In this document: one piece after another, positions 1 through 64,000 of the stretch
Layout: every line of letters starts with the position of its first letter
How positions within the stretch are numbered: position 1 is the first letter of the stretch
NCBI RefSeq assembly: GCF_000473265.1
Contig: NZ_KI421511.1
Span: 6,713,909 to 6,777,908 of the forward strand
From: Amycolatopsis thermoflava N1165
Lineage (GTDB): Bacteria > Actinomycetota > Actinomycetes > Mycobacteriales > Pseudonocardiaceae
DNA: 64,000 nt
Direction of reading: 5' to 3'
The notes under the pieces: generated by a model
The model's input: only the letters and a program-made list of their open reading frames with translations
Told to the model about the DNA's origin: nothing
Databases searched by the model: none
Position numbers and translations under genes: made by a program

Positions 1-1092
1 CGGATCCCGTTCCTGACGTTCATGGTCGCGTTCGCGGTGATGTGCTCGGGCATCACGTCCGCGTCCTCGGCCGCGATCGCGTTCGCCGACACCTACCTGA
101 AGGAGTTCGTCGACCTCCCGGGCTGGCTGATCGCGCCGCTGTTCATCGTCGGCCTGGCTGCCATCAACTTCCGCGGCGTGAGCGAGTCGGTGAAGACCAA
201 CGTGGTGCTCACCTGCATCGAGCTGTCCGGTCTGCTGATCATCATCGGCGTCGGGGTGTGGGCGGTGCTCAACGGCTCCGGTGACGCCGGCCGCCTGGTC
301 GAGATCGACACCGCCGACCAGACCGCGCTCGTCGCCATCACCTCGGCGACCTCGCTGGCGTTCTTCGCGATGGTCGGGTTCGAGGACTCGGTCAACATGG
401 CCGAGGAGTGCCGCGACCCGGTGCGCATCTTCCCGAAGGCGATGCTGTGGGGCATGGTCGTCGCGGCCACCATCTACGTGCTGGTGTCGCTGACCTCCTC
501 CCTGCTGGTGCCGGCCGACGAGCTGGCCGCCGCGAAGAGCAACGCCCTGCTGAAGGTGCTCGACGTCGGCGCGCCCGGCTTCCCGCGCGAGGTGTTCTCC
601 GCGATCGGCCTGTTCGCGGTCATCAACTCGGCCCTGATCAACATGCTGATGGCCAGCCGCCTGCTCTACGGCATGTCGAACGAGCGGATCATCCCGAAGC
701 TGCTCGGCAGGGTGCACCCGCTGCGCCGCACGCCGTGGGTGTCGATCGTGTTCACCAGCCTCATCGCGATCGTGCTGGTGTCCACGGTGGACATCAGCGT
801 GCTCGGCGGGACGACGGCGCTGTTGCTGCTGGTGGTGTTCGCCATCGTCAACGTCGCGGTGCTGGTGCTGCGCCGGGAGAAGGTGGACCACCCGCACTTC
901 CGCGCGCCGACGATCATCCCGGCGCTGGCCGCGGTGTTCTGCCTGTACCTGGTGAGCCCGCTGTCCGGCCGCCCGGCGCGGGACTACACGATCGCGGCGA
1001 TCCTGCTCGGCGTCGGCATCCTGTTGTGGCTGGTCAACTGGTTCGCGATGCGTGCTTCAGGAACCAGGGATCGTGCGCCGACAGCACCGTGA
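1..1092 (+). CDS. APC-superfamily amino acid permease (5' end outside window)
   Basis: Cytoplasmic-membrane transporter, probably for amino acids or amines, of the amino acid-polyamine-organocation (APC) superfamily. The frame is open from base 1, so the N-terminal helices lie outside the window and about 363 residues remain. They are dominated by hydrophobic helices, and the motif GFEDSVNMAEE followed by DPVRIFPKA (about codons 126-145) is the conserved cytoplasmic loop of APC permeases. The C-terminus overlaps tail-to-tail by 59 bp with the metallo-hydrolase gene on the other strand, so its last codons (RASGTRDRAPTAP) may be a poorly conserved tail. The substrate cannot be told from sequence. 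Confidence 0.85.
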   Translation, partial: RIPFLTFMVAFAVMCSGITSASSAAIAFADTYLKEFVDLPGWLIAPLFIVGLAAINFRGVSESVKTNVVLTCIELSGLLIIIGVGVWAVLNGSGDAGRLVEIDTADQTALVAITSATSLAFFAMVGFEDSVNMAEECRDPVRIFPKAMLWGMVVAATIYVLVSLTSSLLVPADELAAAKSNALLKVLDVGAPGFPREVFSAIGLFAVINSALINMLMASRLLYGMSNERIIPKLLGRVHPLRRTPWVSIVFTSLIAIVLVSTVDISVLGGTTALLLLVVFAIVNVAVLVLRREKVDHPHFRAPTIIPALAAVFCLYLVSPLSGRPARDYTIAAILLGVGILLWLVNWFAMRASGTRDRAPTAP

Positions 1093-1864
1093 CCTCGTCG
1101 CCGTGGTCGCGCACCAGCTCGCGCAACCGCCGGTGGTTCTCCCGCCGCGCGCCCGGCACGGTCTCCACCCGGGCCTCGAACCACGCGAGGCCCCGGGTGG
1201 CGTGCGGGCGGAACGGATCGATCTGACCGTGGTGGAAGAACGCGTCACCGGCGTGCAGCAGCCAGCCGTCGCCGGTGTCCACCGCGACCCCGGCGTGCCC
1301 GCGCGTGTGCCCGCCGAGCGGGACCAGCAGGATCTCCGGCGGCAGCCCCTTCAGCTCGCGCACCGCACCGAAGCCGAACCACTCCTCGCCGGTGTCCGGA
1401 TAGCTGCTCCACTGTGGACCGTGCGCGAAGTGGACCTGCTTGTACCGCAGGCGTTCCTTCGCGTCACGCGGTGATTGCAGCGCCCGCAGCTCCTCGGCGT
1501 AGACGTGCACGGTGGCGTGCGGGAAGTCGACCAGCCCGCCGGCGTGGTCGAGGTCGAGGTGCGTCAGCACGATGTGCCGGACGTCCTCGACGTCGTAGCC
1601 GAGCCGCCGGACCTGCTCGGCGGCGGTTTCCGCCACCGACGTCCGCACGCCGACCATGCGCACGAACTTCGCACCCAGCCACTCGTCGGCGCGGTCGACG
1701 GCAGGCGACCCCATGCCGGTCTCGATCAGGACCAGTTCGGCGCCGGTGTCGACGAGCAGGCAGTGGCAGACCAGCTCGGCGCGGTGCAGGAACCCGCCGC
1801 GGCCGTCGATCAGACGCCCGCCGAGCGGGCGCATGGTGCCGCAGTTGAGGTGGTGGACCTTCAT
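1034..1864 (-). CDS. MBL-fold metallo-hydrolase, N-acyl homoserine lactonase-like
   Basis: Cytosolic metallo-beta-lactamase-fold hydrolase of 276 residues, the usual size of the lactonase (AiiA/AttM-like) branch. The metal motif reads THLDLDHAGG (residues 101-110), giving H102, D106 and H107, with D104 where the second His of HxHxDH usually stands. Further ligand segments are GHTRGHAGV, HAGDAF and the C-terminal SAHDPWF. The start ATG overlaps the stop of the TetR gene upstream by 4 bases (ATGA), so the two are translationally coupled and probably co-regulated. The physiological ester or lactone substrate is unknown; quorum quenching is only a family association. Confidence 0.85.
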   Translation of the reverse strand: MKVHHLNCGTMRPLGGRLIDGRGGFLHRAELVCHCLLVDTGAELVLIETGMGSPAVDRADEWLGAKFVRMVGVRTSVAETAAEQVRRLGYDVEDVRHIVLTHLDLDHAGGLVDFPHATVHVYAEELRALQSPRDAKERLRYKQVHFAHGPQWSSYPDTGEEWFGFGAVRELKGLPPEILLVPLGGHTRGHAGVAVDTGDGWLLHAGDAFFHHGQIDPFRPHATRGLAWFEARVETVPGARRENHRRLRELVRDHGDEVTVLSAHDPWFLKHASRTS

Positions 1865-2436
1865 GACAGCTCCCGTTCGAAGGTGGCGCGCAGGTGCTCG
1901 CCGACGGCGTGCAGCGGCGCGAGGTCGTGCTGGGTCTTGGCCAGGAGCAGGGCGCCCTCGATGGCGCTCAGCGCGATGGTCGCCAGCGTCGCCGCCTTCT
2001 CGGCCGCGATGCCCTGTCCGGTGAGGTACTCGGTGATGACGGCGTGCCAGGACGTGTACCCGTCCGTGCACGCCTGCCGGATCGGTTCGCTGTCGCCTGC
2101 GTCGAGTGCGACTGTCGCGATCGGACAGCCGGACCGGTAGCCGGTGTCGACCAGGTTGCGGCCCAGCGCGTCGATCACCCGCGTGATGGCCGTTGCGGCG
2201 TCCGGCGCGGAGTCGAGCGTCGAGCGCAGCAGGGCCGCCATGTTCTCGCTGGAGAACGCGACCGCCTCGGCGGCCAGCTGCTCCTTGCCGCCGGGGAAGT
2301 GGAAGTAGAGCGAACCCTTCGGCGCACCTCCGGCGCTGACCAGCTGGTTCAGCCCGGTGGCGTGGTAGCCCTGCGTGTGGAACAGCTCCGCGGCCGAGGC
2401 GACCATGCGGTTGCGGGTGTCGGTTCTCCGGACCAT
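1861..2436 (-). CDS. TetR/AcrR regulator, LmrA/YxaF-like
   Basis: One-component transcriptional repressor of 191 residues. The N-terminal helix-turn-helix contains ASAAELFHTQGYHATGLNQL and PKGSLYFHFPGGKEQLA; the C-terminal half has SGCPIATVALDAGDSE, which matches the GCP-AxVAL segment of the LmrA/YxaF C-terminal ligand domain. An upstream extension of the frame exists, but the ATG at 2436 starts right before the conserved domain. It is coupled to the metallo-hydrolase by an ATGA overlap and divergent from the epimerase gene. A TAGACCGGTC site lies 28-37 bases upstream of its start, so autoregulation and control of the divergent gene are likely (inference). Confidence 0.88.
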   Translation of the reverse strand: MVRRTDTRNRMVASAAELFHTQGYHATGLNQLVSAGGAPKGSLYFHFPGGKEQLAAEAVAFSSENMAALLRSTLDSAPDAATAITRVIDALGRNLVDTGYRSGCPIATVALDAGDSEPIRQACTDGYTSWHAVITEYLTGQGIAAEKAATLATIALSAIEGALLLAKTQHDLAPLHAVGEHLRATFERELS

Positions 2437-2463
2437 GTCGATCACCGTAACGCAAACTATGAC

Positions 2464-2473
2464 GACCGGTCTA
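2464..2473 (-). promoter_or_regulatory. Candidate operator for the LmrA-like TetR
   Basis: The 8-bp palindrome GACCGGTC (2464-2471) reads TAGACCGGTC on the minus strand. It resembles the TAGACC-GTC core bound by Bacillus LmrA/YxaF, and it sits in the 67-bp space between the divergent TetR and epimerase genes. The link is by resemblance and position only. Confidence 0.5.
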
Positions 2474-2503
2474 GTTAGTTCTTCGGGCGCTATGTTCGTC
2501 GGC

Positions 2504-3412
2504 ATGGCCAACCCCACGGGACAGCAGTTCGAGATCACCCGCGGCAACGCGCGCGCCGTCGTCACCGAGATCGGTGCGGGCCTGCGGGCGTTCGAGATCA
2601 GCGGCGTGCCCTACCTGGAGACCTTCGCCGAGGACGAGCACCCCCCGAAGGGCGCCGGGCAGATCCTGCTGCCGTGGCCCAACCGGACCAAGGCCGCGCG
2701 GTGGACCTACCAGGGCGAGGAGCAGCAGCTGGAGGTCACCGAGGAGGCCCGCGGCAACGCCATCCACGGCCTGACCCGGCACCGCGAGTGGACGCTCGTC
2801 GAGCACGCCGAATCGTCGATCACGTTCGAGATCGAGGTCGGGAAGCAGCCGGGCTGGCCGGTGCCGCTGCAGGCGCGGATCACCTACGACCTGGCGCCGC
2901 GGGAGCTGACCGTCACCCACGAGATCCGCAACGAGGGCGGATCCGCCATCGGGGTCGGCGTGGGCGCGCACCCGTACTTCCGCATCGGCGACGTGCCGAC
3001 CGACGAGCTGACGCTGACCCTGCCGGCGACCCGGGTGCGGCCCTATGTGGGTGACCAGCAGCTGCCCTACGGCGACGAGCAGGACACCGCGGGCACCGAG
3101 TACGACTTCCGCGCGGGCCGGGTGCTCGCCGAGGTCGACCTGGACACGGCGTTCGGCGGTCTCGTCGCTGCCGAGGACGGCCGGTTCCACCACGTCCTGT
3201 CCCACGGCGAACGCAGCGTCGACGTGTGGGCCGGGCCGGACTTCGGCTGGGTGCAGGTGTTCACGCCCACCGACCTGGTCGGCCGCGGCCGCGCCGTTGC
3301 GATCGAGCCGATGACGTGCCCGGCCGACGCGCTGAACTCGGGCACCGATCTGATCGAGCTGGAGCCGGGCGGCTCGTGGACCGGCAGCTGGGGCATCCGC
3401 GTCCATGGCTGA
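2504..3412 (+). CDS. Aldose 1-epimerase family protein
   Basis: Cytosolic sugar mutarotase-like enzyme of 302 residues, interconverting alpha and beta anomers of a hexose. Conserved points visible are NAIHGLTRHREW (first active-site His), GVGAHPYFRIG (second His) and AIEPMTCPADALNSG, whose Glu is the catalytic base in galactose mutarotases. The ATG at 2504 (MANPTGQQ) is preferred; MFVG a few codons upstream is an alternative and neither has a strong Shine-Dalgarno sequence. The stop overlaps the following acetyltransferase by 8 bases, so the two form an operon. The exact sugar is not deducible. Confidence 0.85.
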   Translation: MANPTGQQFEITRGNARAVVTEIGAGLRAFEISGVPYLETFAEDEHPPKGAGQILLPWPNRTKAARWTYQGEEQQLEVTEEARGNAIHGLTRHREWTLVEHAESSITFEIEVGKQPGWPVPLQARITYDLAPRELTVTHEIRNEGGSAIGVGVGAHPYFRIGDVPTDELTLTLPATRVRPYVGDQQLPYGDEQDTAGTEYDFRAGRVLAEVDLDTAFGGLVAAEDGRFHHVLSHGERSVDVWAGPDFGWVQVFTPTDLVGRGRAVAIEPMTCPADALNSGTDLIELEPGGSWTGSWGIRVHG

Positions 3413-3869
3413 CCCCGTCCGGCTCGGCGCGGCGGACGCGGGCGAGCTGCTCACCCTGCAGCGCGCCGCGTTCCTCACCGAGGCGCGGGCCCACCGCGAC
3501 TTCGACCTGCCGCCGCTGCGCGAGACCCTCGACGAGCTGCGCGCCGTGTTGTCCGATCCCGACGTGGTCACGTGGGGCGTCCGCGAGTCGGGGCGGTTGG
3601 TCGCGAGTGTCCGGATCCGTTTCCGGGGTGAGGTGGGCGAGGTCGGACGGCTGGTGGTCGCGCCTGATCGTCAGGGCGCGGGACTCGGCTCGGCGCTGAT
3701 GAAGGCCGCGGAGGACCGGCTGCCGCCGGAGGTGCGGGTGCTGCGGCTGTTCACCGGCGAGCTCAGCGGAGGCCCGCTGCGCCTGTACGCGCGGCTGGGA
3801 TACGTCGAAACCGGACGAACCCCCGAGGCGCACTACCACCTCGTGCACCTGGCGAAGCGGTTCCGTTAG
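3405..3869 (+). CDS. GNAT-family N-acetyltransferase
   Basis: Acetyl-CoA-dependent N-acetyltransferase of 154 residues, a typical single GNAT domain. The acetyl-CoA pyrophosphate loop is seen as RLVVAPDRQGAGLGSALMKAAE (about residues 85-106), followed by the C-terminal LYARLGYVETGR strand-turn typical of the fold. It begins 8 bases inside the epimerase gene and is followed 11 bases later by the amidohydrolase, so it belongs to a compact three-gene group. The acetyl acceptor is unknown. Confidence 0.85.
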   Translation: MADPVRLGAADAGELLTLQRAAFLTEARAHRDFDLPPLRETLDELRAVLSDPDVVTWGVRESGRLVASVRIRFRGEVGEVGRLVVAPDRQGAGLGSALMKAAEDRLPPEVRVLRLFTGELSGGPLRLYARLGYVETGRTPEAHYHLVHLAKRFR

Positions 3870-3880
3870 CGTGGCTCACC

Positions 3881-5092
3881 ATGGTGAAGGCGATTGTTGG
3901 CGGATACGTGGTGCCGGTCGAGGGTGACCCGATCGACGGCGGCACGGTTCTGGTCGAAAACGGCAGGATCACCGCGGTCGGCACGGCCGCGGAGGTCGAC
4001 GTTCCGGAGGACGCGGAGCTGGTGGACGCCTCGGGCACCTGGGTGCTGCCCGGGTTCGTCGACGCCCACACCCACCTCGGCGTGCACGAGGAGGGCGAGG
4101 GCTGGGCCGGCAACGACACGAACGAGATGACCGACCCGAACGGCGCCCGCTTCCGCGCGATCGACGGCATCGACCCGTTCGAGATCGGCTTCGACGACGC
4201 CCTCTCCGGCGGGGTCACCAGCGTGGTGATCAAACCCGGCTCCGGCAACCCGATCGGCGGGCAGACCGTCGCGGTGAAGACGTGGGGCCGCACCGCGCTC
4301 GACATGGTCTTCGACGAGGCGGTCAGCGTGAAGAGCGCGCTGGGCGAGAACCCGAAGCGCGTGTACGGCGACAAGCAGCAGACGCCGTCGACCAGGCTCG
4401 GTGTCGCGGCGATCATCCGCGAGGCGTTCACGAAGGCCCGCAACTACGCCGCCCAGCGCGACCACGCCCGGGCCGAGGGCAAGCCGTTCGACGTCGACCT
4501 GACGCTGGAGACCCTGGCGAAGGTCCTCGACGGCGAGCTGTACTGGGACCAGCACACCCACCGCGCCGACGACATCGTGACCGCGATCCGGCTCGCCGAG
4601 GAGTTCGGCTACAAGCTGGTCGTCAACCACGGCACCGAGGGGCACCTGATCGCGGATGTGCTGGCGGAGAAGGACGTCCCGGTGATCCTCGGGCCGCTGT
4701 TCACCACGCGGTCGAAGGTCGAGCTGCGGAACCGGACGCTGCGGTCGGCCGGCATCCTGGCGCGGGCCGGGGTGAAGATCGCGATCACCACGGACCACCC
4801 GGTGGTGCCGATCAACTTCCTCGTCTACCAGGCCGCGCTCGCCGTGAAGGACGGGCTGGACCCGGAGACCGCGCTGCGGGCGCTGACGGTCAACCCGGCG
4901 GCGATGCTGTCGCTGGACGACCGGATCGGTTCGCTGAAGCCGGGCCTGGACGCCGACATCGTGCTGTGGTCGGGCGACCCGCTGGACGTGATGAACCGCG
5001 CCATGCGGGTCTTCGTGCGCGGCCAGGAGGTCTACCGCTTCGACGACACCAGCGGCGAGGGCGTCGTGACGCCCCGCCGCTACGCCGAGTAG
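3881..5092 (+). CDS. Amidohydrolase (imidazolonepropionase-like)
   Basis: Metal-dependent cyclic amidohydrolase of 403 residues. It has the N-terminal beta-sandwich strand (MVKAIVGGYVVPVEG), the metal-binding DAHTHLG (about residues 61-67), DQHTHRADDI, VNHGTEGH and the ITTDHPVVPINF segment with the catalytic Asp, then the C-terminal GSLKPGLDADIVLWSGDPLD return strand. This layout is that of the imidazolonepropionase/dipeptidase-like branch of the amidohydrolase superfamily. It starts 11 bases after the acetyltransferase. A strong hairpin follows the stop. Substrate unknown; a general peptide or lactam hydrolase is as likely as a histidine-catabolic role, since no hut genes are nearby. Confidence 0.85.
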   Translation: MVKAIVGGYVVPVEGDPIDGGTVLVENGRITAVGTAAEVDVPEDAELVDASGTWVLPGFVDAHTHLGVHEEGEGWAGNDTNEMTDPNGARFRAIDGIDPFEIGFDDALSGGVTSVVIKPGSGNPIGGQTVAVKTWGRTALDMVFDEAVSVKSALGENPKRVYGDKQQTPSTRLGVAAIIREAFTKARNYAAQRDHARAEGKPFDVDLTLETLAKVLDGELYWDQHTHRADDIVTAIRLAEEFGYKLVVNHGTEGHLIADVLAEKDVPVILGPLFTTRSKVELRNRTLRSAGILARAGVKIAITTDHPVVPINFLVYQAALAVKDGLDPETALRALTVNPAAMLSLDDRIGSLKPGLDADIVLWSGDPLDVMNRAMRVFVRGQEVYRFDDTSGEGVVTPRRYAE

Positions 5093-5108
5093 GTCCCGCG
5101 CCCGCGAG

Positions 5109-5142
5109 CGCAGAACTCGCGCCCGACCGCGCGAGTTCTGCG
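5109..5142. terminator. Bidirectional hairpin terminator
   Basis: Perfect 14-bp inverted repeat (5109-5122 and 5129-5142) around a 6-base loop. It lies between the converging amidohydrolase and acyl-CoA dehydrogenase genes, 17 and 20 bases from their stops. There is no U-run, as is common in actinomycetes. Confidence 0.8.
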
Positions 5143-5162
5143 TTCCGGGGTGCTGCGACGGC

Positions 5163-6299
5163 TCAGGCGCGCTTCAGGTGGCGCGCGATCACCATGCGCT
5201 GGATCTGGTTGGTGCCCTCGAAGATCTGCGGCACCTTCGCCTCGCGCATGTAGCGCTCCACCGGGAAGTCGCGCGTGTACCCGGCGCCGCCGAGGACCTG
5301 GACGGCGTCGGTGGTCACCTTCATCGCCGCGTCGGTCGCGATCAGCTTCGCGACCGACGCCTGACGGCCGAACGGCATCCCGCGGTCGCGCCGCCGCGCG
5401 GCGTCCAGGTACGTCGCGCGGGCCGAGTCGACCGCGGCGGCCATGTCGGCGAGCAGGAACTCCAAGCCCTGGAAGTCGATGATCGGCTTGCCGAACTGCG
5501 TGCGCCCCTTCGCGTACGCGACGGCCTCGTCGAGGGCGGCCTGCGCCAGACCCACCGCGCAGGCCGCGATCCCGAGTCGCCCGGAGTCCAATGAGGACAG
5601 TGCGATGCGCATCCCGGCGCCTGCCGGGCCGATCAGCCGGTCGGCGTCCACCCGCGCGTCGGCGAAGATCATCTGCGCGGTGGTGGACCCGGTGAGCCCC
5701 ATCTTCCGCTCCGGCGGCGCCGCGGACAGGCCCGGCGTGCGGCCGTCCACCAGCAGGCACGAGATCTCGGACTCGCCGGTGCGCACCATCGTCGTGTAGA
5801 AGTCAGCCTCGCCGCCGTGCGTGATCCACGCCTTCGTGCCGTTGACGACGTACTGGTCACCGTCCAGCCGCGCCCGCGTCGACAGCGCCGCCGCGTCGGA
5901 CCCGGCGTGCGACTCCGACAGCGCGTACGCGCCCAGCAGCTGCCCCTCGAGCATGTCCGGCAGCCACCGGTCGCGCTGCTCGTCCGTGCCGTAGTGGGCC
6001 AGCGCGTAGCAGGACATGGTGTGCACCGAGAGCCCGACGCCGACCGACATCCACGCGGCCGCGATCTCCTCCAGCACCTGCAGGTACACCTCGTACGGCA
6101 CCTCGCCGCCGCCCCAGCGCTCGGAGTACGGCAGCCCGAGCAGGCCCGACTTGCCGAGCAGCCGGAACTGCTCGCGCGGGAAGCGCTCGGCCTCCTCGTA
6201 CTCGGCGGCGAGCGGCTTGAGCTCGTCGCGGGCCAGTTCCGTCGCCAGCGCGAGCAGGTCCTCGTACTCGCGGCCGGGGAGCAGGCGGTCGACCGGCAT
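5163..6299 (-). CDS. Acyl-CoA dehydrogenase
   Basis: FAD-dependent acyl-CoA dehydrogenase for the first step of fatty or branched acyl-CoA beta-oxidation. Visible blocks are YALSESHAGSDAAAL (FAD/substrate loop), the middle beta-domain, RTQFGKPIIDFQ, QVLGGAGYTRDFPVERYMR and FEGTNQIQRMVIARHL, whose Glu is the usual catalytic base position. The ATG at 6299 is chosen because GGAGG (6305-6309) lies 5 bases before it; a GTG at 6323 and ATG at 6302 in the same frame are alternatives. Divergent from a TetR gene with repeats in between, so it is probably that regulator's target. Confidence 0.9.
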   Translation of the reverse strand: MPVDRLLPGREYEDLLALATELARDELKPLAAEYEEAERFPREQFRLLGKSGLLGLPYSERWGGGEVPYEVYLQVLEEIAAAWMSVGVGLSVHTMSCYALAHYGTDEQRDRWLPDMLEGQLLGAYALSESHAGSDAAALSTRARLDGDQYVVNGTKAWITHGGEADFYTTMVRTGESEISCLLVDGRTPGLSAAPPERKMGLTGSTTAQMIFADARVDADRLIGPAGAGMRIALSSLDSGRLGIAACAVGLAQAALDEAVAYAKGRTQFGKPIIDFQGLEFLLADMAAAVDSARATYLDAARRRDRGMPFGRQASVAKLIATDAAMKVTTDAVQVLGGAGYTRDFPVERYMREAKVPQIFEGTNQIQRMVIARHLKRA

Positions 6300-6315
6300 C
6301 ATCGCCTCCGGGGGT

Positions 6316-6353
6316 GTACTCACAGCAGTACTCTGTAATCATCTCCAGTACAG
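6316..6353. promoter_or_regulatory. Candidate TetR operator between acyl-CoA dehydrogenase and TetR
   Basis: The divergent intergenic region holds GTACT-6-AGTAC (6316-6331), a second CAGTAC at 6346-6351, and CTGTA-11-TACAG (6333-6353). These overlapping repeats are placed where a divergent promoter would be. The binding protein is inferred from position only. Confidence 0.45.
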
Positions 6354-6369
6354 CACATACGGTGGTCCG

Positions 6370-6975
6370 ATGACCAGTCGCGAGGCGCTACGACCCCCGG
6401 GTGGCAAGGCGCTGACCGCCCGGCAGCGGGCGCTGCTCGCCGAGCTGGAGGAGTTGTTCCTGGTCGAGGGCTTCGTCCACTTCACGCTCGACGACCTGGC
6501 CGCGAAGACGCACTGCTCGAAGTCGACGCTGTACGCGCTGGCGCCGAGCAAGGAGCAGCTCGCCGTCCGCGTCGTGGCGCACTACTTCAAGGGCGCCGCC
6601 GACCTGCTCGACGAGCGGACCGCCGGCATCGAGGACGCGCGCGAGATCATCGGCGTCTACCTGAGCGGCATCGCCGAGTACCTGAACCGGGCGTCCCCGG
6701 CGTTCATGCGGGACATCAACGACTTCGCCCCGGCCCGCGCGGCCTACGAGCTGAACAGCAGGGCCGCGGCGGCGAAGATCCGGTCGTTCATCGCCAAGGG
6801 CGTCGCGGACGGGGTGTTCCGCGAGGTCCACGCGACGCTCATCGCGGAGATGGCCGCGGTGCTCGTCGAGGCCATCCAGACCGGGGTGGTCGGCTCGCGG
6901 ACCGGGGTGTCGGACGCGGAGGCGTTCACGGCTCTGTCTGAGTTGTTGCTCGGCGGGCTAGCATCTCGCCCGTGA
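6370..6975 (+). CDS. TetR/AcrR family transcriptional regulator
   Basis: TetR-type repressor of 201 residues. The helix-turn-helix is FTLDDLAAKTHCSKSTLYALAPSKEQL (about residues 38-64), preceded by a Gly/Pro-rich N-terminus. The C-terminal ligand domain is not assigned to a ligand class. Divergent from the acyl-CoA dehydrogenase across 70 bases with inverted repeats, and its TGA overlaps the GTG start of the sugar kinase (GTGA). This predicts control of acyl-CoA dehydrogenase, with an acyl-CoA as a reasonable but unproven effector; coupling to a sugar kinase is unexpected and may just be compaction. Confidence 0.88.
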   Translation: MTSREALRPPGGKALTARQRALLAELEELFLVEGFVHFTLDDLAAKTHCSKSTLYALAPSKEQLAVRVVAHYFKGAADLLDERTAGIEDAREIIGVYLSGIAEYLNRASPAFMRDINDFAPARAAYELNSRAAAAKIRSFIAKGVADGVFREVHATLIAEMAAVLVEAIQTGVVGSRTGVSDAEAFTALSELLLGGLASRP

Positions 6976-7892
6976 TCGTGGTGGGTGGCGAGGCGCTGGT
7001 CGACCTGGTGCCGGGTGCCGAGAAGACGAACGACGGCCTGACGTCCCTGGTGCCGCGCCTCGGCGGCGGCCCCTACAACGTGGCCCTCGCGGCCGGGCGG
7101 CTCGGCACGCCGACCGCGTTCCTGTCCCGGATCTCGACCGACCGCTTCGGGCAGGCCCTGCGGGACCGGCTGACAGCCTCGAACGTCGACACATCGATGG
7201 TGCAGGAGGGTCCGGAAAACACGACCCTCGCCGTCGTGGCGCTCGCGCCGAACGGGTCGGCGAGCTACACCTTCTACACCGAGGGCACGGCCGATCGGCT
7301 CGTCGCCGACCCGGGCCCGCTGCCCGGCGACGTCACCGTGCTGTGCCTCGGCACGCTCGGCATGGTCCTGGAGCCCGGCGCCACCAGCTACGAGACGGTG
7401 CTGCGCCGCGAAGCCGCCCGCGGTGTGCTGACCGCGCTGGACCCGAACATCCGGGCCGACCTCATCGCCGACGCCGACGCCTACCGCCGCCGGTTCACCT
7501 CGTGGCTGCCGGACGTGCGCCTGCTGAAGCTGTCCGACGACGACGGCGAGTGGCTGGCCGGCGCCGCCGGGCTGGACGCGGCGATCAAGTCGTGGCTGGA
7601 CGCCGGGGTCGACGCCGTCGTCCTGACCCGCGGCGGCGACGGTCTGGCCGTCCACACCGGATCCGTGACCGTTTCGGTACCGTCCGCGCCCGCGCAGCTG
7701 GTGGACACGATCGGCGCCGGCGACACGGTGCAGGGCGCGCTGCTGTCGTGGCTGCACGATCGGAATGTGGGCACGCTCACGGATCTGGGCGAGTCCGGCT
7801 GGCACGAGGCCTTGACTTTCGCGGCCAAGGCTGCGTCCATCACCGTCTCCCGGAGTGGCGCCGAGCCGCCCACCGCGGCCGAGATGGTGTGA
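6972..7892 (+). CDS. PfkB-family carbohydrate kinase (fructokinase-like)
   Basis: ATP-dependent sugar kinase of 306 residues in the ribokinase/PfkB family. The N-terminal glycine motif appears as RLGGGPYNVALAAGRLG (about residues 30-46) and the C-terminal signature as DTIGAGDTVQGALL (about 245-258), whose last Asp is the catalytic base. The GTG start overlaps the TetR stop by 4 bases. Length and the N-terminal GGEALVDLVP fit fructokinases best, but other ketose or nucleoside substrates cannot be excluded. Confidence 0.85.
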   Translation: MIVVGGEALVDLVPGAEKTNDGLTSLVPRLGGGPYNVALAAGRLGTPTAFLSRISTDRFGQALRDRLTASNVDTSMVQEGPENTTLAVVALAPNGSASYTFYTEGTADRLVADPGPLPGDVTVLCLGTLGMVLEPGATSYETVLRREAARGVLTALDPNIRADLIADADAYRRRFTSWLPDVRLLKLSDDDGEWLAGAAGLDAAIKSWLDAGVDAVVLTRGGDGLAVHTGSVTVSVPSAPAQLVDTIGAGDTVQGALLSWLHDRNVGTLTDLGESGWHEALTFAAKAASITVSRSGAEPPTAAEMV

Positions 7893-7944
7893 ACCTGATC
7901 CCAACGGTTTGCTCTAGGTAACACAATGGCTGCGCGAAGGCCCG

Positions 7945-7976
7945 TTGTTCGACTAGCGTAATGGGAGAATTAATAC
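7945..7976 (+). promoter_or_regulatory. Weak promoter candidate upstream of citrate synthase
   Basis: The 193-bp gap before citrate synthase contains one A/T-rich patch with TTGTTC (7945-7950) and TAATAC (7971-7976), 20 bases apart. The spacing is long for a housekeeping promoter, so this is only a pointer to where the promoter may lie. Confidence 0.2.
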
Positions 7977-8085
7977 CCCAGCGGGGCGGTGTGCGCGGAC
8001 GATTTCCGGTCACGCGCGTTCACGAAGCTGCCTGTGTGACCTGCAGGAGCTGCCGGCCCGTGTGACCGTGAGAGGGACGACCTGC

Positions 8086-9396
<1,311 letters not shown>

Positions 9397-9413
9397 GTCT
9401 GCTGCGTTCCCTG

Positions 9414-9449
9414 ACGGCGCGTCCCTGGCGGGGCGCGCCGTTCTGTTTT
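9414..9449 (+). terminator. Rho-independent terminator of citrate synthase
   Basis: Inverted repeat ACGGCGCG (9414-9421) / CGCGCCGT (9434-9441) with a 12-base loop, followed directly by TCTGTTTT. It begins 18 bases after the citrate synthase stop and is the most classical terminator in the window. Confidence 0.85.
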
Positions 9450-9543
9450 GGTCGGTGGGGCGTTTGCGCGGTTGGTCCGTTGATGCGGGCACCGTTGGCC
9501 ATTTCGTGGGTATGTCTCCCGAGCAACCCCCGAACCGAACACC

Positions 9544-12288
9544 TCACCCCGTCACCGGGCACCCGTTCGCCTCGCGGGGCTCGCTTTCGCTGTACAGCTT
9601 GCCCACCAGGTACGCGCAGGTGGGCACCCCGTCCGGGCCGTCGAGCCGGGAGATGTTCGCGATCGTCAGGATCGCCAGGCTCCGGTCGTTCGCGATCCGG
9701 GACCTCTCGAAGCTGATCTCGCCCGTCGCGCCCTGGAAGGTCATCTCGCGGAACTGCTGCGCCACCGCCGCCCGGTTCGGGGCAACCGGACCGGACGCAC
9801 CCGCACCACCCCCGAGGAGCGGCAACCGCCGGGCCGCGTCCAGGAAGAATCCAGCCGCGTCGTAGAGGCCGCCCACCCGCTCCCCGGCCCACGGCGTCGT
9901 CGGCGCCTCCTCCGGGGGCAGCTTCCGCAAGTCCCGCAACAGATCGGCGTAACCGGCGCAGAACGCGTCCAGCGCGGGCCCGCCACCGGGCAGCGCCCCG
10001 GGCCGTCCGTCCACGCACGCCTGCCCGCCGAGGACCACCGGGCTGCCCATCCCGACGTAGGAGACGGGAATCCCGTTCAGCTCGCTGCGATTCCGGTCCG
10101 GCGCGTGCGCCACGAACCGCGACACCGCGTCGTCGGCGACGATTCGCGGCAGTTTCCGCGGCTCGGCACAATTGCTTCGCACCGTGCGCAGGAAATCACC
10201 GAACTCGGTCTCCCGCCCCGCGTAGAACACGATTTCGCGGCTCCGATCGGCCGGATCCCGGCACAGCGACGGCAACGATCCGACGCTCGTGGTCCAGCCC
10301 TGGCTCGCCACCTCGATCCCGGCCAGCCGCTGCCGCACCACCTCGACCAGCGTGCTCACGTAACTGTTCCCCGGATCGAGCGGCGGGTGGTAGATCGTCA
10401 CCTTCGGCGCCCCCACGTACCGCGCGTACCCGGCGAGCAACTCGGCCTGCTGGGTGTTGTCCGGCACCAGCTGGAAGTACAGCGGCGACCGGTCCGCCAG
10501 CCCCGCCGCCGTCAACGTCGTGCCCAGCGCGGGAATCCCGTGCGCACCAAGCTCCGCGATCGCCTGCTCGGTCTGCGCGACGCTCCGGTCGAACCCGAGC
10601 ACCCCGAGGATCCCCGGATCGCCCTCGATCAACGGAACCAGCATGTCCCGGGTCACCACGTCCGCGGCCGACATCCCGGTCCCGCCGTTGGCCACGACCA
10701 CCCGCAGCAGCGGCTTCACGCTCGACGACGGGTCGTTCTGCTCGCGCTGCCGGATCACCACGCCTTCCAGCTCCTCGGCGACGGCGTGCGCGGTCGCGGG
10801 CGAGTGCTCGTTGTTCGTCAGCCCCGCCAGGTACACCACGCTCACGTACGCGCGTCCAGGGTTGGCGCGGTGCAGCTCCTCGGCCTTCGCGTTCTCCGCG
10901 AACACCAGCAACTGCGCCTGCCGCAGGCGTTCGTTCTCCCCGAAGACCTGGCGCGCGTTGTCGCTGTAGCCGACGCACTGCCCGTCCACGACCTTCGTGG
11001 CCACGCCCGAGGACAACCCGGCCCGGAAGAACGAGCAGTGCGCGCCCCAGTACTCGTCCACCTTCACCGCGGTCGGCGCGAGGCTCACCACCAACAGCGC
11101 GGCCACAGCCAGTTCGAGCACTCCGCGACGCGCGATCCACGGCGGCGCGACCGGCCCGGCCTGCCGGTCTTCCCACACGCCGGCGTCCTCCGGCGTGATC
11201 GCCGGCGACGGCTTGGGCAGGTCGATGAACAGGTACCGCGCGTCGCCGGCCAGCATCTGCCGCCTGCCCGGCAGCCGGTGCTTCCACGTCGACCAGGCCC
11301 GGGTGGCGCGGGCGGCCGGCTCGGCCCCGGCGACCGACTCCGCGGCCGGCGGCGGGCGCTCGTCGCTCGCGGTGATGATCAGCAGCGGGTCCAGGTCACC
11401 CGTTTCGTTGCGCACCTCGTTGATCAGCCGGAGCAGCTCCCAGCCGCCGTTGGCCTCGGTGACGTTGTCGAGCAGCACGGTCACGTACGCCGTGCGCCGC
11501 CAGCCCCGTCGCCGCGGCAGGAACCGCAGCTTCCGGCGGCGGTACGCCTCGCGAAGGTCCTGCAGGAACGCGTGCACGAGCAGCTTCTTGAGCTGCTCGG
11601 GATTCTCCGATCCGAGCCGGTCCCGGGTCAGGCGCTCGGCGAACCCGAGGAAGTCCGCCGAGTGACGCGGGACCATGAACGGCTGGCGCATGAACCAGCG
11701 GCTCTCCCGGCCCAGCCCGGGCACGCGGTGACGACCCCACCGGAACCCGAAGTACCGCAGGATCCACCACAGCACGCTCAGCGCGGCCTTGCTCCACCCA
11801 CCGACCGGCACGTGGTCGACCGTCGCGTCCGCGCCACCCGGCCCGCGCTGCCCGGTCCAGTCGCGCAGCAACCGCACGATCGGCCGGTCGCCCTTGCCCT
11901 CCGCGCGCGGCAGGGAGCGCTCGGTCAGCCAGGTCGTGAGCCGGTAGTGGTCGAAGTGCTTGAGGTGGCCGCGGCCGAACGCGTCCGTGCCGAGGCGGTC
12001 GTGCAGCTCCTCCAACAGCGGCAGGACCGCGGGGTTGCGCACCGCGTTCGCGTCGAGGTAGGCGTGCGGGACCTGCCGGAGTTCGACGTCCAGCTGGGCA
12101 CCCAGCCGCGGCAGGAACTTCGCCGAGCCGGGCTTGCGCAGCAGGCAGACCAGGGGGAGCGGCACGTCGCCGCGGACGCGCAGCTCCGGATCCCGCCTGC
12201 TCAGGCCGGGGCGCCGGTACAGCGTCCGGACGAGGTCGACCAGGGCATGGGCGCCCTCGAACACGGGGTCCTCCGGTGTCTGCCGCAC
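9544..12288 (-). CDS. Receptor-like membrane protein: degenerate NTPase-like domain + TM + periplasmic-binding-like domain
   Basis: A 914-residue protein of unknown function. Residues 1-380 resemble a worn-down P-loop NTPase: the Walker A position reads RKPGSAKFL (about 51-59) without GKS/T, a Walker B-like strand is VTVLLDN (269-275) and a sensor-like strand LLIITASDE (302-310). A single hydrophobic segment (about 389-408) follows. Residues 415-914 look like a type I periplasmic binding fold of the LivJ kind (VVVANGGTG, ILGVLGFDRS, GIPALGTTLTA, PLYFQLVPDN, VTIYHPP, GLYDAAGFFLDAARR), presumably outside the cell. No transporter genes adjoin it, so a sensing role is more likely than import. Divergent from photolyase. 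Confidence 0.65.
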   Translation of the reverse strand: MRQTPEDPVFEGAHALVDLVRTLYRRPGLSRRDPELRVRGDVPLPLVCLLRKPGSAKFLPRLGAQLDVELRQVPHAYLDANAVRNPAVLPLLEELHDRLGTDAFGRGHLKHFDHYRLTTWLTERSLPRAEGKGDRPIVRLLRDWTGQRGPGGADATVDHVPVGGWSKAALSVLWWILRYFGFRWGRHRVPGLGRESRWFMRQPFMVPRHSADFLGFAERLTRDRLGSENPEQLKKLLVHAFLQDLREAYRRRKLRFLPRRRGWRRTAYVTVLLDNVTEANGGWELLRLINEVRNETGDLDPLLIITASDERPPPAAESVAGAEPAARATRAWSTWKHRLPGRRQMLAGDARYLFIDLPKPSPAITPEDAGVWEDRQAGPVAPPWIARRGVLELAVAALLVVSLAPTAVKVDEYWGAHCSFFRAGLSSGVATKVVDGQCVGYSDNARQVFGENERLRQAQLLVFAENAKAEELHRANPGRAYVSVVYLAGLTNNEHSPATAHAVAEELEGVVIRQREQNDPSSSVKPLLRVVVANGGTGMSAADVVTRDMLVPLIEGDPGILGVLGFDRSVAQTEQAIAELGAHGIPALGTTLTAAGLADRSPLYFQLVPDNTQQAELLAGYARYVGAPKVTIYHPPLDPGNSYVSTLVEVVRQRLAGIEVASQGWTTSVGSLPSLCRDPADRSREIVFYAGRETEFGDFLRTVRSNCAEPRKLPRIVADDAVSRFVAHAPDRNRSELNGIPVSYVGMGSPVVLGGQACVDGRPGALPGGGPALDAFCAGYADLLRDLRKLPPEEAPTTPWAGERVGGLYDAAGFFLDAARRLPLLGGGAGASGPVAPNRAAVAQQFREMTFQGATGEISFERSRIANDRSLAILTIANISRLDGPDGVPTCAYLVGKLYSESEPREANGCPVTG

Positions 12289-12375
12289 ATGATCTAGACG
12301 TACCCAGGGTCACCGGCGTTCCCGATCGAGTAGTCGCTGAGCCGGATTACCCCAGATCGCCTAGAGTCGGCGAAC

Positions 12376-13710
12376 GTGAGTACCGCCTTGTTATGGTTTC
12401 GGCGCGATTTGCGGCTCGCCGACCTGCCCGCCCTGGTGAGCGCGGCCGAGCGCGCCTCCCGGGTGCTCGCGCCGTACGTGCTCGACGACGCGTTGTTGAA
12501 GCCGGCGGGCAAGCCACGGCAGGCGTTCCTGTACGGGTGCCTCGAAGCGCTCGCCGACAGCCTCGACGGGCGGCTCACGCTGGTCCACGGCGACCCGGTC
12601 CGCGAGGTGCCCCGGGTGGCGCGGGCGGTCGGCGCGGGCAGTGTCCACGTCAGCACCGACACCGGCCCCTACGGCAGCCGCCGGGACCGGGCGGTCGCCG
12701 AGGCGCTCGGCGAAATCGACTGGGTCGAATGCGGCTCGCCCTATGCGGTGACCCCGGGACGCGTCACGAAACCCGACGGCGAGCCCTACCGGGTCTTCAG
12801 CGCGTTCTACCGCGCCTGGTGCCGGCACGGCTGGCGCGCGCCGGCTCCTCACTCCACAGTGGACTGGATCGAGCCGGAGAAACCCTTCCGCCTCCCCGAA
12901 ACACCCGACCTCGGCCCGATGGCCCTGCCGCGCCCGGGAGAAGCCGCCGCGCACGAGGTGTGGGAGGAGTTCCTCGACGGCGGCCTGGACGGCTATGCGA
13001 CCAACCGCGACCGCCCGGACCGGCCGGCCACCACCCGCCTCTCGCCGTACCTGCGCTGGGGCTGTCTCCACCCCCGCACCCTGCTGGCCGACCTCGACAC
13101 CCGGCACGGCAAGGACGTCGAATCCCTGCGCAGCGAACTGGCCTGGCGCGAGTTCTACGCCGACGTGCTCCACCACCGCCCCGAAACCGCGCGCAAGAAC
13201 TACGACGAGCGCTTCGACGAACTGGAGTACGACACCGACCGGGAGTCCTTCGACCGCTGGCGCGCCGGCCGCACCGGGTACCCGATCGTCGACGCCGGGA
13301 TGCGTCAGCTGCTCGCGGAGGGCTGGATGCACAACCGCGTCCGGATGATCGTCGCGAGCTTCCTGGTCAAGGACCTGCACCAGCCGTGGTGGCTCGGCGC
13401 CCGGCACTTCATGAACCACCTCGTGGACGGCGACCTGGCGTCCAACCAGCTGAACTGGCAGTGGGTGGCGGGCACCGGCACCGACCCGGCGCCCTTCTTC
13501 CGCGTCTTCAACCCCACCACCCAGGGCGAGAAGTTCGACCCGGACGGGGCCTACGTGCGGAAGTACGTCCCGGAACTGCGCGAGATCCCCGGCAAGGCCG
13601 TGCACCAGCCGTGGAAGCTGCCGCGCCCGCCGAAGGACTACCCGGCCCCGATGGTCGACCACGCGCAGGAACGCAAGGTCGCGCTGGACCGCTTCAACGC
13701 CATCACCTAG
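12376..13710 (+). CDS. phr: Deoxyribodipyrimidine photolyase (class I, cryptochrome/photolyase family)
   Basis: FAD-dependent, light-driven repair of UV pyrimidine dimers. The 444-residue protein starts with LLWFRRDLRLADLPAL (photolyase N-terminal domain), and the FAD/DNA-binding half shows TTRLSPYLRWGCLHPR, ELAWREFYADVLHH, GYPIVDAGMRQLLAEGWMHNR and the DGDLASNQLNWQWVAGTG segment that includes conserved flavin-pocket residues. Start GTG at 12376, 87 bases from the divergent receptor-like gene. The downstream 83 bases before the IS element hold no recognisable gene. Confidence 0.93.
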   Translation: MSTALLWFRRDLRLADLPALVSAAERASRVLAPYVLDDALLKPAGKPRQAFLYGCLEALADSLDGRLTLVHGDPVREVPRVARAVGAGSVHVSTDTGPYGSRRDRAVAEALGEIDWVECGSPYAVTPGRVTKPDGEPYRVFSAFYRAWCRHGWRAPAPHSTVDWIEPEKPFRLPETPDLGPMALPRPGEAAAHEVWEEFLDGGLDGYATNRDRPDRPATTRLSPYLRWGCLHPRTLLADLDTRHGKDVESLRSELAWREFYADVLHHRPETARKNYDERFDELEYDTDRESFDRWRAGRTGYPIVDAGMRQLLAEGWMHNRVRMIVASFLVKDLHQPWWLGARHFMNHLVDGDLASNQLNWQWVAGTGTDPAPFFRVFNPTTQGEKFDPDGAYVRKYVPELREIPGKAVHQPWKLPRPPKDYPAPMVDHAQERKVALDRFNAIT

Positions 13711-13793
13711 CTGTCCCCGCGGCGGAGGTTTTGAGCTTCGAGGCCTGCCTGCGCGACCTCGACGGTTCCCTCGACCTCGAGCCTGGCGCCTAG

Positions 13794-14723
13794 GTCCTGT
13801 CCTGTAATTGATCTAGCTGCGGTTCTGGTTTGATCTTGGGTTGTGGTGGGTCGGGGTGAGGTGACGGATCGGGCGTGGGCGCGGATCGAGCCGTTGTTGC
13901 CGGTGTCGGGTCGGGGTCGGCGGTGGCGGGATCACCGGCAGGTGCTCAACGCGATTCTGTGGAATCTACGCACCGGCGCTCCGTGGCGTGGCCTGCCCGA
14001 ACGGTATGGGCCGTGGAAGACCGCGCACGAGCGGTTGCGGTTGTGGACCGCGGATGGCACCTGGTAGAAGATCCTGGACGAGGTGATCGTCAAAGACGAC
14101 TCGGTCGGCGACGTCGAGTGGGTCATCTCGGTTGATTCGAGCGTGGTCCGGGCGCACCAGCATTCTGCTGGCGCCCGGAAAAAGGGTGCTGCGCGCCCGG
14201 CGTCGAGGCGCTCGCGGTCGACGGGGAAGGACTCGGCCGGTCCCGCGGAGGACCGAGCACCAAAATCCACCTCGCCGTCGACGGCCGCGGGCTGCCGATG
14301 CGGATGCTGCTCACCGGCGGCCACGCCGGCGACCACCCACAACTAGTGCCGCTGCTCGACGGCATCGCGGTCGCCCGGATCGGACCAGGCAGACCGCGAT
14401 GCCGACCCGATCGTGCGGTCGCGGATAAGGCCTACTCGCACCCCTCAACCCGGCAAGCGATGCGAGATCGGCGGATCCGGTTCGTCAGTCCCGAGCGCGA
14501 CGATCAAATCGCCCGCCGCGTCGCCAGAGGTTCCCGCGGCGGACGCCCACCCGCCTTCGACGCCGAGACCTACAAGCGGCGCAACGTGGTCGAACGCTGC
14601 TTCAACCGGCTCGAACAGTTCCGCGACCTAGCCACCCGCTACGCCAAACGCGCCGCCTACTACCAAGCCGAACTCACCATCGCCGCCATCATCCTCTGGC
14701 TCCGATGACTTACAGGACACTTC
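13794..14723 (+). mobile_element. IS5-family (IS427-like) insertion sequence, 930 bp, with CTAG target duplication
   Basis: Bounded by direct CTAG repeats at 13790-13793 and 14724-14727. The terminal inverted repeats share TGTCCTGTAA, four bases in from each end, plus an ATC a few bases further in. It carries one transposase in two frames. CTAG duplication and the transposase sequence fit the IS427 group of the IS5 family. Insertion fell in the gap between two converging genes; the right-hand CTAG supplies the stop codon of the ABC permease, which was probably the same stop before insertion, so no gene seems to have been broken. Confidence 0.9.
13843..14708 (+). pseudogene. IS5/IS427-type DDE transposase, in-frame TAG plus -1 frameshift
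   Basis: Frame 1 encodes the N-terminal helix-turn-helix region (WARIEPLLPVSGRGRRW, ILWNLRTGAPWRGLPERYG) and then meets TAG at 14065-14067 inside a conserved stretch (GTW-stop-KILDEV). The same frame continues with the first catalytic Asp in VISVDSSVVRAHQHSAG up to GARKKG. At the run GGAAAAAGGG the sense moves to the -1 frame, which runs to 14708 and supplies VADKAYS (second Asp) and RRNVVERCFNRLEQFR (Glu). The frameshift is at the place and run type used for programmed frameshifting in this group, but the TAG is a true lesion unless read through. Confidence 0.8.
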
Positions 14724-15911
14724 CTAGGACCGCAGCGCGGTTCGCAACCGCATGCGGCTGCCGGTGTGCAGCACCGCGTTCCGGTACACCCGGCCGCTCA
14801 CCCAGGTCAGCAGCGCCCCGAACACGACAGTCAGCACCAGCGCCACGGCCACCTCCCACGACGCGGCCACCCCGGCGGCGATCCGGCCCGGCATCAGGAT
14901 CGGCGAGAACACCGGGATCAGCGACAGCACCTGGGCCGCGGCCGAATCCGGGTCCTGGATCAGGATGTTGAACCCGGCCACGAACCCGACCATGAGCGTC
15001 AGGCTCACCGGCGTCACCACGGACGCGGTGTCCTCCTGCCGCGACACCAGCGAGCCGGCCGCGGCGTAGACCGTCGCGTACAGGAAGAAGCCCAGCAGGT
15101 ACCACAACAGTCCCCAGGCGACCGTGCCGATCGCGACCCCGCCCAGCGTCACGGCACCGCTGCCGACCGCCATCGCGAGCCCGGCCACCGCCAGGATCAG
15201 CAGCTGCACCAGGCCGACCAGCCCGAGCCCGATCACCTTGCCCAGCATCAGCTGCCACGGCCGCAACGTCGACAGCAGGATCTCCACGACCCGGCTGGCC
15301 TTCTCCTCGACCACGCCCTGCGCCACCATGCCGCCGTAAGCCTGGATGCCGAAGAACATCAGGAACACGATCACCAGCCCGATCGCCAGCCGCTGGCCGC
15401 TGTCGGCGTCGCGGGGCTCCAGCTCGGTCAGCCGGACCTGCGCCTGCCCCACCTCGCGCATCACCTGCGCCGGGTCGAGGTCGGCCTCCAGCAGCTTCGC
15501 GTTCAGCACCTGCTGCTGCGCGATCCCGTTCAGCACCGCCCGCAGCTGCTGGTCCAGCTCCGCCTTCACCACCACGCGCAGATCGGCCGCGCTGCCGGAG
15601 ACCAGCGCGTCCAGGTCGCCGTCGCGCACCTGCTGTTCGCCCTGCTCCGGGTTCGCCACCGGCACCGTCTCGACGTGTGCGCCTGCCGCGTCGGCCGCCT
15701 CCCGCAGCTGCTCCGCGACGGCCGTGGCCTGCCCGGTCAGCCCGACCTTCGACGTGTCCGCGTCCTTGATCAGCGTCGCCTGCAGCAGCAGGTACCCGCC
15801 GAGCACCAGCAGGATCACCACGGTCCCGACCACGAACGACCGCGTCCGCAGGCGGGTGTTCAGCTCCCGCCGCGCGACCAGGACGACACCCTTGACGGGT
15901 GAGACCGTCAT
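14724..15911 (-). CDS. ABC-2 type transporter permease (NatB-like)
   Basis: Membrane subunit of an ABC exporter, 395 residues. It has an N-terminal transmembrane helix (SFVVGTVVILLVLGGYLLL), a large extracytoplasmic domain (about 45-185), then five hydrophobic helices, with the conserved EEKASRVVEILLSTLRPWQLMLGKVIG between them. This architecture is that of NatB/ABC-2 permeases. The ATG overlaps the ATPase stop (ATGA). The stop codon is formed by the CTAG duplicated by the adjoining insertion sequence, so its 3' flank is the IS element. Cargo unknown. Confidence 0.88.
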   Translation of the reverse strand: MTVSPVKGVVLVARRELNTRLRTRSFVVGTVVILLVLGGYLLLQATLIKDADTSKVGLTGQATAVAEQLREAADAAGAHVETVPVANPEQGEQQVRDGDLDALVSGSAADLRVVVKAELDQQLRAVLNGIAQQQVLNAKLLEADLDPAQVMREVGQAQVRLTELEPRDADSGQRLAIGLVIVFLMFFGIQAYGGMVAQGVVEEKASRVVEILLSTLRPWQLMLGKVIGLGLVGLVQLLILAVAGLAMAVGSGAVTLGGVAIGTVAWGLLWYLLGFFLYATVYAAAGSLVSRQEDTASVVTPVSLTLMVGFVAGFNILIQDPDSAAAQVLSLIPVFSPILMPGRIAAGVAASWEVAVALVLTVVFGALLTWVSGRVYRNAVLHTGSRMRLRTALRS

Positions 15912-16810
15912 TCCCCGCTCCCCGTGACCACGTTCCGGAACAGCTCGGCCAGGCTCGGCCGCCGCCACCGGAATTCTCGCACCGCGCCGGTCGCGAGCGC
16001 GGCCGACAGCACGCGCTGGTCGTCCACCCCGGGGCCCAGCTTCAGCACGGTCCGGCCCGGCTCGTCGGCCACCACCCGCACCCCGGGCAGCTCCCCGGCC
16101 CAGCCGCACGGCGCGTCCGGCGCGGACACGACCAGCAGCGCCGCGGAAGTCAGCTCCGCCACCGTCCCGCACGCCACCATCCGTCCCTTTTGGATGATGC
16201 CGACGCGGTCGCACAGCCGCTCGACCAGATCCAGCTGGTGGCTGGAGAACACCACCGGCACCCCGGCCGCCGCCTTCTCGCGCAGCACCTCGCTCATCAC
16301 GTCGACCGCGATCGGGTCCAGCCCGGAGAACGGCTCGTCCAGCACCAGCACCGCCGGGTCGTGCACGAGCGCGGCCGCCAGCTGCACCCGCTGCTGGTTG
16401 CCGAGGCTGAGCTTCTGCACCTCGTCCCGGCGCCGCTCACGCAGCCCGAGCCGCTCGATCCAGACCTCCGCCGCCTGGTGTGCCCGCGTGTTGTCGAGCC
16501 CGTGCAGCTCGGCGAGGTACACGAGCTGGTCGAGCACCCGCATCTTCGGGTACAAGCCGCGTTCCTCCGGCATGTACCCGATGCGGGTGCGGGTCGCGTG
16601 CGTGACCGGCTCCCCGCCGAACCGCACCGCGCCGCTGTCCGCCGCGAGCACGCCCAGCACGATGCGCATCGTCGTGGTCTTGCCCGCGCCGTTGCTGCCG
16701 ACGAACCCGAACAGCTCACCCGGCGCGACCTCGAAGGAGATCTCGTCGAGGGCCACCACCGATCCGTAGCGTTTGGACAACCGGTCAATTTTCAGTGCCG
16801 GTGCGGGCAT
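15908..16810 (-). CDS. ABC transporter ATP-binding protein (NatA-like)
   Basis: Cytosolic ATPase subunit of the exporter, 300 residues. Walker A GSNGAGKTT, signature LSLGNQQRVQLAAAL, Walker B VLVLDEPFSGLDP and the H-loop SSHQLDLVERLCD are all present and intact; the C-terminal 80 residues are the DUF4162-like extension typical of NatA/DrrA-type proteins. The ATG at 16810 is used, but a GTG at 16822 would overlap the TetR stop as GTGA and make a fully coupled TetR-ATPase-permease operon. Confidence 0.9.
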   Translation of the reverse strand: MPAPALKIDRLSKRYGSVVALDEISFEVAPGELFGFVGSNGAGKTTTMRIVLGVLAADSGAVRFGGEPVTHATRTRIGYMPEERGLYPKMRVLDQLVYLAELHGLDNTRAHQAAEVWIERLGLRERRRDEVQKLSLGNQQRVQLAAALVHDPAVLVLDEPFSGLDPIAVDVMSEVLREKAAAGVPVVFSSHQLDLVERLCDRVGIIQKGRMVACGTVAELTSAALLVVSAPDAPCGWAGELPGVRVVADEPGRTVLKLGPGVDDQRVLSAALATGAVREFRWRRPSLAELFRNVVTGSGE

Positions 16811-16818
16811 CCCTGGGG

Positions 16819-17472
16819 TCACAGCGGCCGCAGGGCCGCGTTGAGGTGGTGCGCCAGCTCGCCGAGCAGCGCCTCGGCCGCGACGTCCGCGGTGGCCGGC
16901 CGCAGCGACAGCACGAACGACTGCACCACGAGCAGGACCGACCGCGCCTGCACGGCCGTGGCCGCGCGCCGGATCGAGCCGTCCCGGTGCCCCGCCTCCA
17001 GCAGCGCGACGATGAACTTCTCGCCGAGCCGCTGGGTGCCGCCCATCCGCTCCAGGACGTAGGGCACCACCAGCGCGGTGTCGACGTCGAGGACCGTGCG
17101 CATGAGCGGATCGGCGTTGAGCAGCCGCACCGCGGTCACCGAACTGCGCACCAGGCGCGCGCGGGCGGTCGGGGCGTCGGCCCCGCTCACCGTCGCCTGG
17201 TGCAGCAGCGCGCCGAACTCGCGGGTCATCAGCGCGGACAGCACGCTGCGCACGTCCGGGAACCGCCGGTAGAGCGTCATCCGGCTGACCTTCGCCGTGC
17301 GCGCGATCTCGGCCAGCGTGGTGCGCCGCAGCCCGGAGGCGAGGACGCACCGGCGCGCGGCGTCGAGCAGGACGTCGTCGGACACGCGTGCCGCCGTGGG
17401 ACGTCCGCGGGCGTTCGCGAGCGCGCTGGAGGGCCGGGCCTCGCCGATCACAGCGCGACTCTCATCGTCCAT
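16819..17472 (-). CDS. TetR/AcrR family transcriptional regulator
   Basis: TetR repressor of 217 residues heading the ABC exporter operon. The DNA-binding part is RTTLAEIARTAKVSRMTLYRRFPDVRSVL after a basic linker (NARGRPTAAR). The C-terminal part includes LVVQSFVLSLRP, a common dimer-helix region. ATG 17472 is preferred over the GTG three codons upstream. Because it is the first gene of the operon, it probably represses its own transcription along with the exporter. Effector unknown; a substrate of the exporter is the usual case. Confidence 0.87.
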   Translation of the reverse strand: MDDESRAVIGEARPSSALANARGRPTAARVSDDVLLDAARRCVLASGLRRTTLAEIARTAKVSRMTLYRRFPDVRSVLSALMTREFGALLHQATVSGADAPTARARLVRSSVTAVRLLNADPLMRTVLDVDTALVVPYVLERMGGTQRLGEKFIVALLEAGHRDGSIRRAATAVQARSVLLVVQSFVLSLRPATADVAAEALLGELAHHLNAALRPL

Positions 17473-17625
17473 CTGTCGCACTGCAGCCCGTTGCCGCCAT
17501 TGTTGACCACCATGCCTCGTGGTTCGTTGCCCCCACCGGTACCGAGGGTATCGGGAAATCCGGTGTGAGGCGCGGTGCCTTTTGTAGGCGGGCGATATTA
17601 GACGATCGCGGACGAGGTCATCGCC

Positions 17626-17644
17626 GTGACCCGAACGGGTTCAC
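17626..17644 (-). terminator. Hairpin downstream of the C39-like peptidase
   Basis: GTG-ACCCG-AA-CGGGT-T-CAC forms a short, one-bulge hairpin 46-64 bases past the stop of the peptidase gene. The rest of the 217-bp gap (17473-17689) shows nothing else I can name. Confidence 0.45.
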
Positions 17645-17689
17645 CAGTTACCAGTAAGCGCTCTGACCTCGATGTCCTCGTCCGCGTCG

Positions 17690-18871
17690 TCACGGGGTGA
17701 TCAGGTAGACGACGCCGCCGGGGCCGCTCGCCACGGAGCCGTCCTCGGTGTGCCGCTTGGTGCGCTGCCAGATGTTCTCGAACTGAGCCCGCGGGTAGAT
17801 CGTGCGCACGTTCGCGTTGCTGTTCGCGGCCGGGTCGTTGGCGATGACGTCGCCGTCCGCCGTGAACCCGACGACGACCATGATGTGCCCCGCTGTGCCG
17901 TAACCCGCGCCGTCCAGTTCGTCGGCGCGGAAGGACTGCGACGTGATCACCGGGATGCCCCGGGCGATGTAGTCCTCCAGCTCGGTCAGCGAGTGCAGGC
18001 GCGTGACGTGCCCGCGCAGGCCGAAGGTCGCCGCGTACGCGGTGTTGAACGGCCAGTTGCCGGTGCCCTCGTAGGAGTGGTCGTAGGTGTGCCGGGCCGC
18101 GTAGTCGACCGTCCGGTCCGGGTAGCCGGCCGGGATCCAGGTCATGTCCTCTTCGCGCGGCCGCCTGCCCCAGTACTCGACCACCATCTCGGTGGACGTC
18201 GGGCTGCACCAGCTCTCCCCGCCGCCGCCGTACTCCGGGAAGTGTCCCTTGTGGATGTTCTGCGCGTACGCGGGAACGGGCAGCTCGATGCCGGACGCCT
18301 TGCCCGGCCGGGAAACCGGCACCTCGAACCGGTCCGGCACGTTCGACGTCATCGCGCCGACCGCGCTCACCGTGGCCGTCGCGCGCGTGCCCGGCGCGCG
18401 GTAGAGCGAGACCCGCAGCCGGTACGAGCGCAGCAGCACGCCGGGCTTCATCACGAGCGTGTCGACCGAGACCTGCGCGTGCGCGTCGTCCTGGCCGTCC
18501 ACGCTCGTCCGCTTGATGTCACCGTCGCCCGCGGCCCACCGGCCCATCACGTACCACGCGGTTTCCGCGCCCGCCGCCGTGCGCGCCTGCGCCTCGACCT
18601 GGATCCAGGTGCCCGGCGGCGTCTGCGCGTTCCACGACGCGATCAGCTCGGTCGCGTCGAACCCGGGCGCGTGGAACGGCGAGGTCCACTGTGCCCGCTC
18701 GTAGTCCCGGCCCTCGTACGACTCGGTCCCGGCGGGCGCGAAAGGGCCCGCCGGCGTCCACTCGTGGTAGTCGACGGCCTCGTCGGCCCGGCCGGGGGAG
18801 GCGGACGCGGGTTGCACGGTCACCGTCGCCATCACGGCGGCGGCCAGCACGGCGAGCAGGGCGCGGGTCAT
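17690..18871 (-). CDS. Secreted C39-like cysteine peptidase family protein
   Basis: Exported protein of 393 residues. A Sec signal peptide is clear (MTRALLAVLAAAVMATVTVQ, cleavage near ASAS). Residues 35-190 form a beta-rich region of unknown role. The C-terminal domain is a papain-like C39 fold: GGGGESWCSPTSTEMVVEYW (nucleophile Cys near 218), GHIMVVVGF (His near 327) and VIANDPAANSN (Asp). Such extracellular C39-like proteins are common in actinomycetes, and their substrates are mostly unknown. Monocistronic, with a weak hairpin after it and 39 bases before it to the thioesterase gene. Confidence 0.85.
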   Translation of the reverse strand: MTRALLAVLAAAVMATVTVQPASASPGRADEAVDYHEWTPAGPFAPAGTESYEGRDYERAQWTSPFHAPGFDATELIASWNAQTPPGTWIQVEAQARTAAGAETAWYVMGRWAAGDGDIKRTSVDGQDDAHAQVSVDTLVMKPGVLLRSYRLRVSLYRAPGTRATATVSAVGAMTSNVPDRFEVPVSRPGKASGIELPVPAYAQNIHKGHFPEYGGGGESWCSPTSTEMVVEYWGRRPREEDMTWIPAGYPDRTVDYAARHTYDHSYEGTGNWPFNTAYAATFGLRGHVTRLHSLTELEDYIARGIPVITSQSFRADELDGAGYGTAGHIMVVVGFTADGDVIANDPAANSNANVRTIYPRAQFENIWQRTKRHTEDGSVASGPGGVVYLITP

Positions 18872-18910
18872 CCGGGAATTCTCCCCGCCGCTACGGGTGG
18901 TGTAAACCAG

Positions 18911-19318
18911 TCAAAGGACTGATTGCGACTGCGTCACCTTCGCGACGAGCTTGCCCGCGTCGTCGTGCAGCTCGGTTTCCACCACGACCACCTTGCGGCC
19001 GGCGTGCAGCGGGCGGGCGGTCGCGGTCACGTGCCCCTCGCGCACCCCGCGCAGGAAGTTCGTCTTCGACTCGATGGTCGAGGTGCCCTGTGCGCCTTCG
19101 GGCAGGTTGAGGAACGCGCACACCGCGCCGGTCGAGTCGGCCAGCGCCATCAGCGCGCCGCCGTGCAGCACCCCGCCGATCGTGCAGAGGGTGGCGTCCC
19201 AGGCGAGCCGCGCCCGCACCACGTCCTTCGAGTGCTCCAGCACCTCGATGCCGAGCCGCTCCGAGAACGGCATCGACTGGTGGAACAGCGCCGTCCCGGC
19301 CTCGTCGAGCTGAGTCAT
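18911..19318 (-). CDS. PaaI-family hotdog-fold thioesterase
   Basis: Small acyl-CoA thioesterase of 135 residues with one hotdog domain. The helix-start motif CTIGGVLHGGALMALADSTG (about residues 45-64) carries the HGG signature of the PaaI/YdiI branch, with the Asp of LADSTG as candidate catalytic acid. It follows the metallophosphoesterase by 9 bases on the same strand. Likely hydrolyses aryl- or medium-chain acyl-CoA esters; the precise substrate is unknown, though several CoA-catabolic genes surround it. Confidence 0.88.
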   Translation of the reverse strand: MTQLDEAGTALFHQSMPFSERLGIEVLEHSKDVVRARLAWDATLCTIGGVLHGGALMALADSTGAVCAFLNLPEGAQGTSTIESKTNFLRGVREGHVTATARPLHAGRKVVVVETELHDDAGKLVAKVTQSQSVL

Positions 19319-19327
19319 GATCCGTTC

Positions 19328-21046
19328 CTACCGCAAGGGGTGGACCAGCAACAACTCCGTGTTGTGGTCGGCCGCCGCGCCGGTGCGGGCCGGGTCGGCG
19401 TGCAGGTCGTTGAACGACAGCTCCCGGTACAGCGACGCCAGCGCGGACGGCGAGGTGTCGGCGTAGTCGGCCGAGTACGGGGCTTGCGCCTCGATCAGGG
19501 TGGTGAACAGCGACAACGTGCCGTCGGCGTTGTCCGCGACCTCGATCACCCGCGCGTGCTGCGGGAAGTCGATGTGGGACGCGGTGTTGATCTCCCAGAA
19601 CCCCTGGGCGGGGGTCGCGCCCGGCCGCGGCGTGATTCGGTTTTCGTGTGTGTGCCCGTTGACCCACGCCAGCACGTTCGGAAACCGGTGCAGGAGCGCG
19701 ACGAACGCGTCCCCGGTCAGGCGCGGTTCCAGCGGGTGGCGGGCGTCGGGCAGGACGTTGCCCATCGTGTCCGAGGTGTGGTGGCTGAACAGGATGAACA
19801 GCTCGTCGGTGACCGAGCGGGTGATCCGGTTGCCCCAGAAGTCGTAGTGGACCGAGCTGCCGCGCTTGAGCGTCTGCTCGACCCACAGGTACTGCCCGAG
19901 CCCGATCGAGCCGTCCGCGAACCCGGCGAGCGTCGTGGTGTCGAGGCTGATGCCGGTGATGCCCGGGGCGATGCGGAACGTGTAGTAGACGTCCACGCCG
20001 TCGGCGTTGGCGCCGGTGAAGCCGTGGCCTGCCGGGCCGGGCCCGGTGTTGGCGGGCTCGAGGTGCGCCCGCACGAACTCGGCTGTGGTGAACGGCCGTC
20101 GCCGCTCGTCCGGGGTGATCTCGCGGATCGTGCCGCTGCCGCCGAACAGCTCGGTGACCGGCACGCTCGCGCCCGGTGTCCGGATGGCCCGCGCCAGCTT
20201 CGCCGCGGTCCCGGAGTCCTTGCCGATCACCTTGTAGCGGCCGGTGTACCAGTGCGCCATCCCGGGCAGGTCCGGCAGGCTGCCGACGATGCTGTCGTCG
20301 TGGTTGCCGAACGTGCAGTACCACGGCACGTCGAGTCCCGCCGAGGTGAACGTGCGCGTGCCCGCGGTCAGGATGCCGGGCAGCACCGGGAACGCCGACC
20401 AGTCGCCGTCCACGCGGCGGTCCGGGTTCCAGTACAGCGGGTCGCCGGAGGCCTGCACGCCCTCGTAGACGTTCGGGTCGCCGGAGTTCGGGGTGACCTC
20501 GCCGCCGTTGAGCACGCCGAGGAACCAGCCGAGTTCGAGGTGCTCGTGGTTGTCGGTGTTGTCGCCGGTGGTCATCACGAAGTCCAGCGGCCGTCCGGTG
20601 AACGGCCCGCGCCGCAGGCTGTTCACCCGGTCGACGAGCGCGGCCGTGGCCGCCGAGCCGAGTGTCTCCTGTGGACGGTGGGCGGAGCCGATCAGCGGGT
20701 GCAGGTACTCGAACCGCGCCGGCGATTCGGAGTCGGTGATGTGCAGGTCGGTGAACTGGACGAACGCGGTGAGCGCCGTGCGTCGGTCGTCCCGGCCCGC
20801 CTTGCCCGCCGCCAGGTCCTCCCGCACCACCAGCGGCCAGCCCGGCCCGCCGGTCAGGCGCGTGTACGCCGCGGCGCCGTCCAGCGGCGTGGCGACACTC
20901 TCCAGCGTGGTGCCGGACGTGCCGACCGCGCGCCGGCTGCTTTCCCGTAGCGCCCGGTCGATCGCCTGCGCCGACGGTGCGCCGGCGACGAGCCCGAGCC
21001 CGGCCGCACCGGTCGCTGCCAGCACGTGCCGCCTGCTGATCCCCAT
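19328..21046 (-). CDS. Tat-exported metallophosphoesterase (TIGR03767-like)
   Basis: Predicted exported phosphoesterase of 572 residues. The N-terminus SRRHVLAATGAAGLGLVAG is a twin-arginine signal. Dimetal motifs appear in order: FTDLHI, TGDNTDNHEH, FGNHDDS, FSHHT and GHTHENRI. The length and the large insertions are those of an actinobacterial family of long metallophosphoesterases. It is followed closely by the thioesterase gene and preceded by a hairpin that separates it from the acyl-CoA ligase. The natural phosphoester is unknown. Confidence 0.85.
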   Translation of the reverse strand: MGISRRHVLAATGAAGLGLVAGAPSAQAIDRALRESSRRAVGTSGTTLESVATPLDGAAAYTRLTGGPGWPLVVREDLAAGKAGRDDRRTALTAFVQFTDLHITDSESPARFEYLHPLIGSAHRPQETLGSAATAALVDRVNSLRRGPFTGRPLDFVMTTGDNTDNHEHLELGWFLGVLNGGEVTPNSGDPNVYEGVQASGDPLYWNPDRRVDGDWSAFPVLPGILTAGTRTFTSAGLDVPWYCTFGNHDDSIVGSLPDLPGMAHWYTGRYKVIGKDSGTAAKLARAIRTPGASVPVTELFGGSGTIREITPDERRRPFTTAEFVRAHLEPANTGPGPAGHGFTGANADGVDVYYTFRIAPGITGISLDTTTLAGFADGSIGLGQYLWVEQTLKRGSSVHYDFWGNRITRSVTDELFILFSHHTSDTMGNVLPDARHPLEPRLTGDAFVALLHRFPNVLAWVNGHTHENRITPRPGATPAQGFWEINTASHIDFPQHARVIEVADNADGTLSLFTTLIEAQAPYSADYADTSPSALASLYRELSFNDLHADPARTGAAADHNTELLLVHPLR

Positions 21047-21065
21047 GCATCCCCCAGATGTGCGA

Positions 21066-21099
21066 AGGCCACCCGCATCGAAGCAGACGCGGGTGGCCT
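21066..21099 (-). terminator. Hairpin terminator after the acyl-CoA ligase
   Basis: Perfect 11-bp inverted repeat (21066-21076 / 21089-21099) around a 12-base loop, 12 bases past the stop of the ligase gene and 20 bases ahead of the metallophosphoesterase start. Confidence 0.75.
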
Positions 21100-21110
21100 C
21101 CGGGTGAACG

Positions 21111-22733
<1,623 letters not shown>

Positions 22734-22992
22734 GGGCACTCCCGCGCGGTGAAGTTCGGCGTTGAACGTGTTGCGGTCACTCTAAGTGGAAGACACCGTT
22801 GGTTGCCAGGACTGATCGCACCCGCCCCGACCGGGGGTTTCCTCGCGTGTCGGTGTCGCGGCATCAGCCCAGGTGGCGTTTACTGGGCGCGTGGACCAGA
22901 CGGCCTGGCCAGCGCTTGCACGAGCAAGCACCTCGCTGGGTGCCAGCCGTCGCCGCGAGAGCGGATATCCGACACACGGAAGGACTACTACG

Positions 22993-23304
22993 TTGGCTCT
23001 GCCCACGTTGACCCCGGAGCAGCGTGCGGAGGCCCTGGCCAAGGCGGCCGAGGCCCGGAAGGCTCGCTCCGAGCTGCTCGCGTCGATCAAGTCCGGTCAG
23101 CAGTCCATCGACACGGTGCTGTCGAAGGCCAAGGACGACAAGACGATCGGCAAGACCAAGGTCACCCAGCTGCTGAAGGCGGTTCCCGGGCTCGGCGCCG
23201 TCAAGGTGGCCGCGCTCCTGGAGAAGGCCGGGATCGACCCGGACCGGCGGGCCGGCGGACTCGGCGAGCGCCAGCGCGCGGCATTGATCGACGCCCTCAA
23301 GTAA
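22993..23304 (+). CDS. mihF: Integration host factor, actinobacterial type (mIHF/sIHF), TTG start
   Basis: Small basic nucleoid protein of 103 residues that binds and bends DNA. The opening ALPTLTPEQRAEALAKAAEARKAR and the helix-two-turns-helix region KVTQLLKAVPGLGAVKVAALLEKAGI, then GLGERQRAAL, match the mIHF/sIHF family. No ATG fits: the TTG at 22993 gives the family N-terminus and has GGAAGGA (22978-22984) 8 bases upstream. In most actinobacteria mihF lies just before gmk; here it precedes isochorismate synthase, so it may be a second copy. The 250-bp upstream gap holds a GCTTGC-4-GCAAGC inverted repeat (22914-22929). Confidence 0.85.
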   Translation: MALPTLTPEQRAEALAKAAEARKARSELLASIKSGQQSIDTVLSKAKDDKTIGKTKVTQLLKAVPGLGAVKVAALLEKAGIDPDRRAGGLGERQRAALIDALK

Positions 23305-23385
23305 CCGTTTCCGCAGGTCGGCGGCGAAGTGTTGCGCCCGTGACACTTGCGCTCGCCGCCGCCTGAGCGGGAGCACAATGGGTGT

Positions 23386-24513
23386 GTGGATGCCAGGGAG
23401 ACGCTCGAGGAGTACACGCCAGGCGACTTCTACTTCGCCACCTCACGGCACACGATCTTCGGGTCCGGCTCCCGGCTGACCTTCACCGGCACCGACGTGC
23501 CGGCACTCGGTGACGCGGTCCCGGCCGCTCTGGCCGGGACCCCGGGGTCGCTCGCGGTCGGTGTCCTGCCGTTCGACACCACCGCGACGCCCGGGCACCT
23601 CGTCGTGCCCGAGGCGGTCCAGGTGGCCGCCCCGGCGCACCCCGCGGCCGCCGATCTGCCGCGGATGACCGTGGACGGTCCGGACGTCGTCCGGGCCGTG
23701 CCCGAACCGGTCGACCACGCCGAGGCGGTCGCCCGCGCCGTCCGGGCCCTGTCCGACCGCGGTATGCGCAAGGTCGTGCTCGCCCGCGCCCTCGACCTGG
23801 AGTTCTCCGGCGAGGTGCCGGTCAAGGCCGTGCTGCACAACCTGGTCAAGGACAACCCGCACGGCTACACGTTCGCCGCGGCCCTGCCCGGCGGGCGGTC
23901 CCTCATCGGCGCGACGCCGGAGCTGCTGCTGTCCCGCAGCGGGCGCCGCGTCGTGTCGCACCCGCACGCCGGGTCCGCGCCGCGCTCGGCCGACCCGGTC
24001 ACCGACCGGGAGAACGCCGAACGGCTGGCGGCCTCGCGCAAGGACCACGTCGAGCACGCGGTCCTGACCGAGGCGATCGTCGAGACGCTGCGGCCGTTCT
24101 GCCGTGACCTGCACGTGCCGCGGACCCCGTCGCTCGTGTCGACGCCCACGATGTGGCACCTGAGCACCATGGTGACGGGCGAGCTGACCGACCCGGACGT
24201 GACGGCGCTGCACCTGGCCGGTGCGCTGCACCCGACGCCCGCCATCTGCGGCTCGCCTACCGAGGACGCCCGGCAGCTGGTCGGCGAACTGGAGCCGTTC
24301 GACCGCGGGTACTACGCCGGAACGGTCGGCTGGATGGACGCCAACGGCGACGGCGAATGGGCGGTGTCGATCCGCTGCGCCGAGGTGTCCGCGTCGCGGT
24401 TGCGGTTGTACGCCGGCGGGGGGATCGTGCCGGCGTCCGACCCGAAGGCCGAGCTGGACGAGACGTCCGCGAAGTTCCAGACGCTGCTGCGGGCTATGGG
24501 CTTGGAGCTGTAG
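23386..24513 (+). CDS. Isochorismate synthase
   Basis: Chorismate-utilising enzyme of 375 residues converting chorismate to isochorismate, the first step toward 2,3-dihydroxybenzoate, salicylate or menaquinone. Seen: KVVLARALDLEF (general base Lys region), HAGSAPRSADP, SRKDHVEHAVLTEAI, HPTPAICGSPTEDA and the C-terminal GGGIVPASDPKAELDET Mg-binding stretch. The PTPAICG form fits isochorismate synthases rather than anthranilate synthases. GTG start at 23386. It converges with, and overlaps by 20 bases, a phosphopantetheinyl transferase, which hints at catechol siderophore biosynthesis, but no NRPS or entA/B/E homologues are in the window. Confidence 0.88.
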   Translation: MDARETLEEYTPGDFYFATSRHTIFGSGSRLTFTGTDVPALGDAVPAALAGTPGSLAVGVLPFDTTATPGHLVVPEAVQVAAPAHPAAADLPRMTVDGPDVVRAVPEPVDHAEAVARAVRALSDRGMRKVVLARALDLEFSGEVPVKAVLHNLVKDNPHGYTFAAALPGGRSLIGATPELLLSRSGRRVVSHPHAGSAPRSADPVTDRENAERLAASRKDHVEHAVLTEAIVETLRPFCRDLHVPRTPSLVSTPTMWHLSTMVTGELTDPDVTALHLAGALHPTPAICGSPTEDARQLVGELEPFDRGYYAGTVGWMDANGDGEWAVSIRCAEVSASRLRLYAGGGIVPASDPKAELDETSAKFQTLLRAMGLEL

Positions 24514-25198
24514 GGCTCCACCAGCGCTCGGTGACCTTCAACTCGTCGTCGCTCAGTACGGCGATCGCCGCGCGGTAGCCCTCGCCCGGGTCCAGGTCGG
24601 CCAGCCTGGCGCGCGCCGGGTCCAGCGCCGGATCCGCGGACGCGACCAGGCGGGGCGGTTCGCCAGGGCCGGCCAGCGTGATGCTCCGCAGCGGGATCTT
24701 CAGCCCGCGCCCGGTGGCCTTCATCAGCGCCTCCTTGCCGGTCCAGTACCGGAAGAACGCGGCCACCCGCTCGACGTCGGTGAGGCCGTCCAGCGCGGCC
24801 ACCTCCGTCTCGTTCAGCGCGTAGGCGATCAGCGAGTCCTCGGCGCGGCGGGTGGCCGTCTCGACGTCGAGGCCCACCGGAACGCCGCTGGTCACGGCGA
24901 CCCCGATCCGCTCGCCGGAGTGCGAGATGGACAGGTCGAACCCGGCGTCCGGCACCCGCGGCCTGCCGTGGGGCTTGCCGCAGTCGTCGCAGGTCGCGTC
25001 GAAGGACACGTCGTCGGGTGCGCGGCCGAGCAGGTCGGCGGCGACCGTCTTGGCCAGCACCCGACCGGTGAGGAACCGCCGCTGGTCGATCTCCTTCCGG
25101 TAGCCGCCGTGCCTGCCGCGCTCCACGTCGTCCAGCAGGTCGAGGTACCGGGGCTCGTTCGGCAGCGGAACCGCCCACCACACCGCGCACTCGATCAC
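24494..25198 (-). CDS. 4'-phosphopantetheinyl transferase (Sfp/EntD type)
   Basis: Transfers phosphopantetheine from CoA to carrier proteins of NRPS, PKS or fatty-acid systems. The 234-residue product has the two diagnostic motifs: GVPVGLDVET (Mg-binding Asp) and FFRYWTGKEALMKATGRGL (WxxKEA). CDDCGKPHGRP and FDLSISHSG upstream are also standard. The GTG at 25198 is used because GGGGG immediately precedes it, and the longer frame would run into the hydrolase promoter. It overlaps the isochorismate synthase tail by 20 bases on the opposite strand. Confidence 0.9.
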   Translation of the reverse strand: MIECAVWWAVPLPNEPRYLDLLDDVERGRHGGYRKEIDQRRFLTGRVLAKTVAADLLGRAPDDVSFDATCDDCGKPHGRPRVPDAGFDLSISHSGERIGVAVTSGVPVGLDVETATRRAEDSLIAYALNETEVAALDGLTDVERVAAFFRYWTGKEALMKATGRGLKIPLRSITLAGPGEPPRLVASADPALDPARARLADLDPGEGYRAAIAVLSDDELKVTERWWSPTAPSP

Positions 25199-25265
25199 GC
25201 CCCCAAACCTACGCGGTGCGCGAACACGGGCGCGAACAGCGGATCTCCGCCCTACGTTGACCACC

Positions 25266-26111
25266 ATGAACGTGGTTCGCGTCAACGGGGCAGACCTGGT
25301 CTACGACGAGGCGGGCGCAGGCCCGCCGGTGGTCTTCGTGCACGCCGGAGCGGCCGACCGGCGCATGTGGGCCGCACAGTTCGACGGGCTCGCCGGCACC
25401 CATCGGGTGATCCGCTACGACCAGCGCGGCTTCGGTGAGTCCGCGGACGCGGCCGGCGACCACTGCCACTACGAGGACCTCCTCGGGCTGATGGACGCGC
25501 TCGGCGTCGACCGGGCGGCCCTGGTCGGCTGCTCGATGGGCGGGTCGTACGCGCTGGAGGCCGCGCTCGCGGCGCCGGACCGGGTGAGCGGCCTGGTGCT
25601 GATCTGCTCGGGGCTGTCCGGCCACGAGTGGCCGGAGTCGATGCGCGCCCGTGCCGCCCGCGACGTGCACAGCGCGGTGCCCGCCGAGCGGCTGCGCGCC
25701 TACGCGGCGCGGACCCGCGAGCCCGACCCGGCCGACGTCGAGGCGATGGCGCTGGCCCAGGCGCGGTTCCTGGTGCCGGAACCGTCCGAGCTCGTCCTCG
25801 ACATGCTCCGCGACGTCTTCCGGCGGACCTGGACCGGGCCGCAGCGGACCGAACGGCATTTGGAACCGGGCCCCGCCGGCCAGCTGGGCGAGGTGGTGGC
25901 ACCCACGCTGGTGGTCAACGGCCTCCTCGACGTGCCGGAGATCCAGGAGGTGTCCGGCCTGCTCAGCACGGGTATCGCCGGAGCACGGCGGCTCGACCTG
26001 CCGGACGCCGGTCACCTCCCGCCGGTCGAGCGGCCGGACCGGGTCACGGCCGCGCTGCGCGGGTTCCTCACCGAACTCCATTCCGGGAACGGGCCGCGTG
26101 CGCTAGCCTGA
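25266..26111 (+). CDS. Alpha/beta-fold hydrolase
   Basis: Serine hydrolase of 281 residues. The oxyanion region is VVFVHAGAADRRMW, the nucleophile elbow GCSMGGSYAL (Ser near 90), and the catalytic His is in DAGHLPPVERPD near the C-terminus. ATG at 25266 is preferred to a TTG three codons before. It lies 67 bases from the divergent phosphopantetheinyl transferase and 33 bases before the acyl-CoA dehydrogenase, though a candidate operator sits in that second gap. Esterase, lactonase or C-C hydrolase activity cannot be distinguished. Confidence 0.87.
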   Translation: MNVVRVNGADLVYDEAGAGPPVVFVHAGAADRRMWAAQFDGLAGTHRVIRYDQRGFGESADAAGDHCHYEDLLGLMDALGVDRAALVGCSMGGSYALEAALAAPDRVSGLVLICSGLSGHEWPESMRARAARDVHSAVPAERLRAYAARTREPDPADVEAMALAQARFLVPEPSELVLDMLRDVFRRTWTGPQRTERHLEPGPAGQLGEVVAPTLVVNGLLDVPEIQEVSGLLSTGIAGARRLDLPDAGHLPPVERPDRVTAALRGFLTELHSGNGPRALA

Positions 26112-26115
26112 CAGG

Positions 26116-26129
26116 TAAGCAAGCGCTTA
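26116..26129. promoter_or_regulatory. KstR2-like operator candidate upstream of acyl-CoA dehydrogenase
   Basis: TAAGC-AAGC-GCTTA palindrome, 15 bases before the start ATG. It agrees with the KstR2 consensus AnCAAGnnCTTGnT except for A in place of the last G. A KstR2-like TetR is encoded 1.6 kb downstream (27752-28393). Confidence 0.5.
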
Positions 26130-26144
26130 GTAGGAGGGCCGACG

Positions 26145-27314
26145 ATGGACTTCAGCTTGAGCACCGAAGAGCGGGAAGTGCGCGACTGGGTGCGCACGTT
26201 CGTGCAGCGTGAGCTGATGCCGCTCGAACAGGAGGTGCTGCGCCGCGAACGCCGCGGCGAACCCGGCCTCACCTCGGACGAGCTGACCGCGCTGCAGCTC
26301 AAGGCGAAGGAGTCCGGCTTCTGGGGCGTGCAGACCCCGGAGGAGTACGGCGGCATGGGCCTGTCGGCCGTGATGACCGCGCTGCTGGAGGCCGAGCTCG
26401 GCCGCACCTTCGTGCCCTTCCGCTTCGGCGGCGCGGCGGACAACATCCTGTTCCACGCCAACGACGAGCAGAAGGAGCGCTACCTGCTCCCGACGATCTC
26501 CGGCGAGCGCAAGTCGTGCTTCGCGATCACCGAGCCGGGCGCCGGCTCCGACGCGAAGAACATCCGCACCTCGGCCCGCAAGGACGGCGCGGACTGGATC
26601 ATCAACGGCGAGAAGACGTTCATCACCGGCGGCAACGAGGCCGACTTCGTGATGGTGTTCGCGGTCACCGACCCGGAGAAGGGCGCGGGCGGCGGCGTCA
26701 CCTGCTTCCTCGTGGACCGGGACATGGGCTGGAAGTCCGAGCCGATCGACACCATGGGCGAGTGGGGCCCGGCGTCGCTGGTGTTCGACAACGTGCGCGT
26801 CCCGGAGAGCCAGATCCTCGGCGAGGAGGGCCAGGGCTTCGCGCTGGCGATGCAGTGGATCGGCCGCGGCCGCTACCTGCTGCCCGCCCGCGCGATCGGG
26901 TCGTGCGAGCGGCTCATTTCGATGGCGATCGAGCACGCCAACACGCGTGAGACGTTCGGGGCGCCGATCGCGACCCGGCAGGCGATCCAGTGGATGATCG
27001 CGGACTCCGGGGTGGAGCTGGAAGCGCTGCGCTGGCTGGTGCTGCACGCGGCCTGGCAGGTCGATTCCGGAATGGACTCCCGCCACGCGCAGTCGATCGC
27101 GAAGCTGTACGGCGGCATCAAGGCCAACGAGATCGTCGACCGCGTGCTGCAGATCCACGGTGGCATGGGCTACACGCGGGAGCTGCCGATCGAGCGGTGG
27201 TACCGCGAGCTGCGCCTGCTGCGCATCTACGAGGGCACGGACGAGATCCAGCGCCGCACGATCGCCCGGAACCTGTTGAAGGGGCACGTCAAGATCGGCG
27301 GCGCGCTGGGTTGA
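26145..27314 (+). CDS. Acyl-CoA dehydrogenase
   Basis: FAD-linked dehydrogenase of 389 residues. Blocks seen: FAITEPGAGSDAKNIRT, WIINGEKTFITGGNEADF, RETFGAPIATRQAIQW, QIHGGMGYTRELPIERWYR and YEGTDEIQRRTIARNLL (catalytic Glu region). GGAGG is 7 bases ahead of the ATG. The palindrome 15 bases upstream suggests control by a KstR2-like regulator, so it may act in ring-derived or fatty acyl-CoA breakdown together with the hydratase/ligase operon downstream on the other strand (inference). A strong terminator follows. Confidence 0.92.
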   Translation: MDFSLSTEEREVRDWVRTFVQRELMPLEQEVLRRERRGEPGLTSDELTALQLKAKESGFWGVQTPEEYGGMGLSAVMTALLEAELGRTFVPFRFGGAADNILFHANDEQKERYLLPTISGERKSCFAITEPGAGSDAKNIRTSARKDGADWIINGEKTFITGGNEADFVMVFAVTDPEKGAGGGVTCFLVDRDMGWKSEPIDTMGEWGPASLVFDNVRVPESQILGEEGQGFALAMQWIGRGRYLLPARAIGSCERLISMAIEHANTRETFGAPIATRQAIQWMIADSGVELEALRWLVLHAAWQVDSGMDSRHAQSIAKLYGGIKANEIVDRVLQIHGGMGYTRELPIERWYRELRLLRIYEGTDEIQRRTIARNLLKGHVKIGGALG

Positions 27315-27320
27315 GAACAA

Positions 27321-27364
27321 CCCTCAGGGCCGCCCCCGGAAAGTTCCGGAGGCGGCCCCGAGGG
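27321..27364. terminator. Strong hairpin terminator between convergent genes
   Basis: Long, slightly interrupted inverted repeat: CCCTC-A-GGGCCGCC on the left pairs with GGCGGCCC-CGAGGG on the right around an inner CCGGA-AAGT-TCCGG. It begins 7 bases after the acyl-CoA dehydrogenase stop and ends 15 bases from the stop of the converging gene. Confidence 0.85.
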
Positions 27365-27378
27365 ATCTGACAACTGAC

Positions 27379-27708
27379 TCAGGATTCGTTGGCGGCGTCC
27401 CGCAGTGCGCGCGGCGCCCCGGCCAGGTCCTCCTCGTTGCAGAGGAGCTTCAGGTCGTAGTACGGCGCGCCTTCGCGGTCGTCGTAGTCGAGGTGGATGG
27501 AGACCACATCCACCGGCTCGCCCAGCCACTCCTGTGCCGACCTGAGCCAGTGCGCGCAGCGCTCGAGCGCGGTGGGCAGGTCGTCGTCACGGAACTGGAC
27601 GGGGCGGTAGGGCACATCGTGTACATGATCCTGAGGGTGGGACGGTGCAGGGAGGCCCAGTGCGAGACCCTGCTCATCCAATTCCAGTTGGATCGTTCGC
27701 TCAGTCAC
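27379..27708 (-). CDS. Conserved-looking acidic hypothetical protein
   Basis: I do not recognise this 109-residue protein. It is acidic, soluble, with no signal peptide or membrane segment; features are HVHDVPYRPVQFRDDDLPTAL, an amphipathic CAHWLRSAQEWLG helix and a DVVSIHLDYDDREGAPYYDL strand pair. Start GTG at 27708 is preferred because codons upstream lose coding character; the SD is weak. It stands alone between two terminators or gene ends, 43 bases after the TetR stop, and could be the last gene of that operon. Confidence 0.65.
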   Translation of the reverse strand: MTERTIQLELDEQGLALGLPAPSHPQDHVHDVPYRPVQFRDDDLPTALERCAHWLRSAQEWLGEPVDVVSIHLDYDDREGAPYYDLKLLCNEEDLAGAPRALRDAANES

Positions 27709-27751
27709 CCTTCGAGGGTCCCTCAGCCCGGCCGAGTCGGCAAGACCCCAG

Positions 27752-28393
27752 CTAGGGCCGTATGCGCCACACCTCGGCGGCGACCTCCCGGGCCCGTTCG
27801 GCACCCTGCTCGCCGGGGAGCGCCGGGCTTCCCAGCATGCGCAGCGCGAGCTGGGCATATCGGGCGGCGAGGCGGTCCAGCGGCAGTGGACCGCGTGGTG
27901 AGTACCAGCGGGCGACGCCGGTGCACATCTCCAGCAGGGCGAGCCTGGTCACGGCCGGTTCCGGGGCGTCGAACACGCCCGCCGAGACGCCCTTGCCGAT
28001 GGTGTCGGCCCAGATCGCTTCGTACTCGTCCCGCAGCGCCACGATCCGCCGCCGCGCGGGCCGGGACAGGGCGCTGACCTCGTTGTCCACCACGCGGGTC
28101 TCGTCCGGCTGGGCGGCGTGGGCCATGACGTGCAGGGTGACCAGGGCGGACAGCGCGTCGGCCGGGTCGTCGACGGTGTCCAGCGCCCGGCGCGCGGCCA
28201 GCAGGAGCCGGTCCAGGCACTCCCGCATGATGTCGACGAGCAGGTCCTCCTTGGTGCCCATGTAGTGGTAGAGGCTCGCGCTGGAGATCCTGGCGGCCTG
28301 GGCCAGGTCGCGGATGCCGGTGCCGTGGAACCCCTTGGCGGCGAACAGCTTGACCGCGGCGCGGCGGACGCGTTGCTCGGTGGTCAGAGCCAT
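27752..28393 (-). CDS. TetR/AcrR regulator, KstR2-like
   Basis: TetR-type repressor of 213 residues. HTH: GTGIRDLAQAARISSASLYHYMGTKEDLLVDIM. The C-terminal VARWYSPRGPLPLDRLAARYAQLALRML resembles the end of KstR2, whose ligands are CoA thioesters of sterol ring fragments. The start overlaps the ligase stop by 10 bases, so it is the last gene of the hydratase-ligase-TetR operon. A KstR2-like palindrome at 26116 is its best candidate site in the window. Confidence 0.87.
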   Translation of the reverse strand: MALTTEQRVRRAAVKLFAAKGFHGTGIRDLAQAARISSASLYHYMGTKEDLLVDIMRECLDRLLLAARRALDTVDDPADALSALVTLHVMAHAAQPDETRVVDNEVSALSRPARRRIVALRDEYEAIWADTIGKGVSAGVFDAPEPAVTRLALLEMCTGVARWYSPRGPLPLDRLAARYAQLALRMLGSPALPGEQGAERAREVAAEVWRIRP

Positions 28394-29871
28394 GTGCCCG
28401 CCACCCGGTCGTAGGTCGGGGTGTCGAGGGCGGCGAGCTTGCCCTTCGCGATGCGTTCCGACGGGGTGCGCGGCAGGTCCGCGGTGAGCGACCAGTAGCG
28501 CGGGACCTTGAAGTAGGCCAGCTGGGACGCGCAGTGCTCGGCCAGCTCGTCCGGGCTGGTGTCCTTCGACGGCACGATGAAGGCTTTGACCTCTTCGCCG
28601 CGCAGGTCGTCGGGCACCGCGATGACGGCCGCCAGCGCGACGGCGGGGTGCAGCAGGAGGGCGCGCTCGACCTCGTCGGCCGAGATGTTCTCGCCGCTGC
28701 GGCGGATCATGTCCTTCGTGCGGCCCACGTAGTGGACCCGGCCCTCGGCGTCCATTGTGGCCAGGTCGCCGGTGTGGAACCAGCCGCCGCGGAAGGCGCG
28801 GGCGGTCGCCGCGGGGTCGTCGTGGTAGCCGTGCATGAGGCCGACGCCGCGGATGAGCAGTTCCCCGGTCCGGCCGCGCGGCACCGGCTTGCCGTCGTCG
28901 TCGGCGATCACCACCTCGCGCTCGCGGATGGGGCGGCCGATGCTGCCGCTGCCCGGCCGGTGGTCCTCTGGACGGTCGCGGATGTCGCCGCCCGTTTCGG
29001 TCATGCCGAACGCCTCGTACCAGGGCACGCCCCACCTGGCTTCGAGTTCGGCGTGCCGGTCGCGGGGGATGGCCGAGGCCATGACCGAGCGGACGCGGTG
29101 GCGTTTGTCGTCGGGGTGTGCGGGCTGGCGGAGCAGCAGCGTCGGCATGAGGCCGAGGCAGTAGAACCAGGTGACGCCGTGCTCGCGGACCTTCGCCCAG
29201 AAGGTGCTGGGGTGGAAGCGGTCGAGCACGACGAGCGTCGCGCCCGCGGCGAGGCCGGCCGCGACGTTCCACTGTGGATCGATGTAGTGGAACGGCTGGG
29301 CGGTGAGGATCGTGTCTTCCTCGGTCAGGTTGGGAAAGTCGTCGACGAGGCTGCGGGCGAGGGTGGTCCAGTAGCGGTGCGGCAGGACGCAGCCCTTGGG
29401 GGCGCCGGTGGTGCCGGAGGTGTACTGGATGTTGGTGGGCGCCTCGGCGGCCGGGTGGTGCTCGGGCGGTGCGCCGTCGGGCAGGTCGTCCGGGGTGCGG
29501 GTGGTGATGCCTATGCGGGTGAGCAGGCCGGCGAACTCCGGCGCGGCGATGGCGAGGCGGGTGCCGGAGTGGCGGATGACGTGGGCGCCGTCGAGTTCGC
29601 GGTAGTTCGTGTTGACGGGGACGAGGACGGCGCCGCGTTTGGCGAGGGCGAGCCAGAGCAGGGGGAAGGCGGGCTCGTTGCGCAGCATGACGGCGACGCG
29701 GTCACCGGGGTTGATGCCGAGCGCGGCTAGGCTGCCCGCGAGGCGGTCGGTTTCGCGGTCGATGTCGGCGAAGGTGAAGCGGGCGCCCGTCTCGTCGAAG
29801 AGCCACGCGGTTTTGCCCGGCCACTTCCGCGCGGCGCGTTTCGTGAGGGCGACCAGGTCGTCGGGGATCAT
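28384..29871 (-). CDS. AMP-forming acyl-CoA ligase (CaiC-like)
   Basis: Adenylate-forming CoA ligase of 495 residues. The ATP motif is IQYTSGTTGAPKGCVLPH (about 149-166), then YEAFGMTETGGD, GGWFHTGDLATMD, GRTKDMIRRSGENIS and the terminal catalytic Lys in LPRTPSERIAKGKL. The pattern is closest to the crotonobetaine/carnitine- and fatty-acid-CoA ligase branch. Both ends are coupled: its ATG overlaps the hydratase stop as ATGA, and its stop overlaps the TetR start. With the hydratase it could activate and hydrate an unsaturated acid; substrate unknown. Confidence 0.9.
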   Translation of the reverse strand: MIPDDLVALTKRAARKWPGKTAWLFDETGARFTFADIDRETDRLAGSLAALGINPGDRVAVMLRNEPAFPLLWLALAKRGAVLVPVNTNYRELDGAHVIRHSGTRLAIAAPEFAGLLTRIGITTRTPDDLPDGAPPEHHPAAEAPTNIQYTSGTTGAPKGCVLPHRYWTTLARSLVDDFPNLTEEDTILTAQPFHYIDPQWNVAAGLAAGATLVVLDRFHPSTFWAKVREHGVTWFYCLGLMPTLLLRQPAHPDDKRHRVRSVMASAIPRDRHAELEARWGVPWYEAFGMTETGGDIRDRPEDHRPGSGSIGRPIREREVVIADDDGKPVPRGRTGELLIRGVGLMHGYHDDPAATARAFRGGWFHTGDLATMDAEGRVHYVGRTKDMIRRSGENISADEVERALLLHPAVALAAVIAVPDDLRGEEVKAFIVPSKDTSPDELAEHCASQLAYFKVPRYWSLTADLPRTPSERIAKGKLAALDTPTYDRVAGTWL

Positions 29872-30575
29872 GCGCGGCTGCCGAGTGCGTTGCCGGGCAG
29901 GTGCTCGGTGATCAGGGCGTGGCTGACCTCGAGTTCGAGGGCCTGTTCGAGGGCGCTGTCGATGCCCGCGTCGAGGGCGCGCTTGGCGAGGGTGGTGGCC
30001 GGGTGGGCGGGGATGCGGCGGGCCCAGTCGCGGGCCGTCTCGTGCACGTCGGGCACGACGGCGTTGACGAGGCCGAGCTCGTGGGCGGTGCGGGCGTCGA
30101 CGCGTTCGCCGAGGAGGAGGAGTTCTTTCGCCTTGAGGGGCCCGACGATGAGGGGGAGGAGGCGGGACGCGGCGCCGGTGACGCTGAGGCCGAGGCTCGC
30201 CTCGGGGAACGCGAAGACGGCGTCCTCGGCGGCGAGCACGAGGTCACAGCCGAGCGCGAACTCCGCCCCGGCGCCGATGGCATACCCGTGCACGGCGGCG
30301 ATGACCGGTTGCGGGATGGTGCGCAGACGGCGGGTCACTTCCTGGAGCCGTTCGATGCGCGCGCGGGAGTCGCCCTGCGGGTTCTCCTTCAGGTCGTGGC
30401 CCGCGCAGAAGGCCCGCCCCCGCCCGGCGAGCACGACGGCTTTGGTGTTGGCCGTCCGGTCCAGCGCGGAGAGCAGATCGTCGACAAGTTCCGGCGCGAC
30501 GGCGTTCAGGCGATCCGGCCGGTTGAGCCAGATGTGCGCGACGCCTTCGTCGATCTCGAGGTCCACCGAGGTCAT
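29868..30575 (-). CDS. Enoyl-CoA hydratase/isomerase family protein
   Basis: Crotonase-fold enzyme of 235 residues. Visible are the CoA-pocket strand AVVLAGRGRAFCAGHDLKE, the oxyanion helix VHGYAIGAGAEFALGCDLVLA and the PEASLGLS turn. The usual second catalytic Glu region reads EASLGLSVTG, so hydratase or isomerase activity is plausible. It is first in the hydratase-ligase-TetR operon, and the upstream side carries a GATC-repeat palindrome (30586-30611) and then the 40-bp minisatellite. Confidence 0.88.
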   Translation of the reverse strand: MTSVDLEIDEGVAHIWLNRPDRLNAVAPELVDDLLSALDRTANTKAVVLAGRGRAFCAGHDLKENPQGDSRARIERLQEVTRRLRTIPQPVIAAVHGYAIGAGAEFALGCDLVLAAEDAVFAFPEASLGLSVTGAASRLLPLIVGPLKAKELLLLGERVDARTAHELGLVNAVVPDVHETARDWARRIPAHPATTLAKRALDAGIDSALEQALELEVSHALITEHLPGNALGSRA

Positions 30576-30585
30576 GGGAGGAGCT

Positions 30586-30611
30586 TAGGCGATCGATCGA
30601 TCGATCGGCTA
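30586..30611. promoter_or_regulatory. GATC-repeat palindrome upstream of the enoyl-CoA hydratase
   Basis: An 18-bp fully palindromic run of CGAT/CG repeats (30590-30607, four GATC units) flanked by TAG...CTA with one mismatched pair. It starts 11 bases before the hydratase ATG, so it overlaps the 5' leader or promoter. It may be an operator or a simple repeat. Confidence 0.4.
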
Positions 30612-30680
30612 TGGGTGAGGTGGGTGGCTTTGCTCTTCGGGCCTCGGCGACTGGTGATGTGGGATGCGTCCGTCGGCTGT

Positions 30681-30960
30681 GGGTGAGGCGGGAGGGCTTT
30701 GCTGTCCGTCCGTCGGCTGTGGGTGTGGCGGGAGGGCTTTGCTGTCCGTCCGTCGGCTGTGGGTGTGGTGGGAGGGCTTTGCTGTCCGTCCGTCGGCTGT
30801 GGGTGTGGTGGGAGGGCCTTGCTTTCCGTCCGTCGGCTGTGGGTGTGGTGGGAGGGCCTTGCTTTCCGTCCGTCGGCTGTGGGTGAGGTGGGAGGGCCTT
30901 GCTTTCCGTCCGTCGGCTGTGGGTGAGGCGGGAGGGCCTTGCTCTCCGTCCCTCGGCTAC
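30681..30960. repeat. Minisatellite: seven tandem 40-bp units
   Basis: Seven head-to-tail units of exactly 40 bp starting at 30681, 30721, 30761, 30801, 30841, 30881 and 30921; neighbours differ by one to a few bases, and a diverged copy lies on each side (about 30613 and 30961). Each unit contains GGGTGTGGTGGGAGGG, able in principle to form a two-tier G-quadruplex, and GGAGGGC-TTGCT. Because 40 is not a multiple of three, all frames stay open and long spurious reading frames appear on both strands. I see no codon bias or start signal supporting a gene. Confidence 0.9.
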
Positions 30961-31633
30961 TGGTGGTGGGGATGGCTTTGCTGTCCGGGTCTTCCGCTGC
31001 TTTGGCTGGCGGGGCTGCTTCGCTTCGTTGTCCGCGGGCGTGCGCGCTGCCCGGCGGTGGTGCTCGGTGGTGCCGTTCGGCGGGTCTTCCGCCGCCTGGT
31101 CCTGCTTCGGCCGCAGGTGGTCCTGCTCCTTCGCCCGGTCCTGCTTCCGCCTGGTCCGCTCGGCCGCCCGGTCCTCGTTCCGCTCGGCCCCCGCCCGGTC
31201 GGGTCAGCCGCCCGCGCGGTCCGCTCGGCCGCCCGGTCCTCGTTCCGCCTGGTCCTGCTTCGGCCGCCCGGTCCTGCTTCCGCCGACGGTGGTCCCGCTT
31301 GTTTCGCTGCCGACCGGGCCTCTTCACGGTTCAGCTCTGCCGCGAGCGTGCTTGCGCTTGGCCTGCTCCTGCCTGGGCCTCCGTCTTCGGTCGGGCCCGG
31401 CTTCCACTGGGCTTCGCCCTCTTTTGGCTGCACTTGCGCCTGAACCCTCGAGCGGCATTCAGCGGCCGGCCCTCACCACCACCTGGCCCCTGCACGACTG
31501 TGCCTCTCGTGGCGTCACGAGGGTGCCACTCGTGCGATCGCGGCCGCTCCCGCCGCCTCACGCTCCGCGCTGGCCCTGGTCTGCCCTGGCCTGGCCCCCT
31601 GCCGCCTGCCCCGCCCCCGCTCCTGCGCGGCTG
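30961..31633. other. Low-complexity non-coding stretch
   Basis: About 670 bases without a credible gene. It is built of shuffled pieces such as CGGCCGCCCGGTCCTCGTTC and GGTCCTGCTTC repeated irregularly between 31080 and 31300. A small hairpin CTCGTG-GCGT-CACGAG lies at 31506-31521. Frames are open on both strands, but the translations are Arg/Pro/Gly-rich and repetitive, and they lack ribosome binding sites. Confidence 0.6.
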
Positions 31634-31659
31634 GGCCTCTCGCGCGGTCGCGAGTGGCC
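31634..31659 (-). terminator. Hairpin terminator of the ESX accessory operon
   Basis: GGCC-T-CTCGCG-CGGT-CGCGAG-T-GGCC, a 10-bp stem with one symmetric T/T mismatch, begins 7 bases past the stop of the EspG-like gene. Confidence 0.7.
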
Positions 31660-31666
31660 CCGCCGC

Positions 31667-32413
31667 TCAGTTCAGTTCGCGGCGCAGCTCGTCCAGGCGG
31701 TCGGCCACGTCGGTGGCGGTGGCGGGTGCGAAGTGGAGCAGCTGGTCGTCGTAGTGCGGTTTCGCCTGGACGGTCCACCGGCCTTCGGCGTTGTCGTAGA
31801 CCCGGAGCGGGAAGCGCGGGTGCCGGGGCTGTCCGGTGTGGTCGCGGACCTCGGCGTGCAGCTCGGCGATGAAGTACGGCTCGAGCGAGGCCAGGTAGTC
31901 GGCGCGCATCACGGCGCGGCTGGGCCGGGTGCCGTTCAGCTCGGCCTGGCGTGCGCCGCGGACCTCGCTGCGCAGCACGGTCAGCGACGGCTCCGGGGAT
32001 TTGCGCACGTCCTGGGGGAGGACGTCGGCGAGGACCTTGCTGAGCCGGTCGCGCTGGAAGGTCCGGACCGAGACCTCCTGCCCATCCCGCACCGCGACCA
32101 CCCCGAACCGCTGGTCGGCGGCGACGAGGGTGGAGATGTTGACGCCCCGCGTGGTGTCCGACAGCCACCCGAACCGCGCCTCGGCGGGGGTGGTGAGCAG
32201 GCGCGCGAGGTCGGCGAAGGTCGGCTCGTCGCGGGTGGGCACGTGGAAGCGGGCGAGGGCGGCGTCGGCGGCGCGCCTGAAGGCGACGTCGGCGTCGTCG
32301 GGGCGCCACACGGCCTGCGGTGCGAGCGCGAGGTGCAGTTCGGCGCCGGTGACCTTGGCGACCATGGCCGCGAGGAGGTCGACCTGGAACCGTTCCGGTT
32401 CGGCGAACCACAT
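31667..32413 (-). CDS. ESX secretion-associated EspG-family protein
   Basis: Cytosolic chaperone-like protein of 248 residues for type VII secretion. EspG proteins bind PE/PPE substrates and deliver them to the ESX machine. The family is recognised from the MWFAEPERFQVDLL opening, the TTRGVNISTLVAADQRFGVVAV region and the C-terminal RVYDNAEGRWTVQAKPHYDDQLLHFAP. It lies 4 bases after the PPE-like gene, the expected partner. No EccB/C/D core genes are in the window, so the operon must rely on an ESX locus elsewhere. Confidence 0.8.
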   Translation of the reverse strand: MWFAEPERFQVDLLAAMVAKVTGAELHLALAPQAVWRPDDADVAFRRAADAALARFHVPTRDEPTFADLARLLTTPAEARFGWLSDTTRGVNISTLVAADQRFGVVAVRDGQEVSVRTFQRDRLSKVLADVLPQDVRKSPEPSLTVLRSEVRGARQAELNGTRPSRAVMRADYLASLEPYFIAELHAEVRDHTGQPRHPRFPLRVYDNAEGRWTVQAKPHYDDQLLHFAPATATDVADRLDELRRELN

Positions 32414-32417
32414 GGCG

Positions 32418-33707
32418 TTACTGGCCGAGCACCGGCGGGGAGACGGTCATGCCCGTGACGGGGTCGACGGCCTTCTCGCCCTCCGCGGTGAGCTGGAAGT
32501 GCTCGTCTTCGTCCACGATGTACTTCCGCTGGTGCTCGCCGTCGTCCTCCCCCTTGCCGCGGTTGCCCGCGCCGGCGCCCATGGCGCCCGGACTGCCGGC
32601 GGCGCCACCCCGGCCGGCCGCACCGCCGCCGCGGCCGAACGACTCACCCGCCGCGGCGGGGTTCCCGGCGCCGAAGCGCTTGCCGTCGCTGAGGGGGTTG
32701 CCGCCGCTGCCGGGCCCGAAGCCGCCGGCGCGGCCTGCGCTGAAGCCGCCGCCACGGCCCGCGCCACCCGCGCTGAAGCCCCGCCCGGAGCCGACACCGC
32801 CCCGGCCCGCCCCGGCGCCTGGCCCACCTGCGGGGTTGGCGCCGCGATACCCCGCGGTGCTCCCGTAGCCGGGGACGCCATACGCGGTGGGATTGCCGTA
32901 GTTCCCGGTGCCCTGCTGGGGAGGGCTGTAGGACGCCGCCGCGGGCGGTGCGTAGGCCGCGTCGGAGGCGACGGTGCGCCCGTCGGCCGGGATCTGCCCT
33001 GTCGGGGCCTGGTAGGGCCCCGACAGGGACGAGGTGCCGCCGGTGACGCCACCGCCGCCTCGGGAGGCACCCCCAGCGCCCCCGAAGCGCGGACCGTCAC
33101 TGGTCGGCTTGTTCTGGATGTCGACGCCGCCGCCCGGTTGGGCGCCCTGGGTGACCCCGAGCACGCCGGCGTCGAGGATGCCGTAGGTGGTCGGCATCTT
33201 CGCGCCGTTGTCGCCCGAGGTGGTCGACCAGGACTGCATGGCCTCGACGTTCTGCTTGGCGGCCGCGTTCGCCGCCGCCACCTTGACCATCTGGCTGAGG
33301 TCACCGTTCGAGTCGCCGATGATCTCTTTGAGCGCCGGAGGGGTCTGCGGAACCTCCGGCACCGGGACGACCTTGTTCTTGGTGTCGAAGAAGGCCTGAC
33401 ACTGGTTTCCGATGAGGCTGTGTGCCGTGCTCATGGCGCTGGCGGCCTCATTGTGGGAGTAGGCCAGCCTGCTGACGCTCAGCGACGCACTGTCAGAGGC
33501 CTGACCGGTCCAGCCATCAGTCATCGCTCCCGTGAGCGACGTGATCAACCTGCTGCGTATCTCGTACTTCTTCATCACTTCGCCCAGGTTGTCCTGGGAT
33601 TCCTGAAGGTTCTCGGGCCCCGGTGCATCGCGGAAGTTGACGTATATCTGCTGCGCTGTCATTCCGCTGAGCGATGTGGTGCTACCCAGTACTGCACCGG
33701 TCATCAA
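32418..33707 (-). CDS. PPE/WXG100-like ESX substrate with glycine-rich C-terminus
   Basis: Probable secreted protein of 429 residues. Residues 10-150 are helical, with the WXG turn DGWTGQASD between two helices and the MTAQQIYVNFRDAPG opening, as in PPE-domain proteins of Pseudonocardiales. From about residue 185 on it is low-complexity Gly/Ala/Ser/Pro (GGAGGASRGGGGVTGG, GAGAGRGGVGSGRG), ending in a compact acidic tail (YIVDEDEHFQLTAEGEKA). Its ATG overlaps the lipoprotein stop (ATGA) and the EspG-like gene follows after 4 bases. Function after secretion unknown. Confidence 0.8.
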   Translation of the reverse strand: MMTGAVLGSTTSLSGMTAQQIYVNFRDAPGPENLQESQDNLGEVMKKYEIRSRLITSLTGAMTDGWTGQASDSASLSVSRLAYSHNEAASAMSTAHSLIGNQCQAFFDTKNKVVPVPEVPQTPPALKEIIGDSNGDLSQMVKVAAANAAAKQNVEAMQSWSTTSGDNGAKMPTTYGILDAGVLGVTQGAQPGGGVDIQNKPTSDGPRFGGAGGASRGGGGVTGGTSSLSGPYQAPTGQIPADGRTVASDAAYAPPAAASYSPPQQGTGNYGNPTAYGVPGYGSTAGYRGANPAGGPGAGAGRGGVGSGRGFSAGGAGRGGGFSAGRAGGFGPGSGGNPLSDGKRFGAGNPAAAGESFGRGGGAAGRGGAAGSPGAMGAGAGNRGKGEDDGEHQRKYIVDEDEHFQLTAEGEKAVDPVTGMTVSPPVLGQ

Positions 33708-34327
33708 TGCCCCCCGGCCTTGATCGTCGAAATGATCCGTTCCGCCACATTCGATGCAGCCCTGCAGTTGTCCTTCTCGGCCTGTCCTGTGACGGCAACC
33801 GTCAGCAGCATCTCGTCATTGATCCCCACACCGAGGTCGCACCGACCCTGTGAACGTGTGTCCGCGACGTTGCTGAAGACGCCCGGGTAGCCACCCGTCG
33901 AGGTCGGCACGAAGTAGCCGCCTTCGAACAGTCCCGCCGCGTGCTGGTCGTATTCGTTCTGCAGCCCGTTCCGGGAGTCCGGCACCACGTACGAGACCTG
34001 AATCTTCCATTCGAGATTGGCGCCGAACTTCCAGTCGCAACCCTTCAGGCCGCCGGCGGTGACCCTGGTTTCTTTCCCTTCGCCTTCGATACCGAGGTCG
34101 CTGAGCTGCTCAGCGCTGAGGCTCTCGCACGGGTGATCCACGAGACCGGCGGGGTCAAGTGGGTCTGCGACCTGGGGTGCTCGCTCCCCCTGCGCCGCTG
34201 GAGAGGTCGACGACGCGCTACCGCTACTTGGAGTTGTCCCAGTCGCTCCGCCGTCTGAGCAAGCAGCCACGCCGAGTAGCGCAATGCTCAGCAGGGTGAT
34301 ACCCGCCAGTGTCCTGATCTTGGTCAC
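33704..34327 (-). CDS. DUF3558-like lipoprotein
   Basis: Predicted lipoprotein of 207 residues. The signal peptide ends in the lipobox LLGVAAC (Cys near residue 23), followed by a Gly/Ser/Thr linker and a folded domain containing DHPCESLSAEQLSDLGI and GCDWKF, typical of the DUF3558 family of actinobacterial envelope lipoproteins. It sits between the two small ESX-type genes and overlaps the PPE-like start by 4 bases, so it is part of the same operon. Molecular role unknown. Confidence 0.85.
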   Translation of the reverse strand: MTKIRTLAGITLLSIALLGVAACSDGGATGTTPSSGSASSTSPAAQGERAPQVADPLDPAGLVDHPCESLSAEQLSDLGIEGEGKETRVTAGGLKGCDWKFGANLEWKIQVSYVVPDSRNGLQNEYDQHAAGLFEGGYFVPTSTGGYPGVFSNVADTRSQGRCDLGVGINDEMLLTVAVTGQAEKDNCRAASNVAERIISTIKAGGH

Positions 34328-34335
34328 TTGTTCCC

Positions 34336-34740
34336 CTACTGGTAGAGCCCGCGGTCGTCGCCGGTGTCAGGAGCACCCTGCAGGCCTCGTCGGGTCTCCT
34401 CGTCCTGAGCCTGGTAAGTGCCGTTCGCCTTTCTCAGGGTATCGACCCACGCCTGAGCGTAACTACGCAAGCTCGCATTGTGTTCGATGGCCGCCTGAAT
34501 GGATGCACGGATTTGCTGCGCGTTGTTCGCAGCTGGCGGATCAGCAGAGGGCGGAGTCGCGAGTCGCAGGGCGGCCCGCAACTGCTCCTGGTCGTCGTCG
34601 ATCCCGTCCCGGAGCTCCTCCCACTTCGGGATCAGCTCGGCGATCTGGTCGGGGTCGAAGCGGTACCCGGCGCCTCCCACGGCGCTCAGGCCCGCGCCCA
34701 CCGTCGGCCCCATCGGGGCCTGCCCGTTGCCCTCGGTCAT
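34336..34740 (-). CDS. PE/WXG100-like small helical protein of the ESX operon
   Basis: First gene of the operon, 134 residues. It is helical, with YRFDPDQIAELIPKWEELRDGI and AIEHNASLRSYAQAWVDTLRKA, the pattern seen in PE-like or ESX-associated proteins that pair with PPE partners. There is no signal peptide, as expected for type VII substrates. It lies 8 bases before the lipoprotein gene. Called from context and helix pattern rather than a firm motif. Confidence 0.7.
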   Translation of the reverse strand: MTEGNGQAPMGPTVGAGLSAVGGAGYRFDPDQIAELIPKWEELRDGIDDDQEQLRAALRLATPPSADPPAANNAQQIRASIQAAIEHNASLRSYAQAWVDTLRKANGTYQAQDEETRRGLQGAPDTGDDRGLYQ

Positions 34741-34834
34741 CTGTTCCCTACCCCCTGTGCGGAACGCAGTTCAAGGTGAGGTTAGCGCGACCGGATCACC
34801 CACGGCGTCCGGTTGGTCGAAATCGCCGCATAGC

Positions 34835-35287
34835 ATGAGTCACATGCCGGTACGAGAAGCCGAGGTCAGGGACGCCGACGAGATCTGCGCGCTCATCGAG
34901 GAGCACGCCCGCTACGAGGGCAACGACACGCTCACCCTCGACCGCGCCGAGATGACCAAGCACCTGTTCGGTCCGGAGCCCAAGGCGTGGGTCCTCATCG
35001 CGGAACCGCCCGATTCCGACACCGTCGCGGGGATGGCCTTCTGCTCCTGGAACTTCTCCACCTGGGAGGGGCGCCCGGGGATCTGGCTGGACGACCTGTA
35101 CGTCCGCCCCGAGTACCGCCGCCACGGGCTGGGCAACGAACTGCTCGCCGCGCTGCGGGCGCGCACCGATGGGCGCGTCGAGTGGGACATGCAGGAGGGC
35201 AACGAGCGTGCTGCGGCCTTTTACGCCCAGCTCGGCGCCCAGCCGGTGCCGGGCTGGGTCCGCTACCGCTGGTCCCCGGGGAGTTAG
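34835..35287 (+). CDS. GNAT-family N-acetyltransferase (diamine acetyltransferase-like)
   Basis: Single-domain GNAT enzyme of 150 residues. Motif A reads IWLDDLYVRPEYRRHGLGNELLAAL (acetyl-CoA loop), then WDMQEGNERAAAFYAQLGAQPV. The WEGRPGIWLDDLYV stretch is typical of the spermidine/diamine acetyltransferase branch. ATG 34835 or 34844 are both possible, neither with a clear SD. Divergent from the ESX operon; its stop codon falls inside the DtxR-type box of the next gene. Confidence 0.87.
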   Translation: MSHMPVREAEVRDADEICALIEEHARYEGNDTLTLDRAEMTKHLFGPEPKAWVLIAEPPDSDTVAGMAFCSWNFSTWEGRPGIWLDDLYVRPEYRRHGLGNELLAALRARTDGRVEWDMQEGNERAAAFYAQLGAQPVPGWVRYRWSPGS

Positions 35288-35302
35288 GCAAGGCTGACTC
35301 CC
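35284..35302 (+). promoter_or_regulatory. DtxR/IdeR-type metal box upstream of the MntR-like gene
   Basis: TTAGGCAAGGCTGACT matches the left side and centre of the 19-bp DtxR consensus (TTAGGTTAGSCTAACCTAA) at 12 of 19 positions by my count. It lies 29-47 bases before the start of the DtxR-family gene and overlaps the acetyltransferase stop. Autoregulation is inferred. Confidence 0.45.
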
Positions 35303-35330
35303 GCCGGGGGCCGCACGTAGAGTTATTAGC

Positions 35331-36017
35331 ATGCCTGACAGTCCGCACCGCTCGTCCTCCTCGTCGATCGAGGACTACATCCGGGTCATCTACGGCCTGG
35401 TCGAGCGCGGTGAGGCCGTCACCAACACGACCCTGGCCGGCCGCCTCGAGGTGAGTCCCTCGTCGGCGTCCGGCATGGTCACCAAGCTCGCCCAGCAGGG
35501 CCTCGTCGAGCACGTCCCCTACCGCGGCATCGAGCTGACCCCCGAAGGCCGCCGCCTCGCGCGGGGCGTCCTGCGGCGCCACCGGCTCATCGAGACCTAC
35601 CTGGTGCAGGAACTCGGCTACACCTGGGACGAGGTCCACGGCGAGGCCGACGCGCTCGAACACGCCGTCTCCGACCGGCTCATCGAACGAATCGCGGCCA
35701 AGCTCGGCAACCCGGTCCGCGACCCGCACGGCGACCCCATCCCGGCCGCCGACGGCAGCGTCGAGGAGGTCCCGACCCGCCTGCTCGACGAGATGGAGCC
35801 GGGCGCGGTCGGGCAGATCGTGCGCGTGTGGGACACCGACCCGGACATGCTGCGCTACCTCGCCGACCACGCCATCGCCCTCGGCGAGCGGATCGAAGTG
35901 GTGGAGCGGCAACCGTTCGGCGGCTCGCTCGTGGTGAAGGTGGGCTCGGGCGCCGAAGCGGCGACCCACGCGCTCGGCAAGGAAATCGCGCAGGCGCTGA
36001 GCGTCGCCGTCTTCTGA
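35331..36017 (+). CDS. mntR: DtxR-family metalloregulator, manganese (MntR) type
   Basis: Metal-dependent repressor of 228 residues: winged HTH (TNTTLAGRLEVSPSSASGMVTKLAQQGLV), dimerisation/metal domain, and a C-terminal SH3-like FeoA domain. Metal ligands point to Mn rather than Fe: Asp15 in SIEDYI where IdeR has Met10, and Asp107 in EADALEH where IdeR has Cys102, with H84, E88, E110 and H111 kept. The DtxR-like box just upstream suggests autoregulation. It does not sit next to any Mn transporter in this window, so targets must be elsewhere. Confidence 0.85.
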   Translation: MPDSPHRSSSSSIEDYIRVIYGLVERGEAVTNTTLAGRLEVSPSSASGMVTKLAQQGLVEHVPYRGIELTPEGRRLARGVLRRHRLIETYLVQELGYTWDEVHGEADALEHAVSDRLIERIAAKLGNPVRDPHGDPIPAADGSVEEVPTRLLDEMEPGAVGQIVRVWDTDPDMLRYLADHAIALGERIEVVERQPFGGSLVVKVGSGAEAATHALGKEIAQALSVAVF

Positions 36018-36097
36018 CGGTGCGCCTCCCGACGTAGGCGGCAAATCCGCCGACGAGCGGACGCGGTGACGAGCCCGACGGGGTCACCATCGACCGC

Positions 36098-36910
36098 ATG
36101 ACTGACAAACCCTTCCGCTTCGGCCTCGTCGCCGGGCAGATCACCCACCTCACCGACTGGACCGCCCTCGCCCGCCGCACCGAGGTCCAGGGCTTCGACA
36201 CCCTCCTCTCGCCCGACCCGCTCGGCGGTCTGGACCCCTTCACCACCTTGTCCGCCGCCGCGGCCGTCACCACGGAGCTGCACGTCGGCACCTTCGTCGC
36301 CGTCGACGGGTTCCGCGACCGGCGGCTGCTGGCCTGGCAGGCGGAGAGCCTGCACCGGCTCACCGGCGGCCGCTTCGAACTCGGCCTCGGCACCGGCCGC
36401 CCTGGCGCGGAGAGCACCCTCCGGCGGCTCGGCCGCGAGTTCGGCACACCGAAGGAGCGGGTGGCGCACATCGCCGAAACCGTGCGGCACCTCAACGAGC
36501 AGGAGGTCCGCCCCAAACTCCTCCTCGCCGCGGGCGGCCCGAAGATGCTGGCCCTCGCCGGGCGGGAAGCCGACATCGCCACCATGGCCTGGCAGCCCCG
36601 CACCACCGAAACCGAAGCACGGGAACTGGTCCGCGCCGTCCAGGACGCCGCGCACGGCCGGGACGTCGAACTGGCCATGAACCTGCTCGCCGTCGGCGAC
36701 GAACCCGCGCCGTGGCTGGAGCGCTACATCGGCACCACGATCGCGGACCTGGTCGCCCACGACTCCGTCAGCGTCCTGCCCGGCAGCGCGCAGCAGGCCG
36801 CCGACACCCTCCTGCGTCGCCGCGACGAGCTGGGCATCTCCTACGTCACCATCAACTCCGGCTACGCCGACCGCTTCGCCCCGATCGTGGAGCTGCTCAA
36901 GGGCCGCTGA
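36098..36910 (+). CDS. LLM-class (F420-type) oxidoreductase
   Basis: Luciferase-like monooxygenase-fold flavin or F420 oxidoreductase of 270 residues. Seen: FRFGLVAGQ, WTALARRTEVQGFDTLLSPD, ELHVGTFVAVDGFRDRRLLAWQAESL, GGRFELGLGTGRPGAE (the GLG-GRP cofactor loop) and the C-terminal ISYVTINSGYADRFAPIVELL. This short subtype is common in F420-producing actinomycetes. It is followed 19 bases later by the alcohol dehydrogenase and RpiR genes, possibly one unit. Substrate unknown. Confidence 0.87.
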   Translation: MTDKPFRFGLVAGQITHLTDWTALARRTEVQGFDTLLSPDPLGGLDPFTTLSAAAAVTTELHVGTFVAVDGFRDRRLLAWQAESLHRLTGGRFELGLGTGRPGAESTLRRLGREFGTPKERVAHIAETVRHLNEQEVRPKLLLAAGGPKMLALAGREADIATMAWQPRTTETEARELVRAVQDAAHGRDVELAMNLLAVGDEPAPWLERYIGTTIADLVAHDSVSVLPGSAQQAADTLLRRRDELGISYVTINSGYADRFAPIVELLKGR

Positions 36911-36929
36911 CGCCACGTAGGGTGTCGGG

Positions 36930-37970
36930 GTGCGCGCAGTCGTCTTCACCGAGTTCGGAGCCCCACCGCAGGTACGCGACGTGCCCGACCCGGCGCCCGC
37001 CCCGGACGGTGTGGTCGTCGCGGTCGAGGCGACCGGCGTGTGCCGCAGCGACTGGCACGGCTGGCGCGGCCACGACAGCGACATCACCCTCCCGCACGTG
37101 CCCGGCCACGAGCTCGCCGGCCGGATCGTCGCGACCGGTGACCGGGTGCGCCGCTGGTCACCCGGTGACCGCGTCACCGTCCCGTTCGTGTGCGCCTGCG
37201 GCGCGTGCGACCAGTGCGTCACCGGCAACCAGCAGATCTGCGTGAACCAGACCCAGCCCGGGTTCACGCACTGGGGATCGTTCGCCGAGCTGGTCGCGCT
37301 CGACCACGCCGACGTCAACCTCATCCGCCTGCCCGACAACCTCGGGTCCAGCACGGCCGCGGCGCTCGGCTGCCGTTTCGGCACCGCCTTCCGCGCCGTG
37401 CTGCGGCAGGGGCGGACGACCGCCGGCCAGTGGGTCGCCGTGCACGGCTGCGGCGGCGCGGGCATCTCGGCGGTCATGCTCGCCGTCGCCGCGGGCGCGC
37501 GGGTCGTTGCCGTCGACCTCTCACCCGAAGCCCTTGCGCTGGCGGCGAAACTCGGCGCGGAAGCCACTGTCGACGGCGGCCAGGACACCGCCGCCGCCAT
37601 CCGTGACATCACCGGCGGCGGCGCGCACGTCTCCCTGGACTGCGTCGGCCTGCCGCAGACCTGCGCGGCGTCGGTGGCGAGCCTGCGGCCCCGTGGCAGG
37701 CACGTCCAGGTGGGGTTGATGCCGCCGGGGCAGGGGATCCCGCCGATCCCGATGCACCGCGTGATCGCCGACGAACTGGAGATCCTCGGCAGCCACGGCA
37801 TCCAGGCCCACGAGTACCCGGAGATGCTGGCGATGGTCGAACGATCCACAATGGACCTCGACGCGCTGATCGGCCGTCGCATCACGCTGGACGAAGCACC
37901 GGCAGCGTTGATGGCGATGGACGACCCGGTCGGCGGAGCCGGCGTCACGGTCGTGGAGTTGCGCGTGTGA
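36930..37970 (+). CDS. Zinc-dependent alcohol dehydrogenase
   Basis: Medium-chain dehydrogenase of 346 residues. Catalytic zinc ligands: Cys in TGVCRSDWHG and the GHE of VPGHELAG; structural zinc by the four Cys of CACGACDQCVTGNQQIC. The nucleotide fold is GCGGAGISAVMLAVAAGA. GTG start at 36930. Its TGA overlaps the GTG of the RpiR-family regulator (GTGA), so the two are coupled; this suggests a sugar alcohol or polyol as substrate, though that is inference. Confidence 0.9.
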   Translation: MRAVVFTEFGAPPQVRDVPDPAPAPDGVVVAVEATGVCRSDWHGWRGHDSDITLPHVPGHELAGRIVATGDRVRRWSPGDRVTVPFVCACGACDQCVTGNQQICVNQTQPGFTHWGSFAELVALDHADVNLIRLPDNLGSSTAAALGCRFGTAFRAVLRQGRTTAGQWVAVHGCGGAGISAVMLAVAAGARVVAVDLSPEALALAAKLGAEATVDGGQDTAAAIRDITGGGAHVSLDCVGLPQTCAASVASLRPRGRHVQVGLMPPGQGIPPIPMHRVIADELEILGSHGIQAHEYPEMLAMVERSTMDLDALIGRRITLDEAPAALMAMDDPVGGAGVTVVELRV

Positions 37971-38806
37971 AGGCCCCAGGGAGCTACCAGGAGCTGGCGG
38001 AGCTGCTCCGGAGCCGGTTGCCGAAACTGGCCTCGGGGCAGTTGCGCCTCGCCCACCTGCTGCTCGCCGACCCGGAGGGCACGGCCTACCGCGGCATCTC
38101 GGAGGCCGCGCGGTTGCTGGAGATCCGCGAGTCGTCGGTGACGCGGTTCGCGAACTCCCTGGGGCTGCCGGGTTATCCGGACATCATGGAGCTGTGCCGC
38201 ACCTGGGTGGCCGAGCAGGCCCAGGTTGCGCGGCGCACCGAGCACGCCGCCGAGGCGGAGCCGGGTGGCCTGCTCTCCGCGGTGCTGGAACAGGAACAGA
38301 CGAACCTCTCGCGCACTTTCAGCCACCTGGAGCGGCCCTCGTGGCTGCGGGCCGTGGAACTGCTCGCGCGGGCGCCGCGGGTGCACGTGATGGGTCTGCG
38401 CGAGTGCCGGCCGGTGGCGGACCTGGCGGCGCAGCGGCTGGGCGAGGTCCTGCCCGCCGTGCACCGGCTCGGCGGCGGCTCGCTGCCGGACGAACTCAGG
38501 GAACTGTGCGAGGACGAGGTCCTGCTGGTGTTCTCGGTGCGCCGCTACGCCGCCGACACGGTCCGGGTCGCCGGGTACGCCAGGGAAACCGGGCTGCCGG
38601 TGGTCGCGTTGACGGACAACGCCGCGTCGCCGTTGGTGGAGTCAGCCGAGGTGGCACTGTTCGCGGAAACCAGCGGCGTCTCGCACAGCCGCTCGCTGAC
38701 CGCGCTGACGGCGCTCACCCAGGCGCTGGTCACCGAGGTCGCGATCGAGCTCGGTGACCCGAAACCGGACCACCGCCTGCTCGACACCCTGCACTTCTAC
38801 TACTGA
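37967..38806 (+). CDS. MurR/RpiR-family transcriptional regulator
   Basis: Regulator of 279 residues with an N-terminal RpiR HTH (YRGISEAARLLEIRESSVTRFANSLGLPGYP) and a C-terminal SIS sugar-phosphate-binding domain (VHVMGLRECRPVADLAAQRLG, VLLVFSVRRYAADTVRVAGYA, VVALTDNAASPL). Such proteins respond to phosphorylated sugars. Coupled to the alcohol dehydrogenase by GTGA; a strong terminator follows. It may regulate the dehydrogenase and the LLM oxidoreductase. Confidence 0.9.
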   Translation: MKAPGSYQELAELLRSRLPKLASGQLRLAHLLLADPEGTAYRGISEAARLLEIRESSVTRFANSLGLPGYPDIMELCRTWVAEQAQVARRTEHAAEAEPGGLLSAVLEQEQTNLSRTFSHLERPSWLRAVELLARAPRVHVMGLRECRPVADLAAQRLGEVLPAVHRLGGGSLPDELRELCEDEVLLVFSVRRYAADTVRVAGYARETGLPVVALTDNAASPLVESAEVALFAETSGVSHSRSLTALTALTQALVTEVAIELGDPKPDHRLLDTLHFYY

Positions 38807-38817
38807 GCAACGAAAAA

Positions 38818-38848
38818 CCGCCCTCCCCGCACACGGCGGGGATGGCGG
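38818..38848. terminator. Bidirectional hairpin terminator
   Basis: 13-bp inverted repeat with one mismatch (CCGCCCTCCCCGC / GCGGGGATGGCGG) and a 5-base loop, with AAAAA directly on the left side, which serves as a U-run for the minus-strand gene. It sits between the converging RpiR and sugar dehydrogenase genes. Confidence 0.85.
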
Positions 38849-38863
38849 CCTCCGCACCGGAAC

Positions 38864-41677
38864 TCAGTACCGGCGGTCGATCACGGTCCCGTTCGGGTAC
38901 CACTGGATGTAGCCCCGCTGGAAGTTGTTCCGCCTGCCGCCGTCCGCGGCGAACTCACCCGTGGTCGGGTAGCCGAGATACGACGTCTCCCAGCCCAGGG
39001 CCGCCCACCGCGCCCGGATCGCGCCGTAGATCTCGTGCGCGCCCGTCGACGGCGAGAAGTAGATCGACGCCGCCTTATCGAAGTGGTTGTACCGGCCGAT
39101 GCCGTCCGGCGTGATCAGCTCGTCGGTGGCCGGGTAGCCCATCGGGCCCGCCTCCCAGCCGGTCTGCTGCCACACCTGCCGGATCAGGCCCCAGATCGAG
39201 TGGGCGCCGTTGGCAGGCGTCCAGTAGATCGAGCCGTCCTTGCTGAAGTGGTTGTACCGGCCGATGCCGTCCGGCGTCACCAGCTCGTCGGTCGTCGGGT
39301 AGCCGAGCGGACCGGCCTCCCAGCCCTTCTCCGCCCACTTCTCGCGGATCACACCCCAGATGGCGTGCGTGCCGGTGTTCGGCGAGAAGTAGATCGACGC
39401 CGTCAGCGAGCCGGTCGTGCCGATGTAGTGGTTGTACTTGCCCACCCCGTCCGGCGTGGTCAGCTCATCGGTCGTGGGCGCGCCGAAGCGGGTGTGGCCA
39501 CCCAGCTCCAGGTACTTGCCGAGGATCGCGCCGTGCACCTCGTGCACGCCGGTCTGCGCCGACCAGTACATCCGGCCGTTCTGGTACACCCGGTAGTTGA
39601 CGTTGCCGTCCTGCACCTCGGGCGCGGTCGGGGCGCCGAGCAGCGTGCGCACGGCGGCGTCGCTGTTGTAGCGCTGGTCGATCGCCGTCGCGTAGGTCGC
39701 GGTCAGCGTCAGGTCCGAGGTGACCGTCAGCGTCCGCGTCCGGTTGGTCGACCCGTCCTCCCACGCGGAGAACTTGGACGCGCCGTCGGAGGCGGTTTCC
39801 GCGGCCACCACGTCGAGCGTGACGCCCTCGGTCACCAGCGCGGTGTTCACATTGCCCTCGGACGGGATCTGCAGCGACGCGGGCACGTTCGACTTCAGGG
39901 TCAGCCGGTGCTGGCGTGGCCAGGCCGTGTAGCTGGTGCTGGTGGACACGCCCGCGCTGTCGGTGGTCGTCGCCGTCAGGACCATCCGGGAGTCCGGGTG
40001 GTCGGTGAACGGGACGCTGAAGGTCGAGCCACTGGCGCCCACACCGGGGTGCGAGTGGCAGGTCTCCTCCTCCGGGCAGTGTAGCACGATGGAGGTCCAG
40101 TTGACCTGCAGGTCGCCGTCCTCGGCGTCGGTCGCGGTCGCGGCCAGCGACACCGGCTCGCCGATCGCGAAGTCCCGCGCGGACGGCTCGGTCAGCGTGA
40201 TCACCGGCGTGTGGTTGGCCGGCGCGACGGTGAACGACGTGGTCCCGGCCTTGTTGAGCGGGTCGCGCACGGTCAGCGTCGCGGTGAACGGGCCGTCGGA
40301 GCTGTAGGTGTGCGTGGTGGTCACGCCGGTGCCGGTGGTGCCGTCGCCGAAGTCCCACGTGTAGGTGAGCGTGTCGCCGTCGTAGTCGGTCGACTCGGAC
40401 GCGTCGAAGGTGACGGTGCGGGTCGCCGGGTCGCTGGTGGTCGTCGCCTTCGCCACCGGGGTCGTGTTGCCCGTGACGTAGCTCAGGCGGCGCAGCTTGC
40501 CCGTGTAGATGTCGGCGTAGACGACGTCGCCGTTGGGGGCCGCGGCGAATTTGACCGGACCGCCGATGTCGGTGGCCAGCGGCGGGTCCTGCGGCGCCTG
40601 GGTGAGGGTGCCCGCGGTGTTCCAGCGCGCGGTCCACAGCTTCTTGCCGACGTAGTCGCCGAAGAAGAACGCGCCCTGGTACTCGGCCGGGTAGCTGGAT
40701 CCGGTGTAGACGAGGCCGGCGGTGATGCTGTTGCCCTGGTTGGAGGCGTCGCCGTGGTGGTACTCCCACAGCGGCGCGCTGTTGGTCACCGACGCGCAGC
40801 CGGGCAGGTCGGCGTAGCCGGGGGTGCGGTGGTTGCCCTCCCAGCACGGCCAGGCGTAGTTGCGGCCCGGCTGCACCAGGTCGAGCTCCTCCCACTCGTT
40901 CCAGCCGACGTCACCGACGACGGGCTGGCCGCTGCTGGGGTCGAGCGTGAACCGGAAGGGGCTGCGGAAGCCGCTCGCGAACACCTTGCTGCGGGTCGCC
41001 GTGGGGTTGGCCGCGTCGTAGTACGGGTTGGTCGGCACACCGCTGCCGTTGGCGTTGATGTGCAGGACCTTGCCGTTGAGGGCGTTGACGTCCAGGGTCT
41101 TCAGCGCGTTCTCGTCAACGCGCGTGTAGTCGGAGTTGTCGCCGATGGAGACCCACAGCGTGCCGTCGTCGGCCGCGATGAGACCGGTCATACCGTGCAC
41201 ATCGGAGCCGCCGGGCATGTCGATCAGCGTCTGCTCGCCGGTGATGCCGGTCGGGTCGGGCGAGCCGGTGACCGTCCACTTCGCCAGCCGCAGCGTGAAC
41301 GACGTGCTGCCGGGCACCGAGCGGATCAGGTAGATCGCCTTCGAGGTGGCGTAGTCGGGCGCCACGGCCACACTGACGAGACCCAGGTCACCCTGGTTGC
41401 GCACGCTCAGGCTGCGCAGCGTCCGCGTGGTCGCGCCGTCGGCTGAGGTCCAGTTGAGCTTGCCGCTCTTGCCGGTGCTCAGGTAGCTGCCGTCGGGCAG
41501 GTAGGCGAAGTCGGTGAGGTCGTAGGCGTTCTGACCGGTCGGCTGGTCGAGCAGCACGAAGCCGGGCGGTGGCGCGGCGGCGGCCTGCGGGGCCGAGATC
41601 GCTGTGACCAGGCCCAACGTGATCAGCCCCGTCCCGATGAACGCGAGTAAGCGTTTGGCTAACCACCGAGAGTGCAT
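38864..41677 (-). CDS. Secreted PQQ-type sugar/sorbosone dehydrogenase with PKD and five LGFP repeats
   Basis: Exported multidomain protein of 937 residues. Order: signal peptide (1-34), six-bladed glucose/sorbosone dehydrogenase-type beta-propeller (about 40-395; e.g. DLTDFAYLPDGSYLSTGKSG, GDNSDYTRVDENALKTLDVNALNGKV, GDVGWNEWEELDLVQPGRNYAWP), PKD domain (about 415-505, with YTWDFGDGTTG), an Ig-like/InlB-like region (about 506-690), and LGFP repeats (about 692-937; LGYPTTDELVTPDGIGRYNHF and relatives). LGFP repeats are thought to hold proteins at the mycolic/arabinogalactan-type wall. The ribosome binding site is inside a 16-bp hairpin directly before the ATG. Confidence 0.88.
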   Translation of the reverse strand: MHSRWLAKRLLAFIGTGLITLGLVTAISAPQAAAAPPPGFVLLDQPTGQNAYDLTDFAYLPDGSYLSTGKSGKLNWTSADGATTRTLRSLSVRNQGDLGLVSVAVAPDYATSKAIYLIRSVPGSTSFTLRLAKWTVTGSPDPTGITGEQTLIDMPGGSDVHGMTGLIAADDGTLWVSIGDNSDYTRVDENALKTLDVNALNGKVLHINANGSGVPTNPYYDAANPTATRSKVFASGFRSPFRFTLDPSSGQPVVGDVGWNEWEELDLVQPGRNYAWPCWEGNHRTPGYADLPGCASVTNSAPLWEYHHGDASNQGNSITAGLVYTGSSYPAEYQGAFFFGDYVGKKLWTARWNTAGTLTQAPQDPPLATDIGGPVKFAAAPNGDVVYADIYTGKLRRLSYVTGNTTPVAKATTTSDPATRTVTFDASESTDYDGDTLTYTWDFGDGTTGTGVTTTHTYSSDGPFTATLTVRDPLNKAGTTSFTVAPANHTPVITLTEPSARDFAIGEPVSLAATATDAEDGDLQVNWTSIVLHCPEEETCHSHPGVGASGSTFSVPFTDHPDSRMVLTATTTDSAGVSTSTSYTAWPRQHRLTLKSNVPASLQIPSEGNVNTALVTEGVTLDVVAAETASDGASKFSAWEDGSTNRTRTLTVTSDLTLTATYATAIDQRYNSDAAVRTLLGAPTAPEVQDGNVNYRVYQNGRMYWSAQTGVHEVHGAILGKYLELGGHTRFGAPTTDELTTPDGVGKYNHYIGTTGSLTASIYFSPNTGTHAIWGVIREKWAEKGWEAGPLGYPTTDELVTPDGIGRYNHFSKDGSIYWTPANGAHSIWGLIRQVWQQTGWEAGPMGYPATDELITPDGIGRYNHFDKAASIYFSPSTGAHEIYGAIRARWAALGWETSYLGYPTTGEFAADGGRRNNFQRGYIQWYPNGTVIDRRY

Positions 41678-41679
41678 GT

Positions 41680-41724
41680 ATCCCCCTTCCAGGCGTACGA
41701 CTTCTCTTCGCCTGAAAGGGGGAT
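41680..41724 (-). promoter_or_regulatory. 16-bp hairpin that sequesters the ribosome binding site
   Basis: On the minus strand, 41724-41709 pairs with 41695-41680 over 16 bp with one G-U, loop 13 bases. The 3' arm contains GGAAGGGGGA, the Shine-Dalgarno sequence of the sugar dehydrogenase, whose ATG is 2 bases beyond the stem. It may also act as the terminator of the operon ending at 41764. No known riboswitch family is recognised. Confidence 0.65.
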
Positions 41725-41763
41725 TTCGTTGCTGAGAGTTATTGATCTGTGATGCAAGATCGG

Positions 41764-42933
41764 TTACACGAACGCGCTCTCGCCGGTCACGGCCTTGCCG
41801 ACGATCAGGGTGTTCATCTCGCGGGTGCCCTCGAAGGAGTAGATGGCCTCCGCGTCCGCGAAGAACCGGGCCACGTCGTAGTCCAGGACGATCCCGTTGC
41901 CGCCGAGCAGTTCACGGCACCAGGCCACCACCTCGCGCATGCGCGCGGTGACGAACGCCTTCGCCAGCGACGACTGCTCGTCGCGGAAGATCCCGGCGTC
42001 CTGCAGGCGGGCCAGCTGGACCAGCATGCCCCACGACGCGGTGATGTTGCCGAGGCTTTTGACCAGCAGGTCCTGGACGAGCTGGAAGCCGGCGATCGGC
42101 TTGCCGAACTGCTTGCGCTCCTTGGCGTAGGCGAGCGCCGCCTCGTACGCGCCGATCATGACGCCCAGCGCCTGCCAGGCGACGCCGCCACGGGTGGCGC
42201 GCAGGATCTCGGCGACGTCCCGGAACGAGCGGATGTTCCGCAGCCGGTTCGCCTCCGGCACCCGCACGTCGCTCAGCGTGATCTCGGCGTTCTCGACGAT
42301 CCGGAACGCCACCTTGTTCTCGATCTTGACCGGGACGAAGCCCTCGGCCGGGGTCTCCACGACGAACCCCTTGACGCGGTTGTCGTCGACGTCCCGCGCC
42401 CACACGACGACCAGGTCGGCGAAGGTGGCGTTGCCGATCCACCGCTTGGCGCCGTTGAGCACCCAGGTATTGCCCTCGCGCTTCGCGGTGGTGCGCATGC
42501 CGCCCGCCACGTCAGACCCGCCGAGCGGCTCGGTCATCGCGAACGCGCCGATCTTGTCCATGGCGGCCATGGCGGGCAGCCAGCGGTCGCGCTGCTCCTG
42601 GTCCCCGCCCGCGTACACGCTGTACATCGCCAGTCCGTTGTGGACACCGAAGAAGGTCGCCACGGACGGGTCGACGCGCGAGTACTCCGCGGCGAGCATC
42701 CCGGTCAGCAGGTGGCTGCCGCGGGGGAGCGGGTCGCCGTAGCCCTCGTAGGCCACGCCGGCCAGGCCCAGTTCGCGGAACTTGCCGATCAGCTCGCGCG
42801 GGAACTGGCCGCACGCCCAGTACTCGTTGACCAGCGGCTTGACCTCGGTCCGCATGAAGTCGCGGGCCCTGAGCAGCGTCTTGCGCTCCTCTTCGGACAG
42901 CAGGTCCTCGTAGCCGTAGAAGTCGGCGCTCAT
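41764..42933 (-). CDS. Acyl-CoA dehydrogenase (glutaryl-CoA dehydrogenase-like)
   Basis: FAD-dependent dehydrogenase of 389 residues, last gene of a four-gene operon. Blocks: FAMTEPLGGSDVAGGMRT, WIGNATFADLVVVWARD, RKQFGKPIAGFQLVQD, LLGGNGIVLDYDVARFFADAE and YSFEGTREMNTLIVGKAVTG, which carries the Glu and a C-terminal pattern seen in glutaryl-CoA dehydrogenases. ATG overlaps the preceding stop. It may decarboxylate a dicarboxylic acyl-CoA or simply desaturate a branched one. Confidence 0.9.
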   Translation of the reverse strand: MSADFYGYEDLLSEEERKTLLRARDFMRTEVKPLVNEYWACGQFPRELIGKFRELGLAGVAYEGYGDPLPRGSHLLTGMLAAEYSRVDPSVATFFGVHNGLAMYSVYAGGDQEQRDRWLPAMAAMDKIGAFAMTEPLGGSDVAGGMRTTAKREGNTWVLNGAKRWIGNATFADLVVVWARDVDDNRVKGFVVETPAEGFVPVKIENKVAFRIVENAEITLSDVRVPEANRLRNIRSFRDVAEILRATRGGVAWQALGVMIGAYEAALAYAKERKQFGKPIAGFQLVQDLLVKSLGNITASWGMLVQLARLQDAGIFRDEQSSLAKAFVTARMREVVAWCRELLGGNGIVLDYDVARFFADAEAIYSFEGTREMNTLIVGKAVTGESAFV

Positions 42934-43778
42934 TCGGTGTCTCCTTGCCCTCGGGCGGCGAGGATCGCGAGCTGCTTGCGGTCGCGCTCCGCCGCGAGTT
43001 CGGTGTATGCCTTGTCGCCGTAGGCCTTCTCCACGGCTGCGATGACGCGCTCGGTGGCTGCCGGGTCCGGCTGCCCGGGCGTGATCCGCTGCATCGACGC
43101 GCCGATGTGCGTCGCGAGGTGCCGGTACCCGCCGGGACCGCCGCCGAGGTGTGCGCCGAGGAACGGCCCGACGGCCGCCCAGCGCAGGCCGAGCGAGTTG
43201 ACCACGACCTCGTCCAGCCCGGCCGGATCGACGACGCCCTCCTGCACCAGGTGGATCGCCTCGCGCTGCAGGGCGTTCTGCAGCCGGTTGCCGACGAAGC
43301 CGGGCACCTCCTTGCGTTCCACGACCGGCACGCGGCCGAGCGAGCGGTAGAACTCCACGGCTTCTCGCACGGCTTCTTCGTTGGTGCGCGGGTTGGGGAC
43401 GACCTCGACCAGCGGCATGATGTGCGGCGGGTTGAACGGGTGTCCGATGAGGACACGCGAGCCGTCGATGTCCGCGGTGAACTCGCTGGACGGGATCGCC
43501 GAGGACGAGCTGAGCAGCAGCGCGTGTGCGGGCGCCTCGGCGACCAGCCGGGCGAACAGCTCGCGTTTGAAGTCCAGCCGCTCGGGTCCGTTCTCCTGCA
43601 CCACGTCCACGTCGCGCACGGCCTCGCCGACCGAGCCCGCGATCTGGACGTCGAGCCCGCCCAACGCTTCCGCGAGGTCCGGCCGCGGATCGCTGACCCG
43701 GACCTCGTGGCCGTGCGCGGCGAACAGGGCGGCCCAGGACAGCCCGATCGTGCCTGCGCCGATCACCGCGATCTTCAT
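42930..43778 (-). CDS. 3-hydroxyacyl-CoA dehydrogenase family protein (gulonate dehydrogenase-like)
   Basis: NAD-dependent beta-hydroxy acid dehydrogenase of 282 residues. Rossmann motif MKIAVIGAGTIGLSWA, then NGPERLDFKRELFARL, the catalytic GHPFNPPHIMPLVEVVP with His and Glu, and KEVPGFVGNRLQNALQREA. Length and the absence of an extra C-terminal repeat fit the single-domain L-gulonate 3-dehydrogenase/lambda-crystallin-like type. Coupled on both sides by ATGA overlaps, so its product is made with the decarboxylase and the dehydrogenase. Confidence 0.9.
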   Translation of the reverse strand: MKIAVIGAGTIGLSWAALFAAHGHEVRVSDPRPDLAEALGGLDVQIAGSVGEAVRDVDVVQENGPERLDFKRELFARLVAEAPAHALLLSSSSAIPSSEFTADIDGSRVLIGHPFNPPHIMPLVEVVPNPRTNEEAVREAVEFYRSLGRVPVVERKEVPGFVGNRLQNALQREAIHLVQEGVVDPAGLDEVVVNSLGLRWAAVGPFLGAHLGGGPGGYRHLATHIGASMQRITPGQPDPAATERVIAAVEKAYGDKAYTELAAERDRKQLAILAARGQGDTE

Positions 43779-44515
43779 GACGCCTCCAGGTAGTCGTGCA
43801 CCGGGATGACCGGCGCCAGGGTGAGATCGGTGAGCACGTGGCTCGCCGAAACGACCTCCCGCACGGGCAGATCGGCCAGCGGGGCGAGGACGTGCTCGAA
43901 CAGCTGCAGCCGCGCGGGGCCGGTCCACGCCTCCTTGACCGTCACGTCGGTGATTCGGGTGCGGACGAGTTCCGCGACGCGTGGACGGCCGTCGTAACCG
44001 GGGACGATCTTGAGCATGAACGTCGGGACGGCGATCTGCTCGCGTGCCTCGGCGCGGTCGAGCGGGTGGTGCTTGTAGCCCATGGTCGCCGTCGCGACCC
44101 GGAGCGTGCCGTAGTCGAGCGTCCCGAGGAGGGCGCCGTGGTCGACGTACAACCGCGGCGCGCCAACGGTTTTCGGGTAGGCGCTGACTTCGCGGCCGGA
44201 CGCGGTGGCCGGGAAGTTGTCCAGGTGCATCGCGTGCAGGTACTCGCCGCGCTCGTCGCCGAGCCGCACCGGGATCGCCTGCCCGGCCTCGGTGTAGGGG
44301 CCGTAGCCGCTCACGTCGCCCATGCGCATGACCTCGAAGCGCACCAGCGGCTCGTCGATCTCCAGCGGCTCCGGGACGACGGCCCGCAGCGCGTCGAAGT
44401 CGGTGCGGTAGACGATGTTGAGGTACTCGCGGTCGGTGAACCGTGGCACGACCGGCGCGTAGGCCGGGTTGGTCAGCGGGGTCGTGTGGCGCCGCGCGAC
44501 GTCGGTGGCCTTCAT
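43775..44515 (-). CDS. Acetoacetate decarboxylase-family protein
   Basis: Beta-keto acid decarboxylase-like enzyme of 246 residues. The Schiff-base Lys is K115 in SAYPKTVGAP, and R29, E61 and E76 line up by number with the active site of clostridial acetoacetate decarboxylase, so the catalytic set looks complete. The neighbouring Lys116 of the clostridial enzyme is Thr here. The ATG overlaps the CoA transferase stop, and its own stop overlaps the dehydrogenase start. The natural keto acid is not necessarily acetoacetate. Confidence 0.88.
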   Translation of the reverse strand: MKATDVARRHTTPLTNPAYAPVVPRFTDREYLNIVYRTDFDALRAVVPEPLEIDEPLVRFEVMRMGDVSGYGPYTEAGQAIPVRLGDERGEYLHAMHLDNFPATASGREVSAYPKTVGAPRLYVDHGALLGTLDYGTLRVATATMGYKHHPLDRAEAREQIAVPTFMLKIVPGYDGRPRVAELVRTRITDVTVKEAWTGPARLQLFEHVLAPLADLPVREVVSASHVLTDLTLAPVIPVHDYLEAS

Positions 44516-45654
44516 CGTCCGCTCACCTCACGCAGCACCTCTTCGGTGTCGGCGCCGGGCACCGAGGGCAGACGGCGGATTTCGGCCGGGGTCGCCGAGA
44601 ACCGGACCGGGATGCCCGCCGTGCGGACCGGGCCTTCGGTCGGGTGCTCGACCAGCCGGATCAGACCGCCGTCGCGGACGTAGGGGTCCTCGTCGGCGCG
44701 GTCGAGTTCCAGCACCGGCGCCATCGGAATGCTGTGCTTGGCACAGACTTCCGCCCACTCCGCGGTCGTCAGCGCCGGGGCGCACTCCTCGATCAGGTCG
44801 GCCAGCGCGTCCTTGTCCGCCGAGTCCACGTAGTCGCCGTTCACGCGCGGGTCCTCGGCCAGCTCGGGCCGACCCGCCGCGGCGAAGAAGTCCCGGAAGT
44901 TCTGCGGGTTGTACGGGATCACGCACGCCAGTCCGTCCTTCGTGCGCACCGCGCGGTGGCCCTGCCCCATGGACAGCGGGAACCCGGTGGGCGCCGACGG
45001 CGGCTCGAAGGTGTGCCCGGCGAGGTGCTCGACCAGGTTGAACGCGATCAGCGTGTCCGTCATCGGGATCTCGACGTGCTGGCCCCGCCCGGTTTTCCGC
45101 TGGTGCAGCAGCGCGGCGAGCACCGAGTAGGCGATGGTCAGCGCGGAGACCTTGTCGCCGAGGATCGTCGGCAGGTACACCGGCTTGCCCAGCGCGCGGT
45201 TCGCGATGTCGACGAGCCCGGACGCGGCCTGCACGGTCTCGTCGTAGGCGGCGTGGCCCGCGCGGTCGGAGTCGCCGCGGAAACCCTGCGCGTGCGCGTA
45301 GACCAGCTTCGGGTTGCGCCGGGACAGCTCGTCGTAGGTCAGGCCGAGCCTGCCGAGCGCGCCCGGGCGCATGTTGGTGATCAGCGCGTCGGCGGTGTCG
45401 ATCAGTTCGAGCGCCCGCGCGCGCTGCTCGTCGTCCTTGAGGTTCAGGGCCACGCTGCGCTTGTTCCGGTTCACCGCCATCGCCAGCGCGGTCATGCCCG
45501 GCGTGTTGCGGTAGTGCCCGTTGCGGGCCGAGTCGCCCGGCGCCTCGATCCGGATCACGTCCGCGCCCAGGTCGCCCAGGATCTGCGCGGCGTACGGGCC
45601 CATCACCACCGTGGAGAGGTCGATGACCCGGATCCCGTCGAGTGGACCACTCAT
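44512..45654 (-). CDS. CaiB/BaiF-type (family III) CoA-transferase
   Basis: Transfers CoA between acids; 380 residues, first gene of the operon. Conserved segments: GIRVIDLSTVVMGPYAAQILGDLGADVIRIE, NRNKRSVALNLK, GFRGDSDRAGHAAYDETVQAASG (the Asp used as catalytic carboxylate lies here) and PYNPQNFRDFF. The ATG at 45654 is preferred because GAGGAG stands a few bases upstream; a GTG codon precedes it. A 29-bp palindrome lies about 80-110 bases before the start. Likely primes the acid degraded by the three coupled genes. Confidence 0.9.
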   Translation of the reverse strand: MSGPLDGIRVIDLSTVVMGPYAAQILGDLGADVIRIEAPGDSARNGHYRNTPGMTALAMAVNRNKRSVALNLKDDEQRARALELIDTADALITNMRPGALGRLGLTYDELSRRNPKLVYAHAQGFRGDSDRAGHAAYDETVQAASGLVDIANRALGKPVYLPTILGDKVSALTIAYSVLAALLHQRKTGRGQHVEIPMTDTLIAFNLVEHLAGHTFEPPSAPTGFPLSMGQGHRAVRTKDGLACVIPYNPQNFRDFFAAAGRPELAEDPRVNGDYVDSADKDALADLIEECAPALTTAEWAEVCAKHSIPMAPVLELDRADEDPYVRDGGLIRLVEHPTEGPVRTAGIPVRFSATPAEIRRLPSVPGADTEEVLREVSGR

Positions 45655-45735
45655 CACTGCTCCTCGTTCTCGTCCTCACCTGACAATTCGACGGTAGGTC
45701 CGAAAACGGGGACAGGGAATGATCAATGGGCGAAC

Positions 45736-45764
45736 AATGGTATGACCGCAGCGGTCATACCATT
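45736..45764. promoter_or_regulatory. Perfect 29-bp palindrome at the LysR 3' end, upstream of the CoA-transferase operon
   Basis: 14-bp arms (AATGGTATGACCGC and its complement) around a single A. It includes the LysR stop codon and ends 82 bases before the CoA transferase ATG. It could be the operator of the operon, a terminator for LysR, or both. Confidence 0.6.
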
Positions 45765-46660
45765 TGCCGGAAAACTTCTCTGGCGTCCGCGACGAGCCCG
45801 GCCAACTCCGCCCCCGGACAGGCCCGGTCGCGTCGCCAGATGAGACCGGTCTGCAGCTCGGGGTGGAAGTCGGTGATCGGGAGCACGGCCACGTTCTCGA
45901 CGCTGTAGTTGCGCATGGGACTGCGCGGGTCCAGCATCGAGACGGTGAACCCGAGGCCGCTCGCGACGATTTCGGCGACCCCGGAATAGTCCGTATGCGG
46001 CGGCTTGAGACGTTTCTTGACACCTGCCGCGCGCAGTTCCTGGTCCAGTTGTTCGAAATACACCGGCTGCGCTTCCGGCGGCACCGGGACGTACGGCAGG
46101 TCCACGAGGTCGGTGAGGCTCAGCGCTTCGCGGCCGTCGAACCGGTCCGCGGGCACGACCGCGCCCAGCGGTTCGGACAGCACCCGCACGACCTCCAGCG
46201 CGGGGTCGCTCACCGGCAGCCGGACCAGCGCGAGGCTCAGCCGCCCGTCGTGCACCGCCTCGACCAGGTCGCTGGTGCGGCCCGGCCAGCGCTTGAGGTC
46301 GAACCGGTCGCGGCAGCGTTCCTCCAGTTCCTGCACGCGGGCCCGCAGGTCCGGGTGCAGCCCGGCCGGCACCCCGATGAGCGCCATCCGGTGCCGTGGG
46401 CCGAGAGCCTCACGCAGCCGCCAGGGGATCGCGTTGAAGTGTTCGAGGGCCTCCCGGGCCAGGGGGAGGAGCGCGGCGCCGGCGTCGGTCAGCTCGACGC
46501 TGTGCGTGCTGCGCCGGAACAACCGGTGCCCCAGCTCGTGTTCGAGGTCCTTGATGCGCTGGCTCAGCGGGGACGCGGCCATGTGGAGTTTGCGCGCGGC
46601 CTGGGAGAAGTTCAGCTCCTCGGCCACCACGACGAAGTAGCGCAGGTGAAAGATCTCCAC
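45755..46660 (-). CDS. LysR-family transcriptional regulator
   Basis: LTTR of 301 residues: N-terminal winged HTH (FHLRYFVVVAEELNFSQAARKLHMAASPLSQRIKDLEHEL) and a periplasmic-binding-like effector domain. GTG start at 46660 fits the domain edge. It is followed on the same strand by the CoA-transferase operon after a 100-base gap with a large palindrome, so it is the most likely regulator of that operon. The effector may be an intermediate of the pathway. It starts 10 bases after the anchored hypothetical gene. Confidence 0.9.
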   Translation of the reverse strand: MEIFHLRYFVVVAEELNFSQAARKLHMAASPLSQRIKDLEHELGHRLFRRSTHSVELTDAGAALLPLAREALEHFNAIPWRLREALGPRHRMALIGVPAGLHPDLRARVQELEERCRDRFDLKRWPGRTSDLVEAVHDGRLSLALVRLPVSDPALEVVRVLSEPLGAVVPADRFDGREALSLTDLVDLPYVPVPPEAQPVYFEQLDQELRAAGVKKRLKPPHTDYSGVAEIVASGLGFTVSMLDPRSPMRNYSVENVAVLPITDFHPELQTGLIWRRDRACPGAELAGLVADAREVFRQMV

Positions 46661-46670
46661 CCGGCCGAGC

Positions 46671-47213
46671 TTACGGGCGGCAGAAGATGAGCAGGACGCA
46701 GCTCGGTCCCGTCCGGGTGGTCGTGGTCGCGCCGGTGCTGGTGCCGCTGGTCGGGGTGCTCGTCTGGCCGGGGCCGGTCGGATCGGCCGGGGCGCCGGGG
46801 TCGGTGCTCGACGTCGGCGGCAGGTTGGAGTCGGTGACGGTGACCGTCTCGGTGGGTGTGCTGGTGCGCGACTTCGTGGCCCACGGGACGATGTCGCTGC
46901 CGTTCCCGGCCCCGGGGGAGGCATTGGTGACCACGATGCGGGACGAGCTGTTGGTGCGCTCGGTGGTGTTCTGGTTCCCGGGGACGCCGCCGCCGGCGAG
47001 GCCGCCGGTCGGCCCGGCCGGGAGGCTGAACAACGCGGCGTCGTCGTTGGGCGAGGTGTCCGCGCCGACCTTGACCAGGATCGCGGCGAGCCCGCAGCCC
47101 AGCACGACGGCGAGCATGACCGCCATCACCTGGAACCGGGATCTCGGGGTGCGGGGCTGTTCCGTCCAGCCCTCGCGCTCAAGCAGTTCGGCCACCGACA
47201 CTTCGTCGTTCAC
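46671..47213 (-). CDS. Membrane-anchored Ser/Thr-rich hypothetical protein
   Basis: Not recognised. The 180-residue product has a short cytoplasmic head with VSVAELLEREGWTEQPR, one transmembrane helix (FQVMAVMLAVVLGCGLAAILV, about residues 30-50) and a disordered extracellular tail rich in Thr, Ser, Pro and Gly, ending in SCVLLIFCRP with two Cys. The GTG at 47213 is preceded by AAGGTGGG. Similar short-headed anchored proteins are common in Pseudonocardiales. Only 10 bases separate it from LysR. Confidence 0.65.
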   Translation of the reverse strand: MNDEVSVAELLEREGWTEQPRTPRSRFQVMAVMLAVVLGCGLAAILVKVGADTSPNDDAALFSLPAGPTGGLAGGGVPGNQNTTERTNSSSRIVVTNASPGAGNGSDIVPWATKSRTSTPTETVTVTDSNLPPTSSTDPGAPADPTGPGQTSTPTSGTSTGATTTTRTGPSCVLLIFCRP

Positions 47214-47314
47214 CGGACCCACCTTTCGGACGCGAAGGCATACCGACAGTTGCGCGCATTTGTACCGCAACCGGGTGAAGGTGACTCAGCCGGGGCTGTG
47301 AAACAACGTCCAAA

Positions 47315-47887
47315 TCACTGACGGTGTTGGGAAATCGCTCCAAGCAACTTGCGCACGCCCTGAATTGCACGATCGAAGTGATCCACGGAGTCCGCCGCGC
47401 GGGCGAGCACGTACCCGCCCTGCACCACCGCGGCGACGGTCGCCGCGGTGGCGCCGGTGTCCAGGTCCGCGGGCAGTTCACCGCGCGCCACACCGTCGGC
47501 GAGGACCCCGGCGAGCCGTTCCTGCAGCCAGCCGAGGGTCTCCTGCACCGGCTGCCGGAGGTCCTCGCTGGCCACGACGTCCGGGTCCTGCGCGAGCCGC
47601 CCGATGGGACAGCCGCGCAGGACCTCCCGTTCGCGCAGGAGGTACGCGTCGATGCGCTCGAGCGCGGTGCCGCCGTGGGCGAGCGCGGCCTCGGCCTCGG
47701 CGCGCATCTCCTCCGCGCTGCGGCGGATCGCGGCCAGCGCGAGGTCCGGCTTCCCGCTGAAGTGGTGGTACATGCTGCCCTGGCCGGCCTGCGCGTGCTG
47801 CTGGATGGCCTTCGGGCTGGTGCCGACGTAACCGCGGTCCCGCAGCAGTTCCTGCGTGCTGCGGATCAGCCGCTCCGAGGTGTCCAC
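47315..47887 (-). CDS. TetR/AcrR family transcriptional regulator
   Basis: TetR repressor of 190 residues with GTG start. HTH: GYVGTSPKAIQQHAQAGQGSMYHHFSGKPDL. The C-terminal domain begins with LRGCPIGRLAQDPDVV, again the GCP-type motif seen in LmrA-like proteins. A perfect palindrome (47897-47914) lies 10 bases before its start, so it probably represses itself. It follows the mycoredoxin gene on the same strand with a 28-base gap. Confidence 0.88.
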   Translation of the reverse strand: MDTSERLIRSTQELLRDRGYVGTSPKAIQQHAQAGQGSMYHHFSGKPDLALAAIRRSAEEMRAEAEAALAHGGTALERIDAYLLREREVLRGCPIGRLAQDPDVVASEDLRQPVQETLGWLQERLAGVLADGVARGELPADLDTGATAATVAAVVQGGYVLARAADSVDHFDRAIQGVRKLLGAISQHRQ

Positions 47888-47896
47888 CCCGCCACT

Positions 47897-47914
47897 GTAC
47901 CTATCGGTAGGTAC
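47897..47914. promoter_or_regulatory. Candidate TetR operator
   Basis: GTACCTA-TCGG-TAGGTAC, 7-bp perfect arms, centred about 18 bases upstream of the TetR start and just after the mycoredoxin stop. Confidence 0.55.
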
Positions 47915-47915
47915 G

Positions 47916-48173
47916 TCAGAGCAGCTCGGGAGCGTGCTCGCGCACGGCGGTCAGCACCTCGTCCACGCTCGGGTTGACCATGGCCGCCGGGCCGACGAAG
48001 ACCGTCGGCACCGTCTCGTTGCCGTTCGCGACCTCCCGCACCCGTTCCGCCGCGCCCGGCTCCTCCCAGATGTTCACCTCGGTGAACGGCAGGCCGGCCC
48101 GTTCCAGGCCGGCCCGCAGCGCCATGCAGAAGCCGCAGCCGGGGCGCCAGTAGAACTCGACGGGAGTGCTCAT
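47916..48173 (-). CDS. Mycoredoxin/glutaredoxin-like protein
   Basis: Thiol oxidoreductase of 85 residues with the thioredoxin fold. Active site CGFC (residues 13-16), cis-Pro in NETVPTVFVG, and NPSVDEVLTAV at the end, matching mycoredoxins, which reduce mycothiol mixed disulfides. The presence of a mycothiol amidase gene elsewhere in the window fits a mycothiol-using host. It precedes the TetR gene and follows the reductase gene by 16 bases. Confidence 0.88.
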   Translation of the reverse strand: MSTPVEFYWRPGCGFCMALRAGLERAGLPFTEVNIWEEPGAAERVREVANGNETVPTVFVGPAAMVNPSVDEVLTAVREHAPELL

Positions 48174-48189
48174 GCTTTCAGGTTAACCA

Positions 48190-49245
48190 TCAAGGGATCA
48201 CTTTACGCTTGCGCAACTCGTCGAAGATCGACCGGAACATCTCCCTGGTGTCCACGAACTCGTGGAAACCGAACCGGCGTGCCTTCGAGCCGTCCGCGAT
48301 CACGTCGTAGTCCCAGCCGAAGACGAAGTCGCCGAAGCGCCACGACGACACCTCGGCGAACGACGGCTCCAGCCCGTACCGCTCGCGCATCGACTCCCAC
48401 AGCGGCTCCTTGTCCGCCATCGCGGTCTCCAGCGACATCGGCAACGGCGGCGCGACCTCCATGTCGAACCAGCGCGCCAGCTCCGGCCACAGGTCGCTCC
48501 ACCGGAACAGGTCGCCGTTGTTGATGTTGAACGCCTGGTTGCCGCAGCGCTCGTCCGTCGCCGCCCACACCGTCGCCTTCGCCAGCAGCCCGGCGTCGGT
48601 CATCTCCAGCAGCGACGTGTACGCGCCCGGCTTGCCGGGGAAGCGCAGCGGCACCCCGAGTTCCTTCGAGATCGACGCGTAGACCGCGATCACGGTGGCC
48701 AGGTTCATCGGGTTGCCCAGCGCGAACCCGCACACCACCGACGGCCGCAGCGCCGACCACGTCCACGCCTTGCCGAGTTGTCGCTGCTCCAGGAAGTTCT
48801 GCTGGTCCACGTTGAACTCGGGCGGCAGGTGCGCCGGGTCGTCCTCGCGGGCCGGCGTCTTGAACGGGCCCAGGTGCGCGCCGTAGACCTTGTAGCCCTG
48901 CATCAGGCTGATGTGACGCAGACCGCGTGCGGCAGGCTCCACCGCGTCGACGAGGTTGACCAGCATCCCGACGTTCGGCGCGACCAGTTCGGCCCACGTC
49001 GGCTTGTCCTGGTAGGCGGCGTAGAAGACGTGTGTGACGTCGGTCAGCCCGCCCAGCTTGTCCCGCGCGTCGGCGGGGTCCAGCAGGTCGACGGCGATGT
49101 GGCGGACGGGTCCGCTCGACGGCCCGCCGCTCCGGGACAGCCCGATCACGTCCCAGTCCCCGAGCGAGACCAGGTGGTCGACAAGGTTGCGGCCGATGAC
49201 CCCATTCGCCCCGGCGACCAGGGCGACTTTGCGTTCCGTGCTCAT
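48190..49245 (-). CDS. SDR-family reductase, PRISE/5-beta-reductase-like
   Basis: Atypical short-chain dehydrogenase of 351 residues. NADP-binding VALVAGANGVIGRNLVDHL at the N-terminus; SLMQGYKVYGAHLGPFKTPARED is the region that holds the catalytic Lys in progesterone 5-beta-reductase/iridoid synthase-like (PRISE) enzymes; QNFLEQRQLGKAWTWSALRP is the following conserved segment, though the usual Tyr pair reads N-F-L here. The ATG at 49245 is chosen over the longer frame. Presumably reduces an activated C=C bond; substrate unknown. Confidence 0.8.
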   Translation of the reverse strand: MSTERKVALVAGANGVIGRNLVDHLVSLGDWDVIGLSRSGGPSSGPVRHIAVDLLDPADARDKLGGLTDVTHVFYAAYQDKPTWAELVAPNVGMLVNLVDAVEPAARGLRHISLMQGYKVYGAHLGPFKTPAREDDPAHLPPEFNVDQQNFLEQRQLGKAWTWSALRPSVVCGFALGNPMNLATVIAVYASISKELGVPLRFPGKPGAYTSLLEMTDAGLLAKATVWAATDERCGNQAFNINNGDLFRWSDLWPELARWFDMEVAPPLPMSLETAMADKEPLWESMRERYGLEPSFAEVSSWRFGDFVFGWDYDVIADGSKARRFGFHEFVDTREMFRSIFDELRKRKVIP

Positions 49246-49313
49246 GCACCCAGATTCGGCCGCCGGGAGCGATAAGTCCAAGTCCCGTTGGTACCGGGAC
49301 CCATGAGTGTTGT

Positions 49314-50141
49314 TTATGCCCAGGTGTTCCCGGTGATCCGCTCGTAGACCTCGATGTAGCGGGCGCGGGTGGTGGCCACCACGTCGGCCGGGATCTCCGG
49401 CGCGGGCGGGGTCTTGTCCCAGCCGGTGCCGCTGACCCAGTCACGCACGTACTGCTTGTCGAACGAGAACTGCGGGCGGCCCGGCTGCCAGCGGTCGGCG
49501 GGCCAGAACCGCGACGAGTCGGAGGTCAGGACCTCGTCGCCGAGGGTCAGCACGCCGTCGGCGTCCCAGCCGAACTCGACCTTGGTGTCCGCGACGATGA
49601 TCCCGTTCTCCGCGGCCCGCTCGGCGCCCGCGCGGTAGATCGCCAGCGTCAGCTCACGCAGGCGCTCCGCGGTCTCGCGGCCTTCCTGGGCGACCACGTC
49701 GTCGAACGTGATGAACTCGTCGTGGCCCTCGGTGGCCTTGGTGGTCGGCGTGAAGATCGGCTCCGGCAGCTTGCTGCCCTCGACCAGGCCCGGCGGCAGC
49801 GCGACGCCGGAGACCGTGCCCTGCTTCTGGTACTCCTTCAGGCCCAGCCCGGTGAGGTAGCCGCGGGCGATGCACTCGACCTGCACCATCTTCAGCGGCT
49901 TGACGCGGATCGCGCGGCCGGCGAACTCCTCGGGCACGTCGGTGGACACGACGTGGTTCGGCACGATCTCCGCCAGGTGCTCGAACCACCACAGCGACAG
50001 CTGGGTGAGCAGCTTGCCCTTGTCCGGGATCGGGGTGGGCATCACCACGTCGTAGAGCGAGATCCGGTCGGAGGCGACGAGCAGAATTTCGTCGCCATCG
50101 GAGTAGAGCTCCCGGACCTTGCCCGCATAGATGTGCTTCAT
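49314..50141 (-). CDS. purC: Phosphoribosylaminoimidazole-succinocarboxamide synthase
   Basis: Purine biosynthesis step that joins CAIR and aspartate using ATP. The 275-residue protein begins at the glycine loop KHIYAGKVRELYSDGDEILLVASDR, and also shows LTQLSLWWFEHL, ECIARGYLTGLGLKEYQ and LTLGDEVLTSDSSRFWP, the PurC signatures. Compared with many actinobacterial PurC proteins it lacks about 20 N-terminal residues before the loop, but MKH is the only in-frame start. Stands alone; other pur genes are not seen here. Confidence 0.95.
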   Translation of the reverse strand: MKHIYAGKVRELYSDGDEILLVASDRISLYDVVMPTPIPDKGKLLTQLSLWWFEHLAEIVPNHVVSTDVPEEFAGRAIRVKPLKMVQVECIARGYLTGLGLKEYQKQGTVSGVALPPGLVEGSKLPEPIFTPTTKATEGHDEFITFDDVVAQEGRETAERLRELTLAIYRAGAERAAENGIIVADTKVEFGWDADGVLTLGDEVLTSDSSRFWPADRWQPGRPQFSFDKQYVRDWVSGTGWDKTPPAPEIPADVVATTRARYIEVYERITGNTWA

Positions 50142-50239
50142 CGTCCCGTCCCGTGTCGCCGGATTTCGCCGCGCCCATCCTACGGTGCTGCTCAGCGGGC
50201 ATTGACCTCGACATTACTTGAGGTTCTAGCTTCGGGATC

Positions 50240-51634
50240 ATGCAACGGATTCCCTGGCCCGTGTGGCGGGTCTCGCTGGTGATCGTGTTCGGCGCCTTCG
50301 TCGGCATGCTGGACTCGTCACTGGTCAACGTCGGACTCGACCGGATCGGCACGGACCTGGGCGCCTCGCTCGACGAGGTGCAGTGGGTGTCGACCGCCTA
50401 CCTCATCGCCCTCGCGGTGTCGCTGCCGCTGTGCGGGTGGCTCGGCCGCCGGATCGGCGTCGGGCGGCTGTGGCTGGGCGCCTTCGCCGCGTTCACCGTC
50501 GCGTCCGGGTTGTGCGCGCTGGCCGGCGACATCGGGTGGCTGGTCGTGCTGCGCGTCGTGCAGGGTCTGGCCGCCGGGCTGCTGACCCCGGCCGGGCAGA
50601 CGATCCTCGGCCAGGCGGTCGGCCCGGAGCGGCTGGGGCGGGTGATGAGCATCCTCGGCATCGCGGTGAGCAGCGCGCCGGCGATCGGCCCGACCGTGGG
50701 CGGAGTGCTGCTCGACTCGCTGTCCTGGGAGTGGCTGTTCCTGATCAACCTGCCGATCGGGGTGATCGGGATCGCGCTCGGGTGGAAGTACGTGCCGCGC
50801 GGCGAGCCCGGTGGCGCCGGGCGGCTGGACTGGACCGGGTTCGCGCTGGTGGGGCTCGGGTTGCCGCTGTTCGTGTACGCGCTCACCTCGGTCGGCGAGG
50901 GCGGCGGCGGGATCGGCCCGTCGGTGCTGGTGTCGCTGGCGCTCGGCGCGGCCGGGCTGGTGGTGTTCGCGCTGCGGTCGTGGCGGCGGGAGCGGCCGCT
51001 GCTGGACCTGCGGCTGTTCGGCAACCGGGTGTTCGCGGCGGGCACGGTGTCGAGCCTGTTCATCGGCGCCGCGATGTTCGGCGCGATGCTGTTGTTCCCG
51101 CTGTACTTCCAGATCCTGCGGGGCGCGGACGTGGTGACCACCGGGCTGTCCCTGCTCTCGCTCGGCCTCGGCACGATGGTGGTGCTGCCGCTGGCCGGGT
51201 GGCTGACCGACCGGCACGGCGGCGGGATCGTCTCGCTCGTCGGCAGCGTGTGCACTGTGCTCACCACCGCGCCGTTCGCGTTCCTCGGCGCGGACGCGGA
51301 CCCGGTGCTGCTGCAGGCGCTGCTGTTCCTGCGCGGGATGGCGCTGGCGTTGTCGGCGTCCCCGGCCGGGACGGCGGCGTTCGCGTCGGTGCGGCGTGAA
51401 CAGCTGCCGGACGCGACCACGGTGCTGAACATCCTGATGCGGGTGGGCGGCGCGGTCGGCGGCGCGATGTGCGCGATCGTGTTGTCCCGGCTGCTGCCCA
51501 CCGGCGCCGAGCACGCCTTCCAGGTCGCGTTCTGGTGGCTGACCGGCGCTTCGGCGATCGCGGTGGCCGCCGCCTGGTGGCTGTGGCTGGTGCAGCGGCA
51601 TGAGCGGACCCGAGCGGTTCCGGTTCCGGCATAA
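50240..51634 (+). CDS. DHA2-family (14-TM) MFS drug exporter
   Basis: Proton-coupled exporter of 464 residues. MFS motif A is seen as GWLGRRIGVGRLWLG, and the exporter motif C as SILGIAVSSAPAIGPTVGGVLLD in the fifth helix; hydrophobicity allows 14 helices. The D in FVGMLDSSLVNVGL is the DHA2 motif D1. It is followed by a LysR gene after 9 bases, probably its regulator. Substrates are likely antibiotics or metabolites, but are unknown. Confidence 0.9.
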   Translation: MQRIPWPVWRVSLVIVFGAFVGMLDSSLVNVGLDRIGTDLGASLDEVQWVSTAYLIALAVSLPLCGWLGRRIGVGRLWLGAFAAFTVASGLCALAGDIGWLVVLRVVQGLAAGLLTPAGQTILGQAVGPERLGRVMSILGIAVSSAPAIGPTVGGVLLDSLSWEWLFLINLPIGVIGIALGWKYVPRGEPGGAGRLDWTGFALVGLGLPLFVYALTSVGEGGGGIGPSVLVSLALGAAGLVVFALRSWRRERPLLDLRLFGNRVFAAGTVSSLFIGAAMFGAMLLFPLYFQILRGADVVTTGLSLLSLGLGTMVVLPLAGWLTDRHGGGIVSLVGSVCTVLTTAPFAFLGADADPVLLQALLFLRGMALALSASPAGTAAFASVRREQLPDATTVLNILMRVGGAVGGAMCAIVLSRLLPTGAEHAFQVAFWWLTGASAIAVAAAWWLWLVQRHERTRAVPVPA

Positions 51635-51643
51635 GCTGTGCTC

Positions 51644-52543
51644 ATGACCCTGCGGCAGCTGGAGTACCTGGTGACGATCGTCGACGCGGGCTCGTTCACG
51701 CGCGCGGCCGAGCTGCTGCACGTGACGCAACCCGCGCTGTCGCACCAGGTGCGGGCGCTGGAGCGGACGACCGGCGGGCCGCTGCTGGAGCGGCTGCCGC
51801 GGTCGGTGCGGCTGACGCCGATGGGCCGGGCCATGCTGCCGCACGCGCGGGCGACGCTGGCGGCCGCGCAGAAGGCGGTGTCCGCCGCGCGGCAGGCGGC
51901 CGGGCTGCAGTGCGGCGAGATCATGGTGGCGACCCTGTACTCGGTGAGCCTCGGTGTGCTGCCGCCGGTGCTCAAGGCGTGGCGGCGCGCCCATCCGGAC
52001 GTGCACGTGCGGCTGTTCGAGCACCGGCACGCCGACGAGCTGGCCGCCGCGATGGCCCAGGGGCAGGCCGATCTCGCCGTCGGACCGGCACCGTCCGATT
52101 GGGACGGTCCGGTGCACCCGCTCGGCGAGGAGGAGTTCGTCGTGGTGGTGCCGCCGGACGATCCGGTGGCCACGGCGACCACGGTCCGGCTCGCCGACCT
52201 CGCCGAGCGGGAGTGGGTCCACTACGCGCCCGGCAACGGCCTCGCCGACCTGCTGGACCAGGTGTGCGGGGCGGCCGGGTTCCAGCCCCGCGCCGCCGTG
52301 CGGACCGAGCAGACGGCCGCCGCGCCGTCGCTGGCCGCCGCCGGTCTCGGCCCGGCGCTGGTGCCTGCGAACGTCCTGCCGCCGCGGTTCGCCGCGCACC
52401 TGCTGCGGCCGGACCCGCCGGTGCGACGCCGATTGGCGGCTTACACGCGCCCGGGTGGCGATCCTGTCGTGTCCGCGTTCATCGAAATCCTCCGCCGCAA
52501 GGCGATTCTGGTGCCGGGTCACGTGCGGCGCTGCCTGAATTGA
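51644..52543 (+). CDS. LysR-family transcriptional regulator
   Basis: LTTR of 299 residues. HTH: LRQLEYLVTIVDAGSFTRAAELLHVTQPALSHQVRALE; effector-binding domain follows with GEIMVATLYSVSLGVLPPVL. ATG 51644 is used (a GTG two codons earlier is possible). Same strand and 9 bases after the MFS exporter, so it is likely to regulate that gene, a reversal of the common divergent arrangement. Confidence 0.9.
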   Translation: MTLRQLEYLVTIVDAGSFTRAAELLHVTQPALSHQVRALERTTGGPLLERLPRSVRLTPMGRAMLPHARATLAAAQKAVSAARQAAGLQCGEIMVATLYSVSLGVLPPVLKAWRRAHPDVHVRLFEHRHADELAAAMAQGQADLAVGPAPSDWDGPVHPLGEEEFVVVVPPDDPVATATTVRLADLAEREWVHYAPGNGLADLLDQVCGAAGFQPRAAVRTEQTAAAPSLAAAGLGPALVPANVLPPRFAAHLLRPDPPVRRRLAAYTRPGGDPVVSAFIEILRRKAILVPGHVRRCLN

Positions 52544-52602
52544 CCCGTTTCCCGGCCCGGCATCGGCTATATTCCAGCCCTGCCGATCGACTGGGAGGGT
52601 CC

Positions 52603-53067
52603 ATGCAGGAGAGCCGGTGGCTGTCCGATGACCAGCTCCGGGCCTGGGTGCACTACCTCGGCGCACAGACCCTCGTGCAACGCGCGCTCGAGCGCCACCT
52701 GCACGAAAACGCGGGAATTTCCCATGCTGAATACGAAATCCTCACCAGGCTGGACGCCGCGCCGGACCGCCGGATGCGGATGGGTGAGCTGGCCGCGGTG
52801 CTCTTCTCGCCGGGCAGCAGGCTGAACTACCGGATCACGCGGCTGGCCGGCCTCGGCTGGGTCCGGCGCGAACAACACCCGACCGACCGCCGCGGCCTGT
52901 ACGCGGTGCTGACCGCGGAGGGCGCCGAATTCCTCCACCGCGTCGCGCCCGGATACCGCAGGGCCGTGCACGAATGCGTGGTGGATCCGCTGACCGACGA
53001 GGAATTCGCCGAGCTGGGCCGGATCAGCCGGAAACTGTTCCAGCACCACCTCGGTCGCGGTGATTAG
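52603..53067 (+). CDS. MarR-family transcriptional regulator
   Basis: Winged-helix regulator of 154 residues. Core: ISHAEYEILTRLDAAPDRRMRMGELAAVLFSPGSRLNYRITRLAGLGWVRREQHPTDRRGLYAVLT, with the DRR wing tip conserved. GGGAGG lies 6 bases before the ATG. Its end overlaps by 4 bases the end of the quinone oxidoreductase gene on the other strand, a plausible target. Confidence 0.9.
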   Translation: MQESRWLSDDQLRAWVHYLGAQTLVQRALERHLHENAGISHAEYEILTRLDAAPDRRMRMGELAAVLFSPGSRLNYRITRLAGLGWVRREQHPTDRRGLYAVLTAEGAEFLHRVAPGYRRAVHECVVDPLTDEEFAELGRISRKLFQHHLGRGD

Positions 53068-53993
53068 GGCAGCAGGACCAGACGGCCGCGCAGTCCGCCG
53101 TCGCGCAGCCGCGCCGCCGCTTTCGCCGCTTCGGCCAGGGGATGCGTGCCTGCCACGCGCAGCGTGAGGTGGCCGGACGCGGCCAGCCGGGACAGCCCGG
53201 TCAGGGCCACGCCGTCGGCCTTGATGCGCACCGCGTGGATTCGGACGCCCCGGTAGTTGTCCGGACCGTTGCCGATCACCGCCGCGAACGCGCCACCGTC
53301 GGCGACCGCGTCCAGAGCCGGGTATCCGAGCACGGCCGCGTCGATCGCGCCGTCGACCCCGCCCGGCACCCGCTTGCGCACTCCTTCGGCGAGGTCCTCC
53401 GTGCGCGGCACGAAGAACTCGGCCCCGAACCCGCGCACGACCTCCTCGTCGCTCGCGCCCGCCGCCGCCACCACCCGGAGCCCGCGCAGCGCGGCCAGTT
53501 CGACCGCGAACCCGCCGACCGCCCCGGCCGCACCGGTGACCAGGAGCGTCTGCCCGGTCTTCAGCGCCAGGGCGTCCAGGGCCTGTAGCGCGGTGAGCGA
53601 ATTCAGCGGCAGGGTCGACGCCGCGACCGGATCGACTCCGTCCGGAGCCGGTGCGACGGCCGCCGCGTCGAGGACGATCTGCTCCGCCCACGTGCCGAGC
53701 GGGTCGGCCAGCCTGGTCCGCAGCCCGATCACCGCGTCTCCGGGCGCGAACGCCACCCCGGCGCCGGCCTCTTCGACGACTCCGGCGACGTCCCAGCCGA
53801 TCGCCGTCGGGCCGGTCCCGGCGACCACGCCCATCTCGGCGAACGCCCCGGCCGTCGTGGCGAGGTCCACCGGGTTGACCGCGGCGGCCGACACCCGGAT
53901 CCGCACCTGTCCCGGACCGGGCACCGGGACCGGCACGTCCACGACCTCCAGGGCCTCGGGGCCGCCGAACTCCTGCACGACTACCGCACGCAT
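53064..53993 (-). CDS. NADPH:quinone oxidoreductase-like (zinc-less MDR) protein
   Basis: Medium-chain reductase of 309 residues without zinc ligands. MRAVVVQEFGGPEALEVVDVP start, VNPVDLATTAGAF, IGWDVAGVVEEAGAGV and the nucleotide loop LLVTGAAGAVGGFAVELAALRG are typical of quinone oxidoreductases. Divergent from an HxlR regulator with an 18-bp palindrome in the 119-bp gap; HxlR proteins often control such redox enzymes, and that pairing is the best guess for regulation here. Confidence 0.9.
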   Translation of the reverse strand: MRAVVVQEFGGPEALEVVDVPVPVPGPGQVRIRVSAAAVNPVDLATTAGAFAEMGVVAGTGPTAIGWDVAGVVEEAGAGVAFAPGDAVIGLRTRLADPLGTWAEQIVLDAAAVAPAPDGVDPVAASTLPLNSLTALQALDALALKTGQTLLVTGAAGAVGGFAVELAALRGLRVVAAAGASDEEVVRGFGAEFFVPRTEDLAEGVRKRVPGGVDGAIDAAVLGYPALDAVADGGAFAAVIGNGPDNYRGVRIHAVRIKADGVALTGLSRLAASGHLTLRVAGTHPLAEAAKAAARLRDGGLRGRLVLLP

Positions 53994-54076
53994 TCTTCGT
54001 CTCCTCCGGAATGAATCGATGGCGTCTGCAGTCGTTGAGAACCGGAGGCGCCGCGACGCCCATCCCGCAGCGAGGC

Positions 54077-54094
54077 ACGCACTTTCAAGTGCGT
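54077..54094. promoter_or_regulatory. Candidate HxlR operator
   Basis: ACGCACTT-TC-AAGTGCGT, perfect 8-bp arms with a 2-base centre, 18 bases before the HxlR start and about 85 bases from the quinone oxidoreductase start. Size and symmetry fit a dimeric HxlR site. Confidence 0.6.
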
Positions 54095-54112
54095 AGGACA
54101 CCCGGAGGTGCG

Positions 54113-54505
54113 ATGGCCACCCTGACCGCCGCGCAACGCAGGCAGCGCGACCGCCAGGCCTACGACGCGTTCCTGGCGGCCTGTCCCGCGCGCAAGGTGC
54201 TCGACCGGATCAGCGACAAGTGGGTCACGCTCGTGCTGGCCGCGCTCGGCGACGGGCCGAAGCGCTACAGCGACCTGAGCCGCATCATCGCCGGCGCGAG
54301 TCAGAAGATGCTGACCCAGACGCTGCGTTCGCTGGAGCGTGACGGTCTCGTCGCCCGGACCGTCACGACGGCGGTACCGGTCCGCGTCGACTACGAGCTC
54401 ACCGAACTCGGCCACAGCCTGCACGCCGTCGTGCGGCAGCTCAAGGACTGGGCGGAGAGCCACATCGAGGAGATCGAGCAGGCGCGCGCCGCCTACGACG
54501 CTTGA
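54113..54505 (+). CDS. HxlR-family transcriptional regulator
   Basis: Winged-helix regulator of 130 residues. CPARKVLDRISDKWVTLVLAALGDGPKRYSDLSRIIAGASQKMLTQTLRSLERDGLV is the HxlR core; the Cys near residue 23 is the position used for redox or electrophile sensing in several family members. GGAGG lies just before the ATG at 54113. Divergent from the quinone oxidoreductase, with an operator-like palindrome in between. Its tail overlaps the hydrolase tail by 13 bases. Confidence 0.9.
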   Translation: MATLTAAQRRQRDRQAYDAFLAACPARKVLDRISDKWVTLVLAALGDGPKRYSDLSRIIAGASQKMLTQTLRSLERDGLVARTVTTAVPVRVDYELTELGHSLHAVVRQLKDWAESHIEEIEQARAAYDA

Positions 54506-55281
54506 GGAACCTTCGCAAGGAAGTTCGTCAGTGCGGAATTGAACTCCGCGGGCCGTTCCAGGTTCGGCATGTGCGCGGCGCCTTCGATGACCGCCAGCGC
54601 CGCGCCGGGGATGAGGGAGTGCAGGAACTCCGCCTCGGCCACCGGGGTGTACTCGTCCTGGTCGCCGACGACCACCAGAGCCGGCACGCGGACCCCGGCC
54701 AGCGTCGGCACGTAGTCCGGGCGTTCGGCCCGGCCCCGCAAGGCCGCCGCGGCGCCCTCCGGCGCGGTCGAGCGCATCATGCGGTGCACGTGTTCCGCGA
54801 CGTCCGGCATCGCGGCGATGTTGGCGGGCGCGACCATCTTCGTGAGCACCTCGTCGGCATACGGCCGGAGCCCTTCTCGGAGCAATCGTTCGGCCATCTC
54901 AGTGCGATTCCGCTTGCCGTCCGCGGTCTCCGCGCGCGGTGAGGTGTCGGCGAGGACCAGCGCGCGGATCCGCTCCGGGAAGAGCCGGTGGCACTCCATC
55001 ACGATCTGCCCGCCCATGGACAGCCCGCCCAGGACGAATTCGCCGACGTCCAGACGGTCGAGCAGGCCGGCCAGGTCGCGGGCGAAGGTCGCCAGGGGCG
55101 TCTTGCCGGGCACCACGGTGGTCTCGCCGTAACCGCGCAGGTCGGGTGCGATCACTCGCCAGCCGTGCGCGCTGAAGTGGTCCAGCTGGGGCCGCCACAT
55201 CGAGCGGTCGAACGGGTGGCCGTGGACCAGGACGAGGGCCGGGCCGGAGCCCTTGTCGTCGTAGCCGATCTCGATCGTCAT
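54493..55281 (-). CDS. Alpha/beta-fold hydrolase
   Basis: Serine hydrolase of 262 residues. LVLVHGHPFDRSMWRPQL (oxyanion HG), LGGLSMGGQIVME (nucleophile Ser near residue 93), DQDEYTPV (acid) and EGAAHMPNLERP (His). Divergent from the MocR-type regulator across 72 bases with direct repeats, so this hydrolase is a candidate target. The tail overlaps HxlR by 13 bases on the other strand. Confidence 0.88.
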   Translation of the reverse strand: MTIEIGYDDKGSGPALVLVHGHPFDRSMWRPQLDHFSAHGWRVIAPDLRGYGETTVVPGKTPLATFARDLAGLLDRLDVGEFVLGGLSMGGQIVMECHRLFPERIRALVLADTSPRAETADGKRNRTEMAERLLREGLRPYADEVLTKMVAPANIAAMPDVAEHVHRMMRSTAPEGAAAALRGRAERPDYVPTLAGVRVPALVVVGDQDEYTPVAEAEFLHSLIPGAALAVIEGAAHMPNLERPAEFNSALTNFLAKVPQAS

Positions 55282-55307
55282 GTTTCGACGGTAGATCCGC
55301 TGCTATG

Positions 55308-55341
55308 CTCGGTGCAATACAAATATTGCTCTCGGTGCAAT
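55308..55341 (+). promoter_or_regulatory. Direct repeats typical of MocR/PdxR regulators
   Basis: CTCGGTGCAAT occurs at 55308-55318 and again at 55331-55341, 23 bases apart (about two helical turns). Between them GCAATA-CAAA-TATTGC (55314-55329) forms an inverted repeat, and the A/T-rich centre may be the -10 region of one of the divergent promoters. Confidence 0.6.
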
Positions 55342-55353
55342 GTGGAGGTGCGG

Positions 55354-56667
55354 GTGGACTACCGGACGATCGCGGACGACGTCGCCGCAGATGTCGCCGC
55401 CGGGCGGCTCCGGCCGGGCGACCGGTTGCCCCCGCAGCGCCGGTTCGCGCGGCAGCGCGGCATCGCGGTCTCCACCGCGGCCAGGGTGTACGGCGAGCTG
55501 GTCCGGCGTGGCATCGCGGTGGGCGAGACCGGGCGGGGCACGTTCATCCGGGCGGCGCCGGAGCCGGGGTCCGCGCTGGCCGAACCGGCGGCCGCGACGG
55601 TCGACTTGGAGCTGAACTTTCCAGTGCTGCCGGAGCAAGCCGAGTGGATCGCCGCGAGCCTCGGGCCGTTGCTGCGGGCGGACCTGCTGGTGCAGGGGCT
55701 GGGGCCGTCCGTGGTGGCGGGCACGGCCGAAGCCAGGGCGGCGGCCGCGCGCGTGCTGGCGCGGGGCGGGTGGGCGCCGTCCGCGCCGGACGTGTTGTTC
55801 ACCGGCAACGGCCGCCAGGCGATCGCCGCCGCGGTGGCCGCGCTGGTCCCGGCCGGGGAGCGGCTGGGGGTCGAGGCGCTGACGTACCCGGTGGTGAAGG
55901 GCATCGCGACGCGGCTCGGGGTCACGCTGGTGCCGCTGGAGCTGGACGAGCACGGTGTGGTGCCGGACCTGCCGCCGCGGTTGCGCGCGGTCTACCTGCA
56001 GCCGGCGCTGCACAATCCGCTGGGGCTGGCCATGCCGGCGGCGCGGCGGGCGGAGCTGGCGGAGGTGTTGCGGGAGCGGGACCTGCCGGTGATCGACGAC
56101 GGCATCAACGGTTTCCTGCGCCCGGACCTGGCGCCGCTGGCGGAGATCGCGCCCGAGCGGACGGTCGTGCTGGACAGCCTCTCGAAGCGGCTCGCGCCCG
56201 GGCTGACGCTGGGGTTCGTGGTGGTGCCGCCCGCCCTGCGCGACCGGGTGGCCGCCGCGGTGCGTTCGGGCGGCTGGGCGGCGGCGCGGTTCCCGATGGC
56301 GGCCGCGACGCGCCTGATGGCGGACGGCACGCTGGCGAAGATCGAGGCCGCCAAGCGCGCCGACGCGGTGGCGCGGCAGGAGCTGGTTGCCGAGCGCCTG
56401 GCGGGTTTCGAGGTGCGGTCGGACCCGCGGGCCTACCACTGCTGGTGGCAGCTGCCGGAGCCGTGGCGGGCGGAGACGTTCGTGGCGGCCGCCGCACGGC
56501 GCGGGATAGCCGTCACCCCGGCCGCGGCGTTCGCCGTGAGCCCCGGCAGAGCCCCCACCGCCGTGCGGCTGGCACTGGCCTCCCCGGGGATCGACGTACT
56601 GGCCGGGGCGCTGGACACGCTGGCCGCGCTGGCCCGCTCGAGCCCCGAGGACAGCGGAATCGAGTGA
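55354..56667 (+). CDS. GntR/MocR-type regulator with aminotransferase-like domain
   Basis: Regulator of 437 residues: GntR winged helix (about 1-66, YRTIADDVAADVAAGRLRPGDRLPPQRRFARQRG) fused to a class I aminotransferase-like domain that normally binds PLP. The PLP Lys is visible in VVLDSLSKRLAPGLTLGFVV, and the preceding LQPALHNPLGLAM and VIDDGINGFLRPDLAPL segments supply the usual Asn and Asp. GTG at 55354 has GGAGG 6 bases upstream. Twin direct repeats precede it. Its last codons (DSGIE-stop) recur as degraded copies in the downstream gap. Confidence 0.88.
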   Translation: MDYRTIADDVAADVAAGRLRPGDRLPPQRRFARQRGIAVSTAARVYGELVRRGIAVGETGRGTFIRAAPEPGSALAEPAAATVDLELNFPVLPEQAEWIAASLGPLLRADLLVQGLGPSVVAGTAEARAAAARVLARGGWAPSAPDVLFTGNGRQAIAAAVAALVPAGERLGVEALTYPVVKGIATRLGVTLVPLELDEHGVVPDLPPRLRAVYLQPALHNPLGLAMPAARRAELAEVLRERDLPVIDDGINGFLRPDLAPLAEIAPERTVVLDSLSKRLAPGLTLGFVVVPPALRDRVAAAVRSGGWAAARFPMAAATRLMADGTLAKIEAAKRADAVARQELVAERLAGFEVRSDPRAYHCWWQLPEPWRAETFVAAAARRGIAVTPAAAFAVSPGRAPTAVRLALASPGIDVLAGALDTLAALARSSPEDSGIE

Positions 56668-57161
56668 TTCACCGCGGCGGTGCCGGTTGGCGCTGGCGGC
56701 AGCTTTCGCCGCGGGCGCGGTCATGTCGTCGCGCGGCGGGCGGCTGTTCGAAGGGCGGCGGGATCGAGTGCCCTGCCGTGGCGGTGCCGCCCGCAGCTTT
56801 CGCCGCGCGGCGGGCCGCGCTGTCCGCAGGACAGTGGATCGAGCGATTCGTCGCGGCGGTGGCGGCCGCAGGGTTCCGCCGCGCGGCGCGGTCAGGCCGT
56901 CACGCGTCGGGCCGCGCTGCTCTGAGGGCGGCGGATCGAGTGATGTGCCGTGGCAGTGCCGCCAGGTGTCACCGTCCGGTGCCGCCCGCGGCTTTCGCCA
57001 CGCGCGCTGTCCGGCAGCTCGCCCTGGCTCGGCGGCAGCGGCGGCCAGCGCGCGGGCTTGGGCCGAGCGATCCGCCGCCATCCCGCCGCTGGCCCGGATG
57101 ACAGCGGGGTCGAGTGAATCCTCGCCGCGCGCCCGGCCCCTGCCGCGCCTAGGTTCGGGCC
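56668..57161. repeat. Degenerate repeats derived from the MocR gene's 3' end
   Basis: 494 bases with no gene. The sequence GACAGCGG-ATCGAGTGA at the end of the regulator gene (56650) reappears, degraded, near 56753, 56829, 56926 and 57100, each followed by a variable GC-rich block ending in GGCGGTGCCG-like or TTTCGCCGCG-like text. Spacing is irregular (about 75-175 bases). Several frames are open but repetitive; I see no start signal before 57162. Confidence 0.6.
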
Positions 57162-58175
57162 ATGACCAGCGAAGAACCGCGGAGCCTTGCGCACGATCTG
57201 CGGGACGCGATCGCCCCGCGGACCGTCCTCCTGGTGCTCGGGGTGCTGCTCCTGCAGCTCGGCTTCATCCTGTCCTACGTCGGCGCCTTCCACAGCCCGT
57301 CGCCGCACCGGGTCGACGTCGCCATCGTCGGTCCACAACAGACGGTCGACCGGATCAACGCCCTCGACGGCACACCCATCGAGGCGTCACCGAGCCCGGA
57401 CGCGGACGACGCGCGCCGGCGGGTCCTCGACCGCGACGTGGCGGCGGCCTACCTCGCCGACAGCGGCACCCTCCTGGTCGCGACCGCCGCGGGCCCCGCC
57501 CTCGCCACCGCCGTCGAGCAGGTCTTCACCGAAGTCGGCGCCGCCCAGAACCGCGCCCCGGTCGTGCAGGACCTCGTCCCACCGCAGGCCGGCGACGCCC
57601 GCGGGCTGACCGCCTTCTACGCGGTCGTCGGATGGCTCGTCGGCGGCTACCTCGCCGCCGCGGCGCTCGGCATCGCGAAGGGCGCCCGTCCCGCGACACT
57701 GCGCCGGACGGTGATCCGGCTCGCCGCGATGGTGCCCTACGCGATCGTGTCCGGACTCGGCGGCGCGCTGGTCGTCGACCAGGTCCTCGGCGCGCTGACC
57801 GGGCACTTCCTGGCCCTGTGGTGGATCGGCGCGGCCATCACCTTCGCGGCGGCGACCGTCACCATGGCCTTCCAGGTGCTGTTCGGCGTGATCGGCGTCG
57901 GCATCACCGTGCTGATCTTCGTGGTGCTCGGCAACCCGAGCGCGGGCGGCGCCTACCAGACCGAACTGCTGCCGCCGTTCTGGCGCGCGATCGGCGACTG
58001 GCTGCCCAACGGCGCAGGCACCGAGGCGATCCGCGACGAGGTCTACTTCGCCGGGAACGCGACCGGCGGCCCGATCACCGTGCTGATGGTGTGGGGCGTC
58101 GCCGGTCTCGTGGTCACCCTGCTCGCGTCCGCGCTCCGGATTCGCCGGGAAACGCCGACGACTCCATTACCCTGA
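57162..58175 (+). CDS. ABC-2/YhgE-Pip-like membrane protein (DUF3533-like)
   Basis: Membrane protein of 337 residues: one N-terminal helix (VLLVLGVLLLQLGFILSYVGA), an extracytoplasmic domain (about 45-145; HRVDVAIVGPQQTVDRIN and RDVAAAYLADSGTLLVATAAG), then five helices with GLTAFYAVVGWLVGGYLAAAALG and the QVLFGVIGVGITVLIFVVLG region near the C-terminus. This is the plan of YhgE/Pip and ABC-2 permease-like proteins. It is followed by the rhomboid gene after 4 bases. Function unknown; no ATPase adjoins it. Confidence 0.75.
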   Translation: MTSEEPRSLAHDLRDAIAPRTVLLVLGVLLLQLGFILSYVGAFHSPSPHRVDVAIVGPQQTVDRINALDGTPIEASPSPDADDARRRVLDRDVAAAYLADSGTLLVATAAGPALATAVEQVFTEVGAAQNRAPVVQDLVPPQAGDARGLTAFYAVVGWLVGGYLAAAALGIAKGARPATLRRTVIRLAAMVPYAIVSGLGGALVVDQVLGALTGHFLALWWIGAAITFAAATVTMAFQVLFGVIGVGITVLIFVVLGNPSAGGAYQTELLPPFWRAIGDWLPNGAGTEAIRDEVYFAGNATGGPITVLMVWGVAGLVVTLLASALRIRRETPTTPLP

Positions 58176-58179
58176 CCGG

Positions 58180-58839
58180 ATGAAGGAACGCGCGTTGCCC
58201 AGTGGCGCCGAAGCCCAGGCCATGATCGCCGAGGCGCGCAAGGCGCTGTGGGTGATGGTCGGCTTCCTCGCCGCCATCTGGATCGTGCAGATCGTCAACT
58301 GGGCCACCGGCTACGCGCTGAGCTTCGACTTCGGCATCCGCGCCCGCGAGCTGAGTTCGCTGCCCGAAGCGCTGACCGCGCCGTTCCTGCACTTCAGCTG
58401 GGCGCACATCGAAAGCAACTCCGGGCCGCTGTTCATCTTCGGGTTCCTCGCCGCCTACCGCGGGGTGCGGAAGTTCCTCGGCGTGACGGCGCTGATCGTG
58501 GTCGGCAGCGGGCTCGGTGTGTGGCTGGTGTCGCCGCCGAACGGGGTGACCGCCGGCGCGAGCGGCGTGGTGCTGGGCTACTTCGGCTACATCATCGTGC
58601 GCGGCTTGTTCGACCGGCGCCCGATCGACATCGTGATCGGGCTCGTGATGGCGCTGTGCTTCGCCTACCAGTTCACGGCGCTGCTGCCGGCCGAGGAGGG
58701 CATCAGCTGGCAGGGGCACCTGTTCGGGTTCGGGTCGGGCGTCGTCGGCGGCTGGGTGTTCCGGGAGCGGCGGCGCAAGCAGGTCGAGCCGGCGCCGGCG
58801 GATCCGACGGTCATGCTGGATCCGCCGCAGCAGCCGTGA
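58180..58839 (+). CDS. Rhomboid-family intramembrane serine protease
   Basis: Intramembrane protease of 219 residues with about six helices. HFSWAHIESN in the second conserved region, the nucleophile in VTAGASGVVLGYFGY (Ser of GASG) and the catalytic His in WQGHLFGFGSGVVGG form the rhomboid Ser-His dyad. The tail is basic then Pro-rich (RRRKQVEPAPADP). It starts 4 bases after the membrane protein and its 3' end overlaps the mca gene by 29 bases on the other strand. Substrates unknown. Confidence 0.9.
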   Translation: MKERALPSGAEAQAMIAEARKALWVMVGFLAAIWIVQIVNWATGYALSFDFGIRARELSSLPEALTAPFLHFSWAHIESNSGPLFIFGFLAAYRGVRKFLGVTALIVVGSGLGVWLVSPPNGVTAGASGVVLGYFGYIIVRGLFDRRPIDIVIGLVMALCFAYQFTALLPAEEGISWQGHLFGFGSGVVGGWVFRERRRKQVEPAPADPTVMLDPPQQP

Positions 58840-59635
58840 TGCCGGCGAACAGGTCGTCCTCCGGCAGGTCGGCCGGGACCAGCGAGCGGGCCAGGACGTA
58901 GTCCTCGGTCGGCCACACCTCGCGTTCGACGTCGCGCGGGTGGCGCAGGAACGGGTGGTCGGGGTCGACCTGGGTTTCGTGGGCGAGCAGGGCGCGGTCG
59001 CGGACGTCGAAGTGGTCGGCGCAGTGGATCCGCGTGGTGACCGGGGTTCGGGTGTCCGGCAGTTCGGCGAGGACCTCGGCCATGCCGGAGTCGAGGCCGC
59101 GTGCGGTGAGCGCGTCGTGCATGGCCTGGAACCACTCCTTGGTGAAGGTGGCGAGGTAGTAGAGCTTGGCGATCTGCCACGGCGTGCCGGCGACGGCGTC
59201 GAACGCGGCGACCGCGACCTGGTGGGTGCGGATGTGGTCGGGGTGCGGGTAGCCGCCGGTCTCGTCGTAGGTGACGAGCACGTCCGGGCGGAACTCGCGG
59301 ATCACCTCGACGAGCCGGTCCACCGCGGCGCCGAGAGGCTGCCGGGCGAAGCTGTCGGCGGGTGGGTCGTCGGTGAGGCCGGAGTCGCGGAAGCCGAGGA
59401 ACCGTTGCCGCACACCGAGGATCTCGCTCGCGCGGGCCATCTCCCGGCGGCGGATCTCGGGCAGGTTTGCGCGAACCTCGGGGATGTCGAGGCGGGGGTT
59501 GAGGACGTCGCCGCGCTCGCCGCCCGTGCAGGTGACGACCAGGACGTCCGCGCCCGCTTTGGCGTAGCGCGCCATCGTCGCGGCGCCCTTGCTGGATTCG
59601 TCGTCGGGGTGGGCGTGGACGGTCATGAGCCGCAT
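58811..59635 (-). CDS. mca: Mycothiol S-conjugate amidase-like (PIG-L/Mca) deacetylase
   Basis: Zn-dependent amidase of 274 residues that cleaves mycothiol adducts of toxins to mercapturates. The N-terminus MRLMTVHAHPDDESSKGAATM holds the AHPDDE zinc motif; TYDETGGYPHPDHIRTHQVA supplies the second His; FLGFRDSGLTDD and KLYYLATFTKEW are further Mca-type segments. Length is close to Mca rather than the larger MshB family. Divergent from a TetR gene across an inverted-repeat operator candidate. Overlaps the rhomboid gene tail by 29 bases. Confidence 0.87.
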   Translation of the reverse strand: MRLMTVHAHPDDESSKGAATMARYAKAGADVLVVTCTGGERGDVLNPRLDIPEVRANLPEIRRREMARASEILGVRQRFLGFRDSGLTDDPPADSFARQPLGAAVDRLVEVIREFRPDVLVTYDETGGYPHPDHIRTHQVAVAAFDAVAGTPWQIAKLYYLATFTKEWFQAMHDALTARGLDSGMAEVLAELPDTRTPVTTRIHCADHFDVRDRALLAHETQVDPDHPFLRHPRDVEREVWPTEDYVLARSLVPADLPEDDLFAGITAAAADPA

Positions 59636-59653
59636 CTCGGGCCTCCATGTCGC

Positions 59654-59683
59654 TAGGTTCGACCCAATCTTAGGTCAAGCCTA
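59654..59683. promoter_or_regulatory. Candidate TetR operator between mca and TetR
   Basis: TAGGTTCGACC - 8 - GGTCAAGCCTA, 11-bp arms with two mismatches. It occupies most of the 55-bp gap between the divergent starts and would cover both promoters. Confidence 0.55.
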
Positions 59684-59690
59684 GCGTAAG

Positions 59691-60281
59691 GTGGGTTTCG
59701 TGGAGCGCGGGTTGAGGAAGCAGCGGACACGGCAGGCGATCTCCGACGCGGCGACGCGGTTGTTCATCTCGCGGGGGTTCGAGGAGGTGACGATCGCGCA
59801 GGTCGCGGAGGCGGCGGACGTGGCGAAGATGACGGTCACCAACCACTTCCCGCGCAAGGAGGACCTGGTCTTCGACGTGCACGAGTCGTTCGTGGCGAGC
59901 CTGGCGGCGGTGCGGGACCGGCCGTTGGTGCCGGCCTTCCGGGAGGCGTGGTTCGGGGGGCTCGAGCGCCGGGACGCCCTGCTCGGTTTCTCGGGGCCGG
60001 AGTTCGCGCGGATGGTCGTCGAGAGCCCGACGCTGCTCGCGCGGTTGCGTGAGTTGCACGAGGAGCGGGAGAAGGCGCTGGCCACCGCGCTGGTGGAGGA
60101 GTTCGACGCCGACACCGCGCGCGCCGCGGCGGCCCAGATCGCCGGCGTGCACCGCCTGCTGTTCGACGAGGTGCTGCGGCGCACCGCGGCCGGCGAGCAA
60201 GCGGCGGTGGTCGCGGAGGCGGTGGGGCGGGCAGGGGCGCGGATGTTCGATCTGCTGGAGGCCGGGCTGGGCGCGCTCTAG
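59691..60281 (+). CDS. TetR/AcrR family transcriptional regulator
   Basis: TetR repressor of 196 residues. HTH: RQAISDAATRLFISRGFEEVTIAQVAEAADVAKMTVTNHFPRKEDLVFD. The C-terminal domain (FAEMVVESP-type helix, then QIAGVHRLLFDEVLRR) is of the kind often found beside oxidoreductases. GTG at 59691 is used; a second GTG three codons later is possible. It probably controls the divergent mca gene. The 60-bp space after its stop leads into the palindrome array. Confidence 0.88.
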   Translation: MGFVERGLRKQRTRQAISDAATRLFISRGFEEVTIAQVAEAADVAKMTVTNHFPRKEDLVFDVHESFVASLAAVRDRPLVPAFREAWFGGLERRDALLGFSGPEFARMVVESPTLLARLRELHEEREKALATALVEEFDADTARAAAAQIAGVHRLLFDEVLRRTAAGEQAAVVAEAVGRAGARMFDLLEAGLGAL

Positions 60282-60341
60282 CTTGCGGCCCGGTTCGGCT
60301 GTGCTGGCTCTCGGGGGTGGAGCGGATCGAGCGGATTTTGA

Positions 60342-61127
60342 TGAACGGTCCATTCATGCGGCGGTGATGGGGTTTGTGGTGGGTGGATGAATGGTCCGTT
60401 CGTGCCTTCGGGAGTGGGTGGGCATGTGGTGGCTTGATGAACGGCCCGTTCACGCGGCGGCGATGGGCCGTGTGGTGGGTGGATGAGCGGCCCGTTCGTG
60501 CCTTCGCGAGCGGGTATGTCGTGCCTTGATGAATGCCACGTTTATGCGGCGGCGATGGGGGCCGTGGTGGGTTGATGAGTGGTCCGTTCGTGCCTTCGCG
60601 AGTGGCTGGGCATGTCGTGCCTCGATGAACGGCCCGTTCCCATGCTGTGGCGACGGGGTCTGTGGTGGGTGCATGAACGGTGCGTTCATGCCTACGCGAG
60701 TGGGTATGTCGTGCCTTGATGAATGGTCCCTTCATGGCTTTGGGAGCGGGTGGGCATGTGGTGCGCCGATGAACGGCCCGTTCACGCGGCGGCGATGGGG
60801 CCGCGGTGCCTCGATGAATTGTCCGTTCACACCGCGGCGATCGGGTCTGTCGTGGGTGGATGAATGGCCCGTCCATGCCTTCGCCCGTGGGTGGACATGT
60901 CGTGCTTCGATGAATGGTTCGTTCATCGGTTCGCGGGTGGGCCAGTCGTGCGGAGATGAACGGGCCGTTCATGCCTTCGCGTGCGGGTGGGCCGGTGGTG
61001 CCTCGATGAACGGCCCATTCATCGCTTCACCGCTGCACCATTGGACCAGCGGCGAGCCGATGAATGGTCCGTTCAACCACGCACACCTGGACGGCACCAG
61101 CGGCGGTCGGTGAACGGTCCATTCATC
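60342..61127. repeat. Array of 17 palindromes (ATGAACGG-N-CCGTTCAT) in a two-spacer pattern
   Basis: Seventeen 17-bp sites, most perfect or one to three bases off, start at 60342, 60388, 60438, 60484, 60530, 60576, 60626, 60674, 60720, 60770, 60815, 60861, 60911, 60957, 61007, 61061 and 61111. Start-to-start distance is 45-54, mostly 46 or 50. Two kinds of linker alternate: type A around GCGGCGATGGGG and type B around GCCTTCGCGAGTGGGT. Thus the real unit is a roughly 94-bp dimer, amplified about eight times. Frames on both strands are open (MNGPF), but no gene is credible. Not CRISPR. Confidence 0.92.
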
Positions 61128-61167
61128 GCAGCGCGAGAGGGCCAGTCGCACCGCGACGAATAGGTTC

Positions 61168-61316
61168 ACTCCAGCCGAACCACGGACGCCCTAAGCCCGC
61201 GAAGCGCAAGAGCGCTACTCCAGACGAACCACGGACGTCCGAAGCCCGCGAAGCGCAAGAGCCCCACTCCAGACGAAACCACCGACGGCCCGAAGCCCGC
61301 GAAGCGCAAAGACCCC
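61168..61316. repeat. Three tandem units of 49-51 bp after the sigma-factor gene
   Basis: Units start at 61168, 61217 and 61266, each with ACTCCAG-CGAA, a variable middle and GCCCGCGAAGCGCAA. They end 2 bases before the sigma-factor stop. On the minus strand they would lie in the 3' untranslated part of that gene. Together with the palindrome array they fill the 1-kb gap between the TetR and sigma genes. Confidence 0.8.
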
Positions 61317-61318
61317 AC

Positions 61319-62575
61319 TCACTCCCCAGCAGCCGCTTTCGCCCGGGCCAGCAGCACATCCCGCTCCCGGGCGTTCCGCGTCAGCGAAGCCGCCCGTTCG
61401 AACTCCGCCCGTGCCTCCGCCAGGCGCCCCACCTTCGCGAGCAGGTCGCCCCGCACCGTGGGCAACAGGTGGTACCTCGCGAGCGCCGGCGAGGCTGTCA
61501 GCTCGTCCACCAACGGCAGCGCCGCCTCGGGACCCGAAGCCATCGACACCGCCACCGCGCGGTTCAGCTCCACCACCGGCGACGGCGTCACCTCCGCCAG
61601 CTCCCCGTACAGCGCGGCGATCCGCTCCCAATCGGTGTCCTCCGGCGCACCCGCCCGCGCGTGGCACGCCGCGATCGCCGCCTGCAGCACGTACGGTCCG
61701 CGCACCGGCGACAGGCTCTCCGCCCGCTCCAGCGCCGCCAGACCGTGCCCGATCAGCAACCGGTCCCACTTCGCCCGGTTCTGGTCCAGCAACAGGATCG
61801 GCTCACCGTCCGGCGTCACCCGCGCCCTGGACCGCGACGCCTGCAACTCCATCAACGCCACCAGCCCGAACACCTCGGGCTCCCGCGGCGCCAGCCCGGC
61901 CAGGATCCGCCCCAGCCGCATCGCGTCGGCGCACAACTGCGGGCGCATCCAGTCGTCGCCGGCCGTGGCGGAGTATCCCTCGTTGAAGATCAGGTACACG
62001 ACCTCCAGCACGGACCCCAGCCGCTCCGCCAGCTCCGGCCCGGCAGGCACCTCGAACGGCACCTTCTTCTGCGCCAGCGTCCGCTTCGCCCGCACGATCC
62101 GCTGCGCCACCGTCGACTCCGGCACCAGGAACGCACGCGCGATCTCGTCCGTCGTCAGCCCACCCAGCAAGCGCAACGTCAGCGCCACCCGCGCCTCCGT
62201 CTTCAGCACCGGGTGGCACGCCGTGAAGATCAACCGCAACAGGTCGTCCGGCACCTCGTCCGGCTCGACCTCGATCGCCTGCTGCGACGTCTCCAGATCG
62301 AGCCCGATCTCCTCGTGCTTGCGCTCCGCCATCTTCAGGTGCCGGAAGTGGTCGATCGCGCGGCGCTTGGCGATCGTCATCAGCCACGCGCCCGGGTTCG
62401 ACGGCACACCGGACGACGGCCACTGCTCCAGCGCCGCCACCAGCGCGTCCTGCGCCAGCTCTTCGGCCAGCCCGACGTCGCGCACCATGCGCGTCAGCGC
62501 GGCGATCAGCTTCGCGGACTCGATGCGCCACACGGCGTCGATGGTGCGGTGTGCCTCGGTGACCGTCACGGTCAC
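61319..62575 (-). CDS. ECF sigma factor, ECF42-type with long C-terminal TPR-like extension
   Basis: Extracytoplasmic-function sigma factor of 418 residues. Region 2: VRDVGLAEELAQDALVAALEQWP and GAWLMTIAKRRAIDHFRHL; region 4: GLTTDEIARAFLVPESTVAQRIVRAKRTLAQK. After residue about 175 comes a 240-residue helical extension (GPYVLQAAIAACHARAGAPEDTDW, AEARAEFERAASLTRN) as in ECF42/SigJ-like proteins. No anti-sigma factor is nearby; the coupled gene is a DGPF protein. The GTG at 62575 is preferred to ones further upstream because of the GAGG spacing. Confidence 0.88.
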   Translation of the reverse strand: MTVTVTEAHRTIDAVWRIESAKLIAALTRMVRDVGLAEELAQDALVAALEQWPSSGVPSNPGAWLMTIAKRRAIDHFRHLKMAERKHEEIGLDLETSQQAIEVEPDEVPDDLLRLIFTACHPVLKTEARVALTLRLLGGLTTDEIARAFLVPESTVAQRIVRAKRTLAQKKVPFEVPAGPELAERLGSVLEVVYLIFNEGYSATAGDDWMRPQLCADAMRLGRILAGLAPREPEVFGLVALMELQASRSRARVTPDGEPILLLDQNRAKWDRLLIGHGLAALERAESLSPVRGPYVLQAAIAACHARAGAPEDTDWERIAALYGELAEVTPSPVVELNRAVAVSMASGPEAALPLVDELTASPALARYHLLPTVRGDLLAKVGRLAEARAEFERAASLTRNARERDVLLARAKAAAGE

Positions 62576-62610
62576 CGAGCACACCACCTCACCGCGGCGA
62601 GGGCAAGGTC

Positions 62611-63033
62611 TTACTGACCGTGCTGCTCGGCCACCTGCTTGCGCATCCGCTCCTCGGCCTCGCGCAGCTCCGGCGTGTACGCGTCACCGAAGTCCTCGGC
62701 CTCGAACACCTGCCGGATCTCGATCTCGGTGTCCCGGAACGGCGCCCGCTTCAGCCACTCGACGGCCTCCTCCTTCGACTTCACGTCGAGGATCCAGAAC
62801 CCCGCGATCAGCTCCTTCGACTCGGCGAACGGGCCGTCGATCACGGTCGTGCCCTCGCTGGAGTACCGCACGCGCGCACCCTTCGAGGTGGGGTGCAGGC
62901 CCTCGCCGGCGAGCATCACACCGGCCTTGACCAGCTCCTCGTTGAACTTGCCCATCTCGGCCAGCTCCTGCTCGGTGGGCATCGCGCCGGCCTCGGTGTT
63001 CTCGTCGCCCTTGACCAGGACCATGAACTTCAT
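62611..63033 (-). CDS. YCII-related DGPF-domain protein
   Basis: Small protein of 140 residues of the YCII/DGPF family that pairs with ECF42 sigma factors. Core: MKFMVLVKGDENTEAGAMP and VIDGPFAESKELIAGFWIL, with the DGPF motif exactly conserved. The ATG at 63033 is chosen because AGGGAG lies upstream and the longer frame has no conserved content. It is 35 bases before the sigma gene on the same strand, and the candidate ECF42-type promoter lies just upstream. Its biochemical role is unknown. Confidence 0.9.
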   Translation of the reverse strand: MKFMVLVKGDENTEAGAMPTEQELAEMGKFNEELVKAGVMLAGEGLHPTSKGARVRYSSEGTTVIDGPFAESKELIAGFWILDVKSKEEAVEWLKRAPFRDTEIEIRQVFEAEDFGDAYTPELREAEERMRKQVAEQHGQ

Positions 63034-63082
63034 CGTCGTCTCCCTGCTGTCGAGGTGGTCCCCAATGGGACCGTCACGATGA

Positions 63083-63110
63083 CATCGATCGAGCCCCGGG
63101 CGAATCGACA
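63083..63110 (-). promoter_or_regulatory. ECF42-type promoter candidate of the DGPF gene
   Basis: On the minus strand TGTCGA (63110-63105) is followed 13 bases later by CGATC (63091-63087) and 17 bases later by CGATG. The ECF42 group is known for a TGTCGA -35 motif with a CGA/TC-type -10 motif. It starts about 50 bases before the DGPF ATG. Confidence 0.55.
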
Positions 63111-63138
63111 CAGGCGGACAATTTTCTTTCGGGAATCT

Positions 63139-64000
63139 TCAGCGCACCCCGGTCAGCACGAGAACCCGCTGCTCGGTGAGGTCTTCCATCGTCGCGCGGA
63201 CCCCCTCCCGGCCGGTGCCGGACTCCTTCACCCCGCCGTAGGGCATCTGGTCGGCCCGGTAGCTCGGCACGTCGCCGACCACCACGCCGCCGACCTCCAG
63301 CCGCGCCGAAGCCTCGAACGCGACCCGCAGGTCGTGCGTGAAGACCCCGGCCTGCAGACCGAACCGCGACGCGTTGACCCGCTCGAAGGCCTCCTCGACC
63401 GAGTCGACCGGCGCGAGCGACAGCACCGGGCCGAAGATCTCCTCGGCGTTGACCGCGCAGTCCTCCGGCGCACCGGTGAGCACGGTCGGCGCGACGGTCG
63501 CGCCCTGCCGCGTCCCGCCGGCGAGCAGCTCGGCGCCCGCCGCGACCGCGTCGTCGACCCACGACTGCACCCGCACCGCGGCCGCCTCGTTGATCAGCGG
63601 GCCGACCTCGCCGTCCACGTCCAGCTTGCGCACGTGGGCGACGACCCGGTCGGCCAGCTCGGCGTACACGTCCCGGTGCGCGTAGACCCGCTGCACCGAG
63701 ATGCACGACTGGCCGCCCTGGTAGGTGCCGAACGTCGCGATGCGCTGCGCCGCGAACTCCAGGTCCGTCCAGTCCGGGCAGACGATCGCCGCCGCGTTGC
63801 CGCCCAGCTCCAGGGTCACGTGCTTGCGCGGCACCCGGTCTTGGATCGCCCAGCCGACCGGTCCGGACCCGGTGAACGACACGACCGGCAGCCGCGGGTC
63901 CGCGACCAGTTCGCTCGCCGCCTCGTTCGGCATCGGCAGGACCGACCAGGAGCCTGCGGGCAGGTCGGTCTCGGCGAGCAGTTCGCCGAGCACCAGTGCG
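63139..64000 (-). CDS. Aldehyde dehydrogenase (5' end outside window)
   Basis: NAD(P)-dependent aldehyde dehydrogenase; the frame continues beyond base 64000, and the C-terminal 287 residues are present. FTGSGPVGWAI, VTLELGGNAAAIV (general-base Glu) and GQSCISVQRVYA (catalytic Cys) are intact, as are EEIFGPVLSL and the C-terminal YGGVKESGTGREG. The gap to the DGPF start is 105 bases with the sigma promoter candidate between them, so co-transcription is unlikely. Substrate unknown. Confidence 0.9.
   Translation of the reverse strand, partial: ALVLGELLAETDLPAGSWSVLPMPNEAASELVADPRLPVVSFTGSGPVGWAIQDRVPRKHVTLELGGNAAAIVCPDWTDLEFAAQRIATFGTYQGGQSCISVQRVYAHRDVYAELADRVVAHVRKLDVDGEVGPLINEAAAVRVQSWVDDAVAAGAELLAGGTRQGATVAPTVLTGAPEDCAVNAEEIFGPVLSLAPVDSVEEAFERVNASRFGLQAGVFTHDLRVAFEASARLEVGGVVVGDVPSYRADQMPYGGVKESGTGREGVRATMEDLTEQRVLVLTGVR

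Follow-up and report, generated by a model that had tools for sequence, protein, structure and literature searches.

What is being kept where one short palindrome recurs at nearly regular steps between two bacterial genes: a site that a protein needs, a signal at the ends of genes, or a repeat that multiplies on its own account? The question is raised by one intergenic gap of Amycolatopsis thermoflava N1165, in what we call the window, the whole stretch of 64,000 nucleotides that was analysed. An earlier note, made from the letters alone, had described an array of palindromes there and had offered as readings a protein-binding array, a family of repetitive elements with the same palindrome elsewhere, and a transcription-terminating cluster. 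Here we follow the array from the window to the rest of its genome and to its relatives, and weigh these readings against one another.

A palindrome array between two gene ends

The array and its neighbours are given below; palindromes lie within three mismatches of ATGAACGGNCCGTTCAT unless marked otherwise.

59691..60281, plus strand, flanking gene 1, TetR-family regulator, ending 59 bp before the array (PF00440, E 5e-13)
60341..61126, no strand, whole array of 17 palindromes (pattern search, Tandem Repeats Finder)
60341..60357, no strand, palindrome 1
60387..60403, no strand, palindrome 2
60437..60453, no strand, palindrome 3
60483..60499, no strand, palindrome 4
60529..60545, no strand, palindrome 5, degraded, found only with Y/R allowed
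60575..60591, no strand, palindrome 6
60625..60641, no strand, palindrome 7
60673..60689, no strand, palindrome 8
60719..60735, no strand, palindrome 9
60769..60785, no strand, palindrome 10
60814..60830, no strand, palindrome 11
60860..60876, no strand, palindrome 12
60910..60926, no strand, palindrome 13
60956..60972, no strand, palindrome 14, the sole exact ATGAACGGNCCGTTCAT
61006..61022, no strand, palindrome 15
61060..61076, no strand, palindrome 16
61110..61126, no strand, palindrome 17
61319..62587, minus strand, flanking gene 2, ECF-type sigma factor (DUF6596), ending 192 bp past the array (PF20239, PF04542, PF08281)

Seventeen palindromes of the form ATGAAYGGNCCRTTCAT, each of 17 bp and parted by linkers of 28-37 bp, make up the array at 60341-61126. 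A search of the 64-kb window at three or fewer mismatches to ATGAACGGNCCGTTCAT gave 16 sites, every one inside the array, against a shuffle expectation of 0.15 (sd 0.39, largest 2; 16 or more in 0 of 100 shuffles), and permitting Y/R at positions 6 and 12 adds the degraded site at 60529. The recurrence of 17 copies is therefore borne out, and the array is where it had been placed, save that its earlier span of 60342..61127 lies one base too far to the right. From palindrome to palindrome the steps are 46, 50, 46, 46, 46, 50, 48, 46, 50, 45, 46, 50, 46, 50, 54 and 50 bp, mostly the 46 or 50 bp that had been reported. The accompanying description of many sites as near-perfect was generous, with 7 of the 17 matching the 15-bp core TGAAYGGNCCRTTCA exactly and a single one matching all of ATGAACGGNCCGTTCAT. 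Copies within one array are not independent, so these site statistics are descriptive.

The linkers are of two main types, A and B, with about 77% identity within a type and 60% between types, a difference that is partly one of construction because the types were assigned from the first letters of the linkers. Their order is ABABABABBAABxBxx, three of the 16 falling outside both types; the two linker types of the earlier note thus stand, and its alternating dimer of about 94 bp, amplified some eight times, does not extend beyond the first eight linkers. Tandem Repeats Finder returned a period of 96 with 7.2 copies and 71% matches, and further periods of 45, 46, 141 and 187. The suggestion that it is the palindrome that is being kept has weak support within the array, where pairwise identity is 79.5% for palindromes, 77% for linkers of the same type and 63.5% for all linkers, and draws its support from other genera, where the core is constant and the linkers differ.

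The TetR and sigma factor genes are convergent, and the array therefore lies between two gene ends. A 49-bp repeat of 3.1 copies (61167-61320, Tandem Repeats Finder) separates it from the sigma factor gene; among the fetched loci, a 21-base piece of this repeat is present solely in copies of the same place. Elsewhere in the window, a 40-bp tandem repeat (30667-30987, 8.1 copies, 93% matches) fills a gap between two minus-strand genes and is unrelated to the palindrome. The window matched nothing in Rfam at gathering scores, the array DNA matched nothing in plasmid and phage collections at E 1e-5, and the exact core pair occurred in 0 viral contigs. Nor does the array have the near-identical repeats and unique, unrelated spacers of a CRISPR: 13 of the 16 linkers belong to two related types and the repeats vary between copies.

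Seven arrays in one genome and the hairpin question

Across the window's genome (G000; 8.69 Mb in two contigs) the exact core TGAAYGGNCCRTTCA occurs 45 times, and all 45 copies lie within seven arrays, with 0 matches for the reversed-pattern control. At three or fewer mismatches the seven arrays hold 79 sites (6, 6, 17, 11, 12, 8 and 19). It is thus the option of a repetitive-element family with its palindrome elsewhere that is supported, both by these arrays and by their relatives in other genera. The earlier note had proposed to set clustering against scatter and took clustering to favour a special site; clustering is what was found, but 12 of 19 congeneric genomes have no exact pairs, and at the window locus some relatives are empty. 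Unit lengths are 46-50 bp in the arrays of the window and of L011, mostly 52-54 bp in two others and 80-86 bp in one, and the remaining two arrays are short and irregular. Related linker types occur at two distant loci, in that the linkers of L011 (1.65 Mb away and in reverse orientation) resemble the A and B linkers of the window, with a mean best match of 0.77 over 18 linkers as against 0.67 when shuffled.

Three of the seven arrays lie between convergent genes (L007, L009, L011), four between genes on the same strand (L005, L006, L008, L010) and none between divergent genes, so that at least one gene end stands beside every array. These orientations were called with a simple GC-frame gene finder and checked with Pfam for the neighbours of all seven arrays except one at L008; for one neighbour at L010, Pfam gave no family. 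Within the genome the centres of exact cores are always about 45 bp or more apart, and loosely matching pairs are found at 21, 23 and 28 bp. The idea that neighbouring palindromes in the arrays are inverted copies of each other found no significant support, 34 of 132 being so against 28.2 expected (p 0.11).

The palindromes of the arrays are not RNA hairpins. In 162 sites from 15 Amycolatopsis array loci (orthologues are counted, and a single A. bartoniae array contributes two loci), the pair at positions 6 and 12 is TG in 59, CG in 43, CA in 35, TA in 16 and something else in 9. Wobble or mispaired combinations thus make up 94 of 153, and the association between the two positions runs against pairing (odds ratio 0.33, p 0.002, with copies that are not independent). 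A single palindrome folds at -5.2 (CG), -3.4 (TG) or -0.1 (CA) kcal/mol, and a hairpin of this kind was rejected for its weak fold and for stem pairs that do not covary. RNA of the whole array does fold better than shuffled sequence whichever strand is taken (z -4.1 and -5.0; matched by 0 of 20 shuffles in either case), as any array of palindromes would. By eye, no T-run follows the palindromes of the array, which lack the combination of stable stem, U-tract and conserved pairing that marks an intrinsic terminator.

Departures from perfect pairing favour G-T over A-C on one strand, in ratios of 16:2 at L008, 16:1 at L009, 13:1 at L029 and 1:6 at L005, and at L008, L029 and L005 the strand so favoured is the one as which the neighbouring genes are transcribed. 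Over the same-strand settings, G-U tends to be kept on the transcribed strand, for and against, by 16:2 at L008, 13:1 at L029, 6:1 at L005, 4:2 at L010 and 5:6 at L006. We discount this RNA-strand polarity as evidence, since the copies of an array are not independent and a mutation bias tied to transcription would point the same way.

Turnover among relatives and doublets in a neighbouring genus

Relatives were searched by pattern, by family or by protein. Of 19 genomes in the window's genus, 7 have pairs of exact cores, and in a family sample that takes in these seven the count is 15 of 297 genomes. By name, such pairs are found in Amycolatopsis thermalba, tucumanensis, bartoniae and deserti, Actinosynnema pretiosum, Saccharopolyspora elongata and three Rhodococcus strains, a list that is not independent of the genome samples because several records (the four Amycolatopsis and the Actinosynnema) are in both. 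In a class-wide sample a single core occurs in 16 of 296 genomes, in one or two copies each except in the window's own.

The locus of the window has a history of its own. Best matches to the sigma factor gene, one per congeneric genome and our own included, gave 14 orthologue loci, five of which carry arrays of 5-16 sites at two or fewer mismatches. At three others the TetR and ECF matches lie 15, 61 and 63 bp apart with the array absent, at L088 the long gap between them holds other GC-rich repeats (by eye), and in the remaining five there was no TetR match within the fetched locus. Five arrays of different length and three closely spaced gene pairs among 14 loci indicate that the array has been gained or lost within the genus, its length changing.

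Beyond the genus, the core stays constant while the linkers and the outer arms of the palindrome differ: Actinosynnema, Saccharopolyspora and Rhodococcus have other linkers, one Rhodococcus carries GTGAATGGTCCATTCAC with linkers mostly of 14 bases, Actinosynnema carries TTGAACGGACCGTTCAA, and the arms are extended as TGTTA..TAACA in G193 (a genome of the same family but another genus) and as GGT..ACC in Actinosynnema. Steps of 30-31 bp are shared by Rhodococcus, G031, G109, G193 and G267. Two orthologous TTGAACGGACCGTTCAA arrays in the genus of Actinosynnema (L072 and L078) have 23-bp steps and lie between divergent genes, unlike the gene-end pattern seen elsewhere. In a Rhodococcus cluster, an element with HTH_38 and rve domains, which we take to be IS30-like, lies between palindromes at L032 2305-3556, and a related strain (L021) is without it there. 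Insertion of this element inside a palindrome was considered and rejected, as comparison with L021 places it between palindromes.

In G193, the palindrome takes the form of scattered inverted doublets within a longer inverted repeat. With the 7-base core left free, a pattern search of 60 genomes from this neighbouring genus (g16) detected such doublets in 15, with 1 to about 90 matches per genome, several different cores and 0 for the reversed control; G193 itself has 56 forward matches. These doublets, one of which folds at -42 kcal/mol, carry compensatory changes. Among 41 distinct 47-base doublets, hand-picked from five g16 genomes out of some of the matches listed, 97.2% of cells are paired in the long hairpin against 84.3 when shuffled (0 of 500 shuffles), a figure to be read with the search pattern in mind, which prescribed 11 of the 21 stem pairs fully and another two by half. 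Two-sided changes occur in 119 cells against 36.8 when shuffled (0 of 500) and 0 to 14 with the partner slid, at seven of the eight variable pairs; the remaining pair, beside the loop, varies by loss of pairing alone (14 of 41). Two other measures of covariation stood at shuffle level (7 pairs with a two-sided change against 6.8, 18 further pair types against 19.2), and the alternative of two small hairpins gave no covariation.

The doublets favour gene ends. Of 23 in G193 that could be classified, 18 have convergent genes on their two sides, compared with 13 of 98 background pairs (p 3e-12), although they are not a random sample of G193 doublets because their loci were chosen for the exact core; eight of the 18 lie 8-18 bp from both gene ends. 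The 23 come from 25 doublets found in 23 of 27 loci, one within an ORF and one unclear case being left out; the finder returned none at L050, L054, L057 and L058, of which L054 has a degenerate doublet inside an ORF and L057 and L058 have single palindromes. Of the background pairs, 47 (4 convergent) come from these loci and 51 (9 convergent) from the window, and gene orientations in G193 and Actinosynnema come from the GC-frame gene finder alone. Doublets also occur inside a gene: nuoG of G193 holds one in frame (L038 2001-2045), and at the same place G033 has a doublet with a different core (L114 from about 3499). Both add a repeated peptide to the protein (MNGPFIT.. or MKDAFIA..), where G125, G095, G267, G306 and G000 have other residues, and in both the arms are direct rather than inverted copies.

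The kind of repeat and how it may spread

Taken together, we think the array has probably arisen by tandem amplification from a family of small palindromic repeats, non-autonomous and of the REP/REPIN/BIME/NIME kind, which Pseudonocardiaceae and some Rhodococcus carry. The recognised unit would be one palindrome with the core TGAAYGGNCCRTTCA, read by some enzyme, two inverted copies of which would form a doublet able to fold into one long hairpin. Such doublets would spread and come to rest chiefly between gene ends, the places where they would be least harmful. In the window's clade, copying internal to an array, through slippage or unequal crossing-over, may have multiplied the palindrome and its linkers into arrays, with exchange between loci shaping the arrays as well. 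Descent of arrays from doublets is suggested by the 17-bp unit that they share, and it is on this unit that the link rests, since the window's genome has no exact close pairs, only loose ones. Mobilisation would occur in trans, by some enzyme, and the repeats would serve no essential function; if they influence transcription or DNA topology at gene ends, the effect would be mild.

REP-type repeats are considered dependent on RAYT transposases, and a Y1 (RAYT-type) partner is what defines REPs and REPINs. A Pfam search of 27 genomes for the Y1 transposase (PF01797) matched two, G109 with one exact doublet and G012 with no repeat, and found none in 14 of the 15 repeat-bearing genomes (G000, G193, G306, G063, G100 and G274 among them). 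The known mobiliser of REPs is therefore missing, and the family, which works like REPs and REPINs, is for that reason not filed as a member. Tentatively, and with less confidence than we have in the kinship itself, we suggest that the Pseudonocardiaceae may harbour a REPIN/BIME-like system that spreads without Y1/RAYT, in which some enzyme or binding protein recognises the core, a given insertion place comes to hold different cores in different species (as in nuoG of G193 and G033), and doublets gave way to long gene-end arrays in one clade.

Among known systems, enterobacterial BIMEs are marked by Y/Z alternation, gyrase binding and a location at gene ends. The window's arrays are like them in clustering palindromes with linkers, and unlike them in that no RAYT was found in the genome; BIMEs are named in the available text of PMC3733652. 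A close parallel is Pseudomonas fluorescens SBW25, for which PMC3116915, as far as the excerpt goes, describes REPINs as inverted doublets forming a long hairpin with compensatory changes, REP tandem arrays with alternating spacings of 112 and 72 bp, near-copies of an array at distant loci, and 1,053 REP sequences. A short palindromic unit, inverted doublets with compensatory changes (here in g16), tandem arrays with two spacings and array near-copies at distant loci are common to both, whereas our repeats differ in their core, in number (79 sites in seven arrays) and in giving no Y1/RAYT match in 14 of the 15 genomes that bear them (excerpt of PMC3116915). What the earlier note had put forward as its best candidate for something undescribed is not entirely so in kind, REP tandem arrays with two alternating spacings being described in the same excerpt of PMC3116915. 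The REPIN traits are also unevenly shared: doublets are seen in g16, and the window's array has no close exact doublets or significant inversion of neighbours; dispersal likewise is a trait of g16, where forward matches reach 89 in a single genome, as against just seven clusters in the window's genome. Neisserial NIMEs, in the portion of PMC3898611 at hand, are intergenic arrays of 200-2700 bp in which the dRS3 repeat (about 20 bp with inverted ends, ATTCCC(N8)GGGAAT, almost 700 per genome, and a place of filamentous-phage integration) is mixed with repeat families of 30-160 bp. They resemble our arrays in alternating palindromes with a few linker families (two main types in the window, related ones in L011) and differ in core, TGAAYGGNCCRTTCA not being dRS3, and in number, 79 sites against almost 700 (same portion of PMC3898611). 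Literature searches with most subscription journals outside their scope recognised no publication on the family by array-core motif or by title (Amycolatopsis or Actinosynnema repeats), which does not show it to be unpublished, and with the doublet-core motifs matched only an unrelated mouse paper.

The main rival to such a repeat family, and one we judge unlikely, is that a dimeric DNA-binding protein would sit on each 17-bp duplex palindrome and the array would nucleate a large complex, whether as regulator sink, insulator, nucleoid site or segregation site. Dyad symmetry would suit it, as would a core held constant across genera while linkers differ, the tight clustering of cores, and the wobble and mispaired combinations at positions 6 and 12, which a protein on duplex DNA can accommodate but a hairpin cannot. 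However, no exact core stands outside the arrays of the window's genome as a regulated single target, exact pairs in only 7 of 19 congeneric genomes and an empty window locus in some relatives argue against a conserved function, and neither arms extended differently from genus to genus nor doublets that covary as a long hairpin would be expected of a fixed operator.

A cluster of terminators, in which the palindromes would work as hairpins in the RNA and stop read-through at gene ends, from one side or from both, is still less likely, and this option of the earlier note proved weak for single palindromes, which fold poorly and show no covariation in their stems. The gene end beside each of the seven arrays, the eight G193 doublets lying close to two gene ends, the stable fold of a doublet, and the folding of array RNA on both strands, though any palindrome array would share it, speak for termination; against it stand the missing T-runs, the two Actinosynnema arrays between divergent genes, and relatives without the array that keep both genes 15-63 bp apart. 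A neutral satellite, that is, an immobile minisatellite whose intergenic source chanced to include a palindrome when it was duplicated in tandem, seems to us very improbable. It would account for copy numbers and linkers that vary between species, and Amycolatopsis mediterranei appears in a table of prokaryotic satellites (in the available part of PMC6749651). Our arrays are tandem and variable in copy number as those satellites are, but the same palindrome at several loci and in several genera sets them apart (same part of PMC6749651), and one core at seven loci and in other genera, with related linkers at two loci, needs spread or selection beyond local duplication.

A family of largely REP-like anatomy, with a palindromic unit, inverted hairpin doublets, two-spacer tandem arrays and a location at gene ends, in actinobacteria that apparently lack RAYTs offers a way to ask what else may spread or maintain such repeats. 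It also raises the question of whether arrays act at the ends of genes that face each other. Finally, as copy number differs between close species, the arrays could serve as strain markers.
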